The notes under the pieces: model-generated
Database searches by the model: none
Told to the model about the DNA's origin: nothing
Seen by the model: only the letters and a program-made list of their open reading frames with translations
Made by a program: the position numbers and the translations under genes
Part shown: positions 1-64,000 of the stretch, piece after piece
Numbering within the stretch: position 1 is the stretch's first letter
How the letters are laid out: each line of letters opens with the position of its first letter
Assembly: GCA_022819945.1 (NCBI GenBank)
Contig: JAJEGI010000108.1
Coordinates: forward strand, 1-64,000
DNA length: 64,000 nt
Source: Candidatus Poribacteria bacterium
Lineage (GTDB): Bacteria > Poribacteria > WGA-4E > WGA-3G
Direction: 5' to 3'

Positions 1-2
1 AT

Positions 3-1106
3 CGTATTGACCTCGACAACGGCGAAAAAACCGAACTCCCCGCCCCTCTCATGCAACGTCTCATGTTAGACGACAAAAAAATCGAGCGGATGGTGGACAA
101 CCTCCGCCAAGTCGCCGCACTTCCTGACCCAATCGGTGCCGTCATCAGTATGGGAGAACGTCCGAACGGTCTCAAGATCGGCACCGTCCGCGTGCCTATC
201 GGCGTCGTCGCTGTCGTATATGAATCCCGCCCTGATGTGACCGTTGAAGTCTCGGCACTCTGTATCAAATCTGGGAACGGCGTTATCCTGCGCGGCGGTT
301 CCGAGGCAATCCACTCCAACGCAACGCTTGCCCGTATCCTCAGCGATACCGCAGCAGCAGAAGGCGTGCCAGACGCTATCCAATTCGTTGACACCACCGA
401 TCGGCAAGCCGTCTACGAACTCATCCGCCTACCAGATTACATTGATCTCGTCATTCCGCGCGGCAGTAACGAATTCGTTCAGTTTTTGATGAAAGAATCC
501 GATGTCCCTGTCCTTGGACATGCCGACGGTATCTGCCATATCTATGTTGATAAAGCCGCCGACCTCGAAATGGCAAACAAAATCTGCATGAATGCGAAGG
601 TTGGATACAAAGTCGCCGTCTGTAATGCTTTGGAGACACTCCTTGTCCATGCCGATACCGCCGAAAAATTCCTTCCCGCTTTCTGTGAGACGCTACAGAA
701 CTCGGATGTTGAAATCCGCGGATGTGAACGGACGCAGCAGCTCTACCCAATCGCCAAACCCGCAACTGAAGAAGATTGGCGCACAGAATACCTTGACTAT
801 ATCCTCTCCATTCGTGTCGTGGACGATATCGACATAGCGATTGACCACATAGAAACCTACGGTTCACACCACTCCGATGCGATTATCACCGAAAGTTACA
901 GCACAGCACAACGCTTCCTCAAAGAGGTGGATTCCGCCGCGGTCTATGTTAACGCAAGCACTGTCTTCACCGATGGCTACGAATTCGGCTTAGGTGCCGA
1001 AGTCGGCATCAGCACGCAAAAACTCCACTCCCGCGGTCCGATGGGACTTGAGGGGTTAACGACTTACAAATACATCGTCTACGGAAACGGTCAAGTGCGT
1101 GAATAG
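3..1106 (+). CDS. proA: Glutamate-5-semialdehyde dehydrogenase (gamma-glutamyl phosphate reductase), 5' end outside window
   Basis: Open frame continues to the left edge (RIDLDNGEKTELPAPLMQRL...); ProA motifs VRVPIGVVAVVYESRPDVTVE, KSGNGVILRGGSEA, CNALETLLVH, EFGLGAEVGISTQKLHSRGPMGLEGLTTYKYIVYGNGQVR. Confidence 0.95.
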   Translation, partial: RIDLDNGEKTELPAPLMQRLMLDDKKIERMVDNLRQVAALPDPIGAVISMGERPNGLKIGTVRVPIGVVAVVYESRPDVTVEVSALCIKSGNGVILRGGSEAIHSNATLARILSDTAAAEGVPDAIQFVDTTDRQAVYELIRLPDYIDLVIPRGSNEFVQFLMKESDVPVLGHADGICHIYVDKAADLEMANKICMNAKVGYKVAVCNALETLLVHADTAEKFLPAFCETLQNSDVEIRGCERTQQLYPIAKPATEEDWRTEYLDYILSIRVVDDIDIAIDHIETYGSHHSDAIITESYSTAQRFLKEVDSAAVYVNASTVFTDGYEFGLGAEVGISTQKLHSRGPMGLEGLTTYKYIVYGNGQVRE

Positions 1107-1152
1107 GCGCACACTACGTTCTCCTAACGCAGTTCATTACCGGAAGAAAATC

Positions 1153-1770
1153 ATGGCAACCTCTGCAGCACAAACACGCCTTACACCCGAGGAATACATT
1201 GCTTTTGAACGCAAAGCACCTCCAGACTCAGAGATAATCAGATATGAGTACTTAAACGGTGAGCTGATAGCGATGTCTGGAGCGAGCCGAGCACATAATC
1301 TGATTACAGGTAATATCTGTGGTGAACTCTACAACCTATTAAAAAGCAGCGGATGTGAAACCTACATGAACGCGATGCGGGTGAGTGCTCCGGTTACTTC
1401 ATCCTACTTCTACCCTGATGTCGTTGTCGTTTGTGAAGAACCCCGTTTTGAAGACGATGTTTTTGACATACTCCTTAATCCTATTATCGTCGTAGAAGTC
1501 CTTTCACCTTCAACTGAGGCTTATGATCGCGGCGAAAAATTCAGTCATTACCGACACCTCACCTCGTTGCAGGAGTACGTCCTCGTTTCCCAAGACAAGG
1601 TCCTTGTCGAACGTTACCACCGCCCCCAACAACATGAGACCGCACCCGTTACTGCGAAAGACTGGATTTTCACCGCCTTCCAAGCACTTGAGGACATTTT
1701 GCCACTCACCGCCCTCCAATGCGAACTGCCCTTGCAAGAAATCTACGAACGCGTCACATTTCCTGATTAG
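1153..1770 (+). CDS. Uma2-family (DUF820) PD-(D/E)XK endonuclease-like protein
   Basis: Motifs TPEEYIAFERKAP, SAPVTSSYFYPDVVVVCEEP, IIVVEVLSPSTEAYDRGEKFSHYRHLTSLQEYVLVSQD are typical of Uma2; ATG at 1153 preferred over the upstream ORF start. Confidence 0.85.
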   Translation: MATSAAQTRLTPEEYIAFERKAPPDSEIIRYEYLNGELIAMSGASRAHNLITGNICGELYNLLKSSGCETYMNAMRVSAPVTSSYFYPDVVVVCEEPRFEDDVFDILLNPIIVVEVLSPSTEAYDRGEKFSHYRHLTSLQEYVLVSQDKVLVERYHRPQQHETAPVTAKDWIFTAFQALEDILPLTALQCELPLQEIYERVTFPD

Positions 1771-1782
1771 CACTGCCCTATT

Positions 1783-3711
1783 ATGCCGAAACAAAACTTC
1801 AACGAAAAACTGACTGCCCTCCTCAAAACCCATCCCAACTTTCTTGACGATGCTGGTGAACTTATCCCCGCCGCTGTCAGAGACCACGCATGGCGACTCG
1901 ACCACAACCTCATCAGGTTACTCCTTACTGACAATGAGATAAAAGCAAAGTTCTTTGACGAAATTGACGGACATTGGGTCTTCAACTACAACACCTTCAT
2001 CGACTACATCACCGCTAAAAACTTCCTCGCTAATTCCTACACGCAGTTTCGCAACAAAATTGGTTTGAACATTGACGGCAAGTTTCTCCGCGAACGCGGC
2101 GAGGTGTCACTCGTGTGGCCCTACAAAGATTGTGTCCTTGAAGGCGGACAGACAAAGGAAGAAGAAAAACGCAAAGAGATTTTCTTCAACGAAATCCTTG
2201 CCCAAGACGAAATCAACCGGATGTTCGATCCAAAGGTGCTCACGAACTGGAAACGCCACACTGTTGACGGAGAACAAGAAGTAACGGACATCCAACGCGA
2301 CGAAAACGGCATCATCCGCGAAAACCTCATTATCAAAGGCAATAACCTCATCGCGCTCCACACCCTCAAACAACAATTCCGGGGACAGGTCAAACTGATT
2401 TACATTGATCCACCGTACAATACTGGAAGTGATAGTTTTGGTTACAACGATAGTTTTAACCATTCCAGTTGGCTAACGTTTATGAAAAATCGGTTGGAGG
2501 TGGCGCGAGAGTTTTTGACAGATAACGGAATTATCCTGATTCACATTGACGATCAGGAAATGCACTATTTGAAACTTGTTGCTGACGAGATATTCGGTAG
2601 AGATAACTTTATTGCGACCGTCCCGAGGAAAACCCGAAGTGGCAAAAGTGATGTCCCTTACAAACTATCACAAGATTTTGACTGGATGCTAATGTACACA
2701 AAAGGCGCGTCAAAAAAAGATAACCTCTTTCAGCGGGACGTTTCACGAAAGTATCACAAAACACCAGACTTTCCTGACGATGAATGGAGACTCAGCGATC
2801 TTACGACTCAACGGACAATTTACGAACGTCCTAATTCAAATTTTACATTGGTAAATCCAAGAAACGGAGAAGGATTTCCAGTAAATCCCAATCGCTGCTG
2901 GGGTATTACCAAAGATTCAGTAGATGAATATCTAAGAAAAGGAAAAATAGTTTTCCCTGGCGATTATGATTTTCTCAACATAAAACGTCCGGCTATGCGG
3001 GTTTTTAAGTCAGAAGATATAGGAAAGACGGCTTATGTATCCTCGGATTTCCTGAATCAGGTGATGGATGAATTACTGAAGAGTATGGTCAACAAGAAAG
3101 GCACAGATGAAATTGTAGAGATTTTTGGGAGAAAGGCGTTCTCTTATCCGAAAAATGAACTACTGATGCAACGCATTATTGAATACACAACAAAAGAAGG
3201 GGATATTGTTTTAGACTTCCACTTAGGCTCAGGCACAACCGCCGCCGTCGCCCACAAAATGGGCAGACAATACATCGGTATCGAGCAGATGGACTATGCC
3301 GAAACGCTTCCCGTTGAACGTTTAAAAAAAGTGATTGCTGGTGAACAAGGCGGTATCTCTGAATCTGTCGATTGGCAGGGTGGTGGCGATTTCATCTACT
3401 GCGAACTCATGCCATACAACCAAGCCTATGTCGACAAGATTCAAACCGCACAATCCTCCGAAGCACTTGTAGCACTCTGGAAAGAGATTGCTGAAAACTC
3501 TTTCCTGAATTGGTATGTCAACGCAGAAATGCCGGAAGAAGCAGTAGAAGACTTCATCACTATTAACGACGTAGAAAAACAGAAGCATCTACTGGCTGAA
3601 CTATTGGATAAAAATCAGCTCTATGTCAACCTCTCCGAAATAGCGGATGCGGATTTTGAGGTGAGTGAGGATGATAAAACATTGAATAAGGCGTTTTATG
3701 GTTTGTCCTAA
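1783..3711 (+). CDS. Type III restriction-modification system methyltransferase (Mod subunit)
   Basis: DPPYNTGSDSFGYNDSF (DPPY motif IV) followed by DFHLGSGTTAAVAHKMGRQYIGIEQMDYAE (SAM motif); beta-class N6-adenine MTase order; res gene downstream on the same strand. Confidence 0.9.
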   Translation: MPKQNFNEKLTALLKTHPNFLDDAGELIPAAVRDHAWRLDHNLIRLLLTDNEIKAKFFDEIDGHWVFNYNTFIDYITAKNFLANSYTQFRNKIGLNIDGKFLRERGEVSLVWPYKDCVLEGGQTKEEEKRKEIFFNEILAQDEINRMFDPKVLTNWKRHTVDGEQEVTDIQRDENGIIRENLIIKGNNLIALHTLKQQFRGQVKLIYIDPPYNTGSDSFGYNDSFNHSSWLTFMKNRLEVAREFLTDNGIILIHIDDQEMHYLKLVADEIFGRDNFIATVPRKTRSGKSDVPYKLSQDFDWMLMYTKGASKKDNLFQRDVSRKYHKTPDFPDDEWRLSDLTTQRTIYERPNSNFTLVNPRNGEGFPVNPNRCWGITKDSVDEYLRKGKIVFPGDYDFLNIKRPAMRVFKSEDIGKTAYVSSDFLNQVMDELLKSMVNKKGTDEIVEIFGRKAFSYPKNELLMQRIIEYTTKEGDIVLDFHLGSGTTAAVAHKMGRQYIGIEQMDYAETLPVERLKKVIAGEQGGISESVDWQGGGDFIYCELMPYNQAYVDKIQTAQSSEALVALWKEIAENSFLNWYVNAEMPEEAVEDFITINDVEKQKHLLAELLDKNQLYVNLSEIADADFEVSEDDKTLNKAFYGLS

Positions 3712-3736
3712 TTAGTGATTTGTACAGACAACCGAG

Positions 3737-4693
3737 GTGGTTCTTATGGGTGAGATACAACTAGAATCAGTTGATCAGTCTATACAGCAAGGACTGCCAG
3801 CTGGATATGAATGTGAGTCTATATTCACTGTCAATAATCCATCATATAGGGTACTTGTGTGTTTTGTTGATTTGCAAAATGTTATGTGGGACATCGAGCA
3901 CTCATACTCAAAATATGATACATTGATTAAGTACTCTAAAGCAAAATATTCGCCTGTTTCACCAGAACCGGCGGACTGCATTCGACTTGCTACCCCTCTG
4001 TATTATCGGAATTTGGAAACAGAAGCAAATTCGGAGTTAATAGCGGATGATTTAGAAGGGTTACACATAGACTTTCTTAATTGGGACAGAAAAGGAGGCC
4101 CAGCAATAGAATTCATAAAGAAGAAGCTGGCAGGCCCTCCACTTTATTTGGGAAACAGTAGTATAAATTTAAAGTTAACAACAAGGGCACGCGATAACTA
4201 TTGGATGTACTGTACTTCAATTGACCCTGGAATAAGTTACGAAAGAGAAGAGCAAAGTGAATGTCTCTCTTCAAGTTACAATTTTATGACAAAAATAGAA
4301 AAACCCTCTACGTTTGCTAAACAATTTGGATTCGATATTGGAAAACAGATTGAATTACATAGAGACTTAAAACACGACTCTTCTACTTCCAGGTATCTGT
4401 TAGAACTTATACGGAACAAAGGATGGGTAACGGATGACTATATTATCTCTGTTAATCATGGTCCGGTGATCTATTTGGAAGAAGATCAAAGACAGGAATT
4501 CATTAATGATGTTTCTGAAGGAAGCAGTGTGCCTTTTGTTCCATTTATAAAAGATAAGAAGTATGAAAAGCAGCGGGAGTACAGATTTCTCGTCAGTGTT
4601 AATTTTCACAGCCCTAAAAAAGAGCATTTTCACTTGAAAATCTCTGAGGATCTCAGGATCCTCATGTCACCGATAGAGGACTTCTACTACTGA
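3737..4693 (+). CDS. Hypothetical protein, accessory gene inside type III R-M locus
   Basis: 318-aa ORF, same strand, 26 nt after mod; no family recognised; C-terminal KKYEKQREYRFLVSV segment. Confidence 0.6.
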   Translation: MVLMGEIQLESVDQSIQQGLPAGYECESIFTVNNPSYRVLVCFVDLQNVMWDIEHSYSKYDTLIKYSKAKYSPVSPEPADCIRLATPLYYRNLETEANSELIADDLEGLHIDFLNWDRKGGPAIEFIKKKLAGPPLYLGNSSINLKLTTRARDNYWMYCTSIDPGISYEREEQSECLSSSYNFMTKIEKPSTFAKQFGFDIGKQIELHRDLKHDSSTSRYLLELIRNKGWVTDDYIISVNHGPVIYLEEDQRQEFINDVSEGSSVPFVPFIKDKKYEKQREYRFLVSVNFHSPKKEHFHLKISEDLRILMSPIEDFYY

Positions 4694-4991
4694 CTTCACG
4701 CTCCGTGGACATTCCAATTTCACACTTTACTACGAGGTTATACGTGTATAAAGGACACTCAGCTTTCAACTCTCCATCATCTGATGCTGTGTTGACGATG
4801 AAGTATCTATGCAACTCTATCATGATTGTATCACCGGTTGTTAAATCTACTCAAGCAGACGATCCCACGTGGGGATAAATAAGACCGATATTTTAGAAAG
4901 CGACTTGTTATGCCTAAGTAGAAAATATGGATTTTGCGGTGAATGAGGAAGATAAGGTGTTTTATGGAGATTTTTGATGAAAGGTGGAGAA

Positions 4992-6431
4992 ATGATTGAA
5001 GAAAAAAAAGAAGAACTAAGGCAATTGCTGGAAGAAGCAACAGCGGATTTGGAAATACAACCTCGTTTTACTCATCCACCGCTGCCTTCTATTGATATGC
5101 ACAAATATAAATGGTACCTACAGGAAGCCTGGACATCTTATTCGCCAAATTGCGCATGGTTTTTGCGTCAATTTAAACTTGAAACCAACAAAGATACAAA
5201 ATCAAAGCTTCTTGAGTTCATAGGAGTGGAACTGGATTCATTTATTTGTGAAGACAGAATTTTACTTAGTACCTTTATTGTATTAAGTGGTCTTGGCAAC
5301 GGAGTCACTCTGAATGAATTTTTGGAAAAACTTCTGAAAATTGCTATTTTTGGAGGGATAGAGGAAGGGGTATCGGCTTTTGAGAGGTGTACTGCTAAAG
5401 ATGCCTCCGTTTCATTTGAATTTATTGCATTGCTTGAAGGAATAACCTTAGAGGCAGAAGTAGAGGTTTTTAAGGGAATACGTCTTGTTCCGCTTCCTTC
5501 TAGTGGTATAGTAGAGGACCTCCCACTCTGTTTGGGAAGTCTATCTCCGACTGATAACTCTCGTTTCTTTAGAAAAACGCTGCTTACCATTGAATATTCT
5601 ATATCTCCCCTATTTTCCAAACCGTATATTCAAACCAATACAGATGTTAAGAATACAGCAGACGAGTATCATAAGCTAAGAAAAAATTTTGGGGTTGAGG
5701 TAAAAGGTGGAAAATTTCCGGAATATGCCAACACAGTATTTACAGTATTCCACCAAAAATTCTGTCAGGCATTGTCTTTAGCCTGCAACTCAGGGATTAA
5801 GTATGCAATGGATTGGAATTTTCTGGCAGAAGATGAACTTTTAAATATTAATCCTACTCACGCTCGGTCGGTTGGTTGGTACCCGGGGCCGTTTGGAGCT
5901 CCTATTAAGGTCGGAGACACCCAGATAGAAGAAGCTAAGCGTCTGTATAAGATTTTGGTTGACACAACTTCAAACACAACCTCGAAAATTGGAAAAAAAT
6001 TGCAGATAGCACTTAATAGATGGATACAGTCAAAAACAAATAGGAATGATGTTGATAAAATGATCGATTTAGGTGTAGCCTTTGAATCTATCTATTTGCC
6101 AAAAAATAACACAGATCAGTTAGCTTTTCAATTCCGTCTCCGCGCTTCTTGGCACTTAGGGAAAAATAAAGCAGAGAGGAGAAAACTAATAGACGAATTT
6201 GATGCCATATATACCTTGCGTTCCCAAGCTGTTCATAATGGAGAACTTTCTCCAACGGTTAAGATTAGGAAACGGAATCAGAATAATCCAGGGGAGTCCG
6301 TTCCTACATCAGAGTTTCTTCCAAGAGCACAAGAGTTATGTCGTGCTTCGATAATAAAGATCCTGAAAGATGGTGAATTCCCTGATGATGCGTATTGGAA
6401 GGACTTGATACTCGGTGAAGAGACCATGTAG
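4992..6431 (+). CDS. Hypothetical HEPN-domain-like protein inside type III R-M locus
   Basis: About 480-aa ORF; C-terminal helix with YTLRSQAVHNGEL, a candidate HEPN Rx4H motif (RSQAVH). Start codon uncertain (4974/4992). Confidence 0.6.
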   Translation: MIEEKKEELRQLLEEATADLEIQPRFTHPPLPSIDMHKYKWYLQEAWTSYSPNCAWFLRQFKLETNKDTKSKLLEFIGVELDSFICEDRILLSTFIVLSGLGNGVTLNEFLEKLLKIAIFGGIEEGVSAFERCTAKDASVSFEFIALLEGITLEAEVEVFKGIRLVPLPSSGIVEDLPLCLGSLSPTDNSRFFRKTLLTIEYSISPLFSKPYIQTNTDVKNTADEYHKLRKNFGVEVKGGKFPEYANTVFTVFHQKFCQALSLACNSGIKYAMDWNFLAEDELLNINPTHARSVGWYPGPFGAPIKVGDTQIEEAKRLYKILVDTTSNTTSKIGKKLQIALNRWIQSKTNRNDVDKMIDLGVAFESIYLPKNNTDQLAFQFRLRASWHLGKNKAERRKLIDEFDAIYTLRSQAVHNGELSPTVKIRKRNQNNPGESVPTSEFLPRAQELCRASIIKILKDGEFPDDAYWKDLILGEETM

Positions 6432-6525
6432 CGCGAACTTTTAGTTTGCGTTTTTGTAGTTTGTATTGTAGCGCGAACTTTTAGTTTGCGTGATAATGAG
6501 GCACAAACTAAAAGTTTGTGCTACA
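6427..6525. repeat. REP/BIME-like unit upstream of RAYT (single repeat 6427-6451 plus head-to-head 59-bp unit 6467-6525)
   Basis: tgtagcgcgaacttttagtttgcgt at 6427 and 6467; inverted gcacaaactaaaagtttgtgctaca at 6501-6525. Confidence 0.9.
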
Positions 6526-6540
6526 ATTAGGGAACCACAG

Positions 6541-7260
6541 ATGAATCATTTTGACTACAAATCTTTTTATCGTCGTAACTTGCCGCATATACAACCGCCA
6601 GGTGCAACTTTCTTTGTAACATTCCATCTCGCGGGTTCTCTACCACGGCGTGTGCTGCAGCAGTGGAAAGCGGAAAAATTGCGTCTTCTCAATCTGGAAA
6701 GTAACGCTGATAGGGTGACAAATGAACATAAGACATTTAAGGAAAAAGAAAAATCTGATGAATGGAAACGACAGTGGTTCCGAAAAATTGAAAAAACTTT
6801 AGATGATGCACAAAACGGTCCCGTTTGGCTCAAGGATAATCAAATTGCTAAAGTAGTAGCGGATAGTATGCACTACTTGGATGGAAAAGTATATTGTTTG
6901 GACACTTACTGTATCATGGCAAATCACGTTCATGCCGTGTTTACACCACTTCCAATACAACCTTCTACTGTAGTGCGAACTTTTAGTTTGGATCCCAAAA
7001 ACCCACAAACTAAAAGTTTGTGCTACAATACGCTTTCTTCTATTATGCAATCGCTCAAAGGTTATACTGCAAGGAAAGCTAATCAACTCTTAGGGCGACG
7101 CGGCGCATTTTGGCAACACGAAAGTTATGACCATTGTGTACGAAATCCGAACGAATTGAAACGGATTGTAACGTATGTTCTCAATAATCCTGTAAAAGCA
7201 GGTTTAGTGGATCGATGGGAAAAGTGGCCGTGGAATTATTACTGTAGCGCGAACTTTTAG
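6541..7260 (+). CDS. REP-associated tyrosine transposase (RAYT, Y1/TnpA_REP family)
   Basis: FYRRNLPHIQPPGATFFVTFHLAGSLP, YCIMANHVHAVFTPL (HUH), SIMQSLKGYTARKAN, RGAFWQHESYDHCVRNPNELKRIVTYVLNNPVKAGLV; associated 59-bp palindromic REP-like units. Confidence 0.93.
   Translation: MNHFDYKSFYRRNLPHIQPPGATFFVTFHLAGSLPRRVLQQWKAEKLRLLNLESNADRVTNEHKTFKEKEKSDEWKRQWFRKIEKTLDDAQNGPVWLKDNQIAKVVADSMHYLDGKVYCLDTYCIMANHVHAVFTPLPIQPSTVVRTFSLDPKNPQTKSLCYNTLSSIMQSLKGYTARKANQLLGRRGAFWQHESYDHCVRNPNELKRIVTYVLNNPVKAGLVDRWEKWPWNYYCSANF
6969..7027. repeat. REP/BIME-like 59-bp unit inside the RAYT coding sequence
   Basis: tgtagtgcgaacttttagtttg (6969) ... cacaaactaaaagtttgtgctaca (to 7027), in frame within the RAYT. 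Confidence 0.88.
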
Positions 7261-7301
7261 TTTGCGTGATAATGATGCACAAACTAAAAGTTTGTGCTAC
7301 A
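7243..7301. repeat. REP/BIME-like 59-bp unit overlapping the RAYT stop codon
   Basis: tgtagcgcgaacttttagtttgcgtgataatgatgcacaaactaaaagtttgtgctaca; the TAG stop of the RAYT lies in the repeat. Confidence 0.9.
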
Positions 7302-7357
7302 ATTACGATACAACTTTTTTAGAGATCTCGCTTTCAAAATGAAGAGGAGATACTCTC

Positions 7358-7717
7358 ATGAAACATATTGTTGACAACGTTAATAAGATGGACCTTAGGA
7401 TTAAGACGCTTGACCTGGCTGGACGAGTACCAGGTCCTGATTCTATTGAGCTCCTGCGAGTGGAACTCTATTATGATGGGGAGTATGGCCCGCTCTCCGG
7501 AGCACGGGTTCGGTATGCTCGCGACGGTGTTGAACAAGAAAACGGTTTTCCTATTGATTTACAAAAAAAGGCATTTGTTGCCACCGTCCCTATCCAAGAG
7601 GCGGGTTTGGAAGAAGAACTCCAGAAGATTGGCCCCGAAATCGCCCGGATTGTATATGAAGATTTGGCGAAAAGCCGACACAGACCTGGGATGCCATCGT
7701 TTACCGAGCAAGAGTAA
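7358..7717 (+). CDS. Small hypothetical protein preceding res
   Basis: 119-aa ORF with upstream agaggaga; 14 nt from the res start. Confidence 0.6.
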   Translation: MKHIVDNVNKMDLRIKTLDLAGRVPGPDSIELLRVELYYDGEYGPLSGARVRYARDGVEQENGFPIDLQKKAFVATVPIQEAGLEEELQKIGPEIARIVYEDLAKSRHRPGMPSFTEQE

Positions 7718-7731
7718 TTGGAAACTGTGCG

Positions 7732-10326
7732 ATGCTTGAGCAATTTCTTCATGAACAACTTGAAATCGCGTTTGAGTGGGGCGTTCCCAAACCTGAAATA
7801 TCGGGTAGCATCACGCAAAACCTGAATCCTGCATTTCAATTGCGTCCCTACCAAGAAGACGCTTATGCAAGCTTTATCCACTATTTTAACACCGATCTCC
7901 CCGGCAAAGAAAAACCGATCCATCTGCTATTCAACATGGCAACCGGTAGTGGCAAAACCCTCATCATGGCAGGTCTGATTCTCTACCTCTATGAGAAAGG
8001 CTACCGCAACTTCCTCTTTTTCGTCAACTCAACCAATATCATTGAGAAAACAAAGGACAACTTCCTGAACCCGCGCGCGGCAAAATACCTTTTCAGTCAA
8101 GACATCCGTTTTGAAGGGAAGCCGGTACCCGTGACGCAAGTAGAGAATTTTGAAGGGGTCAACGAAAACGACATCAATATCTGCTTTACGACAATCCAGC
8201 AACTGCACACCGATATGACATCGGAAAAGGAGAATGCTTTAACTTATGAAAGTTTCGCTGAGCAGGAAATTGTGCTCTTGGCAGATGAAGCACACCATAT
8301 AAATGTCAGTACCAAATCTCAACAAGGGATGGAACTGTTTGAAAGTTGGGAAAACACTGTACAGCATATCTTTAAATCTAATGATGCCAATCTATTGCTG
8401 GAATTCACTGCCACCCACGATTACGAAACACCTACGATGGTAGAGAAATATCGGAATAAAGTTATCAATCGTTATGACCTGATAAATTTTCGGAATGATA
8501 AGTTTTCAAAAGAGGTTGTGCTTGTGCATTCCGATTTGGATCAGGACTCACGCATCTTGCAAGCACTCATTCTCAATCAGTACAAACAAGAGGTTGCGGC
8601 GAAAAACAACATTAATCTGAAACCTGTTATTCTGTTCAAGGCACAGCGAACAATCGCACAATCGCAAGAAAACAAGGAAAGCTTTCACAGACTGATTGAT
8701 GGACTCACCGATGATCAAATTCAAAGCATTCGGCAATCCCATCTTGAGATTGTTAAACGGGCATTCCGCTTCTTCGATGAAAATAACATTAGTGCAGATG
8801 ATTTGGCACGACGCTTAAAATCGGAATTTCAGGAAGCATACTGCCTATCAGTCAACGACGAAAACGAAAAGAAAAACTATCAGATGCAGGTGAATACACT
8901 TGAAGACCAAAATAACCCAATCCGTGCTATTTTTGCCGTGCAGAAACTCAATGAAGGGTGGGATGTACTAAACCTATTTGATATTGTCCGTTGCTACGAA
9001 ACACGTGATTCAGGTAAAAACAAAATCGGAACAACCACAATCTCTGAAGCGCAACTTATCGGGCGCGGTGCCCGTTACTTTCCTTTTGTCCTGCCAGACC
9101 ACCCAGACAAGTTCCGCCGTAAGTTTGACGAAAACCTTGACCATGAACTCCGCGTATTGGAAGAACTCCATTACCACAGCATTCACGATTCGCGCTACAT
9201 TTCTGAAATCCGAACTGCCCTAATTGAACAAGGGATGATGGACGAACGCGTCGTAACTCGCGAACTAAAGTTGAAGGAGAAATTCAAGAAAACCGATTTT
9301 TACAAATACGGTGTTATCTGGCTTAATGATCAAGTACCTAAAGATTATCAACACGTCAACGCTTTTGACGATTTAGCCAGTCTAAGTGTGAAGCGAAAAA
9401 ACTACGAGCACATCATCCATACAGGTTTCACGGGTCAAATTACCGCGATGGAGAATGAGGCGACACCGGTGGAACAGAACGAAGATGGACAGGACATACC
9501 CATCAGTGATATTGAACAGAATATTCTCAGATCCGCAATTGCGTACAACCCGTTTTTTACGTTTGCATCGCTTAAACACTATTTTCCACACTTAACATCT
9601 GTCCGCGAATTTATGGCATCCGAGAACTATTTGGGCGGCTTGGCAATCACCTTCAAAGGAAATCTCTCCGATTTAGAAGAAAATCGCTCAGCAAAACTGT
9701 CCGCATGTGAAGGATTGTTAAGTCAAATCGAAACCGAAATTCAGGAACAAGCTACAGAGTATCAAGGGACAAAACACTTTCGACCGAAACAAATTCACGA
9801 TATTTTCAAAGATAAACTCCTGAAATTTGACGTACGCAACCCACGCGCAACCATTGATCGACAGTTTGAAAATGAAAACTGGTATCCCTTTAATGCCCTC
9901 TACGGCACGAGTGAAGAGAAAGCCTTTGTTAATCTTTTAATCAGAAAAGTTAAGGACTTAGCCGTAGATTATGACGAGATTTATTTACTTCGCAACGAAG
10001 GGCATTTTGCTATCTATAACTTCACCGATGGGCAGGCGTTTTATCCTGATTTCGCCCTGTTCCTTGAAGAAAAAAAAGGGAAATTGGTATGTTATCAGTT
10101 TTTCGTTGAACCGAAAGGCAAATTTCTCCAACCGGCTGATCAGTGGAAAGAAAGATTCATGTATGAAATAACTACCGAATTTAAAGACAAACTTTTAAGG
10201 ATTGACAGCAAAGAATTCCGTTTGATTGGTCTGCCATTCTATAATGAAACAGATGAAAATCCTTTCTGGGATGATCTCAGCACTGCATTAATGATGGGTG
10301 CTGCGCTGCGATTGCCGATGGATTAA
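7732..10326 (+). CDS. Type III restriction enzyme (Res subunit), DEAD/DEAH helicase plus C-terminal nuclease
   Basis: LLFNMATGSGKTLIMAGLILYLYEKG (Walker A), EIVLLADEAHHIN (DEAH), SEAQLIGRGARYFPF (motif VI), C-terminal YPDFALFLEE...YQFFVEPKG (PD-(D/E)xK-like). Confidence 0.92.
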   Translation: MLEQFLHEQLEIAFEWGVPKPEISGSITQNLNPAFQLRPYQEDAYASFIHYFNTDLPGKEKPIHLLFNMATGSGKTLIMAGLILYLYEKGYRNFLFFVNSTNIIEKTKDNFLNPRAAKYLFSQDIRFEGKPVPVTQVENFEGVNENDINICFTTIQQLHTDMTSEKENALTYESFAEQEIVLLADEAHHINVSTKSQQGMELFESWENTVQHIFKSNDANLLLEFTATHDYETPTMVEKYRNKVINRYDLINFRNDKFSKEVVLVHSDLDQDSRILQALILNQYKQEVAAKNNINLKPVILFKAQRTIAQSQENKESFHRLIDGLTDDQIQSIRQSHLEIVKRAFRFFDENNISADDLARRLKSEFQEAYCLSVNDENEKKNYQMQVNTLEDQNNPIRAIFAVQKLNEGWDVLNLFDIVRCYETRDSGKNKIGTTTISEAQLIGRGARYFPFVLPDHPDKFRRKFDENLDHELRVLEELHYHSIHDSRYISEIRTALIEQGMMDERVVTRELKLKEKFKKTDFYKYGVIWLNDQVPKDYQHVNAFDDLASLSVKRKNYEHIIHTGFTGQITAMENEATPVEQNEDGQDIPISDIEQNILRSAIAYNPFFTFASLKHYFPHLTSVREFMASENYLGGLAITFKGNLSDLEENRSAKLSACEGLLSQIETEIQEQATEYQGTKHFRPKQIHDIFKDKLLKFDVRNPRATIDRQFENENWYPFNALYGTSEEKAFVNLLIRKVKDLAVDYDEIYLLRNEGHFAIYNFTDGQAFYPDFALFLEEKKGKLVCYQFFVEPKGKFLQPADQWKERFMYEITTEFKDKLLRIDSKEFRLIGLPFYNETDENPFWDDLSTALMMGAALRLPMD

Positions 10327-10419
10327 ATCCGGTCCGTTGACATTGGTCAACGACATTGTTGTTTTGTCCAATCCATGTCTATATCGCGATAGCGTTTTGG
10401 CAGGGTCAAAGAAGACAAA

Positions 10420-11136
10420 CTAAACCATAGCGAAGCGTTCTGGGTAGTTTGACGTGATACCTTGCACGCCGAGTGCTCTCATTTCGCGCATGCGAACGAT
10501 GTCATCCACTGTCCAACACCACAAAGCGATACCACGCCTGTGGACTTGGTATGCGAATTCCGCTGTGATCAACTCGTGATTGACGTTCAGCAGACTGCTA
10601 CCGAGCTCCCCTAATTGCTGACACAACGCAATAGGAGATACGTGCTTGTTGGAGCCCCCGATGAGCCAACCTGTGGCAATACGAGGTTCCAATGTGCGGA
10701 TGGTCTGTAAGACGCTGGTATGAAAGGAGATAACAACGGTGGTACCCAACGTCTCTGTCTCATGAATTTTCGCGACAACCGCCTCAGCTATCAGCGGATC
10801 TTTGATCTCCAGAACAGCAATCGTCTCTTTTCCGATGCATGCTAACGCCTCTGTTAGCGTCGGTACGGGTTCACCTGAAAATTCGGTATCAAACCACTCA
10901 CCAGCATCGGCACCTCGAATTGTTTCTAAAGAGGTTTCGTTGATATGCCCTTGGAGATCTGTCGTCCGATCTAAGGTAGCGTCGTGTATCACGACGATCT
11001 CACCGTCAGCCGTGCCGTGCAAATCAAGTTCAACGGCATCCACACCAATTTCGAGTGCTTTTTTGAACGCTGCGAGCGTATTTTCCGGCGCGCTTCCCGA
11101 TGCACCCCGGTGCGCAACCCGAATCCACGAACCCAT
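10420..11136 (-). CDS. Glycerophosphodiester phosphodiesterase family protein
   Basis: VAHRGASGSAPENTLAAFKKALEIGVDAVELDLHGTADGEIVVIHDATLDRTT; C-terminal WCWTVDD. Start set at MGSWIRVAHRG. Confidence 0.93.
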   Translation of the reverse strand: MGSWIRVAHRGASGSAPENTLAAFKKALEIGVDAVELDLHGTADGEIVVIHDATLDRTTDLQGHINETSLETIRGADAGEWFDTEFSGEPVPTLTEALACIGKETIAVLEIKDPLIAEAVVAKIHETETLGTTVVISFHTSVLQTIRTLEPRIATGWLIGGSNKHVSPIALCQQLGELGSSLLNVNHELITAEFAYQVHRRGIALWCWTVDDIVRMREMRALGVQGITSNYPERFAMV

Positions 11137-11158
11137 GATGTCCTGTTTCCCGTCGTGC

Positions 11159-12592
11159 CTATTCAACATCAGCATCACTACTCTGTTTGATCTTCTTTAA
11201 AAGAGTTGTCCGACTCATGCCGAGTAATTCGGCTGTTTTGCTATGATTTCCCGAAAATTCATCTAACACCAGTTCAATCAATGTCTTATCCAACATGGCG
11301 ACGACCTCTTCATAAAGCCCCTGTCTTCCCTCAGCGATAGCCGCTTTCGTCGTGTCTTGCAAAACAGCTTTGAGAGTTGTTTCCAATTGTGAGGCATCAG
11401 TAGCACTTACCTTGTTTCCCATCCGGATTTCAGATGGCAGGTCGTCGGGGAGAACCACATCCGATCGGGAGAGTGTCGCTGCGCTTCGGACGCAGTTTTC
11501 TAACTCTCGAACATTGCCAGGCCACGGATAATCTTGTAGCAGCTGCATCCCTTCTGTAGAGATACCACGAATCGGCTTGCCAAGCTCCTCTTGGATAAGC
11601 TGCAGGAAGTGTGTGACCAGCAACGGAATGTCCTCTTGGCGTTCCCGCAACGGTGGAAGATGGAGTGCGATACGTTTGAAACGGTAATAGAGATCCTCAC
11701 GAAACTGCCCGCGTCTTACCATTTCGCCAAGTTCTTGGTTCGTGGCGGCGATAATGCGGACATCTACTTTAAGAGTACGCGTTCCACCTAATCGCTCAAT
11801 CTCTTGTGTCTGTAAAGCGCGGAGCAATTTTACCTGCAACGCTGGCGTCATGTTACCAACTTCATCAAGAAATAATGTGCCACCATCTGCCAACTCAAAT
11901 CGCCCCGGTTTCCCCTCTCTTTTCGCATCTGTGAACGCCCCTGCTTCATAACCGAACAGTTCACTCTCCAAAAGTTCATCAGGCAGCGCGCCACAATCAA
12001 CAGGCACAAACGGCTTCTCCTTCCGTTCACTCCCCGTATGAATTGCACGGGCAACAAGGTCCTTACCTGTTCCTGTTTCACCTTCAATCAATACAGTCAT
12101 CGTATTGCTCGCCATGATCCCAATGAGTTTGTAGATCTCGCGCATCTGGCTGCTTTTTCCAACCAACCGGTGCCCAACCTGCGCCGTTGGCGACGCGTCC
12201 GCTGCTTCTACAGGCAAGGTACTACGCACAGATTGCGTTCGGAAGGCGCGCTCCAGTGTACTCTTGACGATACCCAGATCAATCGGTTTCGGGACAAAAT
12301 CGAACGCCTGTAAGCGCATCGCTTCTATTGTTGTTTCCACATCATCATAAGCCGTGATGATAATCACAATCACCCCTGGGTGATTCGCTTTTATTTCACC
12401 TAACGCTTCTAAACCACTCATCCCCGGTAGGTTCACATCAAGCAAAACGACATCCGGCTTGTCAGCTGCAATGCGACGTAAGCCCTCTTCAGCACTATTC
12501 GCGATACTCGGCGCGTAACCTTCGCTTTCCAAGAATTGCTCAAACGCCCAACAGATTTTCTCATCGTCGTCAACGACCAATACATTTTTCAT
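11159..12592 (-). CDS. Sigma-54-dependent response regulator (NtrC/AtoC type)
   Basis: Receiver MKNVLVVDDDEKICWAFEQFL...DVVLLDVNLPGMSGL; AAA+ GETGTGKDLVARAIHTGS, GAFTDAKREGKPGRFELADGGTLFLDEVG; Fis-type HTH SKTAELLGMSRTTLLKKIK. Confidence 0.95.
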   Translation of the reverse strand: MKNVLVVDDDEKICWAFEQFLESEGYAPSIANSAEEGLRRIAADKPDVVLLDVNLPGMSGLEALGEIKANHPGVIVIIITAYDDVETTIEAMRLQAFDFVPKPIDLGIVKSTLERAFRTQSVRSTLPVEAADASPTAQVGHRLVGKSSQMREIYKLIGIMASNTMTVLIEGETGTGKDLVARAIHTGSERKEKPFVPVDCGALPDELLESELFGYEAGAFTDAKREGKPGRFELADGGTLFLDEVGNMTPALQVKLLRALQTQEIERLGGTRTLKVDVRIIAATNQELGEMVRRGQFREDLYYRFKRIALHLPPLRERQEDIPLLVTHFLQLIQEELGKPIRGISTEGMQLLQDYPWPGNVRELENCVRSAATLSRSDVVLPDDLPSEIRMGNKVSATDASQLETTLKAVLQDTTKAAIAEGRQGLYEEVVAMLDKTLIELVLDEFSGNHSKTAELLGMSRTTLLKKIKQSSDADVE

Positions 12593-12594
12593 AA

Positions 12595-12757
12595 TTTTAA
12601 ATATTGGGTTTCTGCTCCGTTTTGTCCTGCTTCGCAGTGAGAACCAAAACGGGTTTTTTGTGAAATGCTCACAAAAGTAAGCTCGTAATGAAATGGAGGG
12701 CGACTCTGGAGAAAAAACTTTCAATCACCGGACCACTTCACTTAACCGCAAGGAACT
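12595..12757. repeat. Dispersed intergenic repeat copy (inverse orientation to copies at 42.0-42.3 kb)
   Basis: Reverse complement reads ttccttgcggtt...ttcattacgagct...cggagcagaaacccaatatttaa, matching blocks at 42029-42320. Confidence 0.65.
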
Positions 12758-14038
12758 TTAAAAATTACGCTTTCCACCTTCTATAGACAACAGAAATTTC
12801 TCCCCATCCTCGCTTATCTCAACCTCATCAGCTTCTTCCGCTTTCTCTTCCAACTTCCGTTTGAGGACCGGATAGGCATCCACAACCGGAACTTCACCGA
12901 GGGAAGTTAAATCCGGTTTTCGCGCTTCCGCTCTCTCAATTGCCTCAGCGAGTCGTTCATTTTTTCTTTTAACCTGTACAACGTCTCGTGCCTTGAAGTC
13001 TGGAAGCACTTTTTCCGCGAACAGTTCCAGCGATTCAATTATGTCTTCGTGACGGTTCGCGCCAGCCTGCTGAATGAAAACGACCTGATCCACGCCTGCG
13101 TCTTCCATCACCTCAAGATGTTCACGCACCTGATCTGGTGTTCCGATGCCGGCTCTACCTTCAGCAGGATCCTGTGTCGTCTCTCTATACAGCTGCCAAA
13201 TATCCGTCTGTCCCGGTATCTGTGAACCCCCGTGATAGTAATGCGCGAGTGCGAACCGAAAGAAACGGAACCCATCTAACCCGCGAGCGACAGCAGTCTC
13301 CTCGTTATCATGGCATGAAAATCCTGATACCATAGCGATATTGGGATTGACCCGCTGCGTCAGCGGTTCGCACTCCTTCTCAAAAATCTCGTAATACTCT
13401 TCGACCCAAAATTTGGCTTCGCTTGCATCGACAAAAGCAAAAGTTAACGCGCCGAGCCCATATCTGGCGGCATATCGAAGACTCTCGCGGCTCGAACAAG
13501 CCACCCACGGCGGTGGATGTGGTGCCTGCAACGGCTTTGGAACGACATTGCGTGTCGGCATCGAAAAATACTGTCCCTCATACCCGGCATAAGGCGATTG
13601 CGCCATCATTTTCGCCGTCTCGCGGGTACACTCTGCCCACATCTCGCGTTTATGTTTCGGATCAACGTTGAATCCTCCAAGTTCTATATGCGATGCTGAT
13701 TCGCCTGTACCCCACTCTACGCGTCCGTTTGATACCAAGTCGAGCGTCGCAATCCGTTCAGCGACGCGTGCGGGATGGTTATACGCTGGCGGCATCAGCA
13801 CAATCCCGTGTCCTAAACGAATCTGTGTCGTCCGCTGGCTACACGCTGCAAGGAATACCTCTGGTGCAGAAGAGTGTGAATACTCCTCAAGGAAATGGTG
13901 TTCAACCTCCCAAATATAGTCAAACCCAAGTGCGTCAGCGAGTTCCACCTGCGCCAACGCGTCTTGAAAAAGTTTATGTTCCGCCCCCTCACGCCACGGA
14001 CGCGGAATCTGATGTTCATAAAACAGTCCAAATTTCAT
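12758..14038 (-). CDS. LLM-class flavin-dependent oxidoreductase (luciferase-like monooxygenase)
   Basis: MKFGLFYEHQIPRPW, ALGFDYIWEVEHHFLEEYSHSSAPEVFLAACSQRTTQIRLGHGIVLMPPAYNHPARVAERIATLDLVSNGRVEWGTGES. Confidence 0.92.
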   Translation of the reverse strand: MKFGLFYEHQIPRPWREGAEHKLFQDALAQVELADALGFDYIWEVEHHFLEEYSHSSAPEVFLAACSQRTTQIRLGHGIVLMPPAYNHPARVAERIATLDLVSNGRVEWGTGESASHIELGGFNVDPKHKREMWAECTRETAKMMAQSPYAGYEGQYFSMPTRNVVPKPLQAPHPPPWVACSSRESLRYAARYGLGALTFAFVDASEAKFWVEEYYEIFEKECEPLTQRVNPNIAMVSGFSCHDNEETAVARGLDGFRFFRFALAHYYHGGSQIPGQTDIWQLYRETTQDPAEGRAGIGTPDQVREHLEVMEDAGVDQVVFIQQAGANRHEDIIESLELFAEKVLPDFKARDVVQVKRKNERLAEAIERAEARKPDLTSLGEVPVVDAYPVLKRKLEEKAEEADEVEISEDGEKFLLSIEGGKRNF

Positions 14039-14107
14039 TTTTTAATTATACCTTGCGGTTAAATAACGCGGATTTTTGAAATTTAACATTCCTTTCTCAA
14101 ATCCGCT

Positions 14108-14881
14108 CTACATTTCGGTATTAAGCGTTTGCATCTCTGCGTCGGTTAACTCCCATTCAAAGACATCCAGATTCTCTTGTAAATGTGGTACCGACCCTGA
14201 CTTCGGAATCGTGATGATGTCCTGCTGTATTAGCCATCGGAGTGCCACTTGCGCTGCCGTTTTTCCGTGGTGCTCACCGATCTCACCCAATACGGTGTCA
14301 CTGGCAAGGTTACCAACAGCCAACGGACGATGTGCAGTTATCACAACGCCGCGCGCATGACAATAGTCCCTCAATTCTGAGCGGTTCCTGCGGACATGAT
14401 ACTCCACCTGATTCGTGCAAATCGGCAGTTCTGAGACTTCACACGCTTCCTCAACTTGAGCGATGCTAAAATTGCTAATACCAATGCTTCTCACCTGACC
14501 CGCGTCGTAAAGTTTCTGAAAAGCCTCAAAAGTTTCAGCAACCGGAACAGAATTACTCGGATGGTGAATCAACAACAGATCCACATAATCCATTTGCAAA
14601 TCGCTCAGGCACTCTTCAAACTGGGAGAGAACTTCATCGTACTTGAGATGGGTATGCCAAATCTTAGTGGTGAGAAAGATATCCTCACGGTCAATGTGAA
14701 CCTCGCGAAGTGCCCTCCCAATCTCGCGTTGGTTTTGGTACATCCATGCTGTATCAATGTGGGTATAGCCCAAATCAATGGCCTCTTTGACAATGCGTTG
14801 GCACTGCCTGCCTTTCAGCTGCCAAGTTCCCAGTCCCAGTATCGGCATTTCGTGTCCTGATAAAAGTTTGACGTTTTTCAT
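14108..14881 (-). CDS. Aldo/keto reductase
   Basis: MPILGLGTWQLKG, LGYTHIDTAWMYQNQREIGRAL, DYVDLLLIHHP, SIGISNFS, ITIPKSGS. Confidence 0.94.
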   Translation of the reverse strand: MKNVKLLSGHEMPILGLGTWQLKGRQCQRIVKEAIDLGYTHIDTAWMYQNQREIGRALREVHIDREDIFLTTKIWHTHLKYDEVLSQFEECLSDLQMDYVDLLLIHHPSNSVPVAETFEAFQKLYDAGQVRSIGISNFSIAQVEEACEVSELPICTNQVEYHVRRNRSELRDYCHARGVVITAHRPLAVGNLASDTVLGEIGEHHGKTAAQVALRWLIQQDIITIPKSGSVPHLQENLDVFEWELTDAEMQTLNTEM

Positions 14882-15045
14882 AATGTGCCCATGATATACG
14901 ATTGCGAAAAAAAAGTCAAGTGGCAAGAAAAATCGAAAAATCTGTCAGCTTCCTCATCATACTTTGATACTGCAAGAAAAATAGCATACAATTCCACAGA
15001 AACACAAGGGTCTCAATACCTTTTAAAAAATAAAATCAAAAAAAG

Positions 15046-15074
15046 TTGACAAACACTTATGGATAGTGTATACT
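15046..15074 (+). promoter_or_regulatory. Consensus sigma70 promoter upstream of tRNA-Leu
   Basis: TTGACA (15046-15051), 17-nt spacer, TATACT (15069-15074). Confidence 0.8.
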
Positions 15075-15090
15075 ATTAATTACTCTTTGC

Positions 15091-15176
15091 GGTCGAGTGG
15101 TGGAATCGGTAGACACAACGGACTTAAAATCCGTCGCCCGTAAAAAGGTGTGAGGGTTCAAGTCCCTCCTCGACCA
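15091..15176 (+). tRNA. tRNA-Leu (UAA anticodon)
   Basis: Acceptor GGTCGAG/CTCGACC + A; loop CTTAAAA; long variable arm; T-arm GAGGG TTCAAGT CCCTC. Confidence 0.95.
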
Positions 15177-15199
15177 TGATTTAAGATAATGATTCTTGC

Positions 15200-15273
15200 C
15201 GCAGGGTAGAGCAGCCAGGTAGCTCGTCGGGCTCATAACCCGGAGGACGGGGGTTCAAATCCCCCCCCTGCAA
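15200..15273 (+). tRNA. Initiator tRNA-fMet (CAU)
   Basis: CGCAGGG/CCCTGCA acceptor with C1-A72 mismatch, GTCGGGCTCATAACCCGG anticodon stem with GGG/CCC pairs, T-arm GGGGG TTCAAAT CCCCC. Confidence 0.95.
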
Positions 15274-15476
15274 TCTTTTTTAACCCTTCCCTACAATCTC
15301 CTTGAACTTTTTCCTCCCTTTTGGTAAGATAACAACCAATATCCAAAGGATACCTGTTTTCCCAACGAACACTTTTCAAACACGCCATAAGCAAGTGATA
15401 CCGTCACAGGAAATTGATAACAATTAGTGCAGCCATCAAATGGTTTGTATCAACAAATCAAAAATTGGAGGAACCC

Positions 15477-16145
15477 ATGCGTTATTCCAATGTAGTAACT
15501 GTTATATTCATGGTCGCCATATTAACTCCCATTGCATCAGCGGGGATATGGCAAGAAAACTTTGATAAAGGGCTTCCTGACGGATGGAACGAAGTCAAAG
15601 GCGAATGGAAAATCGTAAAAGATGCCTATGCCGAAACCTCGGGTGCAGAGTACGCCAAGACAATGTTTGGCGATGAAAATTGGACAGATTACACCCTTGA
15701 AGTGGATGTAACCTTGGTGAAAAATGTCAACGTGAATGCAGCGGGGGTGTTAATCCGTGCCGATACGGACGGAGACAACGGCATGCGATTCTGGATTCGC
15801 ACAGACCAACATAAATGCCAATTCTCCCGATGGCGAGAGAATCAATTTGAGCACATCGTAACGCCTCTACCTGTTGACCCAGAAGTTGGCGAAACCTATC
15901 GCCTTAAAGTTGTCGCAGAGGGTCAAAATTATCAGTGTTTCGTCGATGATGAACTCTTGTTCGATGGAGAAGATGATGCGAAATTACGAAACAGTGGACG
16001 TATCGGCTTTATTACGCATACAGCAAACGTCCATTTTGATAATCTGAGCATTGACGGTGCAGATATCCCTTCCTTCGCTGTTGAACCAAATGGCAAACTC
16101 ACAACGCGTTGGGGACAGTTGAAAACAGATGCTCTGATCCAGTAA
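15477..16145 (+). CDS. Secreted DUF1080/LamG-like (3-keto-disaccharide hydrolase-like) protein
   Basis: Signal peptide MRYSNVVTVIFMVAILTPIASAG; WQENFDKGLPDGWNEVKGEWKIVKDAYAE ... GRIGFITHTANVHFDNLSI. Confidence 0.75.
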   Translation: MRYSNVVTVIFMVAILTPIASAGIWQENFDKGLPDGWNEVKGEWKIVKDAYAETSGAEYAKTMFGDENWTDYTLEVDVTLVKNVNVNAAGVLIRADTDGDNGMRFWIRTDQHKCQFSRWRENQFEHIVTPLPVDPEVGETYRLKVVAEGQNYQCFVDDELLFDGEDDAKLRNSGRIGFITHTANVHFDNLSIDGADIPSFAVEPNGKLTTRWGQLKTDALIQ

Positions 16146-16161
16146 CAGATAGGAGATAACG

Positions 16162-17010
16162 ATGGTAAGTGTTGAACGCCCATCTGAAATAGGCACACCC
16201 AGATGGAATGGGCCACAGCAACGACACCTCTGTTTCGCGCTTGATACCGCTGAAGTTGAGGCGTATCGTGAGAAAGGATTCCTCATTCTTCGTGACGTAT
16301 TCCAGTCTGAAGAGATTGAAACCTATCGCCAAGAAGCGGAACAGATTGTCGAGCGTGCGTTTGCGTTGAGTTGTGAATTTCAGCTCGAACCGAAATACAA
16401 TCTCCGCTTTGAGATGTTAGCAGACGGTCAACCATGGAAAATCGACCCGTTTGTGAGCATCTCGCCGCTATTTTCTGCACTCGCTCGGGACAGACGGATT
16501 ATGGACCGGTTGGCATCGCTGTATGATGGCTATGAAGCCGTGCTGTTCAAAGATAAACTTATCTTCAAACCACCGGACAGCCACGGCAACGGACTGCATC
16601 AGGACTACAATTGGTGGCAAGGCTTCCCGCACAGTCTCCTTACAGTTTCAGTCGCACTTGATGCAAGTACGAAAGAAAACGGATGCACAGAACTATGGAC
16701 GGGTCATCATCAAGGATTTCTGCATGAACCGGGTTCGCTTGACAAAGGTTCGATAGATCCAGAACACCTCGCGAACGAAGAACACGTTTATGTGGACTTA
16801 GCGCCGGGGGACATAGCGATCTTCACCTGTTTTACGCCACATGCCGCGGCATCTAACAAATCGAACAGTCCTCGGCGGATGTTGTTCCTCAGCTACAATG
16901 ATAGCCGAGATGGCGAACACTATACCGCTCACTATGAACACTTTCGTTGGTATCGAACGCGTCCTGACCGGACACCAGAAGCCGAACGAGCGAAGTATTA
17001 CTTTCTTTAA
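16162..17010 (+). CDS. Phytanoyl-CoA dioxygenase (PhyH) family protein
   Basis: YREKGFLILRDVFQSEEIETYRQEAE, HGNGLHQDYNWW (HxD), GDIAIFTCFTPHAAASNKSNSPRRMLFLSYN. Confidence 0.9.
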   Translation: MVSVERPSEIGTPRWNGPQQRHLCFALDTAEVEAYREKGFLILRDVFQSEEIETYRQEAEQIVERAFALSCEFQLEPKYNLRFEMLADGQPWKIDPFVSISPLFSALARDRRIMDRLASLYDGYEAVLFKDKLIFKPPDSHGNGLHQDYNWWQGFPHSLLTVSVALDASTKENGCTELWTGHHQGFLHEPGSLDKGSIDPEHLANEEHVYVDLAPGDIAIFTCFTPHAAASNKSNSPRRMLFLSYNDSRDGEHYTAHYEHFRWYRTRPDRTPEAERAKYYFL

Positions 17011-17012
17011 CC

Positions 17013-17136
17013 TTAGGACTTACGCAAATTAAGGAAATATTGGATATTTCGATGCAAAAAGTGGAAATATCCGCCCTTTAAACCCCCTAAATCCCCCTTA
17101 TCAGGGGGACTTTAAGGCAAAATGCGTAAGGTCTAA
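17013..17136. repeat. MITE-like palindromic element
   Basis: Terminal inverted repeats ttaggacttacgca / tgcgtaaggtctaa; inner hairpins ggatatttc/gaaatatcc and cccccttatcaggggg. Confidence 0.75.
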
Positions 17137-17198
17137 ACTTTTAACGCAATTTGACACACCCCATATACTTTATCTCTGTCCTCACTTAAGGAGAAAGT

Positions 17199-19076
17199 TT
17201 GATGAGCATCTCCGATCAGATCCTTAAAGTCTTCGATAACTATCCGCGAGAGAATACCGTCTGTTTACCCTCTGGAGCGGTTGCCCGATTTGAAAGAGGC
17301 GGTATCTCTGATGTCGCGATGTCACCGGACGAAAATCTGATTGCCATAGCCTCCCGCCTTGGTGTATGGCTCTACGATGCCCACACCAAAGATTTTGTGT
17401 CGTTAATGGCTGTTGAAGATACCGGGCTCCTCTCAAAGGTCGTTTTTTCGCCTGACGGTACCCGAATCGTTACTGGCGATTGGGACGGTAAAACAACCTT
17501 ATGGGACATCAATACAGAGACAATACTTGCCACCTACATCCATAAAGGTTATATCAATTCAATTACATTTTCTCCAGATGGTAGGTTTATAGCAATAGGC
17601 AGTAGGGATGCGACCGCGACATTATGGGATATTGAGACTGGAACTGCCCGTTTTACCATTACGCATCAAGGCTCAGTGACATCAACAATTTTCTCGCCAG
17701 ATGGCACGCTTTTAGCGACCAGTAGTAGCGACGCGACTGCGACACTGTGGCATATTGACACAGAAGAAATCCGCTGGACTTTCACGCATGAAAAACAAGA
17801 AAAATCTGTAACATTCGACTCGGGGCATGTTGAGACTTTCAACAGAGGTGGTATAGGAGACATCGATTTTTCTCCGGACGGAAAGTATTTTGTAACCGCT
17901 GGTCAGCTTATGGATTATTGCACGGCACTCTGGGACGTTGAGACTGGGGAACAACTTTGGTGTGTTACCCATGAAAAACCGATTGATGCTGTTGCGTTTT
18001 CTCCGGATGGTACGTCTATGGCAACGTACTATGAGGACGACACTGTCAGCGTATTGCGTGTTGCAGATGGTACCCTGATACCGCGTGCTATTCACGCGGA
18101 GAAGTCGAGAAAAATAAAAAGAAACTTATCTATAGATCATGACGAGGATGGCTGGGGGCGAAGGATTCGATTTTCACCCGATGGAAAATACCTTGCAGAA
18201 CTTAAAATGGGGAGCAATTCACTTACATTGTGGGATGTCAACACCGGCAAAAAAATCAAGGAGTTTGACGAAGTTAATGGATCGGCACTGACCCTTGTAT
18301 TTTCCGCAGAGGGGCATTGCTTCGGGTTGAGTCGTACCCCTTATCCAGAATATGATACCGTTGAATTGTGGGATGCGGAAAAGCGCGCCAGTTTCACGCA
18401 TAGCGCGCCTGTTGATACAGTCGTGATGTCACTGGATGGGACGTTGTTAGCGACAGGTGGCAGGGATAAAAGGGTCAAACTTTGGCATGTAGAGACACAG
18501 CAATGCTTTCAAACCCTGTTAGGGCATATAGGGCGCATCCTATCCCTCGCGTTCTCACCTGATGGGGCCCTCTTGGTCAGTGGTGGTGGTGATAACTGGG
18601 AAAAGCAAACACATGCAGATGGCACAACTTTCTTTTTTTCTGATGGCGATAGTCCTGTTGACAGAACTGCCAAGGTATGGGAAGTCGCTACAGGGGAAAA
18701 TATCGCTATACTTGAAAGTTCTGGAATGGTCAGAGGGATCGCGTTTTCGCGCGATGGAAACCGCCTCGCGACAGGTGCAAACAATAAAACTGTTACCTTG
18801 TGGTGTACAAAGACGTGGCAACCCACTGCTACGCTTGATACCGTAAGTTTCGAGTCCTTCGCGTTTTCGCCAGACAGCAGCCGACTCGTTATCGGTGGAA
18901 CGTGGCCGGAGCAGCGGATTCAGATTTGGAATGTAGAAACTCAGGAACTTATCGTCGAATTGCCAGGGCATAAAAGCGATGTTGAATCTTTCGCGTTTTC
19001 ACCAGATGGTCGTCTGCTTGCGAGCGGCGGATTTGACGGCGTTATCTATATGTGGAACATGACACCTTACCTTTAG
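17199..19076 (+). CDS. WD40 repeat protein
   Basis: Many FSPDG-x-x-(L/I)A-(T/S) blades ending in (L/V)WD(V/I): FSPDGTRIVTGDWDGKTTLWDINT, FSPDGRFIAIGSRDATATLWDIETG, FSPDGRLLASGGFDGVIYMWNM. Confidence 0.93.
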   Translation: MMSISDQILKVFDNYPRENTVCLPSGAVARFERGGISDVAMSPDENLIAIASRLGVWLYDAHTKDFVSLMAVEDTGLLSKVVFSPDGTRIVTGDWDGKTTLWDINTETILATYIHKGYINSITFSPDGRFIAIGSRDATATLWDIETGTARFTITHQGSVTSTIFSPDGTLLATSSSDATATLWHIDTEEIRWTFTHEKQEKSVTFDSGHVETFNRGGIGDIDFSPDGKYFVTAGQLMDYCTALWDVETGEQLWCVTHEKPIDAVAFSPDGTSMATYYEDDTVSVLRVADGTLIPRAIHAEKSRKIKRNLSIDHDEDGWGRRIRFSPDGKYLAELKMGSNSLTLWDVNTGKKIKEFDEVNGSALTLVFSAEGHCFGLSRTPYPEYDTVELWDAEKRASFTHSAPVDTVVMSLDGTLLATGGRDKRVKLWHVETQQCFQTLLGHIGRILSLAFSPDGALLVSGGGDNWEKQTHADGTTFFFSDGDSPVDRTAKVWEVATGENIAILESSGMVRGIAFSRDGNRLATGANNKTVTLWCTKTWQPTATLDTVSFESFAFSPDSSRLVIGGTWPEQRIQIWNVETQELIVELPGHKSDVESFAFSPDGRLLASGGFDGVIYMWNMTPYL

Positions 19077-19205
19077 TCAGTCTTAAGAATCACTGCAGAA
19101 ATGGATAATAATGAGGAGACATGGAACCATAGCCCAACAGATGGAAACCTACGCCCGGACCTTTGAAGTCGAAAGAACATTGACCCTCCTGACAGCAAAA
19201 AACAT

Positions 19206-19234
19206 TTGACTTTTTTTTCGATGTGTGTTATACT
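19206..19234 (+). promoter_or_regulatory. Sigma70-type promoter upstream of tRNA(CAU)/tilS
   Basis: TTGACT (19206-19211), 17-nt spacer, TATACT (19229-19234). Confidence 0.75.
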
Positions 19235-19280
19235 TAAAACAAAAATGCTGGGTAGGATTCACAAGCCTATCCAAACACGT

Positions 19281-19354
19281 GCCGGTGTAGCTCAGTGGTT
19301 TAGAGCACACGACTCATAATCGTGCTGTCCGGAGTTCGACTCTCCGCACCGGCA
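19281..19354 (+). tRNA. tRNA with CAU anticodon (elongator Met, or Ile2 modified by TilS)
   Basis: GCCGGTG/CACCGGC + A; anticodon stem-loop ACGACTCATAATCGT; T-arm CGGAG TTCGACT CTCCG. Confidence 0.93.
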
Positions 19355-19430
19355 TTGCTTCTTTTGACACAGTTGGCAGCCGAATTAATACGCAAACGGC
19401 AAAACCTGCTGTCAAAAATAGGCACACCCC

Positions 19431-20873
19431 ATGACAGCCGATTTCGTGCAACAGATGCACCGTTTCATCGCGCAGCATAAGATGATCAAGGATGGCGAGA
19501 CAGTGATCGTTGCGGTCTCAGGCGGCGCGGATTCGCTCGCACTTCTGTACGGATTGCACGCCTTACGCTCGCAGCTGAATTGCCAACTCCACGTTGCTCA
19601 TCTAAATCACTGTCTCCGTCCGGATGCAGATGCAGATGCGGATTTCGTGCGTCAGCACGCAGCGCACTTAAAGCTACATTGTACGATCCAACGTATGGAA
19701 ATACCGCATTTGGCTCAGCAATGGAAACTCTCTGTAGAAGCAGCAGGACGTAGGGCGCGCTATCAGTTTTACGAATCCGTCACAACGGGAATTGATGCCA
19801 CTAAGGTAGCCTTAGGACACCATCAGGACGATATTGCTGAGACGGTTTTAATGAACCTCATCCGAGGCAGTGGAGCCAGCGGATTGAAAGGTATCGCACC
19901 CGTTAGGGACGCAAAATTTATTCGACCCATCGCGGGCTTCACACGTCAACAGATTGAGGCGTTTCTTACCGCCATAGGCATTGTGCCGAGACACGACCCA
20001 ACAAACACGGATACACGCTATCTCCGCAATCGTATCCGCCACGAGTTGATACCGCGGCTTGAAAACGATTATAATCCAAATATTAAAATCGGATTAAGCC
20101 GTACCGCCGATGTATTGCGTGCTGAATCAGAATACCTTGACACAGCCGCGCGGGAGGCATTTGAGGCGTGTCGAATACAAGGCTCGCACAAGAATGTTGT
20201 GCTTGACCGAGTGGAGTTCCGTAAACATCACGTCGCATTACAGAGACGGGTGTTGCGGCAAAGCCTCTCTGAAATGTCAGGCGATATGAATGACCTCTAT
20301 TTTACACATTGTGAAAAAATGCTAAACCTAATTGAAGCGGAAGCGTCTAATGCTCTATTAGCACTGCCGAACGGTTTACAATTCCGACGCGCATATCAGC
20401 AACTCATTATTGAGAGAAAGTCGGTTGAAACGGGAAACTTCGCTTATCCAGTCGTTACTGTCGGTAAAACATCCATAGAAGTTTTAAACACAGAAATTAC
20501 CGCAGAACTGGGTAATATTAAGTCCTGTCCAACACTCGCATTACCGGACGGTAGATTTGAAGCTATATTTGATTATGAAAAGATAAGGAAGGTGTTTGCA
20601 GAACCATTTTTAGAAGCATTTCCACTCACGGTGCGTAATCGGCGGCAAGGCGACCGGTTCCAGCCACACGGTATGCGGGGAACCAAAAAGATTAAGGATT
20701 TTTTTATTGATACCAAGGTGCCTCGCTACGAACGCGATAGCGTTCCCCTGCTCGTTTGTGGCGATCAGATTTTGTGGATCATCGGTTATACAACCAGTGA
20801 CGCTTTCAAAATTGAATCTGACACTCGGCAATACCTTTACCTACGTTATGCCAGCAACGAAACTTCTGCCTGA
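19431..20873 (+). CDS. tilS: tRNA(Ile)-lysidine synthase
   Basis: VIVAVSGGADSLALLYGL (PP-loop SGGxDS), HLNHCLRPDADADADFV, LGHHQDDIAETVLMNLIRGSGASGLKGI, RNRIRHELIP, RRQGDRFQPHGMRGTKKIKDFFIDTKVPRYERD. Confidence 0.95.
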   Translation: MTADFVQQMHRFIAQHKMIKDGETVIVAVSGGADSLALLYGLHALRSQLNCQLHVAHLNHCLRPDADADADFVRQHAAHLKLHCTIQRMEIPHLAQQWKLSVEAAGRRARYQFYESVTTGIDATKVALGHHQDDIAETVLMNLIRGSGASGLKGIAPVRDAKFIRPIAGFTRQQIEAFLTAIGIVPRHDPTNTDTRYLRNRIRHELIPRLENDYNPNIKIGLSRTADVLRAESEYLDTAAREAFEACRIQGSHKNVVLDRVEFRKHHVALQRRVLRQSLSEMSGDMNDLYFTHCEKMLNLIEAEASNALLALPNGLQFRRAYQQLIIERKSVETGNFAYPVVTVGKTSIEVLNTEITAELGNIKSCPTLALPDGRFEAIFDYEKIRKVFAEPFLEAFPLTVRNRRQGDRFQPHGMRGTKKIKDFFIDTKVPRYERDSVPLLVCGDQILWIIGYTTSDAFKIESDTRQYLYLRYASNETSA

Positions 20874-21411
20874 ATCCGTTCTTATTTCCGAATCCCGTCT
20901 TCAGAACCGAATTCGTGAACTTGGAGCACAGATTTCCACCGATTACGGAAACCAAGAGTTAGTCCTACTCGGCGTACTCAGGGGTAGTGTGCTATTTTTT
21001 GCCGACCTTGCGCGTGCAATATCTGCAACGTGCCAGACTGATCCAGACTGCGGCGTTCGGGTCCGATTTGAATTCGTGCAACTCACGAGTTACCACGAAA
21101 GCACGAAGCCATCAAAAGTGCAACTCATTCGCGGCGGTAGTGATTATCTTGAACACCGACACGTCCTCATCGTTGAAGATATTGTTGACACTGGACATAC
21201 TTTGAAGTTTCTCCGTGAACACCTCGGCATGCTGAACCCTAAAACCGTTAAGGTATGTACATTACTTGATAAACCTTCTCAACGTCAAGTACCCGTTGCT
21301 ATCGATTATATCGGTTTTCAGATCCCTGACACCTTTGTTGTCGGATATGGACTTGATTATGCCCAGCAATATCGGAATTTGCCCTATATTGCTCTGTTAG
21401 AATCCATTTAA
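20848..21411 (+). CDS. hpt: Hypoxanthine phosphoribosyltransferase
   Basis: ELVLLGVLRGSVLFFADLARAI, VQLTSYHESTKPS, HVLIVEDIVDTGHTLKFLREHL (PRPP loop), YIGFQIPDTFVVGYGLDYAQQYRNLPYIALLE; overlaps tilS by 26 nt. Confidence 0.94.
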   Translation: MPATKLLPESVLISESRLQNRIRELGAQISTDYGNQELVLLGVLRGSVLFFADLARAISATCQTDPDCGVRVRFEFVQLTSYHESTKPSKVQLIRGGSDYLEHRHVLIVEDIVDTGHTLKFLREHLGMLNPKTVKVCTLLDKPSQRQVPVAIDYIGFQIPDTFVVGYGLDYAQQYRNLPYIALLESI

Positions 21412-21453
21412 TTGCCTTAATATCGAATAAGAACGCTTTTACATAATAATTAA

Positions 21454-21482
21454 TTGACAAAAAATCACATATTTGCTATAAT
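21454..21482 (+). promoter_or_regulatory. Consensus sigma70 promoter upstream of cytochrome c gene
   Basis: TTGACA (21454-21459), 17-nt spacer, TATAAT (21477-21482). Confidence 0.8.
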
Positions 21483-21514
21483 TTTTAGACAATACATTAT
21501 TAATAAGGAGATTT

Positions 21515-22300
21515 ATGATGCGTAAATTCGTTTCGTTTGCCCTATGTGGCGTTTTGATCGCGGCATTTATCTTTTTCACACATGCACAAATGTCAGACAA
21601 AGCGCAACTGGGGCGCGAACTTTTTCACGATCCAACTTTTAAAGGCACAATCAAACCCGGTAAAACAAAAGGTTTCGCCACTGGACTGAGTTGCGCAAAC
21701 TGCCACGCAGATTTTGATGACGCGGCGAACCCAGATGGTGTCATTCGCGCAGGACATAGTGTAGTTGGTGTCCCACACCGTGGTCAAGCAAAAGGTGGGA
21801 TGATTTCAGCTGAAAACTTTGCCCGCGCGGCTGGTGGTGGCGGCTTCTGTTACCAACATTTCTTACAGCGAATCCCCGGTCCTGAAGTTGACCCGACCGC
21901 AATTCCAGCAGAACATGCTGAAGCACTCATGGCTTATTTTGAAGCAATCTCCGGGGACAACAAGGGACCCGAGTTTGAAATCGCAATGTTAGATGATGAT
22001 GCCAAAAAGGCTGCCGGTGAAAAACTTGCCGCAATGAGCGGCGATGCAGAGAATGGATGGCAACTTTTCGGACGCGCCTGCGTCGTTTGCCACCCAACCC
22101 CTTACAAAGCGGGTATCGGTCCGAGGCTTGTCGGAACCAGAGCACCTCGTAATGTTGATGCAGCAATCCTACGTTGGGCTACTAAAATTCGAGGCGGAGG
22201 CACGCTTATGCCGTTCTACGCCCCTGACATCCTCAGCGACCAAAACATCGCTGACATTCTCGCGTTCGCGCGTCAAGAATTAGAAAACGCAGGAAGATAG
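21515..22300 (+). CDS. Exported cytochrome c family protein with two haem motifs
   Basis: Signal peptide; ARELF..DPTFKG; CANCH and CVVCH haem-binding motifs; MPFYAPDILSDQNIADILAFARQ. Confidence 0.9.
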   Translation: MMRKFVSFALCGVLIAAFIFFTHAQMSDKAQLGRELFHDPTFKGTIKPGKTKGFATGLSCANCHADFDDAANPDGVIRAGHSVVGVPHRGQAKGGMISAENFARAAGGGGFCYQHFLQRIPGPEVDPTAIPAEHAEALMAYFEAISGDNKGPEFEIAMLDDDAKKAAGEKLAAMSGDAENGWQLFGRACVVCHPTPYKAGIGPRLVGTRAPRNVDAAILRWATKIRGGGTLMPFYAPDILSDQNIADILAFARQELENAGR

Positions 22301-22544
22301 CCATAATTCAGGCTGAAACAACACTTTTCAGCTAAACTTTTTATTGTTGGATCTATTGATTTCTGTAACCGACTCTCTTCACTATTCGTTATTTTTACCA
22401 ACTTAATCTGAGCGTTTAGGGTGTAATTTGCCGACCTATTCAGTTCTTTGTTTATTCAAGAACCCTGAAACATGTCCTCAAGATAGCAAATTTACTTGAT
22501 TATTCGCCTCAGTACAAAATTCTATTTGTTGATAAAAATAGCAA

Positions 22545-22579
22545 ATCGATGAACACAGAACACATTAGTGTTCATCGAT
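22545..22579. promoter_or_regulatory. 12-bp perfect inverted repeat (possible operator or mRNA hairpin) upstream of lipoprotein gene
   Basis: atcgatgaacac - 11 nt - gtgttcatcgat, 25 nt upstream of ATG 22605; no T-tract follows. Confidence 0.5.
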
Positions 22580-22604
22580 CCGAATACGAAGAGAGGATGG
22601 TACT

Positions 22605-23150
22605 ATGAGAGTCTCTCGAATCAATATGCTTTTCTACTCGTCCTTGGTAGGTATTTACATTCTCCTGGTAGGCCTTGTATTAAGTTTAGCAAGCTGCGGC
22701 GGTAGTAACCTAAAAAATCCCGTATCAGAAGAGGTTACCACAGAAGAAGATAGTGAAGCCACAGATGACGTTGTTGAACTTACACAAACCCTGGACGTGA
22801 CGGAACCGGAACAGGTTACCGATCTTAACGTAAAAATTACCGTTACGAAGAAAACGGTGCAACCCGGTGAAGCCGTAGAACTCACCGCTTCGCTGAAAGA
22901 GGTTAGGGGTAGCAGCGTCACACTGAACTGGCTGAATATCACGCAGTTTGGGGAACTTTCCGCCGCCAACGCAAATCCAGTCACTTGGACTGCCCCTCAG
23001 ACCCTTAATGGGGAAAGCGTTCAAGTCGAAGTTATTCAACTTGTTGTGACTGTGATTAGCGAGGTTGTTTCAGTCGGATCCTCTGGAATTGAAACCGATA
23101 CACAAATTTTTACTGACACGAAAAACGTCTTGCTTACCGTTAGAAATTAG
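22605..23150 (+). CDS. Putative lipoprotein, hypothetical
   Basis: N-terminal hydrophobic segment ending LVLSLASCGGSN (lipobox-like); Ig-like VTKKTVQPGEAVELTASL region. Confidence 0.65.
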   Translation: MRVSRINMLFYSSLVGIYILLVGLVLSLASCGGSNLKNPVSEEVTTEEDSEATDDVVELTQTLDVTEPEQVTDLNVKITVTKKTVQPGEAVELTASLKEVRGSSVTLNWLNITQFGELSAANANPVTWTAPQTLNGESVQVEVIQLVVTVISEVVSVGSSGIETDTQIFTDTKNVLLTVRN

Positions 23151-23235
23151 TTAGTTGCCGCAGATTCTGTCTAAGTGAGCAGCGCCTGCTCGGACTTCCA
23201 CAGAGTTGTCTCTGTTTGTATTGTTAAGGTACCAA

Positions 23236-24024
23236 ATGTATAGAAGGTTAATTCACATTTTTATAGCTGTCTTGTTTGTAGCGGCGCTTTTTGGAACGCC
23301 TCTCACTGCTGGTGTTCAGCAACACCTCGTTCAGAAAGGTGAAACATTATCGGAGATCGCACAGAAGTACAAAGTACCCCTCAAATCGATTATCCAAGCG
23401 AACAGCATTAAGTCAGCACACCGCATACAGATTGGGAAAACGCTGCGTATCCCCGGAAACGCCTTTGCTCTTAATGAGATCCTCTATCAGGTTAAACCGG
23501 GAGACACCCTAATCGGTATTGCCCGTCTCCATAACGTTGAATGGAAGGTTCTACAGAGCATCAATGGCATATCTTCGCCTCGCAACCTACAGATTGGCGC
23601 AGAAATTCGGATTCCACACGACGGTAGCCTCGGTTTTATAAGCCCGCTTCGGGTTCCTTTAGTTGTTACATCAAAGTACGGCTATCGCCCCCACCCCGTA
23701 ACGGGCCGCTATCAGTTTCATAAAGGCATAGATTTCCGGGCCGTTACCGGTACACGCGTCTACGCTTCCAAAGGCGGTAGAGTTATCTTTGCCGGACGAA
23801 AAGGCGGCTACGGGAAAATCGTCGGGATAGAACACGAGGGCAATTTCACTACATGGTATGGACATTTATCGCGCATCAGAGTAAAAAGAGGGCAAACTGT
23901 AAACCAAGGAAAGGTTATCGGTCTATCCGGAAACACCGGCATATCGACCGGTCCCCATTTACATTTTGAAATCAGGTACAAAGGTAGAAGTGAAAAACCA
24001 ACCAAGCACCTTCCCATACCGTAA
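23236..24024 (+). CDS. LysM-domain M23 family metallopeptidase
   Basis: Two LysM repeats (VQKGETLSEIAQKYKVPLKSIIQANSI; VKPGDTLIGIARLHNVEWKVLQSINGI); M23 KGIDFRA...GYGKIVGIEHEGNFTTWYGHLSRI...GLSGNTGISTGPHLHFEIR. Confidence 0.94.
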   Translation: MYRRLIHIFIAVLFVAALFGTPLTAGVQQHLVQKGETLSEIAQKYKVPLKSIIQANSIKSAHRIQIGKTLRIPGNAFALNEILYQVKPGDTLIGIARLHNVEWKVLQSINGISSPRNLQIGAEIRIPHDGSLGFISPLRVPLVVTSKYGYRPHPVTGRYQFHKGIDFRAVTGTRVYASKGGRVIFAGRKGGYGKIVGIEHEGNFTTWYGHLSRIRVKRGQTVNQGKVIGLSGNTGISTGPHLHFEIRYKGRSEKPTKHLPIP

Positions 24025-25447
24025 ACGCGGGCTGCTACTCATAGCAACTGTCTTTCTCTTATTGGCGTACTTTCTCGGTCAAAAAAGCACACTATCAGAC
24101 CCACTCAACCTGAGACCTGAGGTGGGTACACGTGGGATCGGGTTGGGTGGTGCTTTTATTAGCAGCGCGGATGACGCAACGAGCCCTCTCTGGAATCCTG
24201 CTGGACTTGCTACATTGCAACGTGGAAACCTCGTCTACGATTTATCCCAAGGCGCAGTCTCCCTCGCTTATCCTATCAAATCTATCGGCACATTCGGTGT
24301 AAATTTCCTCGATTTAAATGGTAGCGATCGCTTTTTATTAGATCACGCCGCAAATCCGATCGGTAGCTTTGAACTCGGCAACAATCAGGCGCTCCTCTCT
24401 TATGGAAGGAAATTCGGGCCTTTGCAACTCGGTGTTAGCACAGGGTATAGTCGCGCACCTTACTATGGCAGCCGCTGGGCACAAAATTATGATGTAGGTG
24501 TACTGACAGAAATTAACTCTCATTTTGCCTTTGGCATGCGGTTACGCGACATCTCTGGCGTAACCATTAGACATAGAGAGGGTCAGATTTTACAAACCTT
24601 CAACCAGCAGTTTGCCCTCGGTGCTGTTCTTACACCGCATCCAATTATTCGATGGCACAATCGGTTAGATATTACGCCACCCTGTTTTGGGACGAGTGTA
24701 GAAATAGGAAACGAAACAATCATTGCCCGTGTCGGATCGACATTCGCCTTCACCGATGAACTCCCGTCCCAATCGTGGAGTTTAGGATTTTCACTCAATC
24801 AATTAGGTAAGCAACTTCATTACACCTGGCTCAATCAAGAAAATCGTGAGAATAAACACCTCGTCTCAATTGGCATGTCCTTTGGTGGGAAAGAACCGAA
24901 CCTACTATCCACTCATACACCACAGACACCTACTGCTAAATCCGCACCTGAAGCGCAACAAGACCCGACGGCTCCAGAATACCAAAGCATCCAAATCGCG
25001 AAGCAACACAATATTGAAGTAGAACTCATGCTCGCTATTATTCAGGCTGAATCCAACTTTAATCCGATCGCCGTGTCTAAGAACGGCGCAGGCGGATTGA
25101 TGCAGATGATGCCCGAAACTGCCCGTGAGCTTGGACTTATAGTACCGAAGTATCAGGACAAACGGAAACCGAAACTTGATTCACACATAGACGAACGATT
25201 CGATCCACACAAAAATTTGCACGCCGGTTTAACTTATTTCAATATGCTTGTAGAGAAATATGAAGGTAATCTGACCTTAGCACTCGGTGCTTACAACATC
25301 GGACCCGGCAAGGTGAGGGTAGGCGGTACTCTTACCAGCAGAGGTAAAAAGTATGCCGATACGGTACTTAACGGTTACCAACGCTACCGGGACAATATTG
25401 AGCAAATGGAAATGGATCTCAAGCGGTTAGAAGCGGTATTAAACTAA
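23966..25447 (+). CDS. Fusion: PorV/UPF0164-like outer-membrane barrel plus C-terminal SLT lytic transglycosylase
   Basis: N-terminal TM; GTRGIGLGGAFISSADDATSPLWNPAGLA (PorV/FadL-like signature); C-terminal IAKQHNIEVELMLAIIQAESNFNPIAVSKNGAGGLMQMMPETARELGL...ALGAYNIGPGKV (SLT). Confidence 0.82.
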   Translation: MKSGTKVEVKNQPSTFPYRKRGLLLIATVFLLLAYFLGQKSTLSDPLNLRPEVGTRGIGLGGAFISSADDATSPLWNPAGLATLQRGNLVYDLSQGAVSLAYPIKSIGTFGVNFLDLNGSDRFLLDHAANPIGSFELGNNQALLSYGRKFGPLQLGVSTGYSRAPYYGSRWAQNYDVGVLTEINSHFAFGMRLRDISGVTIRHREGQILQTFNQQFALGAVLTPHPIIRWHNRLDITPPCFGTSVEIGNETIIARVGSTFAFTDELPSQSWSLGFSLNQLGKQLHYTWLNQENRENKHLVSIGMSFGGKEPNLLSTHTPQTPTAKSAPEAQQDPTAPEYQSIQIAKQHNIEVELMLAIIQAESNFNPIAVSKNGAGGLMQMMPETARELGLIVPKYQDKRKPKLDSHIDERFDPHKNLHAGLTYFNMLVEKYEGNLTLALGAYNIGPGKVRVGGTLTSRGKKYADTVLNGYQRYRDNIEQMEMDLKRLEAVLN

Positions 25448-25492
25448 CGAGAAACGTGCTAACAAAACGCACTACGACTGCGAGAAACTGAT

Positions 25493-26749
25493 ATGGATAA
25501 AATTAGATTGGCAATCGTTGGATGTGGCGGGATGGGACACCGGCACATGTATGGATTAGCGGAACTCCATCGGGCAGGTTGGGAGCGTTTTAACCTTGTC
25601 GGTGCATGTGACCCCGTACTTGCTAACGCCGAATCACTCGCTACACAAGCAGAAGAACGCTTTGGTGAAAAGCCTGCTGTTGTTGGAAGTCTGGAAGAAC
25701 TCGCTGAAGTCGGTGTTGATGCTGTAGATGTAACAACTACACCCCCTTATCACCACACCGTCGCTATCGAAACCCTTGAACGCGGTTGGCATACCATGGT
25801 CGAAAAACCTATGGGACTAACTGTCCGCGCGTGCAACCTCATTCGGCGTGCCGCTGACGCATCCGACGCAATCCTCAGTGTTGCAGAGAACTATCGGCGC
25901 GATCCAATGAACCGGCTTGCAAAAGCACTGCTTGCGGCAGAGGTTATCGGCACACCCCGCTTTCTCATCCATCATGCAATCGGTGGAACAAACCGCATGC
26001 TTATCTCCGTCTGGCGACACCAGAAAGACCAGAGCGGCGTGTTGCTTGATGTCGGCGTTCACTACGCTGACATGATGGAGTATCTACTCGGCGAAGTTGA
26101 GACTGTTTATGCACAAACCCGGCTCCATGAACCTATCCGGCATAATTCTGCCGCAGTAACGGGTGAATCGGGTTCTAATCCCGCCGGTGTCTATACCAAA
26201 TGGCAGCGCGAGATGCCAGCTGAATTTGAGGCAACAGCGGAGGATGCCGCTTATGCAACGCTTACTTTCAAAAACGGTGTTGTCGGGCAGTATATTGAAG
26301 ATCACGGGGCGTGGGGACAAGGCAGCTGGCTCCGAAAAATTCACGGCTCCCAAGGTTCCATGACGCTCCCAGGTGACCGAGGCGGCGGAATTATTACCCT
26401 CAATATTGACGGACAGGAAACGATTAACGACCAACGGATTTTGGACCTCGTCCCAGACTTCCGCTTAGATGCTGTCACAGCAGACCTTTTCGGCGGCGAC
26501 CGATTATGGAAGTACTCATTTACACAAGGTGACGCGAAAAATATCGCTATGGAATACGGCGAATTTGCTGAAGTCATTGCCGGAAGCAGGGAAGTTGAAG
26601 TCGATGGCTATCAAGGCACGCGCTCTGTCGCGCTCTCCTACGCAATCCTTGAGTCCGGTGCAACGGGACAAATCGTTCAGATGGATCAGATGTTAAACGA
26701 ATCCATTAATACCTATCAACGCGAGATTGACGAAGGATTGGGCATCTGA
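25493..26749 (+). CDS. Gfo/Idh/MocA family oxidoreductase
   Basis: IRLAIVGCGGMGHRHMYGLAEL, VDVTTTPPYHHTVAIETLERGWHTMVEKPMGLT. Confidence 0.92.
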   Translation: MDKIRLAIVGCGGMGHRHMYGLAELHRAGWERFNLVGACDPVLANAESLATQAEERFGEKPAVVGSLEELAEVGVDAVDVTTTPPYHHTVAIETLERGWHTMVEKPMGLTVRACNLIRRAADASDAILSVAENYRRDPMNRLAKALLAAEVIGTPRFLIHHAIGGTNRMLISVWRHQKDQSGVLLDVGVHYADMMEYLLGEVETVYAQTRLHEPIRHNSAAVTGESGSNPAGVYTKWQREMPAEFEATAEDAAYATLTFKNGVVGQYIEDHGAWGQGSWLRKIHGSQGSMTLPGDRGGGIITLNIDGQETINDQRILDLVPDFRLDAVTADLFGGDRLWKYSFTQGDAKNIAMEYGEFAEVIAGSREVEVDGYQGTRSVALSYAILESGATGQIVQMDQMLNESINTYQREIDEGLGI

Positions 26750-26768
26750 TTTACCCCAGGCCCGTAGG

Positions 26769-26822
26769 TGCGGTTTTGCGGCGTACTCGCCCAAATGCGA
26801 TCTGCATTCCTAACCACACCGG
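26769..26822. repeat. Short copy of dispersed intergenic repeat
   Basis: ggttttgcggcgtactcgcccaaatgcgatctgcattcctaaccacaccg matches the core at 42.1 and 42.24 kb. Confidence 0.6.
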
Positions 26823-26900
26823 GCATAATCCAAAACAGTAGATCCTTTTAAGAGGAATCATCAATTAGAATTGATATGATTTCAAAGGACAACCCACACA

Positions 26901-27965
26901 ATGGCAGGCACGCAAGCATTCGAGATCGGTTTAATTGGGTTGGGTATCGGGCAGCAGCATCTGCTCAGTTACCAACGCCGAGGTTTATGTGTCGCTGCAA
27001 TATGTGACAAAGACACAACACGCCTTAACGAGGTTGGCAACCAATTTAGCATTGATAAGAGGTACACCCGTATCGCTGACCTGATCGCTGATACCGATGT
27101 TGATGTCGTGGACATAGCGGTACACCCGTGGATACGTTCTCCTATTGTCAAAGCCGCCGCCGAAGCCGGTAAGCACATCCTCTGCCAAAAACCGTTCTCA
27201 ATGTCAATGCAACAAGCCGTTGAAATGGTGGAAATCTGTGAGCAGCACAACGTGCGACTCATGGTGAACCAAAACTCGTGCTTTGTTCCCGGTTTCCTCG
27301 CTATTGAACCCTACATCAACGCTGAACACCTCGGCGAGATCTACCACGTTTCGATAACCTGTAACGGATTTTACACCGAATTCCCTGAACGCCACTTGAT
27401 CCCAGCGACGCAAGTGCACCACGTCGGGCTTGTCTATAAATGGTTCGGCGAATATGAAAGTGTTTACTGTCAAGCACACGGACATCACCGATCAATTGAA
27501 GAAGGAGAAACCGTTTCCGTCGCGCTCTTCAGAAGTCGGAGCGGTGTACAGGGTTTGCTCTCGTGTAACTGGGCATTCCTTGCCAATCCGGGTCGTAACT
27601 TACAGCATCCGCACGAGGAAATCCGAATCCAAGGTACCAAAGGCGCAATCTACGGAAATAGCGATGACATGACGGTTCACCTCACGGAACCGGAGACCCG
27701 TGAGATTAAACCGTCAATAGAGGGAACATGGTTTCCTGATGCATTTGGTAACGTGATGGTGCACTTTTTGGAGTGCTTACAAACAGGCGAAAAACCGATT
27801 ACAGATGGGCGGGGTAATCTACATGTCGTCCAGACGCTTTTCGCTATGTATCAATCTGCCACATCGGGAAAGATGGTTATGCTTGACGATATTTCGTTGG
27901 ATGGAGATTACAATCTGAACCCACGCCCCGTCCATAGCGCGGATGATACAAGTATTTTGCAGTGA
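26901..27965 (+). CDS. Gfo/Idh/MocA family oxidoreductase
   Basis: FEIGLIGLGIGQQHLLSYQRRGLCVAAICDKD, VDIAVHPWIRSPIVKAAAEAGKHILCQKPFSMSMQQAVEMVEICE. Confidence 0.92.
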   Translation: MAGTQAFEIGLIGLGIGQQHLLSYQRRGLCVAAICDKDTTRLNEVGNQFSIDKRYTRIADLIADTDVDVVDIAVHPWIRSPIVKAAAEAGKHILCQKPFSMSMQQAVEMVEICEQHNVRLMVNQNSCFVPGFLAIEPYINAEHLGEIYHVSITCNGFYTEFPERHLIPATQVHHVGLVYKWFGEYESVYCQAHGHHRSIEEGETVSVALFRSRSGVQGLLSCNWAFLANPGRNLQHPHEEIRIQGTKGAIYGNSDDMTVHLTEPETREIKPSIEGTWFPDAFGNVMVHFLECLQTGEKPITDGRGNLHVVQTLFAMYQSATSGKMVMLDDISLDGDYNLNPRPVHSADDTSILQ

Positions 27966-28040
27966 CGGCTCCCCACCTCGTAGATAAATATGGATTAATA
28001 ACACTCAAGAGTGATATAATATCAGATAAAGGAGCTGGAG

Positions 28041-28298
28041 ATGGACTACACAGACATTATTACCATTGAACCCGGTAAACGTGGCGGAAAGCCGTGCATC
28101 CGAGGAATGCGGATCACAGTTTACGATGTTCTCGAATATCTTGCTTCAGGCATGACAGTCACAGAAATTCTTGACGATTTTCCATATTTAACTGAAACAG
28201 ACATCCGGGCATGCTTGGCATACGCGGCGGACAGAGAAAAAGCACAAATGGTTATCTACGCGAATGAAACTCCTATTCGATCAGAACCTGTCGCCTAA
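28041..28298 (+). CDS. DUF433 domain protein (putative antitoxin)
   Basis: ITIEPGKRGGKPCIRGMRITVYDVLEYLASGMTVTEILDDFPYLTETDIRACLAYAADRE is a classic DUF433 sequence. Confidence 0.92.
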   Translation: MDYTDIITIEPGKRGGKPCIRGMRITVYDVLEYLASGMTVTEILDDFPYLTETDIRACLAYAADREKAQMVIYANETPIRSEPVA

Positions 28299-28596
28299 AC
28301 TCGTAAACCAACTGGCAGACCTCTTCCCTAATTCCATTCACGTCCAAGACGCTGGATTAGATACAGCAGAGGATACCGAGGTCTCGGATTACGCCCATGC
28401 CAAAGGGTATCTCGTCGTGTCAAAAGATGCAGACTTCGGTGAGAAAAGTGCTATTCACGAACATTCACCAAAAATAATTTGGCTCAAACGCGGAAATTGC
28501 CCAACGCGTACTGTCGAAGGCATATTGAGAAATCATTACTCAGATATCCAAACCTTTGTAAGAGATGTAAATCAGGGATTACTTGTATTACTATAG
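28264..28596 (+). CDS. DUF5615 PIN-like domain protein (putative toxin)
   Basis: MKLLFDQNLSPKLVNQLADLFPNSIHVQDAGLDTAEDTEVSDYAHAKGYLVVSKDADF; overlaps the DUF433 ORF by 35 nt. Confidence 0.92.
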   Translation: MKLLFDQNLSPKLVNQLADLFPNSIHVQDAGLDTAEDTEVSDYAHAKGYLVVSKDADFGEKSAIHEHSPKIIWLKRGNCPTRTVEGILRNHYSDIQTFVRDVNQGLLVLL

Positions 28597-28654
28597 CCTT
28601 ATCAATTTTTGATGCCCGACTTACTATATAATGTGAGTTTGGTAAATCAATGTG

Positions 28655-28752
28655 CGTCTGTGCTTGTTATTGACGATATTTCACAGGATGGCGACTACAA
28701 TCTGAGCCTTCATCCGGTCTATAGTGCGGACGACACCATTATTTTACACTGA
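28655..28752 (+). pseudogene. Relic 3' tail of a Gfo/Idh-type gene
   Basis: Frame reads NQCASVLVIDDISQDGDYNLSLHPVYSADDTIILH*, matching the tail of 26901-27965 (YQSATSGKMVMLDDISLDGDYNLNPRPVHSADDTSILQ*). Confidence 0.85.
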
Positions 28753-28754
28753 TT

Positions 28755-30570
28755 TCACGATAGTTGCACCATACTGTTAGGTAATATCTGGAATTTGCCC
28801 GATTTTACGAGTTTCTCCAAAAGCGGTTCCATCTTCCGCATAACAGTTTGCCCTGCAGATTTGTAACCGAAAAGTTTAACAGTTTCAGTTATAAGGGGCT
28901 TATCAGGCATACCCCCCTGTGAAGTTAAAACAAATTTCATTGCTTCAACAATTTCCTCTTCACATATCCACTCAATTTTGGGTTCTGTCCGACATTGAGT
29001 TTTTTCAACGCATACCAAATACCATGTTTTGAGACGCCAAAATGAGCAGCACGCTCCTGCTGGGTGGCCTCTGGGAAATCGGCAACGTGTTGCTTGAGGG
29101 CTTGATAATCGATGTTTCGAGGGCCTTGAGGCCCCGGTTTCTTAGAAGTCAATGGGTCTTGAGCATCTAACCACTTATAGATGATGCCTCGAGAGATACC
29201 AAACCGTCGTGAAGCTTCGGCTTTACTACCGCCATTATCAACGAAGTCAAGGACGCATTTTCGGAAATCTGATGAATAACTCATAAGACTTAGAGGATAC
29301 CATAAACCGCAAAATCTGTCAATTTATTTGCGGGCTTTACTATAACATATCAGCCTCAAAATTTGGACGATTCCATGCATCGTTTAATAAAACCTCTCGT
29401 TCAACAGGGATTGCCTTTGACACCACACTAACACCTTTCAAGGCTTGTGATAAGGTTCCTTGCATCGTAGGGATGCGAATCCCACATACATCAGCGAGAT
29501 CATGAATTGCTTTTTCCAAAGTATCCAATGTATTAATGCATGTTCCAATTAAAGCTTTCGTATCTTCTATGTAGGCAGGTGTTACGATGTCAGGTTTGCA
29601 GCCACGCCAAGGATTTTTAGATATAGGAGTTACAAAAGGCAGTATAGTTGCGAGTTCATTAAGACATTCCTTTGCTGTGTCCCAACAATCCGGTGTAGTT
29701 TCGGTTGGATTGGCAAACATAATCCGTGGCATGTTGCGCTTAACTTTTTCAAAATGATATTGTGTCATTTCGCGAATTCCAAAAAGTGTAAAAGGGGATT
29801 TTTGTATCTGACTGATAGGTTCATGGAGTGCATCGACATAAGCGTTGAGACTCTCTTTACGGAAATCAATTTGATCGAATATCTGATTCTGCCATGTTTT
29901 TTTTGACAATTCTGCAGAAAGCGTTCGTTCAAGTTCTTGCAACACTTCACGCTTATTGGATTTGTGACTATGTAACTCTAAGCAGAAATCACCAAGACCA
30001 ACACTGTCAAGTCGCTCTTTTACGACTTTAAGTGCAGCCATCTTCTCACTGACAAAAAGCACTTTTTTGCCAGCAGCAAGAAGTTCGGCAATGATATTCG
30101 TAATAGTTTGAGACTTGCCAGTTCCCGGTGGCCCCTCAACTACCAAATTACGTCCCCTTTTAACTTCTTCTATGACTGCAATAGGATAACTTTTTGAGGA
30201 GTTCTTCTTTTGTCAAATTGGTCTGTAAAAGACGATCAGTATGGTGCTTCAAGGGTTCAGTATCTGGCAAATTGGGAAGAGGCAAGTCCTCATTAACATC
30301 TTCCTCCTCAAAAAGCAGCCGAATTTCTTCCTTGGAAATCTCTGATGGTTTAAATTGCATGGTCTTTGGGTGCAAAACGAGAATGTCAAAGATTTCTTTC
30401 GGAATTTCGTCAACTACCCGAATAGTTCGCCGTCTACTTGGTCGGTAGTTCAGGAGACGGTTGTTCAATGTCACGTCAAGAAGGCGTTGACGTGATATCC
30501 GCACCGTTTCTTCAATCTTGGACTTGACAGAAGTACTTTTTTCGTTCAAAACATTGTTTTCGCTGTTCAT
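28755..30570 (-). pseudogene. Degraded DUF4011/DUF3320-type superfamily I helicase (COG1112-like), interrupted by deletions and an IS fragment
   Basis: N-terminal RISRQRLLDVTLNNRLLNYRPSRRRTIRVVDEIP (30160-30570); other frame VIEEVKRGRNLVVEGPPGTGKSQTITNIIAELLAAGKKVLFVSEKMAALKVVKERLDSVGL (to 29340); C-terminal EEIVEAMKFVLTSQGGMPDKPLITETVKLFGYKSAGQTVMRKMEPLLEKLVKSGKF (28755-about 28950). Confidence 0.82.
28955..29340 (-). mobile_element. IS630-family transposase N-terminal fragment (HTH only; catalytic half absent)
   Basis: MSYSSDFRKCVLDFVDNGGSKAEASRRFGISRGIIYKWLDAQDPLTSKKPGPQGPRNIDYQALKQHVADFPEATQQERAAHFGVSKHGIWYALKKLNV; outer end tagtaaagcccgc. Confidence 0.82.
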
Positions 30571-30618
30571 AAAGTTAATTCCCCCGTTTGCGTTCAGATA
30601 ACTCTCATGTAAGTATTA

Positions 30619-31806
30619 TTACCAATCGCCTCTCCGGTTATCCCAAAGATGTGCTTTGACGACCTCTTCATTCAGTTCAGTCCCCCACCCCGGACGCGTC
30701 GGTATCTTCATGTAGCCGTCAACAATATCTGGGACATGCGTCGTCAAGTCGTCTTTCCACGGAACATCATCAATATCAATCTCCATGATCCGCACGTTAG
30801 GCAGGACAGCACAGAGACTCGCGCTCATATAGGTAGCGAGGTGACTATAGTAATTATGCGGTGCGACGTTGAGCTGGAAGACATCCGCCAAGTCTCCGAT
30901 CTTCTTTGAAGGCGCGAACCCGTTCCACGGCACATCTATCATGAATACATCGGCAGCACGGCACTCAAAATAGGGTAAATATTCGCGCATGTAATAGAGA
31001 TTCTCACCGGTGCATATCTTCGTCGTCGTGGAATCCTTGATCTGACGGATAGCCTCATGGTCATACATATCAATCTCTAACCACAGCATGTCGAACTGCT
31101 CAAGCACTTTAGCAATACGCATGCACGCCTCCGGTTTAAAATTGAAGTTCAGATCGAGATTGATACCAATATCAGGACCAACTGCCTCTCTAAAGGTGCC
31201 GATTAAGGTTTCAATGTGCCGTAGGAGTTGAGACGTTACGTTTCCGTCAGTGGTGCCAGAACTACCGCCAAAGCCTGGAAAGTAGACAGAAGCCGGATCG
31301 CCAGGGAAAACAATGTTGGTTTTGAGGGCAGTGAACCCCTTTTCGACTACCTCACGTCCCAACGCGGCGATGTCATCCATCGTTTTTAGGGGCGGGACAC
31401 CTATAAGTTCAAAGTTGCGTGCACGCGAACTTCCACAATGCGACCAATAGACGCGCACGTTGTCGCGCGTCGGTCCACCGAATAACTCCACAACCGAGAT
31501 TCCCAACGCCTTCGCCTTAATATCTACCAATGCACACTCAATACCGGCAATCGCTTTGGCAGCAATGCCACCGGGGCTTTGTCGAGAACCGCGAATCATG
31601 TCCCAGAACCGCATCTCATAAGCGCGCGGATCTTTCCCAATCAACAGAGGCGTAAGGTCTTTAATCGTCCCCACTACGCCATTCGGGTTTCTGCCATCGC
31701 TACATTCACCGTACCCAGTGATATCTGCATCGGTTTCCACCTTCGTAAAAATCCAAGGTCGCCACCCCGCGTCCACAACAAAAGTTTCAATGTTCGTTAT
31801 TTTCAT
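30619..31806 (-). CDS. Mandelate racemase/muconate lactonizing enzyme family (enolase superfamily) protein
   Basis: MKITNIETFVVDAGWRPWIFTKVETDADITGYGECSDGRNPNGVVGTI; INLDLNFNFKPEACMRIAKVLEQFDMLWLEID; TKICTGENLYYMREYLPYFE. Confidence 0.92.
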   Translation of the reverse strand: MKITNIETFVVDAGWRPWIFTKVETDADITGYGECSDGRNPNGVVGTIKDLTPLLIGKDPRAYEMRFWDMIRGSRQSPGGIAAKAIAGIECALVDIKAKALGISVVELFGGPTRDNVRVYWSHCGSSRARNFELIGVPPLKTMDDIAALGREVVEKGFTALKTNIVFPGDPASVYFPGFGGSSGTTDGNVTSQLLRHIETLIGTFREAVGPDIGINLDLNFNFKPEACMRIAKVLEQFDMLWLEIDMYDHEAIRQIKDSTTTKICTGENLYYMREYLPYFECRAADVFMIDVPWNGFAPSKKIGDLADVFQLNVAPHNYYSHLATYMSASLCAVLPNVRIMEIDIDDVPWKDDLTTHVPDIVDGYMKIPTRPGWGTELNEEVVKAHLWDNRRGDW

Positions 31807-32819
31807 CGCAATCCTCCTGATAACTTAATAACTTCTTTTTCCCGATCTGATTCAAGGAGCGCATCACAAACACGCATCGTGTTGACGGCAACATCCGACC
31901 ACTGTGCCTCAAGGTTCCCAGATTGCACAATCCGCGAAAACCGCTCAATCATCTTGACTTCCTGAATGCAACCTTCAACAGTGTTTCGCTCGTTTCCATC
32001 CGAACCGTGAACCCAGAACCGGGCAGTATCTTCGGAGGTCGGGACGGTGAAATCATCACAGACAACTGAGGCATGCGTGCCTGCTACCTCAAACCACTTC
32101 CGAAGTCCTGTGTCAAATCCACAATCTAAAGTGGCGATGCGTTCATTGTCAAACCAGAGGATACCAGCAAGGTTGAAATCGACACCGACCTTGTAGCGTG
32201 CCGTCGCGAAAACCTGTGTGGGCATCTGTTCAAATGCCCAGAGGATTGCTCGGACACAATAGTATCCTAAATCGCCGAGGCTCCCACCGGCGAATTCCTT
32301 CATCGCTCGGATATTACCGACGGGGATTGTATCCCAATTGAAAGTGAACGCCGCTGTCACTCGGCGGAGTTTTCCGAGCGTACCATCTGTTAACTTCTGT
32401 TTCATCGCCGCAGTGCGATCATGGTGTACCCACATGACACCGTCCATCAGTTGCACACCGTTTTGACGACACGCGTCTGCCATAGCGATAGCTTCGTCGG
32501 CATTCGCTGCAAGCGGTTTTTCACAGAGAACGTGTTTACCGTGTTCCGCTGCTTTGATTGTCCATTCGGCGTGAAGTGATGGTGGTAAAGGGATATAGAT
32601 GGCATTGAGTGTGTCATCAGCGAGAAGCGCGTCGTAGGTGCCATAGGTCGTAGGGACATTATGCTCTTGCCCCCATGCAGTGGCGCGTTCTTCAGTACGA
32701 CTCGCGACCGCAATTAAGTCAGCGTTCTGAGCGAGATGGATCGCACGAGCGACCTTTGTGGCAATATTTGCTGTGCTGAGAATTCCCCAGCGGACAGGTT
32801 GTTTTGTTTCAGTCTTCAT
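31803..32819 (-). CDS. Gfo/Idh/MocA family oxidoreductase
   Basis: VRWGILSTANIATKVARAIHLAQNADLIAVASRTEERATAWGQEHNVPTTYGTYDALLADDTLNAIYIPLPPSLHAEWTIKAAEHGKHVLCEKPLA; 4-nt overlap with next gene. Confidence 0.94.
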   Translation of the reverse strand: MKTETKQPVRWGILSTANIATKVARAIHLAQNADLIAVASRTEERATAWGQEHNVPTTYGTYDALLADDTLNAIYIPLPPSLHAEWTIKAAEHGKHVLCEKPLAANADEAIAMADACRQNGVQLMDGVMWVHHDRTAAMKQKLTDGTLGKLRRVTAAFTFNWDTIPVGNIRAMKEFAGGSLGDLGYYCVRAILWAFEQMPTQVFATARYKVGVDFNLAGILWFDNERIATLDCGFDTGLRKWFEVAGTHASVVCDDFTVPTSEDTARFWVHGSDGNERNTVEGCIQEVKMIERFSRIVQSGNLEAQWSDVAVNTMRVCDALLESDREKEVIKLSGGLR

Positions 32820-32932
32820 ATTGCTCCGTCTAATGTGAGATGTTTGTTCTTGCCCGTTAGGTTTATCATAATATACCGTGTAACAGAAAATAGGTCAAGT
32901 ATATTAGGTGTCCGGATCGAATCGGTTTTAAC

Positions 32933-32960
32933 TTGATTTTCGGTGCGAAAATGATATAAT
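32933..32960 (+). promoter_or_regulatory. Sigma70-type promoter upstream of first LivK-like gene
   Basis: TTGATT, 16-nt spacer, TATAAT. Confidence 0.6.
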
Positions 32961-33039
32961 TAAAATAGAAAAATAATCACCACTTCGCGTGCTGTCAATA
33001 GACGAAAGCATACATTTCGTATACCATCAAAGGAGTTTT

Positions 33040-34206
33040 ATGAATACTAAAAAATTCACGTTATTCACATCTCTATTCGCGATTATCGCACTAGCTATCG
33101 GATTTTCCGCTTGTGATCGAGTGTCCCAGATTATCGAGCCTGCCGCACCACAGATGACGGAGACCAGCGAAGAAATTTCTGTCGGTGTCGTTTTATCGCT
33201 GACAGGACGGCTCACTGACTCGTTTGGTAGACCGGTCCAGCAAGGTTTAGAATTAGCCCTCGACGAAATCAACAATGCACAATCCGACGGTCCGAAGTTC
33301 AAACTCATCGTTAAGGATGAGCAAGGTACCATAGAAGGGGCGGTTGAAGCCTTCAATCAGCTGATTCACCAAGAAAACGCTTCTATCATTCTCGGACCTC
33401 CTACCTCAAGTCAAACTGAGATGGCTTTTCCGGTAGCACAAGAAAATCAGGTTGTGGCAATTAGCCCGACATCCTCTGCCCGCGGTCTCAGTGCGATCGG
33501 AGATTACGTTTTTCGCGTCGCGCTCACTACAGATATACTTATCCCCAGAGGCATTGAAGTCACACAAACAAAGCTCGGTTATCAACGCGTCGCTACAATG
33601 TATGATGAAACCGATCTCTTCTCCACTGATGGAGACGCGTCCGTGCAAGAAGTCCTCGCTGGGAAGAGAATTGAGGTGATAGCAACTGAAACCTTCAAAG
33701 GTGGGGATACCGACTTTTCTGAACAATTAACCCGCATCCAGGCTCTAAATCCCGATGTTATTTTTGTTTCATGTTTATCGCCGGAAAAGCCTGGGATCCT
33801 CAGGCAAGGGCATGAACTCGGTATATCCGCACCGTTTATCATGCGGACATTGACTGCAGCAGACGTGCAGGCCGCAGGTGCAGCTGCTGAGAGTGCAATA
33901 ACTTTTGTCGGGTGGGGGACTGCTGTCGATACACCGGGGAATAAAGCCTTCGTGGAAAATTATAGTGCCAAATACGGCATAGAACCCATCAACTACGCCG
34001 CGCGTTCGTATGCGACCCTTCATATTTTAGCGGAAGCAATTGCGAATGCACAATCAACCGATGCTGCAGCGATTCGAGACGCGCTTGCAAGTATCAGAGA
34101 TTTAGACACAATTCTCGGTAAATTCTCTTTTGATGCGAATGGAGACGCCGTTTACGACACGAAGGTCCTGATTGTCAAAGATGGCGAACTCGTACGCTTT
34201 GAGTAA
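33040..34206 (+). CDS. ABC transporter substrate-binding lipoprotein, branched-chain amino acid type (Peripla_BP_6), copy 1
   Basis: MNTKKFTLFTSLFAIIALAIGFSACDR lipobox; SVGVVLSLTGRLTDSFGRPVQQGLELALDEIN. Confidence 0.9.
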   Translation: MNTKKFTLFTSLFAIIALAIGFSACDRVSQIIEPAAPQMTETSEEISVGVVLSLTGRLTDSFGRPVQQGLELALDEINNAQSDGPKFKLIVKDEQGTIEGAVEAFNQLIHQENASIILGPPTSSQTEMAFPVAQENQVVAISPTSSARGLSAIGDYVFRVALTTDILIPRGIEVTQTKLGYQRVATMYDETDLFSTDGDASVQEVLAGKRIEVIATETFKGGDTDFSEQLTRIQALNPDVIFVSCLSPEKPGILRQGHELGISAPFIMRTLTAADVQAAGAAAESAITFVGWGTAVDTPGNKAFVENYSAKYGIEPINYAARSYATLHILAEAIANAQSTDAAAIRDALASIRDLDTILGKFSFDANGDAVYDTKVLIVKDGELVRFE

Positions 34207-34300
34207 TCCAAATACATCGAACCAGAAAATACCGCCAAAGTTGAAATCAACACTTACGCCGCGTGTGCGGATAATTACAGACTCTACTATAAGAAGCTTT

Positions 34301-35467
34301 ATGAATACTAAAAAATTTACGTTATTGGCATCTCTATTCGCGATTGTTGTGTTAATTGTTGCATTTTCCGCTTGTGATCGAGTTACCCAAATTGTTCAAC
34401 CTACTACACCTCAGACGATGAAGGCCGGTGAAGAAATTTCTGTCGGTGTCGTTTTATCACTGACAGGACGGCTCACTGACTCGTTTGGCATCCCAACTTC
34501 CCAAGGCTTTGAGTTGGCACTCAGCGAGATTAACGCTGCGCATCCGAGTGGAACAAAACTCAAGTTTATTATTGAAGATGATCAGAGCACTGTAGAAGGC
34601 GCAATCGCGGCATTCAATAAACTCATCCATCAAGAGGGTATATCTATTATTCTGGGACCTGCCACTTCCAGTCAGAGTAGGGAGACTTTTCCAATAGCGC
34701 AAGAAAGTCAGGTTGTCGTGATGAATTCAACATCCGCTGCCCGCGGTCTCAGTGCGCTTGGAGATTACATTTTTCGTGTCTCACTGACGACAGATATACT
34801 TATTCCGAGTGGCGTTGAAGTCACGCAGACAAAACTCGGTTATCAACGGGCTGCTACGATATATGATAAAGCCGATTTTTTCTCCACCGATGGGGACGCG
34901 TCCGTGCAGGAAGTCCTCGCTGCGAGGGGGGTTGAGGTGATAGCGACTGAAACTTTCCAAGGTGGGGATACTGACTTTTCTGAACAATTGACCCGAATCC
35001 ATGCCCTGAATCCCGATATTATTTTTGTTTCATGTTTATCGCCGGAAAAGCCTGGGATCCTCAGGCAAGGGCATGAACTCGGTATATCCGCACCGTTTAT
35101 CGTGCGGACATTGACCGCAGCAGATGTGCGGGCCGCAGGTGCAGCTGCTGAGGGTGCAATAACTTTTGTCGGGTGGGGTGCTGCCCTTGAGACACCAGGA
35201 AATCAGACCTTCGTGCAGAACTATAGTGCCAAATACGGCATGGAACCGATTAATTCTGTTGCGCGTTCGTATGCTGCCCTCCATATTTTAGCAGAGGCCA
35301 TCGCGAATGCACAATCAACCGACGCTGCTTCAATCCGAGACGCTCTGGCAAACATCAAGGATTTTGACACAATTTTCGGTAAGTTCTCTTTTGATGCCAA
35401 CGGGGACGCGGTTTACGACACGAAGATTTTGATTGTCAAGGATGGCGAGTTGGTACCCTTCGAGTAA
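34301..35467 (+). CDS. ABC transporter substrate-binding lipoprotein, branched-chain amino acid type, copy 2 (tandem paralogue)
   Basis: MNTKKFTLLASLFAIVVLIVAFSACDRV; collinear with copy 1 over the full length. Confidence 0.9.
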   Translation: MNTKKFTLLASLFAIVVLIVAFSACDRVTQIVQPTTPQTMKAGEEISVGVVLSLTGRLTDSFGIPTSQGFELALSEINAAHPSGTKLKFIIEDDQSTVEGAIAAFNKLIHQEGISIILGPATSSQSRETFPIAQESQVVVMNSTSAARGLSALGDYIFRVSLTTDILIPSGVEVTQTKLGYQRAATIYDKADFFSTDGDASVQEVLAARGVEVIATETFQGGDTDFSEQLTRIHALNPDIIFVSCLSPEKPGILRQGHELGISAPFIVRTLTAADVRAAGAAAEGAITFVGWGAALETPGNQTFVQNYSAKYGMEPINSVARSYAALHILAEAIANAQSTDAASIRDALANIKDFDTIFGKFSFDANGDAVYDTKILIVKDGELVPFE

Positions 35468-35524
35468 TCCTTGGCTGAATGTATTGAGACGGGCTGCCTT
35501 GACGGGTATTCGAGATACTAAAAG

Positions 35525-36391
35525 GTGGAAGGTTTGGAGAATGTATTAGATCAATTTTACACTAAATCAGAGGTTGCAGAAGCATGTTGGGAGCATTTCA
35601 CACACACGCTCTCGACGCTAAACCGGAATCTCAGCGACCTCTTTTTTCTCGAACCTGCTGCCGGCACCGGTGCGTTTTACAAACGCTTACCATCACAGAG
35701 ACGACTCGGCATCGACCTCGTCCCAAAATGTGACGAGGTGAAACGCCAAGACTTTTTTAACGTCACCGATTTACAATCCGCACCCAGGGATACAGCCATC
35801 ATCGGCAATCCACCCTTCGGTAAACGCGGAAAGTTAGCGATCGCCTTCTTCAATCACGCAGCCCATTTAGCGGACATCGTCGCGTTCATTTTACCCGTCA
35901 ATTTCCGAAAATTTACCACCCATAAGCGGCTTGATCCGAGCATGCGTTTTATCAGTAAATTATTTCTCCCAAGAGATGCTTTTCACCTTAACACAGGGAA
36001 ATCTTACTCGGTAAATACAGAATTTCAGATATGGACCCGTTTGGCAAGCATCCATCAAGATATGCGGCAATATAAACCCTTACCTATTGAACATAAAGAT
36101 TTTCAGATGTGGCAGTATAATAATACGAAGGATGCCTTGAAAGTCTTTCAAAACTGTTTTGATTTTGCTGTACCGTGTCAAGGCTGGCAGGATTATTCGC
36201 GTAGAGAGACAGATGAGAAGCAGTGTGAAAAGCGTAAGCAGTGGATACTTTTAAAAGCGAAAAATCCTACCGTCTTAGCACGTTTGATGGCGCTTGATTA
36301 TGAACACTTAGCACAGGAGTGTGCCACAGCCGTCCCCGGTTTTCGGAAGGGTGACCTTGTGAAAGTGTATACAGAACACTATGGAAAATAG
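35525..36391 (+). CDS. Orphan N6-adenine-type DNA methyltransferase-like protein
   Basis: DQFYTKSEVAEACWEHF, LEPAAGTGAFYKRLP (SAM motif), IIGNPPFGKRGKLAIAFFNHA (NPPF), VAFILPVNFRK. Confidence 0.82.
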   Translation: MEGLENVLDQFYTKSEVAEACWEHFTHTLSTLNRNLSDLFFLEPAAGTGAFYKRLPSQRRLGIDLVPKCDEVKRQDFFNVTDLQSAPRDTAIIGNPPFGKRGKLAIAFFNHAAHLADIVAFILPVNFRKFTTHKRLDPSMRFISKLFLPRDAFHLNTGKSYSVNTEFQIWTRLASIHQDMRQYKPLPIEHKDFQMWQYNNTKDALKVFQNCFDFAVPCQGWQDYSRRETDEKQCEKRKQWILLKAKNPTVLARLMALDYEHLAQECATAVPGFRKGDLVKVYTEHYGK

Positions 36392-36394
36392 AGT

Positions 36395-37159
36395 CTAAAA
36401 AGACGATTTTATCTGTCCCCAAGTTATCGTCAATTTATCTTGTGGTTCGACAGCACTTGCTTTAAAGTTTGGAATACCGGGCCCTGTGATGCGGACATTA
36501 TCGTAATCCACAATTTTGTCCTGATTACCGAGTGCCACCGTTCCGCTTTTGTACTGATCATCCTTTGTTTCAATCATCATCTTCCCGTCATAGAAGACCT
36601 TGATGGTGCTACCTGAAAAACTCAATTTGACCGTGTGCCATTTATCCACTTCTGGCTTATAAGGCGCTTCACCATGGTTTTGCAGGCCGGTATTAATGTC
36701 CCAACCCGGATTGCTAAACAGATTCATTTTTGCCGACCCCGGATACAGCCAGACAACATAATGTGAGCCTGTCTTAAGGTCAACGCGCCCACGGACACCA
36801 CCCGGGAAGTTAGCGATCTCTTTGTGCCGCAAATCAACTTCCACATCATAGTCTGTCCATTTGCTTGGGTCACCAACATTTAACCCTTCACCCGTAAAAT
36901 TGAGCTGAGAGATTGCCTCGTTCCACACGAGGCCCTTTGGATCAAAAGTAACGAAAGTGTTTCCCTTCTCTATACCCCAAAAGACCTTGCTATCTTCATT
37001 CTGTGGAGAGCGTTCCCAGCCTTCTGTATCGCCATCATCAAAATCATCGAGAATTTCCCCACCAAAACTAAGGAGAGCCGATACAAAAATCAAGATAGAA
37101 ACAGATATAGCAATTCGCGTGAAAAGTTGAATCGATGAAAATTTTCTTGCATCTAACAT
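36395..37159 (-). CDS. Secreted DUF1080/LamG-like protein
   Basis: Signal peptide; ILDDFDDGDTEGWERSPQNEDSKVFWGIEKGN...YDVEVDLRH...VKLSFSGSTIKVFYDGKMMIETKDDQYKSGTVALGNQDKIVDYDNVRITGPGI. Confidence 0.75.
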   Translation of the reverse strand: MLDARKFSSIQLFTRIAISVSILIFVSALLSFGGEILDDFDDGDTEGWERSPQNEDSKVFWGIEKGNTFVTFDPKGLVWNEAISQLNFTGEGLNVGDPSKWTDYDVEVDLRHKEIANFPGGVRGRVDLKTGSHYVVWLYPGSAKMNLFSNPGWDINTGLQNHGEAPYKPEVDKWHTVKLSFSGSTIKVFYDGKMMIETKDDQYKSGTVALGNQDKIVDYDNVRITGPGIPNFKASAVEPQDKLTITWGQIKSSF

Positions 37160-37472
37160 CTTTATCTCCTTTGTTGTTTTAATATCAGAGGTTTTGTGTA
37201 AATAATGACATTGCAGTCGTGCGAAAACTCCGGAACTGGCACCTCTGCAATTTATCAATGACTTGGGAGCGGTAGAAATCCCACCTTGCAGCGAGGGGCG
37301 TATTCTTTACCAACAATGCTAAAAAGAGTATACCACAACGGACAAAAAATGTTACATTTATTTTTTGCGCCCTGACCTAATATACTCAGTCCGTCCTCCG
37401 TCCAGCTCAATTGTCATCCGCCTGGAAGTATCTCCAATTGTTAGGTATTCTGACTGCATTCAAATCAACAGC

Positions 37473-38609
37473 CTACCCAAACCGTTCTGGACGATAAGGC
37501 GAGAACCAATCCACCCGAACATCGTCAACGATTTCTAAGGTCGCCATTTCACCCACCAAAGGGGCTAACGTCACGCCACTGTGCATGAGTGCAATATAAA
37601 GATTCGGAACAGATTCTGTAAACCCAAGTACCGGAAACCCATCAATCGGCATCGGACGATAACCGACAGGCGTTGGAATTGCTTTAGCGTCCGCTATTGC
37701 TGGCAAATAGGCTCTGGCACGATCAAGAAGTGCGTCGGCATGCTGTTGCGAGTCATCACGGTTGATCCCTTCTTGAGTACCCTGCCCGATTCTAAGGCTT
37801 CCATCAGATAGTTGCCGGAGGTGGAGGTGTTGATGCTTCTCATCTACCGATGGCGCGTGAATGACCGCCACATTGTGTAAAACCTTAGCGCAGGGTGTTG
37901 TCTTAATAACTATGCCCGGACTTCGCTGTTGCGGTATATGGACTTGCACCAGAGAAGCCAACTCGGTTGTCTGAACACCGCTTGCTATGACAACCACATC
38001 ACACGAAAACTCGCCATTGGTCGTTTTCACAGCGGCGATATTATTATCACGAATGACAAAGCCTGTGACACGGGTTTGCGCATATACAATCGTCCCTGCT
38101 TCGCGCGCACGCCGGAGACAAACGTTAATAAAAACATCAGTTTCAATGTGGATATCCGCTTCAGAGAGGGACGCAGCTAACACAGTACCGGGGTGTAGGT
38201 GTGGTTCAAGGACCAACATCTGGTCACAGGTGATAAGGCGACACGGATAGCCCCACGCCTGGATTTGACGCACACGCTCACGGAGCCGCGTTGCGCGTTG
38301 TGGGTCGTTTTCCCACCGCATTTCACCACCATAGTGGATACCGATATCTGTATCAAGTTGATGTGCCAACCGATACCACATATCAAGCGAACGCCGATTG
38401 AGCGTGTGATACTCGCGCGGATCCTTCCCGAACGCATTTGCCCATGCGAAAGAGTGTCCAGACGCACCCGAACCGGGGATGTCGCGCTCCAGAAGCGTAA
38501 CGTCAATACTATCCCGCTGGGACAGATGGTAAGCGAGCGTGGCACCAATGATACCTGCACCCACTATCACAACTTTTTTCGTCTTGGAATTAGGAGATAT
38601 GTTTGACAT
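37473..38609 (-). CDS. FAD-dependent oxidoreductase (glycine/D-amino acid oxidase family)
   Basis: KVVIVGAGIIGATLAYHLSQRDSIDVTLLERDIPGSGASGHSFAWANAF; GYRPMPIDGFPVLGFTESVPNLYIALMHSGVTLAPLVGE. Confidence 0.94.
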   Translation of the reverse strand: MSNISPNSKTKKVVIVGAGIIGATLAYHLSQRDSIDVTLLERDIPGSGASGHSFAWANAFGKDPREYHTLNRRSLDMWYRLAHQLDTDIGIHYGGEMRWENDPQRATRLRERVRQIQAWGYPCRLITCDQMLVLEPHLHPGTVLAASLSEADIHIETDVFINVCLRRAREAGTIVYAQTRVTGFVIRDNNIAAVKTTNGEFSCDVVVIASGVQTTELASLVQVHIPQQRSPGIVIKTTPCAKVLHNVAVIHAPSVDEKHQHLHLRQLSDGSLRIGQGTQEGINRDDSQQHADALLDRARAYLPAIADAKAIPTPVGYRPMPIDGFPVLGFTESVPNLYIALMHSGVTLAPLVGEMATLEIVDDVRVDWFSPYRPERFG

Positions 38610-38635
38610 TGTAGTTTTCAGAGGGAATAATTTTC

Positions 38636-38761
38636 AGTTATCGGTTATCAATGTTAGAAAGTGTGCTAAAATTCGATAGTTATCAACTTTATAGATTTCA
38701 CAATTTTAGAACACTTTACGGACTTCTCTGACTGACAACTAATAATTGACGACTGATAACT
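38636..38761. repeat. Nested-palindrome MITE-like element
   Basis: Outer IR agttatcggttatcaat / attgacgactgataact (14/17 match); inner IR aaagtgtgctaaaatt / aattttagaacacttt (15/16). Confidence 0.65.
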
Positions 38762-38762
38762 A

Positions 38763-39383
38763 CTAACGGTGTGCTGCGACAATAAATCCTGTTAAGCCCG
38801 CAAGCAACAACTGAAAACCGGTTTGATAAAGCAGTATGAAAAACGGTTGGCAGAGTGCAATCATACCCAACGCGATTAAGCCGATAGAAAGCTGTTCACA
38901 CAAGGTTTTCTGCGAAAAGACAATCGAAAAAACGATGATACCGGGTAGGAGCAGATGTAGAGCGGTGCTACCGAGTGATGGAAAAAAGAGTTGGTAAAGG
39001 AAAATGATGCCGATACACGCCAAGAATGCTGAACCAATAGCCGAAATCCGCTTCGCAGTTGTCGTCATACCGAAAGCAATCGCACAAGCGAACAAAATGT
39101 GAAATGCCGAACCGTGCAAAATTGATGGAACCGGTAGATAGAGAAACCCAAGTCCAATCACCAGACCGACACCTGATATAATGACGATTCGCTGTTTGTT
39201 CTCAAAGGCAATTCCACCAAGAATCGCGGCGATACTCAGCAGCACCAGCGAGATGCCCTTAAGTAAAACACTATTTTGTGTCATAATCGCTGGTAGCAGG
39301 GAAATATCCTCTATATAGAGAAAAACAGTGCCAACTACGAAAAATCCGATTGCAATTAATTGATTTCGTTTTTCCTTCGTCAT
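38763..39383 (-). CDS. Hypothetical integral membrane protein
   Basis: 206-aa ORF with multiple hydrophobic segments. Confidence 0.7.
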   Translation of the reverse strand: MTKEKRNQLIAIGFFVVGTVFLYIEDISLLPAIMTQNSVLLKGISLVLLSIAAILGGIAFENKQRIVIISGVGLVIGLGFLYLPVPSILHGSAFHILFACAIAFGMTTTAKRISAIGSAFLACIGIIFLYQLFFPSLGSTALHLLLPGIIVFSIVFSQKTLCEQLSIGLIALGMIALCQPFFILLYQTGFQLLLAGLTGFIVAAHR

Positions 39384-39423
39384 AGCGTTTCAGGGAGCTG
39401 TAGTCTCATCAACCTACGGTTTT

Positions 39424-39894
39424 TCAATCTTTCCGTTTCAACAAGCGACTTACCCAACCTTTAGACTGTTCGTGTGTCAACTGATTTGTTAAATCATCAA
39501 CTTGTGCGGACCAATCTCCTCTTTCGGCCTGGAAAGATTCAACAGTCTCGCGAAGCTGCGTATTTTCAGCGATAAGTGCCTTATTCTCCGATTCTAATCT
39601 ATCACAGGTTTCCCGTAGATATGTAATATCAATAATTTGGCAGCTGAGATTTTCAATGATGTCATCTGTCGGAATATTATAGGTGAGTTTCTTTATCAGT
39701 GGCGCGAGTCCATCAATGCGTAGTTGCATGCTTGGCTTTGTGGAACTTCCCGGTTCTTCAGACCGAGCAGACACGACGCGTAGATACGGCTCAATCTCTA
39801 CATCTTGCCGCTCTAATGCTCGAACAATAATTCCCTCTTCGACACCTATTATTTCTGAGACTTCAGACGGGTTCATATAGAGGTCCATTCCCAA
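39424..39894 (-). CDS. Hypothetical protein with C-terminal coiled coil
   Basis: 156-aa ORF; MNPSEVSEIIGVEEGIIVRALERQDV; RETCDRLESENKALIAENTQLRETVESFQAE coiled coil. Confidence 0.6.
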   Translation of the reverse strand: MGMDLYMNPSEVSEIIGVEEGIIVRALERQDVEIEPYLRVVSARSEEPGSSTKPSMQLRIDGLAPLIKKLTYNIPTDDIIENLSCQIIDITYLRETCDRLESENKALIAENTQLRETVESFQAERGDWSAQVDDLTNQLTHEQSKGWVSRLLKRKD

Positions 39895-40103
39895 ATTCCC
39901 TAATCCAATTTTGACGAAGTGTAGTAAATCTAAATGACTCCAACGTCGTTTTCCTAAAAAAAACAGACTAATAATAGGATACTACATATTACTTTGTTTC
40001 GCAAATTAATATTCGGATGTCCGCACGGTAGAAGTGGTTTTGCGGGTCTTCCGCTTGATTGATGAGGTTTGAATCTTGCCAGTTTTCAAAATAGATGCAA
40101 GTT

Positions 40104-40844
40104 CTACGAAATTCCGTCCCAATATTTCCACATATCCTCAGGGGTTTCAAACTTAATCTGGTCCAAATCTTTTCGACGGTACCTGCTGATGAGTGCGATT
40201 CTGACGTTGCGACCACAGTTTGAACCAGCGGTATGGCTCATTTGATGATGCCAGAAACAGACATCACCGCCGTCGCCTGTGAACTCATAACTCGGTCCCA
40301 AATCAAACGGAGCAACACCACCGGGGAGACTATCCAAGTCGTGGTGCCTGAAATACTCAGCCCAAATCCGATGGCTTCCGGGCCAGACGGTAAATCCGCC
40401 ACCCTGCTTTTCAACTGTGTCAAGATAGACAGTCGCGCCGAGTGTGAACGAACCGACAACGCCTTTCGGCACCCCGTTTGTAGGGGTGTGGTAACCGTCA
40501 AGGTGTCCGCCCCCGGGTTCGCGCCACTCTCTGTCTGGATCCGGGAAATTGATATGCGGTCCTGCGCCACCACTCGGATTCAATTTATCCTTGCCGACGA
40601 GTTCTTCCGCCATCGCGAAAACTCGGTTATTGTATGTCGTGCCAGCAATTACATCTTCACCGCCGACAGGGACCGTCCGATAACCTTTACGAATCCAAGA
40701 CTCCGGGTCGTCTCTATCTTCGTCAAGTGCTTCCCAGAGCCTGTCAAGTGCGGCATCAACCGTCAGTGGTTCTACCGCACCGCGTATAACCAGATAACCA
40801 TTTTCTTTGAAAAAAGTTTTATCGGCATCTGATAAATATCCCAT
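40104..40844 (-). CDS. Phytanoyl-CoA dioxygenase (PhyH) family protein
   Basis: MGYLSDADKTFFKENGYLVIRGAVEPLTVDAALDRLWEAL; GHLDGYHTP, GDVCFWHHQMSHTAGSNCGRNVRIALISRY. Confidence 0.9.
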   Translation of the reverse strand: MGYLSDADKTFFKENGYLVIRGAVEPLTVDAALDRLWEALDEDRDDPESWIRKGYRTVPVGGEDVIAGTTYNNRVFAMAEELVGKDKLNPSGGAGPHINFPDPDREWREPGGGHLDGYHTPTNGVPKGVVGSFTLGATVYLDTVEKQGGGFTVWPGSHRIWAEYFRHHDLDSLPGGVAPFDLGPSYEFTGDGGDVCFWHHQMSHTAGSNCGRNVRIALISRYRRKDLDQIKFETPEDMWKYWDGIS

Positions 40845-40898
40845 GATTTTTGCCCTCCTCGTGGCTTTCAAATACTTTAGTACTTTGCAGTCAAGCCA

Positions 40899-42023
40899 CT
40901 ATGCCCGAACATCAAATCCATTCTCTTCACGTGCTTTTTGGTAAGGTCCTTCCTCTATATTCAACCCGAAACCGGGACTTTGCGGTACATTTACATAACC
41001 GTTGGATACTGAATAGGCGGAATCATCTATCCCAGGCGTCGTCGCATGATCCCACTCGGTGAACTCAAATCGCTCTACCTTCGCTGCAAGGTGACAGGTG
41101 ACGAAATTGCCGTAGTAACCGCCGTAGTGATGCGGTGCGGTGCCAACGCCGGATGCATCCAATTCGGGTCCCAACTCAAGCCAACGTGAGAAACCAGGGT
41201 GAAAAATATCGTATTGGACGATGTCAATGAGTCCGTCTTTTGCCCAATCCACGAGGTGCGGTGATGCCCCACCCTCACCATCAGCGATACGGGTCTCTAA
41301 ACCTTCGGCATTTAACCACTCTTTCAGGAGGCTATAGACGCGGGCATCCTCGTGGAATGCCTCTTCCATCCAATAGACTTTTGCCTCGGCAGCCCCCGCT
41401 AATACCTGCTTGGTAAGGTTGAGATTATAACCGTTGTTGGCATCTATCAAAATCGTAGCATCGGGTCCAACAGCCTCGCGCACGGCACAAATAACGTCAA
41501 TATCCCGCTGCGTTCCTTTGTCAAGCGGCATGTGCATCGCGCCACGACCGACTTTGATCTTATAGGCGTTATGCCCGCGTGCCTTTCCCTCCAATGCTTC
41601 GGAAGCAATAAGTGCAGCGGCTTCCGCGTTGTCATCAAGGTGCAAGTCATCAATATAGAGTGAGGTATCGTAACACGGGGCGCGAAACTCGCCGTTCTGT
41701 CCGGAAAGCATCGCATACACTGGTTTTTGTGCTAACTGTCCGACCAAATCCCAGAGTGGGTATTCCAATATTCTAAATTCTTCGGTGACACCACTCTCTG
41801 CATCAAACGCATCGCTGAGCTGAAACCCGACAATAGCCGCTGCTTTCTCACGTGAAATCGGCGAAAAGCCAAATCCGCTGACGCCATCTGTTGTCGTTAG
41901 GCGAGCAATAGGGGGCCGGACATGCAGCCCGTGTTCACCCAATCGTGAGTTGCAACCGGCTTTGCGTGGACGCTCACCTGTTAAGCGTGCCCATTCAATA
42001 CGTTCAATTCTTACGTTCTCCAT
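40899..42023 (-). CDS. Enolase-superfamily (mandelate racemase/galactonate dehydratase-like) protein
   Basis: NAYKIKVGRGAMHMPLDKGTQRDIDVICAVREAVGPDATILIDANNGYNLN; YWMEEAFHEDARVYSLLKEWL; IADGEGG; GVGTAPHHYGGYYGNF. Confidence 0.92.
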   Translation of the reverse strand: MENVRIERIEWARLTGERPRKAGCNSRLGEHGLHVRPPIARLTTTDGVSGFGFSPISREKAAAIVGFQLSDAFDAESGVTEEFRILEYPLWDLVGQLAQKPVYAMLSGQNGEFRAPCYDTSLYIDDLHLDDNAEAAALIASEALEGKARGHNAYKIKVGRGAMHMPLDKGTQRDIDVICAVREAVGPDATILIDANNGYNLNLTKQVLAGAAEAKVYWMEEAFHEDARVYSLLKEWLNAEGLETRIADGEGGASPHLVDWAKDGLIDIVQYDIFHPGFSRWLELGPELDASGVGTAPHHYGGYYGNFVTCHLAAKVERFEFTEWDHATTPGIDDSAYSVSNGYVNVPQSPGFGLNIEEGPYQKAREENGFDVRA

Positions 42024-42028
42024 TTTTA

Positions 42029-42289
42029 ATATTTCCTTGCGGTTCGGTTAGGTGGATTTGAGATTTGAAGTCTCTCTCCGTAGATACCGCTCTCCATTTT
42101 GCGGCGTACTCGCCCATAAGCGATCTGCTTCATTACGAGCTACAGTTCTGATGGATTAATTCTTTATATTTCCTTGCGGTTCGGTTAGGTGGATTTGAGG
42201 TTTGGAAGTCTCTCTCCGTAGATACCGCTCTCTATTTTGCGGCGTACTCGCCCATAAGCGATCTGCTTCATTACGAGCTACAGTTCTGA
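42029..42289. repeat. Two tandem copies (about 123 bp each, period 137 bp) of an intergenic repeat
   Basis: atatttccttgcggttcggttaggtggatttga...ttttgcggcgtactcgcccataagcgatctgcttcattacgagctacagttctga at 42029 and 42166. Confidence 0.92.
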
Positions 42290-42325
42290 CGGTGCAAGCG
42301 GAGCAGAAACCCGATATTTAAGAAT

Positions 42326-42835
42326 TTATAATTGCGTCTCAAGCAGGGCTATGCTTTTCGGATCTAACTTATTGTAGTTCTCAATTTCATAACGGTTACC
42401 GTCGGCATCTTTAATTAGGACGCGTCCATTCTCAAGCGAGTCAATATCATATCGAGAGCGTAAACCGAACTGTACATCGCCTTGTGAAGTTTCAACCACC
42501 CACTGTGTAACCCCGAACTGTCCCTCAATCGCGTTGATTTTGGTAATCTTCGGCATAAAATAGCGTTTCTGTAACTCCTCAACAAGAATCTTGCGAGATT
42601 CTTGTGGCAGATACTTTATATCCTCAATAATACCGATTTCATTCGATTCTTCGTCCATTAGAGAAATATATCGGCTGGTTTCGCTTACCGGAAAAGCGTA
42701 GATCGGCTCGACTTTCGTCTGAACCGTCCCGTCTGGGAGTTGGACAACTAACTCTTCAAACGCGTTCCGCTCAATCTTGACCCGGCTCGCATCAAGGAAC
42801 TCTAATTCATCCGTAACCTCAATGGCTTCCTTCAT
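42326..42835 (-). CDS. DUF1854 domain-containing protein
   Basis: LEFLDASRVKIERNAFEELVVQLPDGTVQTKVEPIYAFPVSETSRYISLMDEESNEIGIIEDIKYLPQESRKILVEELQKRYFMPKITKI; paired with an ABC exporter. Confidence 0.82.
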   Translation of the reverse strand: MKEAIEVTDELEFLDASRVKIERNAFEELVVQLPDGTVQTKVEPIYAFPVSETSRYISLMDEESNEIGIIEDIKYLPQESRKILVEELQKRYFMPKITKINAIEGQFGVTQWVVETSQGDVQFGLRSRYDIDSLENGRVLIKDADGNRYEIENYNKLDPKSIALLETQL

Positions 42836-42865
42836 AAATATGCTCTTCCTTTAGGATCAGATTAC

Positions 42866-45349
42866 TTACCATGCCCGAATCTTTGATAATTCAGTCTGCT
42901 TCTGACACAAACCGGCATAAGTGCCGTCTTTAGCAATAAGTTCCTCATGCGTCCCGATTTCGTCAACCTCACCTTCTTTCAGCACAACAAGTCGGTCAGC
43001 ATATTTTAGAGTTGACAGTCTGTGTGCAATAGCAAACACAGTTCTCCCTTGAATAAGGCGTTCCAATGCCTCTTGGATCTTTGACTCCGTTTCAGTATCA
43101 ACAGAGGAAGTCGCCTCATCTAAAATAAGGATGCGCGGACTTTTCAAAATTGCGCGTGCGATAGAGATACGCTGCCGCTCGCCCCCGGAAACCCGTGCAC
43201 CTCTTTCACCCACCATGGTGTCGTAACCGTCGGGAAACTTAACGATAAAATCGTGGGCATTTGCCGCCTTCGCAGCAGCAATGATCTCCATCCGAGATGC
43301 CCCTGGTTTCGAGTAACCGATATTCTCGGCGATTGTGCCTTGGAACAGGAACGGATCCTGCAACACGACACCAATCTGTTGGCGCAACGCCTTCACCTGG
43401 ATGTCGCGACTGTCGTGGCCATCAATTTCTATAACGCCATCGTTCGGGTCATAGAACCGGGTAATGAGGTTGATGAGCGTGCTTTTCCCCGCACCGCTGT
43501 GCCCAACTAACCCTATCATTTCACCGGGTTCCACTGTAAAACTGACCCCGTTGAGCGCATTTTTCTCGTTATCATAAGAGAAATGGACATCTCTAAATTC
43601 GACAGCACCACGTATATTTCTAAGAGCTACCGCATCGTTCTTATCAGCGACACTCGGCGGTGTGTCCATAATTTCAAAAACACGCTCGGCGGAAGTGCCT
43701 GCCCGGATAAATCTTTCGTTCATCTGACAGAGCGTATACACAGGCCTAATAAATCCCGCCATATACCCCTGAAACAGCACAAGCGTACCGAGGGTTAAAT
43801 CGTCTTGGAAGATCTGCCATCCGCCGACGAGCCAAATCAAAATGGACCCGGAAAAGGTGATAAATTCCATAATCGGACGGTAAAACGTTCCTAGTTTTGC
43901 TGCGTTCATCTCACCCGCAAACACCTGATGGGTCATATCGCTAAACCGGTTTATCTCGTAGCGTTCACGCGCAAATGCCTTGACAACCCGAACCCCTGGA
44001 ATCGTACTCGCCAGAATCGTGCTAATGTTGGCATACCGTTTCCATAAAACGTGGTACACCTTACTCATCTTCTTCCCAAAAAAGATCGTGAAGAAGATAA
44101 GACACGGGATCGGGATCAACGTCCAGAGCGCAAGCTTCCAACTGAAATAGAACATGATCGCGCACATATAGATGATTGACAGAGAATCCCCGACAATATC
44201 CTGTAACCCACTCGAGATGAAATCTCGAAGCCGTGATACATCGTGCGTGATTCTTGACATCAAGTTCCCGGTATCGCGATCATGGAAAAAATCAATAGAG
44301 AGCGCGTTTAGATGCTCATAAGTCTCGTTCTGGAGCCGTCGCGTGACATTCTGTCCTACCCACGCCATCATATATCCACGTATAGCAGAAGCTACCATTC
44401 TGAAGACGTTAACACCAGCCATGAGGAGCACAATCCCTATTAGATGCCCGAAACTTCCACCGACCGGTATGTTAGCGAACCACTGACTTAAGAAGTCTAC
44501 AGTCCCTTGCAGGTGTCCCCAATCTGTTTCTGGAATCGGTACGCCTGTAGAGACAGCATGTCCGACCGGCGTTAGAATTCTGTCAATTAGGTCTCTACTG
44601 AGTATCCCTGGGTAAAGCCCTACGAGACGGATGACCATCATGATGAGGAACGCCGGCACAATAACATGCAAAAACGGGACAGCGTACTTCAGGAGTCGAA
44701 AGATGAGCTTTCCTTTTTGGACACAATTGACACACACACCCGACCAACTCGGAATGGGATGACCACACTTCTCACAGCGCCTTTTATCGCCTCCAAAGGG
44801 CATACCCCCTGGGCCCCGTCCACGCCTGCCGCGTCCGCGTCTACCATCTGAATTCGCCTCAGCTTGTGGAATTAATTGTTCTAACTCTGAAACAGCAAGA
44901 CCGAACTTAGGGGTTAACCGTTTTGAGTAGCGCGCGAGTTCAAACGCGTTGTCCGCAGTACTCACTTTGAGAATGTTATTCCCGTACATCTCAAGGATTT
45001 CGACATCTTCGATAGACGAAAGCGGTACCTCTCGCATGTGGTGTCCGAGAACACCATTCTGATTAAAAGCAATGAGCCGCCTGTTCGTAATTAACAACCA
45101 ATCCTTACCGTAGGTACCATCAAAGCGCAGATCCGTCGAAACAGATACTTTGATCTCTTCTCCGGGTTCAAAAAGTGCTTCTGCTTGTTCTTTTAGGCGT
45201 TCAGGCACCTCTTCTGTCGTTGACAAGGGTTCATGGTCTAACTTCCGTAGGCGTCCGCCGCCATTACTATAAGAACTCGACCGTCGTCTCCGAGATGACC
45301 TTCCGCTGTCGAAACCTTGCATTGAGTCGCGCATAAATCCATCCCTCAC
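42866..45349 (-). CDS. ABC exporter (permease-ATPase) with N-terminal PH-like domain and zinc ribbon
   Basis: N-term LLITNRRLIAFNQNGVLGHHMREVPLSSIEDVEI (bPH-like), CEKCGHPIPSWSGVCVNC; ABC LVGHSGAGKSTLINLITRFYDPNDG, VSGGERQRISIARAILKSPRILILDEATSSVD. Confidence 0.93.
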   Translation of the reverse strand: MRDGFMRDSMQGFDSGRSSRRRRSSSYSNGGGRLRKLDHEPLSTTEEVPERLKEQAEALFEPGEEIKVSVSTDLRFDGTYGKDWLLITNRRLIAFNQNGVLGHHMREVPLSSIEDVEILEMYGNNILKVSTADNAFELARYSKRLTPKFGLAVSELEQLIPQAEANSDGRRGRGRRGRGPGGMPFGGDKRRCEKCGHPIPSWSGVCVNCVQKGKLIFRLLKYAVPFLHVIVPAFLIMMVIRLVGLYPGILSRDLIDRILTPVGHAVSTGVPIPETDWGHLQGTVDFLSQWFANIPVGGSFGHLIGIVLLMAGVNVFRMVASAIRGYMMAWVGQNVTRRLQNETYEHLNALSIDFFHDRDTGNLMSRITHDVSRLRDFISSGLQDIVGDSLSIIYMCAIMFYFSWKLALWTLIPIPCLIFFTIFFGKKMSKVYHVLWKRYANISTILASTIPGVRVVKAFARERYEINRFSDMTHQVFAGEMNAAKLGTFYRPIMEFITFSGSILIWLVGGWQIFQDDLTLGTLVLFQGYMAGFIRPVYTLCQMNERFIRAGTSAERVFEIMDTPPSVADKNDAVALRNIRGAVEFRDVHFSYDNEKNALNGVSFTVEPGEMIGLVGHSGAGKSTLINLITRFYDPNDGVIEIDGHDSRDIQVKALRQQIGVVLQDPFLFQGTIAENIGYSKPGASRMEIIAAAKAANAHDFIVKFPDGYDTMVGERGARVSGGERQRISIARAILKSPRILILDEATSSVDTETESKIQEALERLIQGRTVFAIAHRLSTLKYADRLVVLKEGEVDEIGTHEELIAKDGTYAGLCQKQTELSKIRAW

Positions 45350-45503
45350 AGATTAAACGTGTGGCTTCTAAACACTTAAGATACTTTATTTAACGAAAAT
45401 GTGGCAAAAAAGTTGAATTAAAAATGCAAAATGCCTGTAAGAAGGCACAAGTAACCTCCAAATCAGGCATTTGGCTCGCCAAAACAGCATTCTTCGGGTC
45501 AAT

Positions 45504-45920
45504 TTACGGGTTCGGTGGTGACGTACAGATTAGCACCTCCATCGACTCATCGCCTGTGTTCTCAATCCCGTGTTCACACCACGGCGGGAGGTGGATGAAC
45601 GTCCCCGCTTCAACAGGCACTTTTTCACCGGCAAGCGTCATCACGCCTTTACCTTTTAGGATGACGTAGCACTCCTCGGTGTGATGACTTCCCGGTTCAA
45701 GAACGACGTGCGGTGGAACAAAAAACACGACGAGCCCCAAATTTTGCGCAGGCGCGTTCGAGTTCGCTGGATGCACGACACGCACCCCGATCCCATCACA
45801 ACCCGGATACCTTACCGGCACCCCGTCTTGAACCGTGACAACATTTGCTTGCACCTGATGTGCCGGTTTCGGAATAGGGGGTTCGCCTTGATACCCTTTA
45901 AATGTAGTAATCTTTGCCAT
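45504..45920 (-). CDS. Cupin domain protein
   Basis: VVFFVPPHVVLEPGSHHTEECYVILKGKGVMTLAGEKVPVEAGTFIHLPPWCEHGIENTGDESMEVLI. Confidence 0.92.
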   Translation of the reverse strand: MAKITTFKGYQGEPPIPKPAHQVQANVVTVQDGVPVRYPGCDGIGVRVVHPANSNAPAQNLGLVVFFVPPHVVLEPGSHHTEECYVILKGKGVMTLAGEKVPVEAGTFIHLPPWCEHGIENTGDESMEVLICTSPPNP

Positions 45921-45939
45921 TTTTATCAATCTTCGGGCA

Positions 45940-45995
45940 GGAGACCCCATGCTTTAGCTTGGGGAGGCATGCCCGCTCCTATGTTTTTTCTTGAC
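45940..45995. mobile_element. Possible relict IS200/IS605 right-end hairpin abutting the TnpB element
   Basis: ccccatgctttagcttgggg hairpin with CTTTAG loop resembling the right end at 47.31 kb; followed by TTGAC at 45991-45995. Confidence 0.5.
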
Positions 45996-47347
45996 ATTAT
46001 CGCCAAAATGTAGGACAATTATTAGCGTGTCAGAGCGGCAGACATGTCAAGCGTAATCGTAAGGTTACGCGTCTGCCTGCCTACCTACTTGCCAGGGGTT
46101 AAATCTGTGAACTGTGAATCACTATGCGAAAAAAACGAAAACAAAAACGTAAGCGTAGAACACATAAATATCAGATACGCGAACATCCGCAAAACATGCG
46201 ACTCGGCAACATGCTTGACGATCTTAGCGATGTTCACAACCACTTCTTGGCATTGGAAAACCGCTATTATCGTATCTACGGCAAGTATGCGGGACGTTAC
46301 CGCCTGCAACCGCATTTGACGAAGTTGCTTAAACGCACCAAGAAACATTGGGCGTGGATTCCTCGGGCTACGCTTGACGAGGTGATTATCCGCCTGCATA
46401 TCGCTTGGGAATGCTTCTTTGACTTCCCCCATGTGGGTCGCCCAAAGTTCAAGAAGCGTGAGAAATACCGTTCTGCGAAGTTTCAAAGTGGTTATCTCCT
46501 TGAAGAAGGACGTGTTCGCCTCTCTTTCAAAGCGTGGGATGAACCCTCGCAAACCTTAAAATTTAACAAACGTTGGTTTTCTTTCCATCACCACCGCGAT
46601 TGGAAAGGCGAGGTTCGTTATATCCAAATCCTTCGCGACAGTGTAGGAACATATTGGCTCTATGTCGTGACAGATGACACGTCGAAAGAAGTGTTGCCCG
46701 CTACAGGTGAAAGCGTAGGGGTGGACTTCGGTATGGATACCTATCTGACACTCAACACTGGTGAGAAGATACAGTCCCCTCAATTCTTGAAGCAATCCTT
46801 GACCGATCTCCGAAAATTCAACAAAAACCTTTCGCGTAAAGTTAAAGGCTCTAACAATTGGTGGCGTGCCATCCGTCAACTTGCTCGGCTCTACAGACAT
46901 ATCACCAACCAACGCAGAGATTGGCATTTCAAACTTGCCACAGACCTCTGCCGAAGGTTTGATACTATCGTCACTGAGACATTGAACCTTGAGGGTATGA
47001 AACGCCTCTGGGGACGCAAGGTTTCTGACCTTGCTTTCGGAGAGTTTGTTGAGATATTGGAATACAAGTGTTTCAAACATAATCGCGACTTCCGTCAAGT
47101 TGGTCAATGGACAGCTACAACGAAACCGTGCAGTGATTGTGGTTTTCACAACGAAAACCTAACGCTTTCAGATCGGCAGTGGATATGTCCCGAATGTGGT
47201 TCACACCACGACAGAGACGTCAACGCTGCAGTAAACATTTTGAGGGCTGCTTGTGATCCCTCTGTGGAGCAGATGTAAGACGTTTCCGAGGAAACGCGAA
47301 CTGCTACGAAGCACAAGCCCCTGCCTTTAGGTAGTGGGTGCCTTGAC
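45996..47347 (+). mobile_element. IS200/IS605-superfamily tnpB-only (IS1341-like) element
   Basis: TTGAC at 45991-45995 left and at 47343-47347 right; left-end hairpin ggcagac...gcgtaa/ttacgc...gtctgcc (46037-46077); right-end CTTTAG hairpin; encodes TnpB, no tnpA seen. Confidence 0.8.
46124..47278 (+). CDS. tnpB: RNA-guided endonuclease TnpB family
   Basis: GVDFGMDTYLTLNTGEK (RuvC-I D), IVTETLNLEGMKR (RuvC-II E), CSDCGFHNENLTLSDRQWICPECGSHHDRDVNAAVNIL (zinc ribbon + RuvC-III D). Confidence 0.95.
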   Translation: MRKKRKQKRKRRTHKYQIREHPQNMRLGNMLDDLSDVHNHFLALENRYYRIYGKYAGRYRLQPHLTKLLKRTKKHWAWIPRATLDEVIIRLHIAWECFFDFPHVGRPKFKKREKYRSAKFQSGYLLEEGRVRLSFKAWDEPSQTLKFNKRWFSFHHHRDWKGEVRYIQILRDSVGTYWLYVVTDDTSKEVLPATGESVGVDFGMDTYLTLNTGEKIQSPQFLKQSLTDLRKFNKNLSRKVKGSNNWWRAIRQLARLYRHITNQRRDWHFKLATDLCRRFDTIVTETLNLEGMKRLWGRKVSDLAFGEFVEILEYKCFKHNRDFRQVGQWTATTKPCSDCGFHNENLTLSDRQWICPECGSHHDRDVNAAVNILRAACDPSVEQM

Positions 47348-47386
47348 CTCCTTGAAATAGTTGTTAGTTATCAGTTATAAGTTGTT

Positions 47387-47515
47387 ATACCATTTCTAAA
47401 AGATTATATTGCATTGACAGATTGCTTCAAAGGTTCCACAAGACTGCACAGGCTAACGGTTTCCTATGCTACAAAAGAGTTCGTTTATTGAAGCGTTTTC
47501 AATCGGAAATGGTAT
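47387..47515. repeat. Putative MITE (about 129 bp)
   Basis: Terminal inverted repeats ataccatttc / gaaatggtat (10/10); subterminal gattgcttcaa / ttgaagcg. Confidence 0.6.
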
Positions 47516-47538
47516 TAGTTCCAGAGGTGTAGGTGCAT

Positions 47539-48357
47539 CTACCAATCCCGTGTATAACCAGCAGTCCATCCACCGTCCACTGCAAGCACACTACCGTTGA
47601 TATAACTCGCATCCGGTGAGACGAGGAAAAGCACCGCTGCCGCGATCTCTGTCGTTTCTCCCGGTCTACCAAGTGGAATGTGCGATAACAGACTCGCGGC
47701 ATTCTCTGTATACGCACCATCATCTCCATAGAAGAGTGCCTTCGTGCCACGGGTCAGGGTTGAACCGGGTGCGACCGCGTTCACCAGAATCCCTTCAGGT
47801 CCGAGTTCCAACGCCATTGAACGCGTCAGATTGGCAACGCCTGCCTTCGCTGCGACGTAAGCACTCTGCAAGCGTAACGGCACCAACCCCGCAATAGAAC
47901 TGATGTTAACAATCCGTCCAGTCGCATCCTCCGAACCAGACCTGCTATGCGTTTTAAGGATATATGGGATAACCGCACGACTCGTTGTGAAAACACCGGT
48001 CAAATCAATCTCCAAAATACGGTGCCAATCCTCTATAGTGTATTGATGAATCGGTACCCTATCGCTCTTGGTGTTTATGCCGGCGTTGTTCACCAGAATC
48101 TCTATTTTCCCAAAGTGTCCGGCAATCCGGTCTGCAACAACCTCCATCTGTGCCGCATCCGACACATCACCCTCTATAAACAGACAGGTCCGACCCTGTT
48201 GCTTAATTTCCTCAGCAGTTTCCATCCCTGCCTGTACGTCTATATCAACAATCGCCACATAAGCACCATTATCAATCAACTGATCTACAATCGCGCGACC
48301 GATACCTTGTGCACCCCCTGTAACAACCGCGACTTGCCCTTCAAGTGCCACCTTCAT
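47539..48357 (-). CDS. SDR family oxidoreductase
   Basis: VAVVTGGAQGIGRAIVDQLIDNGAYVAIVDID, LVNNAGIN, YVAAKAGVANLTRSMALELGPEGILVNAVAPGST. Confidence 0.94.
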   Translation of the reverse strand: MKVALEGQVAVVTGGAQGIGRAIVDQLIDNGAYVAIVDIDVQAGMETAEEIKQQGRTCLFIEGDVSDAAQMEVVADRIAGHFGKIEILVNNAGINTKSDRVPIHQYTIEDWHRILEIDLTGVFTTSRAVIPYILKTHSRSGSEDATGRIVNISSIAGLVPLRLQSAYVAAKAGVANLTRSMALELGPEGILVNAVAPGSTLTRGTKALFYGDDGAYTENAASLLSHIPLGRPGETTEIAAAVLFLVSPDASYINGSVLAVDGGWTAGYTRDW

Positions 48358-50036
48358 ATCGCTCTCCTTTCTTGAAACTTACGGAAGCCTGCTACCCCAT
48401 AAAACAGTAAAATAATTACGGCGGTCCCACACGCAATCCCGATCGCTGAGGAAAGACCGAGCGCGGCGGGGAGATACCCACAAAACAGCGCAATACTCGC
48501 AACAGTGAGGCTATAGGGCAATTGTGTTCGCACATGGTGCAGCGGGTCGCAACTGCTGGCGATAGAACTCAAAATCGTTGTATCCGAAAGCGGCGAGCAG
48601 TGATCCCCGAAGATGGCACCATCCAGCACTGCACCGAGGCAAATGATTGTCGTAAGTCCATAACTACCGCCATCGAGCGAAAACGCCACGGGAATCGCAG
48701 TCGGGATCAAGATCGCCATTGTGCCCCAACTCGTGCCGGTTGCAAAAGAGGTCACGGCCCCACAGATAAACACAAGAATCGGGAACCAGAGCGGCGATAC
48801 AACATCACTGAGCATCATAGCGAGAAAGTCGCCTGTCATCAGCCTGTCGCAACTTGCTTTTAAGCCCCACGCCAATAACAGAATGCTCAACGGCGTGAGA
48901 CTCCCTTTTATACCGTTCCAAACAACCGGAGCGATCTCTGAGAATCGTAGTTTTGAGAGCAGACGTGCGCAGATAATTGAGACGACAAACGCGCTCGCTG
49001 CCGCACAGGCAAGCACCATCACGTTATTCGCCTCTGAAAGCGCGTTCCGCCAAGATGTTAGCGACAGAATAGACCCAGTACCATTGCCATCAATCCAAAA
49101 ACCACCCAATAGCAACCCAAAAAGTGTTAAAAGTGGTAAAACCGCCGAAAAGGGTTGGACAACGGCGTTGGGTAAACTGGTAAAAGATGCGGCGTGTCCG
49201 AGTGCCTGTGCATCTGAGGCAGCAGTCTCTCCTGTCTCTCGTGCACGTGTTTCGGCTTGGTGCATCGCACCATAATCCCTGCCACTGATTGCATTGACGA
49301 TAACAAAGATAATGGTCAACACACAGTAAAACCGAAAACCGAGGGCATCGAAAAACATGGAATACCCGTCACGTCCAAGCCCAAGTGTCCCCGATATATC
49401 TTCAAAGAGTCCAACTTCATAACCGATCCAGGTGCTAACAAACGCGAGACCCGCAATCGGTGCGCTTGTGGAATCCACAAGAAACGCCAACTTTTCACGA
49501 CTGACGCGATGGTGATCGGTGAGCGGACGCATTGTTGGTCCAACAAGCATCGCATTAGAATAATCGCCAATAAAGATGACGATCCCCATCAAACCCGTGA
49601 TAAATTGCGCCGAACGTGGTCCCTTCGCAAACTGAGAGAGCCAGACAACCACGCCGCCAATGCCACCGGAGGCGACTACAACAGAGATCGTCGCCATAAT
49701 CAGAAAAACAAACAGAACCACCCAGAAATTGAAGAGATCTATCCCATCATTGCCGACACTCACGGCACGCACGAACCAGATGGTTTCTGCCACGAAACCG
49801 CTCGGCGTCCCACCTTTCTGATACCAGGAGAGCACAAGCCCAACACCCACTGCTATACAGAGACTCGGAAACAATCGAGTCGTTACAATCGCTAACGTAA
49901 CAGCAAGCAACGGCGGGATGATGCTGTACCATACAAGCGTTTCAGCATCGCTAACCTGTCCTGCACGCCATTGGAAGATGAAACAAAGTCCTAAAAAAAT
50001 TAAAAAGCCAATCCCATATTTTAATTTGGAATTCAT
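48354..50036 (-). CDS. Na+/H+ antiporter NhaC family protein
   Basis: Polytopic; VTSFATGTSWGTMAILIPTAIPVAFSLDGG, CLGAVLDGAIFGDHCSPLSDTTILSSIASSCDPLHHVRTQLPYSL; 4-nt overlap with the SDR gene. Confidence 0.92.
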   Translation of the reverse strand: MNSKLKYGIGFLIFLGLCFIFQWRAGQVSDAETLVWYSIIPPLLAVTLAIVTTRLFPSLCIAVGVGLVLSWYQKGGTPSGFVAETIWFVRAVSVGNDGIDLFNFWVVLFVFLIMATISVVVASGGIGGVVVWLSQFAKGPRSAQFITGLMGIVIFIGDYSNAMLVGPTMRPLTDHHRVSREKLAFLVDSTSAPIAGLAFVSTWIGYEVGLFEDISGTLGLGRDGYSMFFDALGFRFYCVLTIIFVIVNAISGRDYGAMHQAETRARETGETAASDAQALGHAASFTSLPNAVVQPFSAVLPLLTLFGLLLGGFWIDGNGTGSILSLTSWRNALSEANNVMVLACAAASAFVVSIICARLLSKLRFSEIAPVVWNGIKGSLTPLSILLLAWGLKASCDRLMTGDFLAMMLSDVVSPLWFPILVFICGAVTSFATGTSWGTMAILIPTAIPVAFSLDGGSYGLTTIICLGAVLDGAIFGDHCSPLSDTTILSSIASSCDPLHHVRTQLPYSLTVASIALFCGYLPAALGLSSAIGIACGTAVIILLFYGVAGFRKFQERRAI

Positions 50037-50167
50037 CAGCGTCCTCGGTCCGTAAACTTACCTATTCTTGCTTATGTGCATCATAACAACTTTTGATGTC
50101 CCTTGCAAGTCAAAAGTTTGGGTTAGAAAACCCAAGCAAAAACATCCCTACGCATATCATTACACCT

Positions 50168-50264
50168 CTCGTAGGGGCGGGGTCTCCCCGCCCGTTACCA
50201 AGTTAATTCTAAACCTTCCTATAAACGGCTCGTAGGGGCGGGGTCTCCCCGCCCGTTACCAAGC
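50168..50264. repeat. Duplicated GC-rich palindromic repeat
   Basis: ctcgtaggggcggggtctccccgcccgttaccaag occurs twice (about 50168 and 50230). Confidence 0.88.
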
Positions 50265-50411
50265 ACATCAATTGCGCAACACCAACCCAGTATTTGTCTC
50301 GGCTTTACAGTTGCGACATGCATTCCTAACCGCATCTATTATCAAACTCACCTCAGAAAAAACAAATTTTGCATAGAAATACACATTTTTTGAATGAAGT
50401 TTAAGAAAATA

Positions 50412-50501
50412 TTTCGGTAATTGACGGGCAATGAATTGCCCTACTACAAACGGGCGGGTTCGTAGTAGTGCGATTTATCGCACGTTCCAATATTACCGAA
50501 T
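50412..50501. repeat. Cruciform-like palindromic cluster
   Basis: Outer ttcggtaa/ttaccgaa; inner gggcaatgaattgccc, ctactac/gtagtag and tgcgatttatcgca. Confidence 0.7.
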
Positions 50502-50602
50502 TAATAAATTAATCTTCATAAAAAAAATACAGATTGTGTCGGAATTCACCCCAAATTTGCGTGATTGTATATGAAGCCAGTCATAACTTTATCTCTGGAG
50601 AA

Positions 50603-51419
50603 ATGGGGTCCATAGTTGGGAAGGTGAACGATGTTAGTTTAAATCGGCGATTTGTAGAAACGGACGATGAGAAAGAGGCGCGTGAACTGCTGCGCTTACT
50701 CTCCAACGCGCATTACAAAACCGTCTTCAACGCAGTGAAAAGTCAGGAAAGGGAATCAGCCAGATACCGTCGTAGATCCCGATGCAATCACTAACGAAAC
50801 CTTCTTCAAAGCCTTTGAAAAAAGGAAGCACATCGGAGAGCCAGAGAAGTTAGAAGAATGGTTGGTAACCGCAGCGATAAATCTGATGATTGACAAGATA
50901 AGAAGGGCAAACACCCAGACGCGACGCTTGCCAACTACATCGCTTGATGGACTTTCTGTCAGCGAAAGGGAGGCATACTACGCATCAATGCGCGCGGAAA
51001 GTGATACTAAAAAAGCCGAAGCAGATCAGGCTCAGGTAGAACAACTCCTCCGCCTCCTCGAAGGTAAAGACCGAGAGATTGTAGCGTTTATGCGTGATGG
51101 ACTTTCTCAAAAACAGATAGCCAAAATGATAGAAACTACACCCGGCGCGGTGAAAAGATGGAAACGACTCAAGATATGGACGGCTCCTATTCTGCATCAT
51201 TTGGACGCGTTGATAGACTGCCTCCCCGAGGAGAACGACAGAAATGTTATGGAACGGTACTTCTTGGATGGACAATCGTTCTCGGAAATTACAGAAGCCC
51301 TCGGTCCCTCTCGTTCTACCATCGAGGAGATAGTGAAACGTGTGATAGTCCAGTGGAAGAAAGCTGTGAAGGAAAATCCCACGGATCCCGTCTCCGCAAT
51401 GACTAAGAAGGAGAGATAA
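50603..51419 (+). pseudogene. Sigma-70-like (ECF-type) factor split by a +1 frameshift near 50745
   Basis: Frame 1 MGSIVGKVNDVSLNRRFVETDDEKEARELLRLLSNAHYKTVFNAVKS; frame 2 GNQPDTVVDPDAITNETFFKAFEKRKHIGEPEKLEEWLVTAAINLMIDKIRRA...GLSQKQIAKMIETTPGAVKRW...DGQSFSEITEALGPSRSTIEEIVKRV. Confidence 0.7.
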
Positions 51420-51725
51420 CTTTTCAACCCAATGCTGACAACGACTGATTTATGTTCAGCCGGTGTCGGTAATCAATTAGGGAACTTCGCAACTGTTGCG
51501 AGTTCACCCAAACGCTATTGTCTGGATAGCAACTGTATCCGAATGTCGAAAAATCGTATTTCTTGGCAATTAATTCTTAAACTTGATACAATGATAGGAG
51601 AACCTTCTGTTAGATCTCCATTTTTGTTGTATTCAACTCGACACAGACGTGTGTCGAAAACCATAAGCCACTGCGTCTTTTCTACGCAGTCCTTTCCACA
51701 CCGAAAGCGGCGTAAAGGAGATAGA

Positions 51726-52517
51726 ATGATGATCATCAAATACGCCAAAGACTGCCGGTCTGCATTTGCCCAACACTGGAAGTTTTTCACGGTTCTTTCT
51801 CTTTGCAGCCTTGTGTTGTTCTCGTTCATTAACGGACGGCATCGGGCAAAAGAGAGGATAAGCCGAAACATGCGAGTCCATGAGCAAGTCCTCAAAGACC
51901 GAGCGGAGGCGAGAGCGGAAGCACTGCGCCGAAACGCTGAAAAATCCGCTCCGGATCCGAGCGTCCGAGTTGCACCGACAGTTCCCCGGAACAGACCGAC
52001 ACGGGAAATGGCAGAACAACACTCCGGTGAAGGTCCGAGTGTGGAAGTCATGGACGGTTTAGAAGCCGCAAAGGCAGCCGAGAAACAGCACGCATTAGAT
52101 ACCATGGCAGCCGCAAAGAAACGCCGCGAATGGGAACTTCGGAGAGACGCACTCAAGAAAAGGTTTCTTGCAAATTCGGAAAAAATCGGAGCCTCTGCCC
52201 GGGCAACTCTCGCATCTGGCGATGCTGAACTTAAACTCATCCTCTCGCTCTTTAAGGGGATGTCGCCGGAGCAACTCGAATATGCGCGTGAGGAGGCATT
52301 GAAAACGCTTCCTGCCGAGAAAGTCGAAGCCTTTTTTGACGATTTAGCCAACCACGGAACCACAAAGACCCTTGAGCAGCTGACCAAAGATGCACAGGAC
52401 ATCCTGAAATCCCGTGAAGCACAAAGGATCATCGATCGGGAAATCCAAGTGGAATCTCAACAAATCGCGCTTGAGGAAGAAGAACTCATGCGCACCGAAC
52501 CCCCTATCCCCTGGTAA
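51726..52517 (+). CDS. Hypothetical membrane-anchored, charged coiled-coil protein
   Basis: MMIIKYAKDCRSAFAQHWKFFTVLSLCSLVLFSFINGRHRAKER then Ala/Glu/Lys-rich helical region. Confidence 0.65.
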   Translation: MMIIKYAKDCRSAFAQHWKFFTVLSLCSLVLFSFINGRHRAKERISRNMRVHEQVLKDRAEARAEALRRNAEKSAPDPSVRVAPTVPRNRPTREMAEQHSGEGPSVEVMDGLEAAKAAEKQHALDTMAAAKKRREWELRRDALKKRFLANSEKIGASARATLASGDAELKLILSLFKGMSPEQLEYAREEALKTLPAEKVEAFFDDLANHGTTKTLEQLTKDAQDILKSREAQRIIDREIQVESQQIALEEEELMRTEPPIPW

Positions 52518-52556
52518 GGGCATTAGGGGAATTTCAAGACCAAATGGAGGTCTATT

Positions 52557-53153
52557 ATGAAAATGTTCAATGTTAACTTCCGAGTCATTGCCTCGTTCGT
52601 CTTGGCAATATTTTTGACGAGCATCGGTGTCGTATTAATCGTATGGGCTTGCGACGAGCTCGCAGAAAAGGTGAGATTTTATAACAATCAGATCGAGCTC
52701 CAAAAACGGAGAATTGGTGATATCGAAGAGAAAGGCATCGTGACTTATGTCACAACCTCAGCTGCGCAGGGTGCGGTTGTCAGCGGGTCTGCGGGTCTTG
52801 TGGGCGGCTTGTACGTGGGTGTCTCCACTGCTCCCGCGACCGGTGGCGTAAGTGTCCCGGTAGCTGTTGGGGTTGGAGTGGGCCTTGGTGTAACCACTGG
52901 TTGGGTCGGTGGCTCGGTTTCCGGTGCTTTCAGTTACTACGACGATCTATCGGCTGCGAACGATGAATTAGCGTCTCTTGAAAGTACCCGCGATTCATAT
53001 CAACAGGAGTATGAAGATTGCCTGAACCCACCGGCAAAATATACGTATACGGATTTTAATGGCTACGTGTACGAGTTCTGCGCAACGATGTACGGCAGTG
53101 ATTCCAACGCTTACACGGCTTATATGGAATTCCTTGCGAACCGTGGCCACTAA
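52557..53153 (+). CDS. Hypothetical membrane protein with Gly/Val-rich zipper-like segment
   Basis: RVIASFVLAIFLTSIGVVLIVWAC; SGLAGGLYVG...VPVAVGVGVGLGVTTGWVGGSVSGAFSYYDDL-type Gly-rich helix. Confidence 0.65.
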   Translation: MKMFNVNFRVIASFVLAIFLTSIGVVLIVWACDELAEKVRFYNNQIELQKRRIGDIEEKGIVTYVTTSAAQGAVVSGSAGLVGGLYVGVSTAPATGGVSVPVAVGVGVGLGVTTGWVGGSVSGAFSYYDDLSAANDELASLESTRDSYQQEYEDCLNPPAKYTYTDFNGYVYEFCATMYGSDSNAYTAYMEFLANRGH

Positions 53154-53163
53154 CCTGAGAACC

Positions 53164-53715
53164 GTGGCGACTAATAGATTGCTTTTGGGTGTCCGCTGTG
53201 AACGTTCTCACCCGTTTGGTCAAACAGACGGTGGGAAACCACGTTCACCGCGGCTGCCTTTCGCACTCGTTGTCTTTTTCACACTTGTTAGCAGTTTCGG
53301 GGTCGCCCGCCTGCTGGCAACACTTATAGACACGCCGCGTCTGTCGCCCTTGCCCGGTGAAGTCGTCGGTGTCTCCGATGCACCTGCCCGCCCGCGCCGA
53401 CCCCTGACCACGCCCCCAGTCTTTGATACCGAAGCCTACCATAGAACCATCATAGACAATAACCTGTTCCGACCGCTCGGCTGGACCCCGCCGCGTCCTG
53501 TAGAACCGTATCGTCTGATAGGCACGATCCTGCCTCGTGACGCGAACAGGTCCGCGGAAGCCGTGATAGAATCGACCGCAGGCAAGGCGATCTCTATTGT
53601 TTCTGTGGGTGAGACGCTTGACACCGAGACGAAAGTTGTCTCGATAGAAAACAAATCCGTTGTTTTAGAAAGTGGTGGTGTTCGTCGGACGTTGCGTCTG
53701 TCACCTGTTTTCTGA
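53164..53715 (+). CDS. GspC-like (type II secretion C-domain-like) membrane protein, copy A
   Basis: TM LPFALVVFFTLVSSFGVARLLATLI; HRTIIDNNLFRPLGWTPPRPVEPYRLIGTILPRD...ISIVSVGETLDTETKVVSIENKSVVLESGGVRRTLRL. GTG start inferred. Confidence 0.72.
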   Translation: MATNRLLLGVRCERSHPFGQTDGGKPRSPRLPFALVVFFTLVSSFGVARLLATLIDTPRLSPLPGEVVGVSDAPARPRRPLTTPPVFDTEAYHRTIIDNNLFRPLGWTPPRPVEPYRLIGTILPRDANRSAEAVIESTAGKAISIVSVGETLDTETKVVSIENKSVVLESGGVRRTLRLSPVF

Positions 53716-53762
53716 GTTTGCGAAGTGCGTTTTTCACTTGCGCTTTTGCGTGTCTGTCTGTC

Positions 53763-55448
53763 ATGAAGAGAAAACACCTCTTATTCTTGAGCATCTGCCT
53801 TTTGCTTCTGACGTTGATTCCACGCCTCAGCACTTTAGAGTCGCATTGGTCAAGTGATGAAGTGCTGTGGATGGATCGAAGTTCGGATTTCATGTCCGCT
53901 GTCAAAGCCGGCGACTTTTCAAAAACCGTTATCGCCTACCATCCGGGTGTTCCGACGATGTGGATCGCCGGGCTCCGCACCTTTTTTACGTCCCCGCGCG
54001 TTGATCTTGAAAACCTTACCGCGGCGCGGTGGTTCATCGGTCTGTTTGTCTCCGCCTGTATCGTTTTCTCTATTTTTCTCGTCTACCAACTCTTTGGGCG
54101 GTGGGTTGCGCTTGCGAGTTTCGCCTGCCTCGCTTATTCACCACTTTTTTTAGCACACACACGCCGCGTCCATACCGATGCGTTCGCCACCACTTTTATC
54201 TTGCTTACGGTGTTGCTATTTTTATATTATTGTCAAAACAGAGAACGCCGTCGCTATCTCGTTCTTTCGGGGATGAGTTTCGGTCTTGCGCTCCTCTCGA
54301 AAAGTTATGCCCTGATTTTATTGCCGTGGCTCGGAGTGTGTCTGTTTTTATTTCGAGAGAACCGTATCGGTGGTTTTTTGAGGCAGATGTCTGAGATTCT
54401 GATCTTTCTCAGCGTCAGTGTCCTGACCGTCGTCTCGGTGTGGCCCGTTTTTTGGTCGCCTTTGATTGTTCTGGTGTCGGTGTTTCTTTTCGGTGTGAGC
54501 GTTCTGCTGTTGAGAGAGATGAAACACGGACGCGTGAATCCATATCTGCTTTTCTTCTTTGGTAGTATGCTTGTTCTGTTATCTGTGAGAGTCATAGAAA
54601 CCGTTGGTCTCGTTTTTGATAGCGTCCATTGGGCGGTGACAACGCCCCATGAAGTGGAGCATTTCTTTTTGGGCAATGTTGTCAACGATCCGGGGTGGCT
54701 GTTCTATCCGTTTGTGCTGACGATCAAAAGCACGCCCTTGATGCTACCTCTTGCAATTGTGGGATTCATTCTGCTGTGGAAACAACGCAGAGACGCCGAG
54801 GAAACCGCCCGACGCTTGAAAATAGGCATCGCACTCGTTATGGGTGTTCTGCTTTTCACGGTTTGCCTTTCGGCGACGAGCAAAAAGTTCAGTCGGTATC
54901 TGTTGCCTGCATTTGCGTTATTGGAGATACTTGCAGGCATTGGGCTGGTAGAGGTTCTGAAATGGATTTACGCCTCACTTGCGTCTTGTTTTCAGCCAAA
55001 AGCGATCGCAAGATACAAAACGGCACTCGCCGTCCTCGCCTGCTTATGTTTCTTTTTCATTCAAATCTTTCCCGTGATGGCACTGCACCCCTATTACGGC
55101 ACCTATTACAATCTCTGCTGGAAAGCCACCGACATCACAAAGATCATCACGGTCGGCGATGCCTCTGGTTTAGACATTGCATCGAAATATCTAAACCGCA
55201 AGCCAAAAGCGTATCTCCTGAGTGTTCGAGTCTCCCCATTATCCGCACAGTTTGTTGATCACTACTTCAAGGGCTTCGCCTATCGAGCAGACCTAAACGT
55301 CATCAACGTCACCCCAGATTATGAAGTTGTCTATATCCGGGATTCACAGATTGGGAGAGTCCCAGAGACGGGGACCCTCAATGGTGAATTAGAGTCGGTC
55401 ATTACGCTCAACGGCATAGACCACGTCTGGATTTACCGCGTGCCGTAG
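53763..55448 (+). CDS. PMT/ArnT-like (dolichyl-phosphate-mannose-type) glycosyltransferase
   Basis: LIPRLSTLESHWSSDEVLWMDRSSDFMSAV...YHPGVPTMWIAG; about 10 TM segments; GLALLSKSYALILLPWLGV. Confidence 0.82.
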   Translation: MKRKHLLFLSICLLLLTLIPRLSTLESHWSSDEVLWMDRSSDFMSAVKAGDFSKTVIAYHPGVPTMWIAGLRTFFTSPRVDLENLTAARWFIGLFVSACIVFSIFLVYQLFGRWVALASFACLAYSPLFLAHTRRVHTDAFATTFILLTVLLFLYYCQNRERRRYLVLSGMSFGLALLSKSYALILLPWLGVCLFLFRENRIGGFLRQMSEILIFLSVSVLTVVSVWPVFWSPLIVLVSVFLFGVSVLLLREMKHGRVNPYLLFFFGSMLVLLSVRVIETVGLVFDSVHWAVTTPHEVEHFFLGNVVNDPGWLFYPFVLTIKSTPLMLPLAIVGFILLWKQRRDAEETARRLKIGIALVMGVLLFTVCLSATSKKFSRYLLPAFALLEILAGIGLVEVLKWIYASLASCFQPKAIARYKTALAVLACLCFFFIQIFPVMALHPYYGTYYNLCWKATDITKIITVGDASGLDIASKYLNRKPKAYLLSVRVSPLSAQFVDHYFKGFAYRADLNVINVTPDYEVVYIRDSQIGRVPETGTLNGELESVITLNGIDHVWIYRVP

Positions 55449-55460
55449 GAGGTCTATTCA

Positions 55461-56738
55461 ATGAAAATCTGTCTACTCACCCATACCTATCCCCGTTTTC
55501 CAAATGATACCACCGCCCCTTTTGTGGCATCGACTGCGGAGACGCTCCAGAAACAAGGTGTGGATGTCACCGTCCTGACCCCGGATACCCCGAAGTTCGC
55601 GAGGCCCCCTTTAGACCACGGCGTGAACCTACAGACGTATCGCTACTTTTTTCCAAGAAGGTTGCAGCAGCTCGGCTATTCCAACACCCTGATCAACGAT
55701 TGCAAACTGAAAAAATATGTCTATCTGCTGACACCTTTTTTATGCCTCTCGGGTATTTTTCATCTGTTCGGGTTGCATCGCAAGCACGGCTTTGATCTCA
55801 TTCACGCCCAGTGGCTTTTACCCAACGGTTTTATTGCGGCAGTGGTGTGTAAAATCTACAAACTCCCGCTAATCATTACGATGCAGGGGTCTGACATGCT
55901 TGTCGCCAAGCAGAACCCGTTTTTCAAAAGCGTCGCAAAGTGGACACTCCAACAGACTGCGATGGTCACAAGCGTGACCCCGACATTTCTACCGGAACTC
56001 GCAGCATTAGGTGTCCCCGAACCGAAGAGATGTGTCATCCCCAACGGTGTGGATCCGACGGCGTTTGCTTCGGTTGGCGAAAAAGAACGTGACAGCCTGC
56101 GCCTGCGAAAGCAGCTCTCCATTCCGAGCGACGCTGCCGTTATTTTCGCATTAGGGCGCGTGGTTTTGAAGAAGGGATTTGACCTCCTGATCCAGGCACT
56201 TCCTCTTGTCAAACAGAAGCACCCGAATGTCACACTGATCATCGGCGGCGATGGCACGGACCTTCAAAGACTCAAAGCCCTCTCGAAAGCCCTCGGTGTT
56301 TCAGGGGATGTGCGGTTCCCTGGCACGATAAATCGCACAGAGGTGCCCGCGTATTTCCATCTGTGCGATGTTTTTACACTCCCCGCAGTTTTTGATCCGA
56401 AAGGCAATGTGGATGGCTGTCCGAATGTGATACTCGAGGCAATGGCGTGTGGCAAACCCGTCGTCGCCTCTAACATCTCCGGCATCCCGATTGTTGTGAA
56501 AAATGGTGAAACCGGAATTTTAGTAGAAGCAAAGAACATTGCAGAATTAGCATCGGCACTCCTTGCGTTACTCACGGACACAGCGAAACGCGAACAGTTT
56601 GGACGTGCCGGGCGGCAGCGAGTTATCAACGAACTCACCTGGACTCAGATGACTCAACAATTCAAAGATATTTATAAACGTAGTCTGAATAACAATGCTG
56701 AAAATCCCTCAACTTTCCATCGTGATACCGGCGTATAA
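55461..56738 (+). CDS. Glycosyltransferase family 4 protein
   Basis: MKICLLTHTYPRFPNDTTAPFVASTAETL; FDLIHAQWLLPNGF; VIFALGRVVLKKGFDLLIQALPLV; GCPNVILEAMACGKPVVASNISGIPIVVKNGETGILV. Confidence 0.94.
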   Translation: MKICLLTHTYPRFPNDTTAPFVASTAETLQKQGVDVTVLTPDTPKFARPPLDHGVNLQTYRYFFPRRLQQLGYSNTLINDCKLKKYVYLLTPFLCLSGIFHLFGLHRKHGFDLIHAQWLLPNGFIAAVVCKIYKLPLIITMQGSDMLVAKQNPFFKSVAKWTLQQTAMVTSVTPTFLPELAALGVPEPKRCVIPNGVDPTAFASVGEKERDSLRLRKQLSIPSDAAVIFALGRVVLKKGFDLLIQALPLVKQKHPNVTLIIGGDGTDLQRLKALSKALGVSGDVRFPGTINRTEVPAYFHLCDVFTLPAVFDPKGNVDGCPNVILEAMACGKPVVASNISGIPIVVKNGETGILVEAKNIAELASALLALLTDTAKREQFGRAGRQRVINELTWTQMTQQFKDIYKRSLNNNAENPSTFHRDTGV

Positions 56739-57660
56739 CGAGTCAGAATCGCTGCCTGTTTTGTTGCAGCAGATCCAGGGAGTCCTAAAAACGTATGCCC
56801 TCTCTGCCGAAGTGATTTTTATCAACGATGGCAGCACGGATGCGACCGGAGAAGTCCTCAACGCACTTGCCGCAGAAGCCGCTCTGAGCGTTCACGTCAT
56901 CCATTTCAGACGCAACCGTGGCAAAGCCGCAGCACTCACTGCGGGGTTTCAAAAAGCATCCGGGGACATCGTCATCACCCTGGATGCTGACCTCCAAGAC
57001 GATCCCGCAGAGATACCGAAGCTCCTCGAAACGCTTGAAACGGGACACTATGATGTCGTGTCGGGGTGGAAGTACCCTCGCAAAGACCCCCTTGAAAAAC
57101 GCGTCTTCTCGTTTGTTTTTAACCGTATCACTGCGATGTTCACGGGGGTCAAACTCCACGACATGAATTGTGGCTTTAAGGCATATCGCGCCGAAGTGGT
57201 GAAAGAACTCTATCTTTACGGGGACTTACATCGGTATATTCCGATCTTGGCAGATCAGGCTGGCTTTTGCGTCGGTGAGGTGAAGGTCAAACACCACGAA
57301 CGCCGTTTTGGTGTCTCTAAATATGGGTTGAAGCGGATACCGAAAGGTTTCTTTGACCTACTCACGGTGCTCTTCCTCACCAAATACCTTAAAAGGCCCT
57401 TACACGTCTTCGGCACGATCGGAGGCATTGTTGCAGGAATCGGAGGGCTGATCGGGCTGTACCTTGCTATATTATGGGTCATAAAGGGCGGTATCGGCTT
57501 CCGCCCCCTGCTGATGTTGTCAGTTTTGATGGTGATTTTAGGGATGCAGTTCTTCTCTATTGGTTTATTGGGCGAACTGCTGATAGGGGCAATGTCTCGA
57601 CTCGAACGACGCTTGATGCAGAAAACTACAGATGAAAGCAAGGAGACTCCTGACAGATGA
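56695..57660 (+). CDS. Glycosyltransferase family 2 (polyprenyl-phosphate glycosyltransferase, DPM1/ArnC-like)
   Basis: LSIVIPAYNESESLPVLLQQI, VIFINDGSTDATGEVL, FRRNRGKAAALTAGFQKASGDIVITLDADLQDDPAEIPKLL, two C-terminal TMs. Confidence 0.94.
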   Translation: MLKIPQLSIVIPAYNESESLPVLLQQIQGVLKTYALSAEVIFINDGSTDATGEVLNALAAEAALSVHVIHFRRNRGKAAALTAGFQKASGDIVITLDADLQDDPAEIPKLLETLETGHYDVVSGWKYPRKDPLEKRVFSFVFNRITAMFTGVKLHDMNCGFKAYRAEVVKELYLYGDLHRYIPILADQAGFCVGEVKVKHHERRFGVSKYGLKRIPKGFFDLLTVLFLTKYLKRPLHVFGTIGGIVAGIGGLIGLYLAILWVIKGGIGFRPLLMLSVLMVILGMQFFSIGLLGELLIGAMSRLERRLMQKTTDESKETPDR

Positions 57661-58610
57661 GGCAGAAACGGTTGCTGCGGATCGGAAGATGGCTTCTGTC
57701 CGTCATGATTCTCTTGTATCTGATACAGCGACTTTACGAGTTACGGACAGAGCTCAGCGGAGAAGGTATCGCCTTGGTGTCTCCTTTCGGGTTGCTATCG
57801 TCTCTGATATTGCTACTCCTCTATAATAGCGTGCTGAGTCTTCCGTGGTTCTTCTGCTATCGGCGGGGGAGTGGAACGTCGATCGCCTTTCGATCCGGTT
57901 GGACATTTTTTCAACTTTCACAGTTGGGAAGGTATCTGCCAGGGAGGGTCGGGCAGTTCGTCTGGATGCTTTCCTTTTCTCGCCGTTTCGGTATAGAGAA
58001 AACTTCTGCGGTCCTCGCGACCTGCCTCCAACTCGCTTTTCAGTGCGGTTTGGGAGTCATCGTCGGTGTCGCTGTCTTGGGGTCCGCGAAGATATCGCCT
58101 TTGCACACTTTGGGGGGACATTTGGAGATGGTAGGAAAGGGAATACGCCTCGGCGGCATCGTCATCGTGGGCATCGTCATCGTGGGCCTGGGGGTGGGAG
58201 CGTTTCTGTATAGGCGACACATCGCTGCGGCAGTCCCGCATCTGAAAAAGTTGTTCCGTGCGATGTTTTTGGTTCGGCTTATAGGTCTATATATTTTGCT
58301 TTGGGGGCTTTTGGGTATCGCCTTTTTTCTATTCATCAGAGGTTTCTCTCCTGTCTCCACCTCTCAACTTTTTCGGGTAACGGGTATTTATGCCATCGCA
58401 TGGAGCTTCGGATTTCTCAGTGTTGTAACCCCCAGCGGGTTGGGCGTTCGGGAGGGTGTTTTAAGTCTGCTACTGACAAGTGTCTTGCCCCCTGCGACCG
58501 CGACGTTGATCGCGCTCCTGTCACGACTCTGGACGCTGAGTGCTGAACTTCTTATTGGAGGTGTTGCCTTTGGACTTTCTCTCAGGCAGAGACGTATACA
58601 ACACACTTAA
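57657..58610 (+). CDS. Lysylphosphatidylglycerol synthase TM-domain / flippase-like (UPF0104) protein
   Basis: Polytopic; FFQLSQLGRYLPGRVGQFVWMLSFSRRFGIEKTSAVLATCLQLAF; SFGFLSVVTPSGLGVREGVLSLLL. Confidence 0.82.
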   Translation: MRQKRLLRIGRWLLSVMILLYLIQRLYELRTELSGEGIALVSPFGLLSSLILLLLYNSVLSLPWFFCYRRGSGTSIAFRSGWTFFQLSQLGRYLPGRVGQFVWMLSFSRRFGIEKTSAVLATCLQLAFQCGLGVIVGVAVLGSAKISPLHTLGGHLEMVGKGIRLGGIVIVGIVIVGLGVGAFLYRRHIAAAVPHLKKLFRAMFLVRLIGLYILLWGLLGIAFFLFIRGFSPVSTSQLFRVTGIYAIAWSFGFLSVVTPSGLGVREGVLSLLLTSVLPPATATLIALLSRLWTLSAELLIGGVAFGLSLRQRRIQHT

Positions 58611-59361
58611 GAGGGACATCAAAACGCGCGTGCTGCGGCATCTGTCAAAAAGGAGGCATCGCGGCACCGGGGGCGTTACACAGACGACTGAACATCCCCC
58701 ACGCGTTTTTGTCGAAATTGGTACAGGACATAGCGCGGAATGGACATACCTCGTCCGAGACGATTGGCGAGACATTGCCCGCAGCAAACAACGAACGAAC
58801 CGATTGCGGGCACTCCCTGAACCGTGGCTCTCTGAGCCAGGGAAATGGCACGGCTATTTGGTGGAAGGACATCCCGGTAACTTCTCTGCGTTGGTTGAGA
58901 AAACCTTAGCAGACAAGCACCTCCGCCCGTTTCTGCCCCGTCTCACCTTCATCAACGCTGCAATTAGCGCGGAAACGTCACATTTTACCACGATGGGGTT
59001 GGAAACAGGGCCTCTCAAAGGACTTTTTGTCAACCGATTCGCTTTGAAAGAGGCAGCACCTTTTCATTCGGGTGTTGTTGAGAACACAGTGGATTTCGGG
59101 GTTTTTACCGTATCACTTCAGACATTGCTTGACGCGATCGGACAGGAACAGATTGACATCTTACGGATGGATGTTGAAGGTGCAGAAGTGCCGATTTTCA
59201 AAACGTATCCGTTTCATATCAAACCGTGTTTGCTCAGTGTAGAATGTCACTCAGAAACAGGGGAGACGCTCGTGAGACACATATTGGAGAAACAGGGGTA
59301 CCAGATGGATGTAGAAAATGCTGAGGAACTCCGAGGCGCGCTGAAGAGAAACGATCCGTAG
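58540..59361 (+). CDS. FkbM family methyltransferase
   Basis: RVFVEIGTGHSAEWTYLV; LVEGHPGNFSALVEKTLADKHLRPFLPRLTFINAAIS; LQTLLDAIGQEQIDILRMDVEGAEVPIFKTYPF. Confidence 0.85.
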   Translation: MLNFLLEVLPLDFLSGRDVYNTLKRDIKTRVLRHLSKRRHRGTGGVTQTTEHPPRVFVEIGTGHSAEWTYLVRDDWRDIARSKQRTNRLRALPEPWLSEPGKWHGYLVEGHPGNFSALVEKTLADKHLRPFLPRLTFINAAISAETSHFTTMGLETGPLKGLFVNRFALKEAAPFHSGVVENTVDFGVFTVSLQTLLDAIGQEQIDILRMDVEGAEVPIFKTYPFHIKPCLLSVECHSETGETLVRHILEKQGYQMDVENAEELRGALKRNDP

Positions 59362-59396
59362 AGTAAACACATTCGCAAATCAAAACACCCAAACTC

Positions 59397-59900
59397 ATGG
59401 CTAAAAATTACCTAAAACCGCTTCTCCTCATCCCCGTCATTGTGTGTTCCCGGCTCTCCGGTTTCTTATTGACCCGGACACACACGCCTGCGGGAGAGAC
59501 TCCGAGGGAAAACAGCCGCCCCGCTCTACAGATATGGGCAACACGAAACTGGGGACAAAGCAGACACACACGCCCGCAAGACTCCCTGACGCAGTTTCAA
59601 GAGACGGATTTCTACCGCACGATCATTGACAACAATCTCTTTCGTCCGCTGGGTTGGACACCGCCGCGTCCGATTGAACCCTATCGCTTGCTTGGAACCA
59701 TCATCCCCACAGACGAAAAGACTCCTCCGAAAGCCATCATCCAAAACACTATAGGAAATCAGACATACATCGTCACTATCGGCGATGCACTTGACACCGA
59801 CACCTACGTTACCGACATCCAAACCAAGCACGTCACGCTCAAAAAGAACGGGCAACAGAGGCAGCTGACACTCAAAAGCAGTTTCCTCCAGCGTCGGTGA
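59397..59900 (+). CDS. GspC-like membrane protein, copy B (paralogue of 53164-53715)
   Basis: FYRTIIDNNLFRPLGWTPPRPIEPYRLLGTIIPTDEKTPPKAIIQNTIGNQTYIVTIGDALDTDTYVTDIQTKHVTLKKNGQQRQLTL. Confidence 0.75.
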   Translation: MAKNYLKPLLLIPVIVCSRLSGFLLTRTHTPAGETPRENSRPALQIWATRNWGQSRHTRPQDSLTQFQETDFYRTIIDNNLFRPLGWTPPRPIEPYRLLGTIIPTDEKTPPKAIIQNTIGNQTYIVTIGDALDTDTYVTDIQTKHVTLKKNGQQRQLTLKSSFLQRR

Positions 59901-60116
59901 TGTCAATCCGAGGCGGATCCCTTCAGAAAAATATCGGTTAGCGCAGAACTATCCAATTTTAAGAATTTATTGGTATCACGTCTTTTTTTAGGATCCGGTG
60001 TGGTTAGGAAACCGCGAAGAAACACCCATAGGTGTCAATTTAGGGATTTTCGCTAACATTTTCCGCGCAGATTCGTGCTGTTACTTGGTACTTCGGTTAT
60101 GTCCGCCCTCGGTTAG

Positions 60117-60317
60117 ATGCCGAGCCTGTCCGGGTATATAAGCCTGTACAACCCACGTAAAAAGCTGAAGGGACTACCTACTGAAACACAACGCGAATTT
60201 TCTGCGCTTTTACTATCAACAGTATCCACAGAGATGGAATCCTTAGAGGAAGCCGAAAAATTACAGAATCGGATGTCAGAATTACTCCGCACACATGGGG
60301 TTCAACTGCCCGATTAA
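60117..60317 (+). CDS. Small hypothetical protein
   Basis: 66-aa ORF MPSLSGYISLYNPRKKLKGLPTETQREFSALLLSTVSTEMESLEEAEKLQNRMSELLRTHGVQLPD; no antisense competitor. Confidence 0.4.
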   Translation: MPSLSGYISLYNPRKKLKGLPTETQREFSALLLSTVSTEMESLEEAEKLQNRMSELLRTHGVQLPD

Positions 60318-60387
60318 GGCACCCCTTGGGGAAAGATACCTATCTTCACAATGACAAAAGCTTTATATCCCCAATTCCGATAAAATC

Positions 60388-60417
60388 TTGACAACGGCAC
60401 TCCATGTCAACTATAAT
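60388..60417 (+). promoter_or_regulatory. Sigma70-type promoter upstream of ribokinase
   Basis: TTGACA (60388-60393), 18-nt spacer, TATAAT (60412-60417). Confidence 0.7.
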
Positions 60418-60455
60418 TGTCCAAAATCGTTAAAAGAAATTAGGAGTCAGTTGCG

Positions 60456-61400
60456 ATGAACCACGCAACACCGAAAGTTACCGTCGTTGGCAGCCTGAAT
60501 ATTGATCTGGTGTGCCACGCAACTCGGAGACCCGATAAAGGCGAAACGCTTATCGGTGATGCTTTTGATATTTTTACAGGCGGGAAAGGATTTAATCAGG
60601 CAACCGCTGCAGCACGGTTAGGTGCCGAAGTTACGCTTGTCGGAAGTGTCGGTGCGGACCCATTTGCCGAGATACTACTCACCGCAGTAGAAAATGAACA
60701 TATTAACAGCAGGTTTGTCACAAAACGTACAGACATCGGGACAGGCGTCGCGACGATTGTCATTGAACCCGATGGCGACAACAGTATTATCGTCGTGCCA
60801 CGCGCAAATATGGCACTCACGACTGCTGATATACATGCTGCCGTCGATTGCATCGCAGACGCAGATGTACTTCTCTTACAATTGGAGACTCCGATTGCGG
60901 CATCCGAACACGCCGCAGCCATTGCGAAGCAACACGGTACAACGGTGGTGTTAAATCCTGCACCTGCGCAACCGTTGCCGGATAGCCTTTTGGGATTTGT
61001 CGATATTCTTACGCCGAACCAATCCGAAACAGAATTGCTGTCGGGAATGAAGGTTAGCAGCCACGAAGAGGCACACCGCGCGGCGGAGGTGTTGCGTGCC
61101 CGTATGGTAGCTACCGAAAACGCTGCCGTCGTGCTAACCCTCGGCGCACAAGGCGCATTGATATTGACAGAAACGACATCCCAACAGGTACCCGCGCTGC
61201 CCGTTGGACCTATAGATACCACAGGTGCAGGCGATGCATTTTGTGGTGCCCTCGCGACTGCCTTGGCAAGCGGTGAAACCTTACGTCCAGCAGTTGCGTT
61301 CGCAAATGCCGCGGGTGCAGCGGCAGTCACTGTCATCGGTGCAACACCTTCTATGCCGACACGCGCGAAAATTGAACGTCTATTAGAATCCGAAAAATAA
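60456..61400 (+). CDS. rbsK: Ribokinase (PfkB family)
   Basis: VVGSLNIDLVCHATRRPDKGETLIGDAFDIFTGGKGFNQATAAARLGAEVTLVGSVGAD; GPIDTTGAGDAFCGALATALASG. Confidence 0.92.
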   Translation: MNHATPKVTVVGSLNIDLVCHATRRPDKGETLIGDAFDIFTGGKGFNQATAAARLGAEVTLVGSVGADPFAEILLTAVENEHINSRFVTKRTDIGTGVATIVIEPDGDNSIIVVPRANMALTTADIHAAVDCIADADVLLLQLETPIAASEHAAAIAKQHGTTVVLNPAPAQPLPDSLLGFVDILTPNQSETELLSGMKVSSHEEAHRAAEVLRARMVATENAAVVLTLGAQGALILTETTSQQVPALPVGPIDTTGAGDAFCGALATALASGETLRPAVAFANAAGAAAVTVIGATPSMPTRAKIERLLESEK

Positions 61401-61450
61401 AATATTAGGATAGAAAATCGCATTTTACAGTCTACCAAAAGGAAAATAAA

Positions 61451-64000
61451 ATGAAAAAAATAGTGTTAAATCCCATATTTATATCGCTAATTGTAGGTTT
61501 AATATTCAATACCTCTTTTTCACAAGTCACTATAGCAGCGGAAAAATGGGAAAAGAACATAAGAAAAGACTTCGCAAAAGTCCTGCAAGAGAAGAAAAAG
61601 CCCGCCGAGAAACACCGCGAATTCATCCTCAAATGGCAGAAACAAGGACGAATTTCCACACTCCTGACCCTTTATGACACAGAAAAAGGGAACCGCCAAG
61701 CACAGCAGTCATCCGCCCCTGCAATGGAGGCTGCGTTTTACTACGGTTTAGGCTACGTACACGCCCTTGAGGCTACGAAATCCGGTGAAACGTTTGATAC
61801 AGCCATCACTTACCTACAACACGCCCTTGAAATTGAGCCGGACCAGTTCTGGGCGCATTTCAATCTCGGTGGAATTCATCAACAACAAGGCAAAGATGAA
61901 TTGGCACTTTCGGAATTTGAGGCTTGCGCCCGCTTAAACCCGAACTACTACCCAGTTTACTATCGCATAGGCGAAATTCACTTAAAACAACAGCGTTACA
62001 CAGAGGCACTCCAAGCCTTTCACACTGCGCGAGAGTTAAACCGGAAATGGGAATATCCACAATACGGTATCGGCTTAGTCTACTTCGCCCAAGGTGAGAT
62101 GGACCGCGCTCGAGAAATGTTTGAAAATATTACGCAGCAAAAGAAAAAGTTCGCACCCGCTTACTTCAAACTTGGACAGGTCCTTGCTACACAAGGATTT
62201 TTCGACGATGCGCTGGAAGAGTACACTAAAGGATCTCAGTATCAAGACTACTCAGGACAGGGACTTTACGAGTTGGCGGTTATCTTTAATGAAAAAGGCA
62301 ATACGGATGGCGCGATCCAACTCTATCAACGCACAATTGCGGCTGAACCGACCCATGCACAATCGCATTTTGCACTCGGAGAAATCTTCTATACCAATGG
62401 AGATACCGAGACAGCACTACACCATTATCAACAAGCATTGTCTCTCACGCCAAGCCTCAAGGACACTTTCTATGAACCGTTGGAACCTTACTTCGCAGGG
62501 TTGATTACACCCCAGCAAGCGATGCCAATTTTAGAGAAAGCCATGTTCGTCCTTCCCGATGATCCGCGCTCCTACTTTTATGCAGGCACCGTTGAAGCCG
62601 ATGCAGGTAACTCCGAAAAAGCCATCCAACATTATGAGAAAACGCTTGAAATTATCGAAACGGACACAAGCTATCTGCAACTCGAACTCCACTTGGGAAA
62701 TTTCAATGATGTCCACTTCAAACTCGGTGAACTTCATCACCAACAAGGGGATGTGGATACAGCGATAGGCTACTTTAAACGGGCATTGGCGTTAAACCCA
62801 GAGTTGGCAGATAGATTTATCACACAAGGACAACGCGCTTTCGATGAAGAAAAATACCAGGATGCTATCGAACCGCTGAATATACACCTTCTACTATTTC
62901 CTGAAGATGTTAGTGCTACCTATCTCCTCGGACAAAGCTACGAGGCAAGCGGTCATACAGACAGCGCGATTACCTTTTATCAACGCACTCTGGTATTAGA
63001 CTCACAACGACCAGATGTACTTTTTAAAATGGTCCACATTTATAGAGGGCGCGAAGCACATCAACAGGCAGTTGATACCCTACAGCGGCTTATTGAGATC
63101 GCGCCTGAAACTACTGAAGCACACTACCTATTGGCACTGTCTTATCTTTCGCTACAGCAGCCTAATGAGGCTTTACCTGAATTTCTCGAAACGATTCGGT
63201 TAAGCCCAGACGATGTCGCAGCGCATTATCACGCGGCAATCTTGTTTGAACAGAAGGACGAGATAGATAACGCAATCGTGCATTACGAGAAAACCATCGC
63301 GCTTGATACAACACTGCTTGAAAACGACATAGGACGTAGTTTGCAAACCCCCTTGCCAGGTGTTGAAGCAACAGAAACGGAACCCTTTTTCCGTCTCGGT
63401 GCAATCTATCGTCAACGTAACGACGAAGATAACATTATCCGCGTTTATCAACCCGCATTGGAGATCGAACCTGCGCACCCGGAACTCCATCATCTCCTCG
63501 CCGTTATCTTTGAGAAACGGGACGAACGTGAGAACGCAATTCGGTACTACGGGTTGGCGAACCAGTACAACCCCGATAAGTTCGACTGGCACTACAGTTA
63601 CGCACGCCTACTTGATCGACACGCTGAAACACTCGGAGACGATTATCACAAACATGCGGAAATGGCAGTTAAGGAATACACCGCAACTATTGCCTTGAAT
63701 CCAAGCTATGTGGATGCTTACTTCTACCGTGGAATGCTCACGCTTCGCTATAGACAGATAGGCAAAACGCTTTATCGTTACAGCCAAATTTTAGAGGATT
63801 TCAAACAGGTCGCTGAACTCCAACCCAGAAACCGTGAGGCAAATTATAATATCGGCGTACTTTATCTTGAAATCGACCGGCATCAACTTGCAAAAGAGGC
63901 CTTTAAAGGTATGCTCTCTTATGCACCAAAATACAGGGGGATCCATCTACATCTCGGCAAAATCGCAGAATGGGAACAGGCTTGGAAGGAGGCGATCAAA
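61451..64000 (+). CDS. Large tetratricopeptide repeat protein, 3' end outside window (absent from supplied ORF track)
   Basis: Frame open from ATG 61451 (MKKIVLNPIFISLIVGLIFNTSFSQ signal peptide) to the edge; TPR units e.g. YLQHALEIEPDQFWAHFNLGGIHQQQGKDELALSEFEACARLNPNYYPVYYRIGEIHLKQ. Confidence 0.92.
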   Translation, partial: MKKIVLNPIFISLIVGLIFNTSFSQVTIAAEKWEKNIRKDFAKVLQEKKKPAEKHREFILKWQKQGRISTLLTLYDTEKGNRQAQQSSAPAMEAAFYYGLGYVHALEATKSGETFDTAITYLQHALEIEPDQFWAHFNLGGIHQQQGKDELALSEFEACARLNPNYYPVYYRIGEIHLKQQRYTEALQAFHTARELNRKWEYPQYGIGLVYFAQGEMDRAREMFENITQQKKKFAPAYFKLGQVLATQGFFDDALEEYTKGSQYQDYSGQGLYELAVIFNEKGNTDGAIQLYQRTIAAEPTHAQSHFALGEIFYTNGDTETALHHYQQALSLTPSLKDTFYEPLEPYFAGLITPQQAMPILEKAMFVLPDDPRSYFYAGTVEADAGNSEKAIQHYEKTLEIIETDTSYLQLELHLGNFNDVHFKLGELHHQQGDVDTAIGYFKRALALNPELADRFITQGQRAFDEEKYQDAIEPLNIHLLLFPEDVSATYLLGQSYEASGHTDSAITFYQRTLVLDSQRPDVLFKMVHIYRGREAHQQAVDTLQRLIEIAPETTEAHYLLALSYLSLQQPNEALPEFLETIRLSPDDVAAHYHAAILFEQKDEIDNAIVHYEKTIALDTTLLENDIGRSLQTPLPGVEATETEPFFRLGAIYRQRNDEDNIIRVYQPALEIEPAHPELHHLLAVIFEKRDERENAIRYYGLANQYNPDKFDWHYSYARLLDRHAETLGDDYHKHAEMAVKEYTATIALNPSYVDAYFYRGMLTLRYRQIGKTLYRYSQILEDFKQVAELQPRNREANYNIGVLYLEIDRHQLAKEAFKGMLSYAPKYRGIHLHLGKIAEWEQAWKEAIK

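Follow-up and report, generated by a model that had tools for sequence, protein, structure and literature searches.

An ancestral, in-frame REP pair in the coding sequence of a Poribacteria RAYT gene resembles the REPs that flank the gene

Results

The window analysed here is a 64,000-nt stretch of a Candidatus Poribacteria contig (JAJEGI010000108.1, assembly GCA_022819945.1). It contains a RAYT (TnpAREP) gene of 239 codons on the forward strand at 6541–7260, with an ATG start and a TAG stop. The start is most likely the ATG at 6541 and not a GTG at 6490, because orthologues start at the position of this ATG. The gene sits between mod (1783–3711) and res (7732–10326) of a type III restriction-modification locus, which also holds an ORF at 4974–6431 with no assigned function. 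Directly upstream of mod lies a putative Uma2-family nuclease (1099–1770) that matches the PADLOC candidate PDC-S03. The order mod, homologue of ORF 4974–6431, RAYT, res recurs in genome G031 (locus L140), and the RAYT adjoins res in G056 (L138, on a contig that begins just upstream) and G011 (L070). The arrangement thus recurs across two genera, in full in G031 and in part in G056 and G011. Six other RAYTs, examined together with wide flanking regions, lack it.

Three head-to-head REP pairs, each 59 nt long, were read directly off the window at the places given by the initial annotation: one upstream of the gene (6467–6525), one in frame inside it (6969–7027) and one at its 3′ end (7243–7301). 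In every unit two REPs of 22 nt, left and right, face each other in inverted orientation across a 15-nt spacer, and in each REP T-GTAG precedes a short hairpin. The two flanking units differ at 1 of 59 bases; the internal unit shares their right arm exactly, has one change in its left arm and differs in its spacer. The internal unit encodes residues ~143–163, and its right REP (7006–7027, reverse strand), which encodes the peptide QTKSLCYN, is the portion of the unit that is conserved across Poribacteria. The 3′ unit encodes the last five residues of the protein (CSANF) and spans the TAG stop at 7258–7260. A single left REP, GTAG plus hairpin, lies further upstream (6427–6448, forward strand), and its TAG is the stop codon of ORF 4974–6431, such that two consecutive genes each stop at a TAG belonging to a GTAG REP. 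A REP spans the stop codon in about one-third of the RAYTs checked, including three from Chloroflexi (L064, L067 and L068).

These repeats are dispersed throughout the genome. With up to three mismatches, a 16-nt core was found 8 times in the window (0.77 expected by chance), and the whole genome contains 39 REP sites compared with 1 for a reversed-pattern control. Nearly all REPs at 23 other loci inspected in this genome are intergenic; two of the loci overlap putative ORFs of at least 100 aa (110 and 146 aa), and no sign of REPs as general in-frame inserts was seen among the 23. All three units form a stable hairpin (z −6.9 to −9.5), each folding as one long stem as single-stranded DNA or RNA, and the internal unit has a 22-bp stem with a folding energy of −15.5 kcal/mol as DNA (z −7.1) and −28.6 kcal/mol as RNA (z −8.2). 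The GTAG at the hairpin foot, the inverted pairing, the multiple copies and the mostly intergenic location support the proposed identity as REPs arranged in BIMEs. A promoter scan yielded no more than expected by chance. We note that in Poribacteria genomes (G000 and relatives) several REP families coexist, each with ~10 to 200 copies, and that some, such as G031, hold two distinct RAYTs of this clade.

The identification of the gene product as a RAYT, made initially from the window alone, is supported by similarity to E. coli TnpAREP (PDB 4er8), which matched by sequence (E = 0.002) and was the best hit of a fold search against the PDB (E = 8e-6; the sole match with E ≤ 0.001). Residues H129, H131, W191, Q192, D197, H198, R201, Y212 and N216 align with catalytic and GTAG-reading sites of 4er8, giving the HuH motif, a single catalytic Y with an N four residues on and the W/Q/H/R GTAG readers of RAYTs; the catalytic residues are intact. 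Matches to NCBIfam NF047646 (E = 2.8e-19; 69.4 bits against a curated cut-off of 80) and Pfam Y1_Tnp (21.7 against 23) fall below their thresholds, the latter just below; interruption of the match by the insert is the probable reason. As in other RAYTs, the gene is flanked by GTAG REPs with dispersed copies elsewhere in the genome. The RAYT is a domesticated transposase whose own gene holds the repeat that it probably spreads.

In an AlphaFold model (mean pLDDT 75), confidence falls below 50 at residues 145–151 and 153–158, between the HuH strand (130–136) and helix alphaC (165–184), and the internal REP pair thus encodes a disordered loop. Relative to a RAYT without the segment (L064), the net insertion is 18 residues (HuH-to-W spacing of 62 compared with 44), which replaces the earlier figure of 22. 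Outside the loop, comparison with the nearest relative in the set (L034) gave dN 0.11, dS 0.73 and dN/dS of about 0.15, indicative of purifying selection; inside the loop, dN is 2–3 times higher.

The internal segment is not peculiar to this gene. The initial annotation left open whether the insertion was unique, and this is ruled out by about 30 Poribacteria RAYTs that carry the segment or its remnant at the same position; the nearest named relative is from a Candidatus Poribacteria MAG (L063). Two outgroup RAYTs, L064 (Chloroflexi) and L069, lack the segment. Most relatives retain no more than its right arm. In nine Poribacteria RAYTs (L001, L034, L035, L036, L043, L049, L050, L053 and L075, with L070 nearly identical to L043), the inner segment resembles REPs lying no more than 900 nt from its own gene more closely than shuffled sequences do, with scores ranging from 78 in the window (shuffled maximum 28) to 29 in the weakest case, L053 (shuffled maximum 23). 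Among the remaining Poribacteria RAYTs, inner-to-flank matches were not clearly above shuffles. In a core-protein tree, the matching RAYTs lie on several deep branches, with two mainly non-matching clades of decayed copies among them, and the insertion is therefore most simply ancestral; on these sequence comparisons, it would predate the split of several genera. In L036 (genome G021), part of the RAYT 3′ end recurs downstream alongside a REP, which looks like capture by a BIME.

Two patterns suggest upkeep of the inner arm at the level of DNA. Codons at conserved residues of the nine matching RAYTs agree at 62% gene-wide and at 94% over QTKSLCYN, and the window shifted by one from this peptide reaches 99.6%, the highest of 175 windows, whereas eleven non-matching RAYTs have 76% agreement in the arm and 75% gene-wide; because flank match defined the two groups, this test is partly circular. 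Inner-to-flank matches within the same locus sum to 502, compared with a permuted mean of 404 (P = 2e-4, and also 2e-4 in a thinned set). Plain divergence since the ancestor would leave inner copies no closer to their own flanks than to the flanks of other genomes, and the observed excess opposes this. Together, the own-flank excess and the codon conservation indicate upkeep of the arm as DNA, through either exchange with the flanking copies or selection, and both patterns would fit selection, conversion or re-insertion alike.

Individual loci illustrate this similarity. The spacer region of the inner unit in L035 is identical to that of its own 3′ flank, and the inner arm of L050 is a nearly exact copy of its own GCGGTACA-type REP. 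In the window, the inner spacer is unlike both flanking spacers, so whole-unit conversion is not recent and any exchange would be either restricted to the arms or old. A TAAAAG/TAACAG flavour change that covaries with the flanks was considered as proof of concerted evolution and dropped, because a single inherited change could explain it: L001, L034 and L043 share one locus type, and their monophyly was not rejected (p-AU 0.31). Turnover of the REP family genome-wide is likewise unsupported as the cause of decay; genomes with decayed inner copies still contain old-type REPs elsewhere, and only the RAYT-flanking REPs differ.

The same loop holds REPs in other phyla. A survey of 297 genomes from the phylum of L065 (an Ignavibacteria relative), further fetched regions and the Poribacteria set provided 49 RAYTs that could be scanned over their entire coding sequence. 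An internal stretch matching the gene's own flanks was found in 14 of the 49, and 13 of these stretches lie in the HuH–alphaC loop. The fourteenth stretch (L119) consists of conserved RAYT coding sequence and seems to match a neighbouring RAYT remnant; one of the 13 loop cases, L036, additionally matches its partial 3′ duplication. The REPs differ by group, with those of L086, L090, L111, L117 and L124/L125 distinct from the Poribacteria type. In RAYTs of the Bacteroidota/Ignavibacteria group, unrelated REPs occupy this loop, and the loop of L065 holds a copy of its own REP type that is weaker but a perfect palindrome, so the loop received different REPs several times. The HuH-to-W loops of L125 (G366) and L117 (G219) reach 118 and 78 residues, seemingly through more than one REP insertion each.

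Discussion

The arrangement at this locus is already described for one TnpAREP subclass. According to Quentin et al. (2018, PMC6006769), in-frame REPs within tnpAREP genes, generally between HuH and Y, are a feature unique to subclass 2.4 (Bertels group 4) and predominant in it. The Poribacteria RAYT resembles this subclass as characterized there, with its NH[IFV]H, WQ and YIxNNP motifs (here NHVH, WQ and YVLNNP, with V for the consensus I), flanking GTAG REPs, a variable REP-derived insertion between beta3 and alphaC, and no long C-terminal extension. It differs from that account in its host phylum and in the full head-to-head REP pair still readable inside the gene. Di Nocera et al. (2013, PMC3733652) catalogued intragenic GTAG/CGTC REPs and remarked on TAG stop codons supplied by REPs. 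Nunvar et al. (2010, PMC2817692) reported that REPs lie at rayt stop codons or adjoin them, and that rayt 3′ ends have been drawn into BIMEs. Like those intragenic REPs (PMC3733652) and the Rickettsia palindromic elements, the internal unit is a palindromic repeat in frame in a protein gene, and as with the former a REP provides the stop; unlike both, the host gene here is the RAYT, and the other copies examined are almost all intergenic. E. coli TnpAREP (PDB 4ER8) shares the fold, the catalytic and GTAG-reading residues and the flanking REPs, but is much shorter (165 aa) and only 14% identical in a structural alignment. A search of the available literature found no paper on Poribacteria REPs. 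To our knowledge, E. coli TnpAREP has no internal REP. The evolutionary evidence is new: the age of the insertion, its codon-level conservation and its own-flank matching are measured here and were not met with in the available text of Quentin et al. (PMC6006769).

We favour, at a probability of roughly 0.6, a history in which a subclass-2.4-like RAYT acquired an in-frame REP pair in an ancestor, within a tolerant loop, and in which this pair kept matching the flanking REPs in some lineages and decayed where the flanks differ. The RAYT would be a HuH tyrosine transposase that processes REPs and has its own GTAG REP pairs on either side, and the internal pair would have entered the gene in an ancestor of the Poribacteria RAYT clade, at the disordered stretch that joins the HuH strand to helix alphaC and would tolerate additional residues. 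The initial suggestion of self-insertion into a permissive loop holds for the frame and the loop; insertion by the RAYT itself is plausible, with RAYT-linked REP movement the putative source of an event that was ancestral. In lineages retaining that REP type, the inner copy would have kept matching its flanks, most likely through repeated exchange with the flanking units, whether by gene conversion or by replacement that the RAYT mediates; selection for a cognate site in cis may have contributed. In lineages flanked by a different REP type, it would have decayed to an ordinary loop. A stronger version, in which the inner REP is actively kept as a cis-linked cognate site, refreshed or selected to match the REP currently read, serving as a template or feedback site and becoming a fossil once specificity changes, is considerably less probable, with about one chance in four.

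Several other explanations are compatible with parts of these data. The REP pair may be a pure passenger that entered a tolerant loop a single time and simply persisted, resembling the flanks through leftover ancestry, an explanation consistent with the modelled disorder and fast protein-level evolution of the loop, with free decay in two clades and with the view, in the available text of PMC6006769, that the extension is peripheral and of little impact. Yet in matching lineages the arm greatly exceeds the gene in synonymous codon identity, and own-flank matches exceed cross-genome matches, an excess that unattended ancestry would not give; we consider this explanation rather unlikely. Upkeep at the DNA level is also what would be expected if the RAYT limited its own expression by binding the inner REP, either in the gene or in the mRNA, and the stable hairpins in all three units and the conserved GTAG-reading residues suit such autoregulation. 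This is more doubtful again, as any REP pair gives such a fold, most relatives keep the right arm only and some RAYTs that look intact have decayed copies.

That QTKSLCYN is a conserved peptide motif with a function in the protein, and the REP likeness of its DNA secondary, seems very improbable. The peptide recurs in most Poribacteria RAYTs, but in matching lineages codons as well as residues are fixed, and the residues differ where the flanking REP type differs. Moreover, L064 and L069 lack the segment, in other phyla the peptides at this place are unrelated and derive from the REPs of those RAYTs, and the segment is modelled as disordered. Chance similarity or an assembly artefact is refuted by the score of 78 against a shuffled maximum of 28 and by the orthologous segment in many independent assemblies; the draft state of the contigs is the sole point in its favour.

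For the biology of RAYTs, a REP inside a RAYT gene is a linked record of the match between the transposase and its repeat, and bears on how this match is maintained over the long term. The conservation pattern makes concerted evolution or selection in cis testable in one small gene. If the inner copy is indeed actively kept in cis, it would record the history of RAYT specificity.
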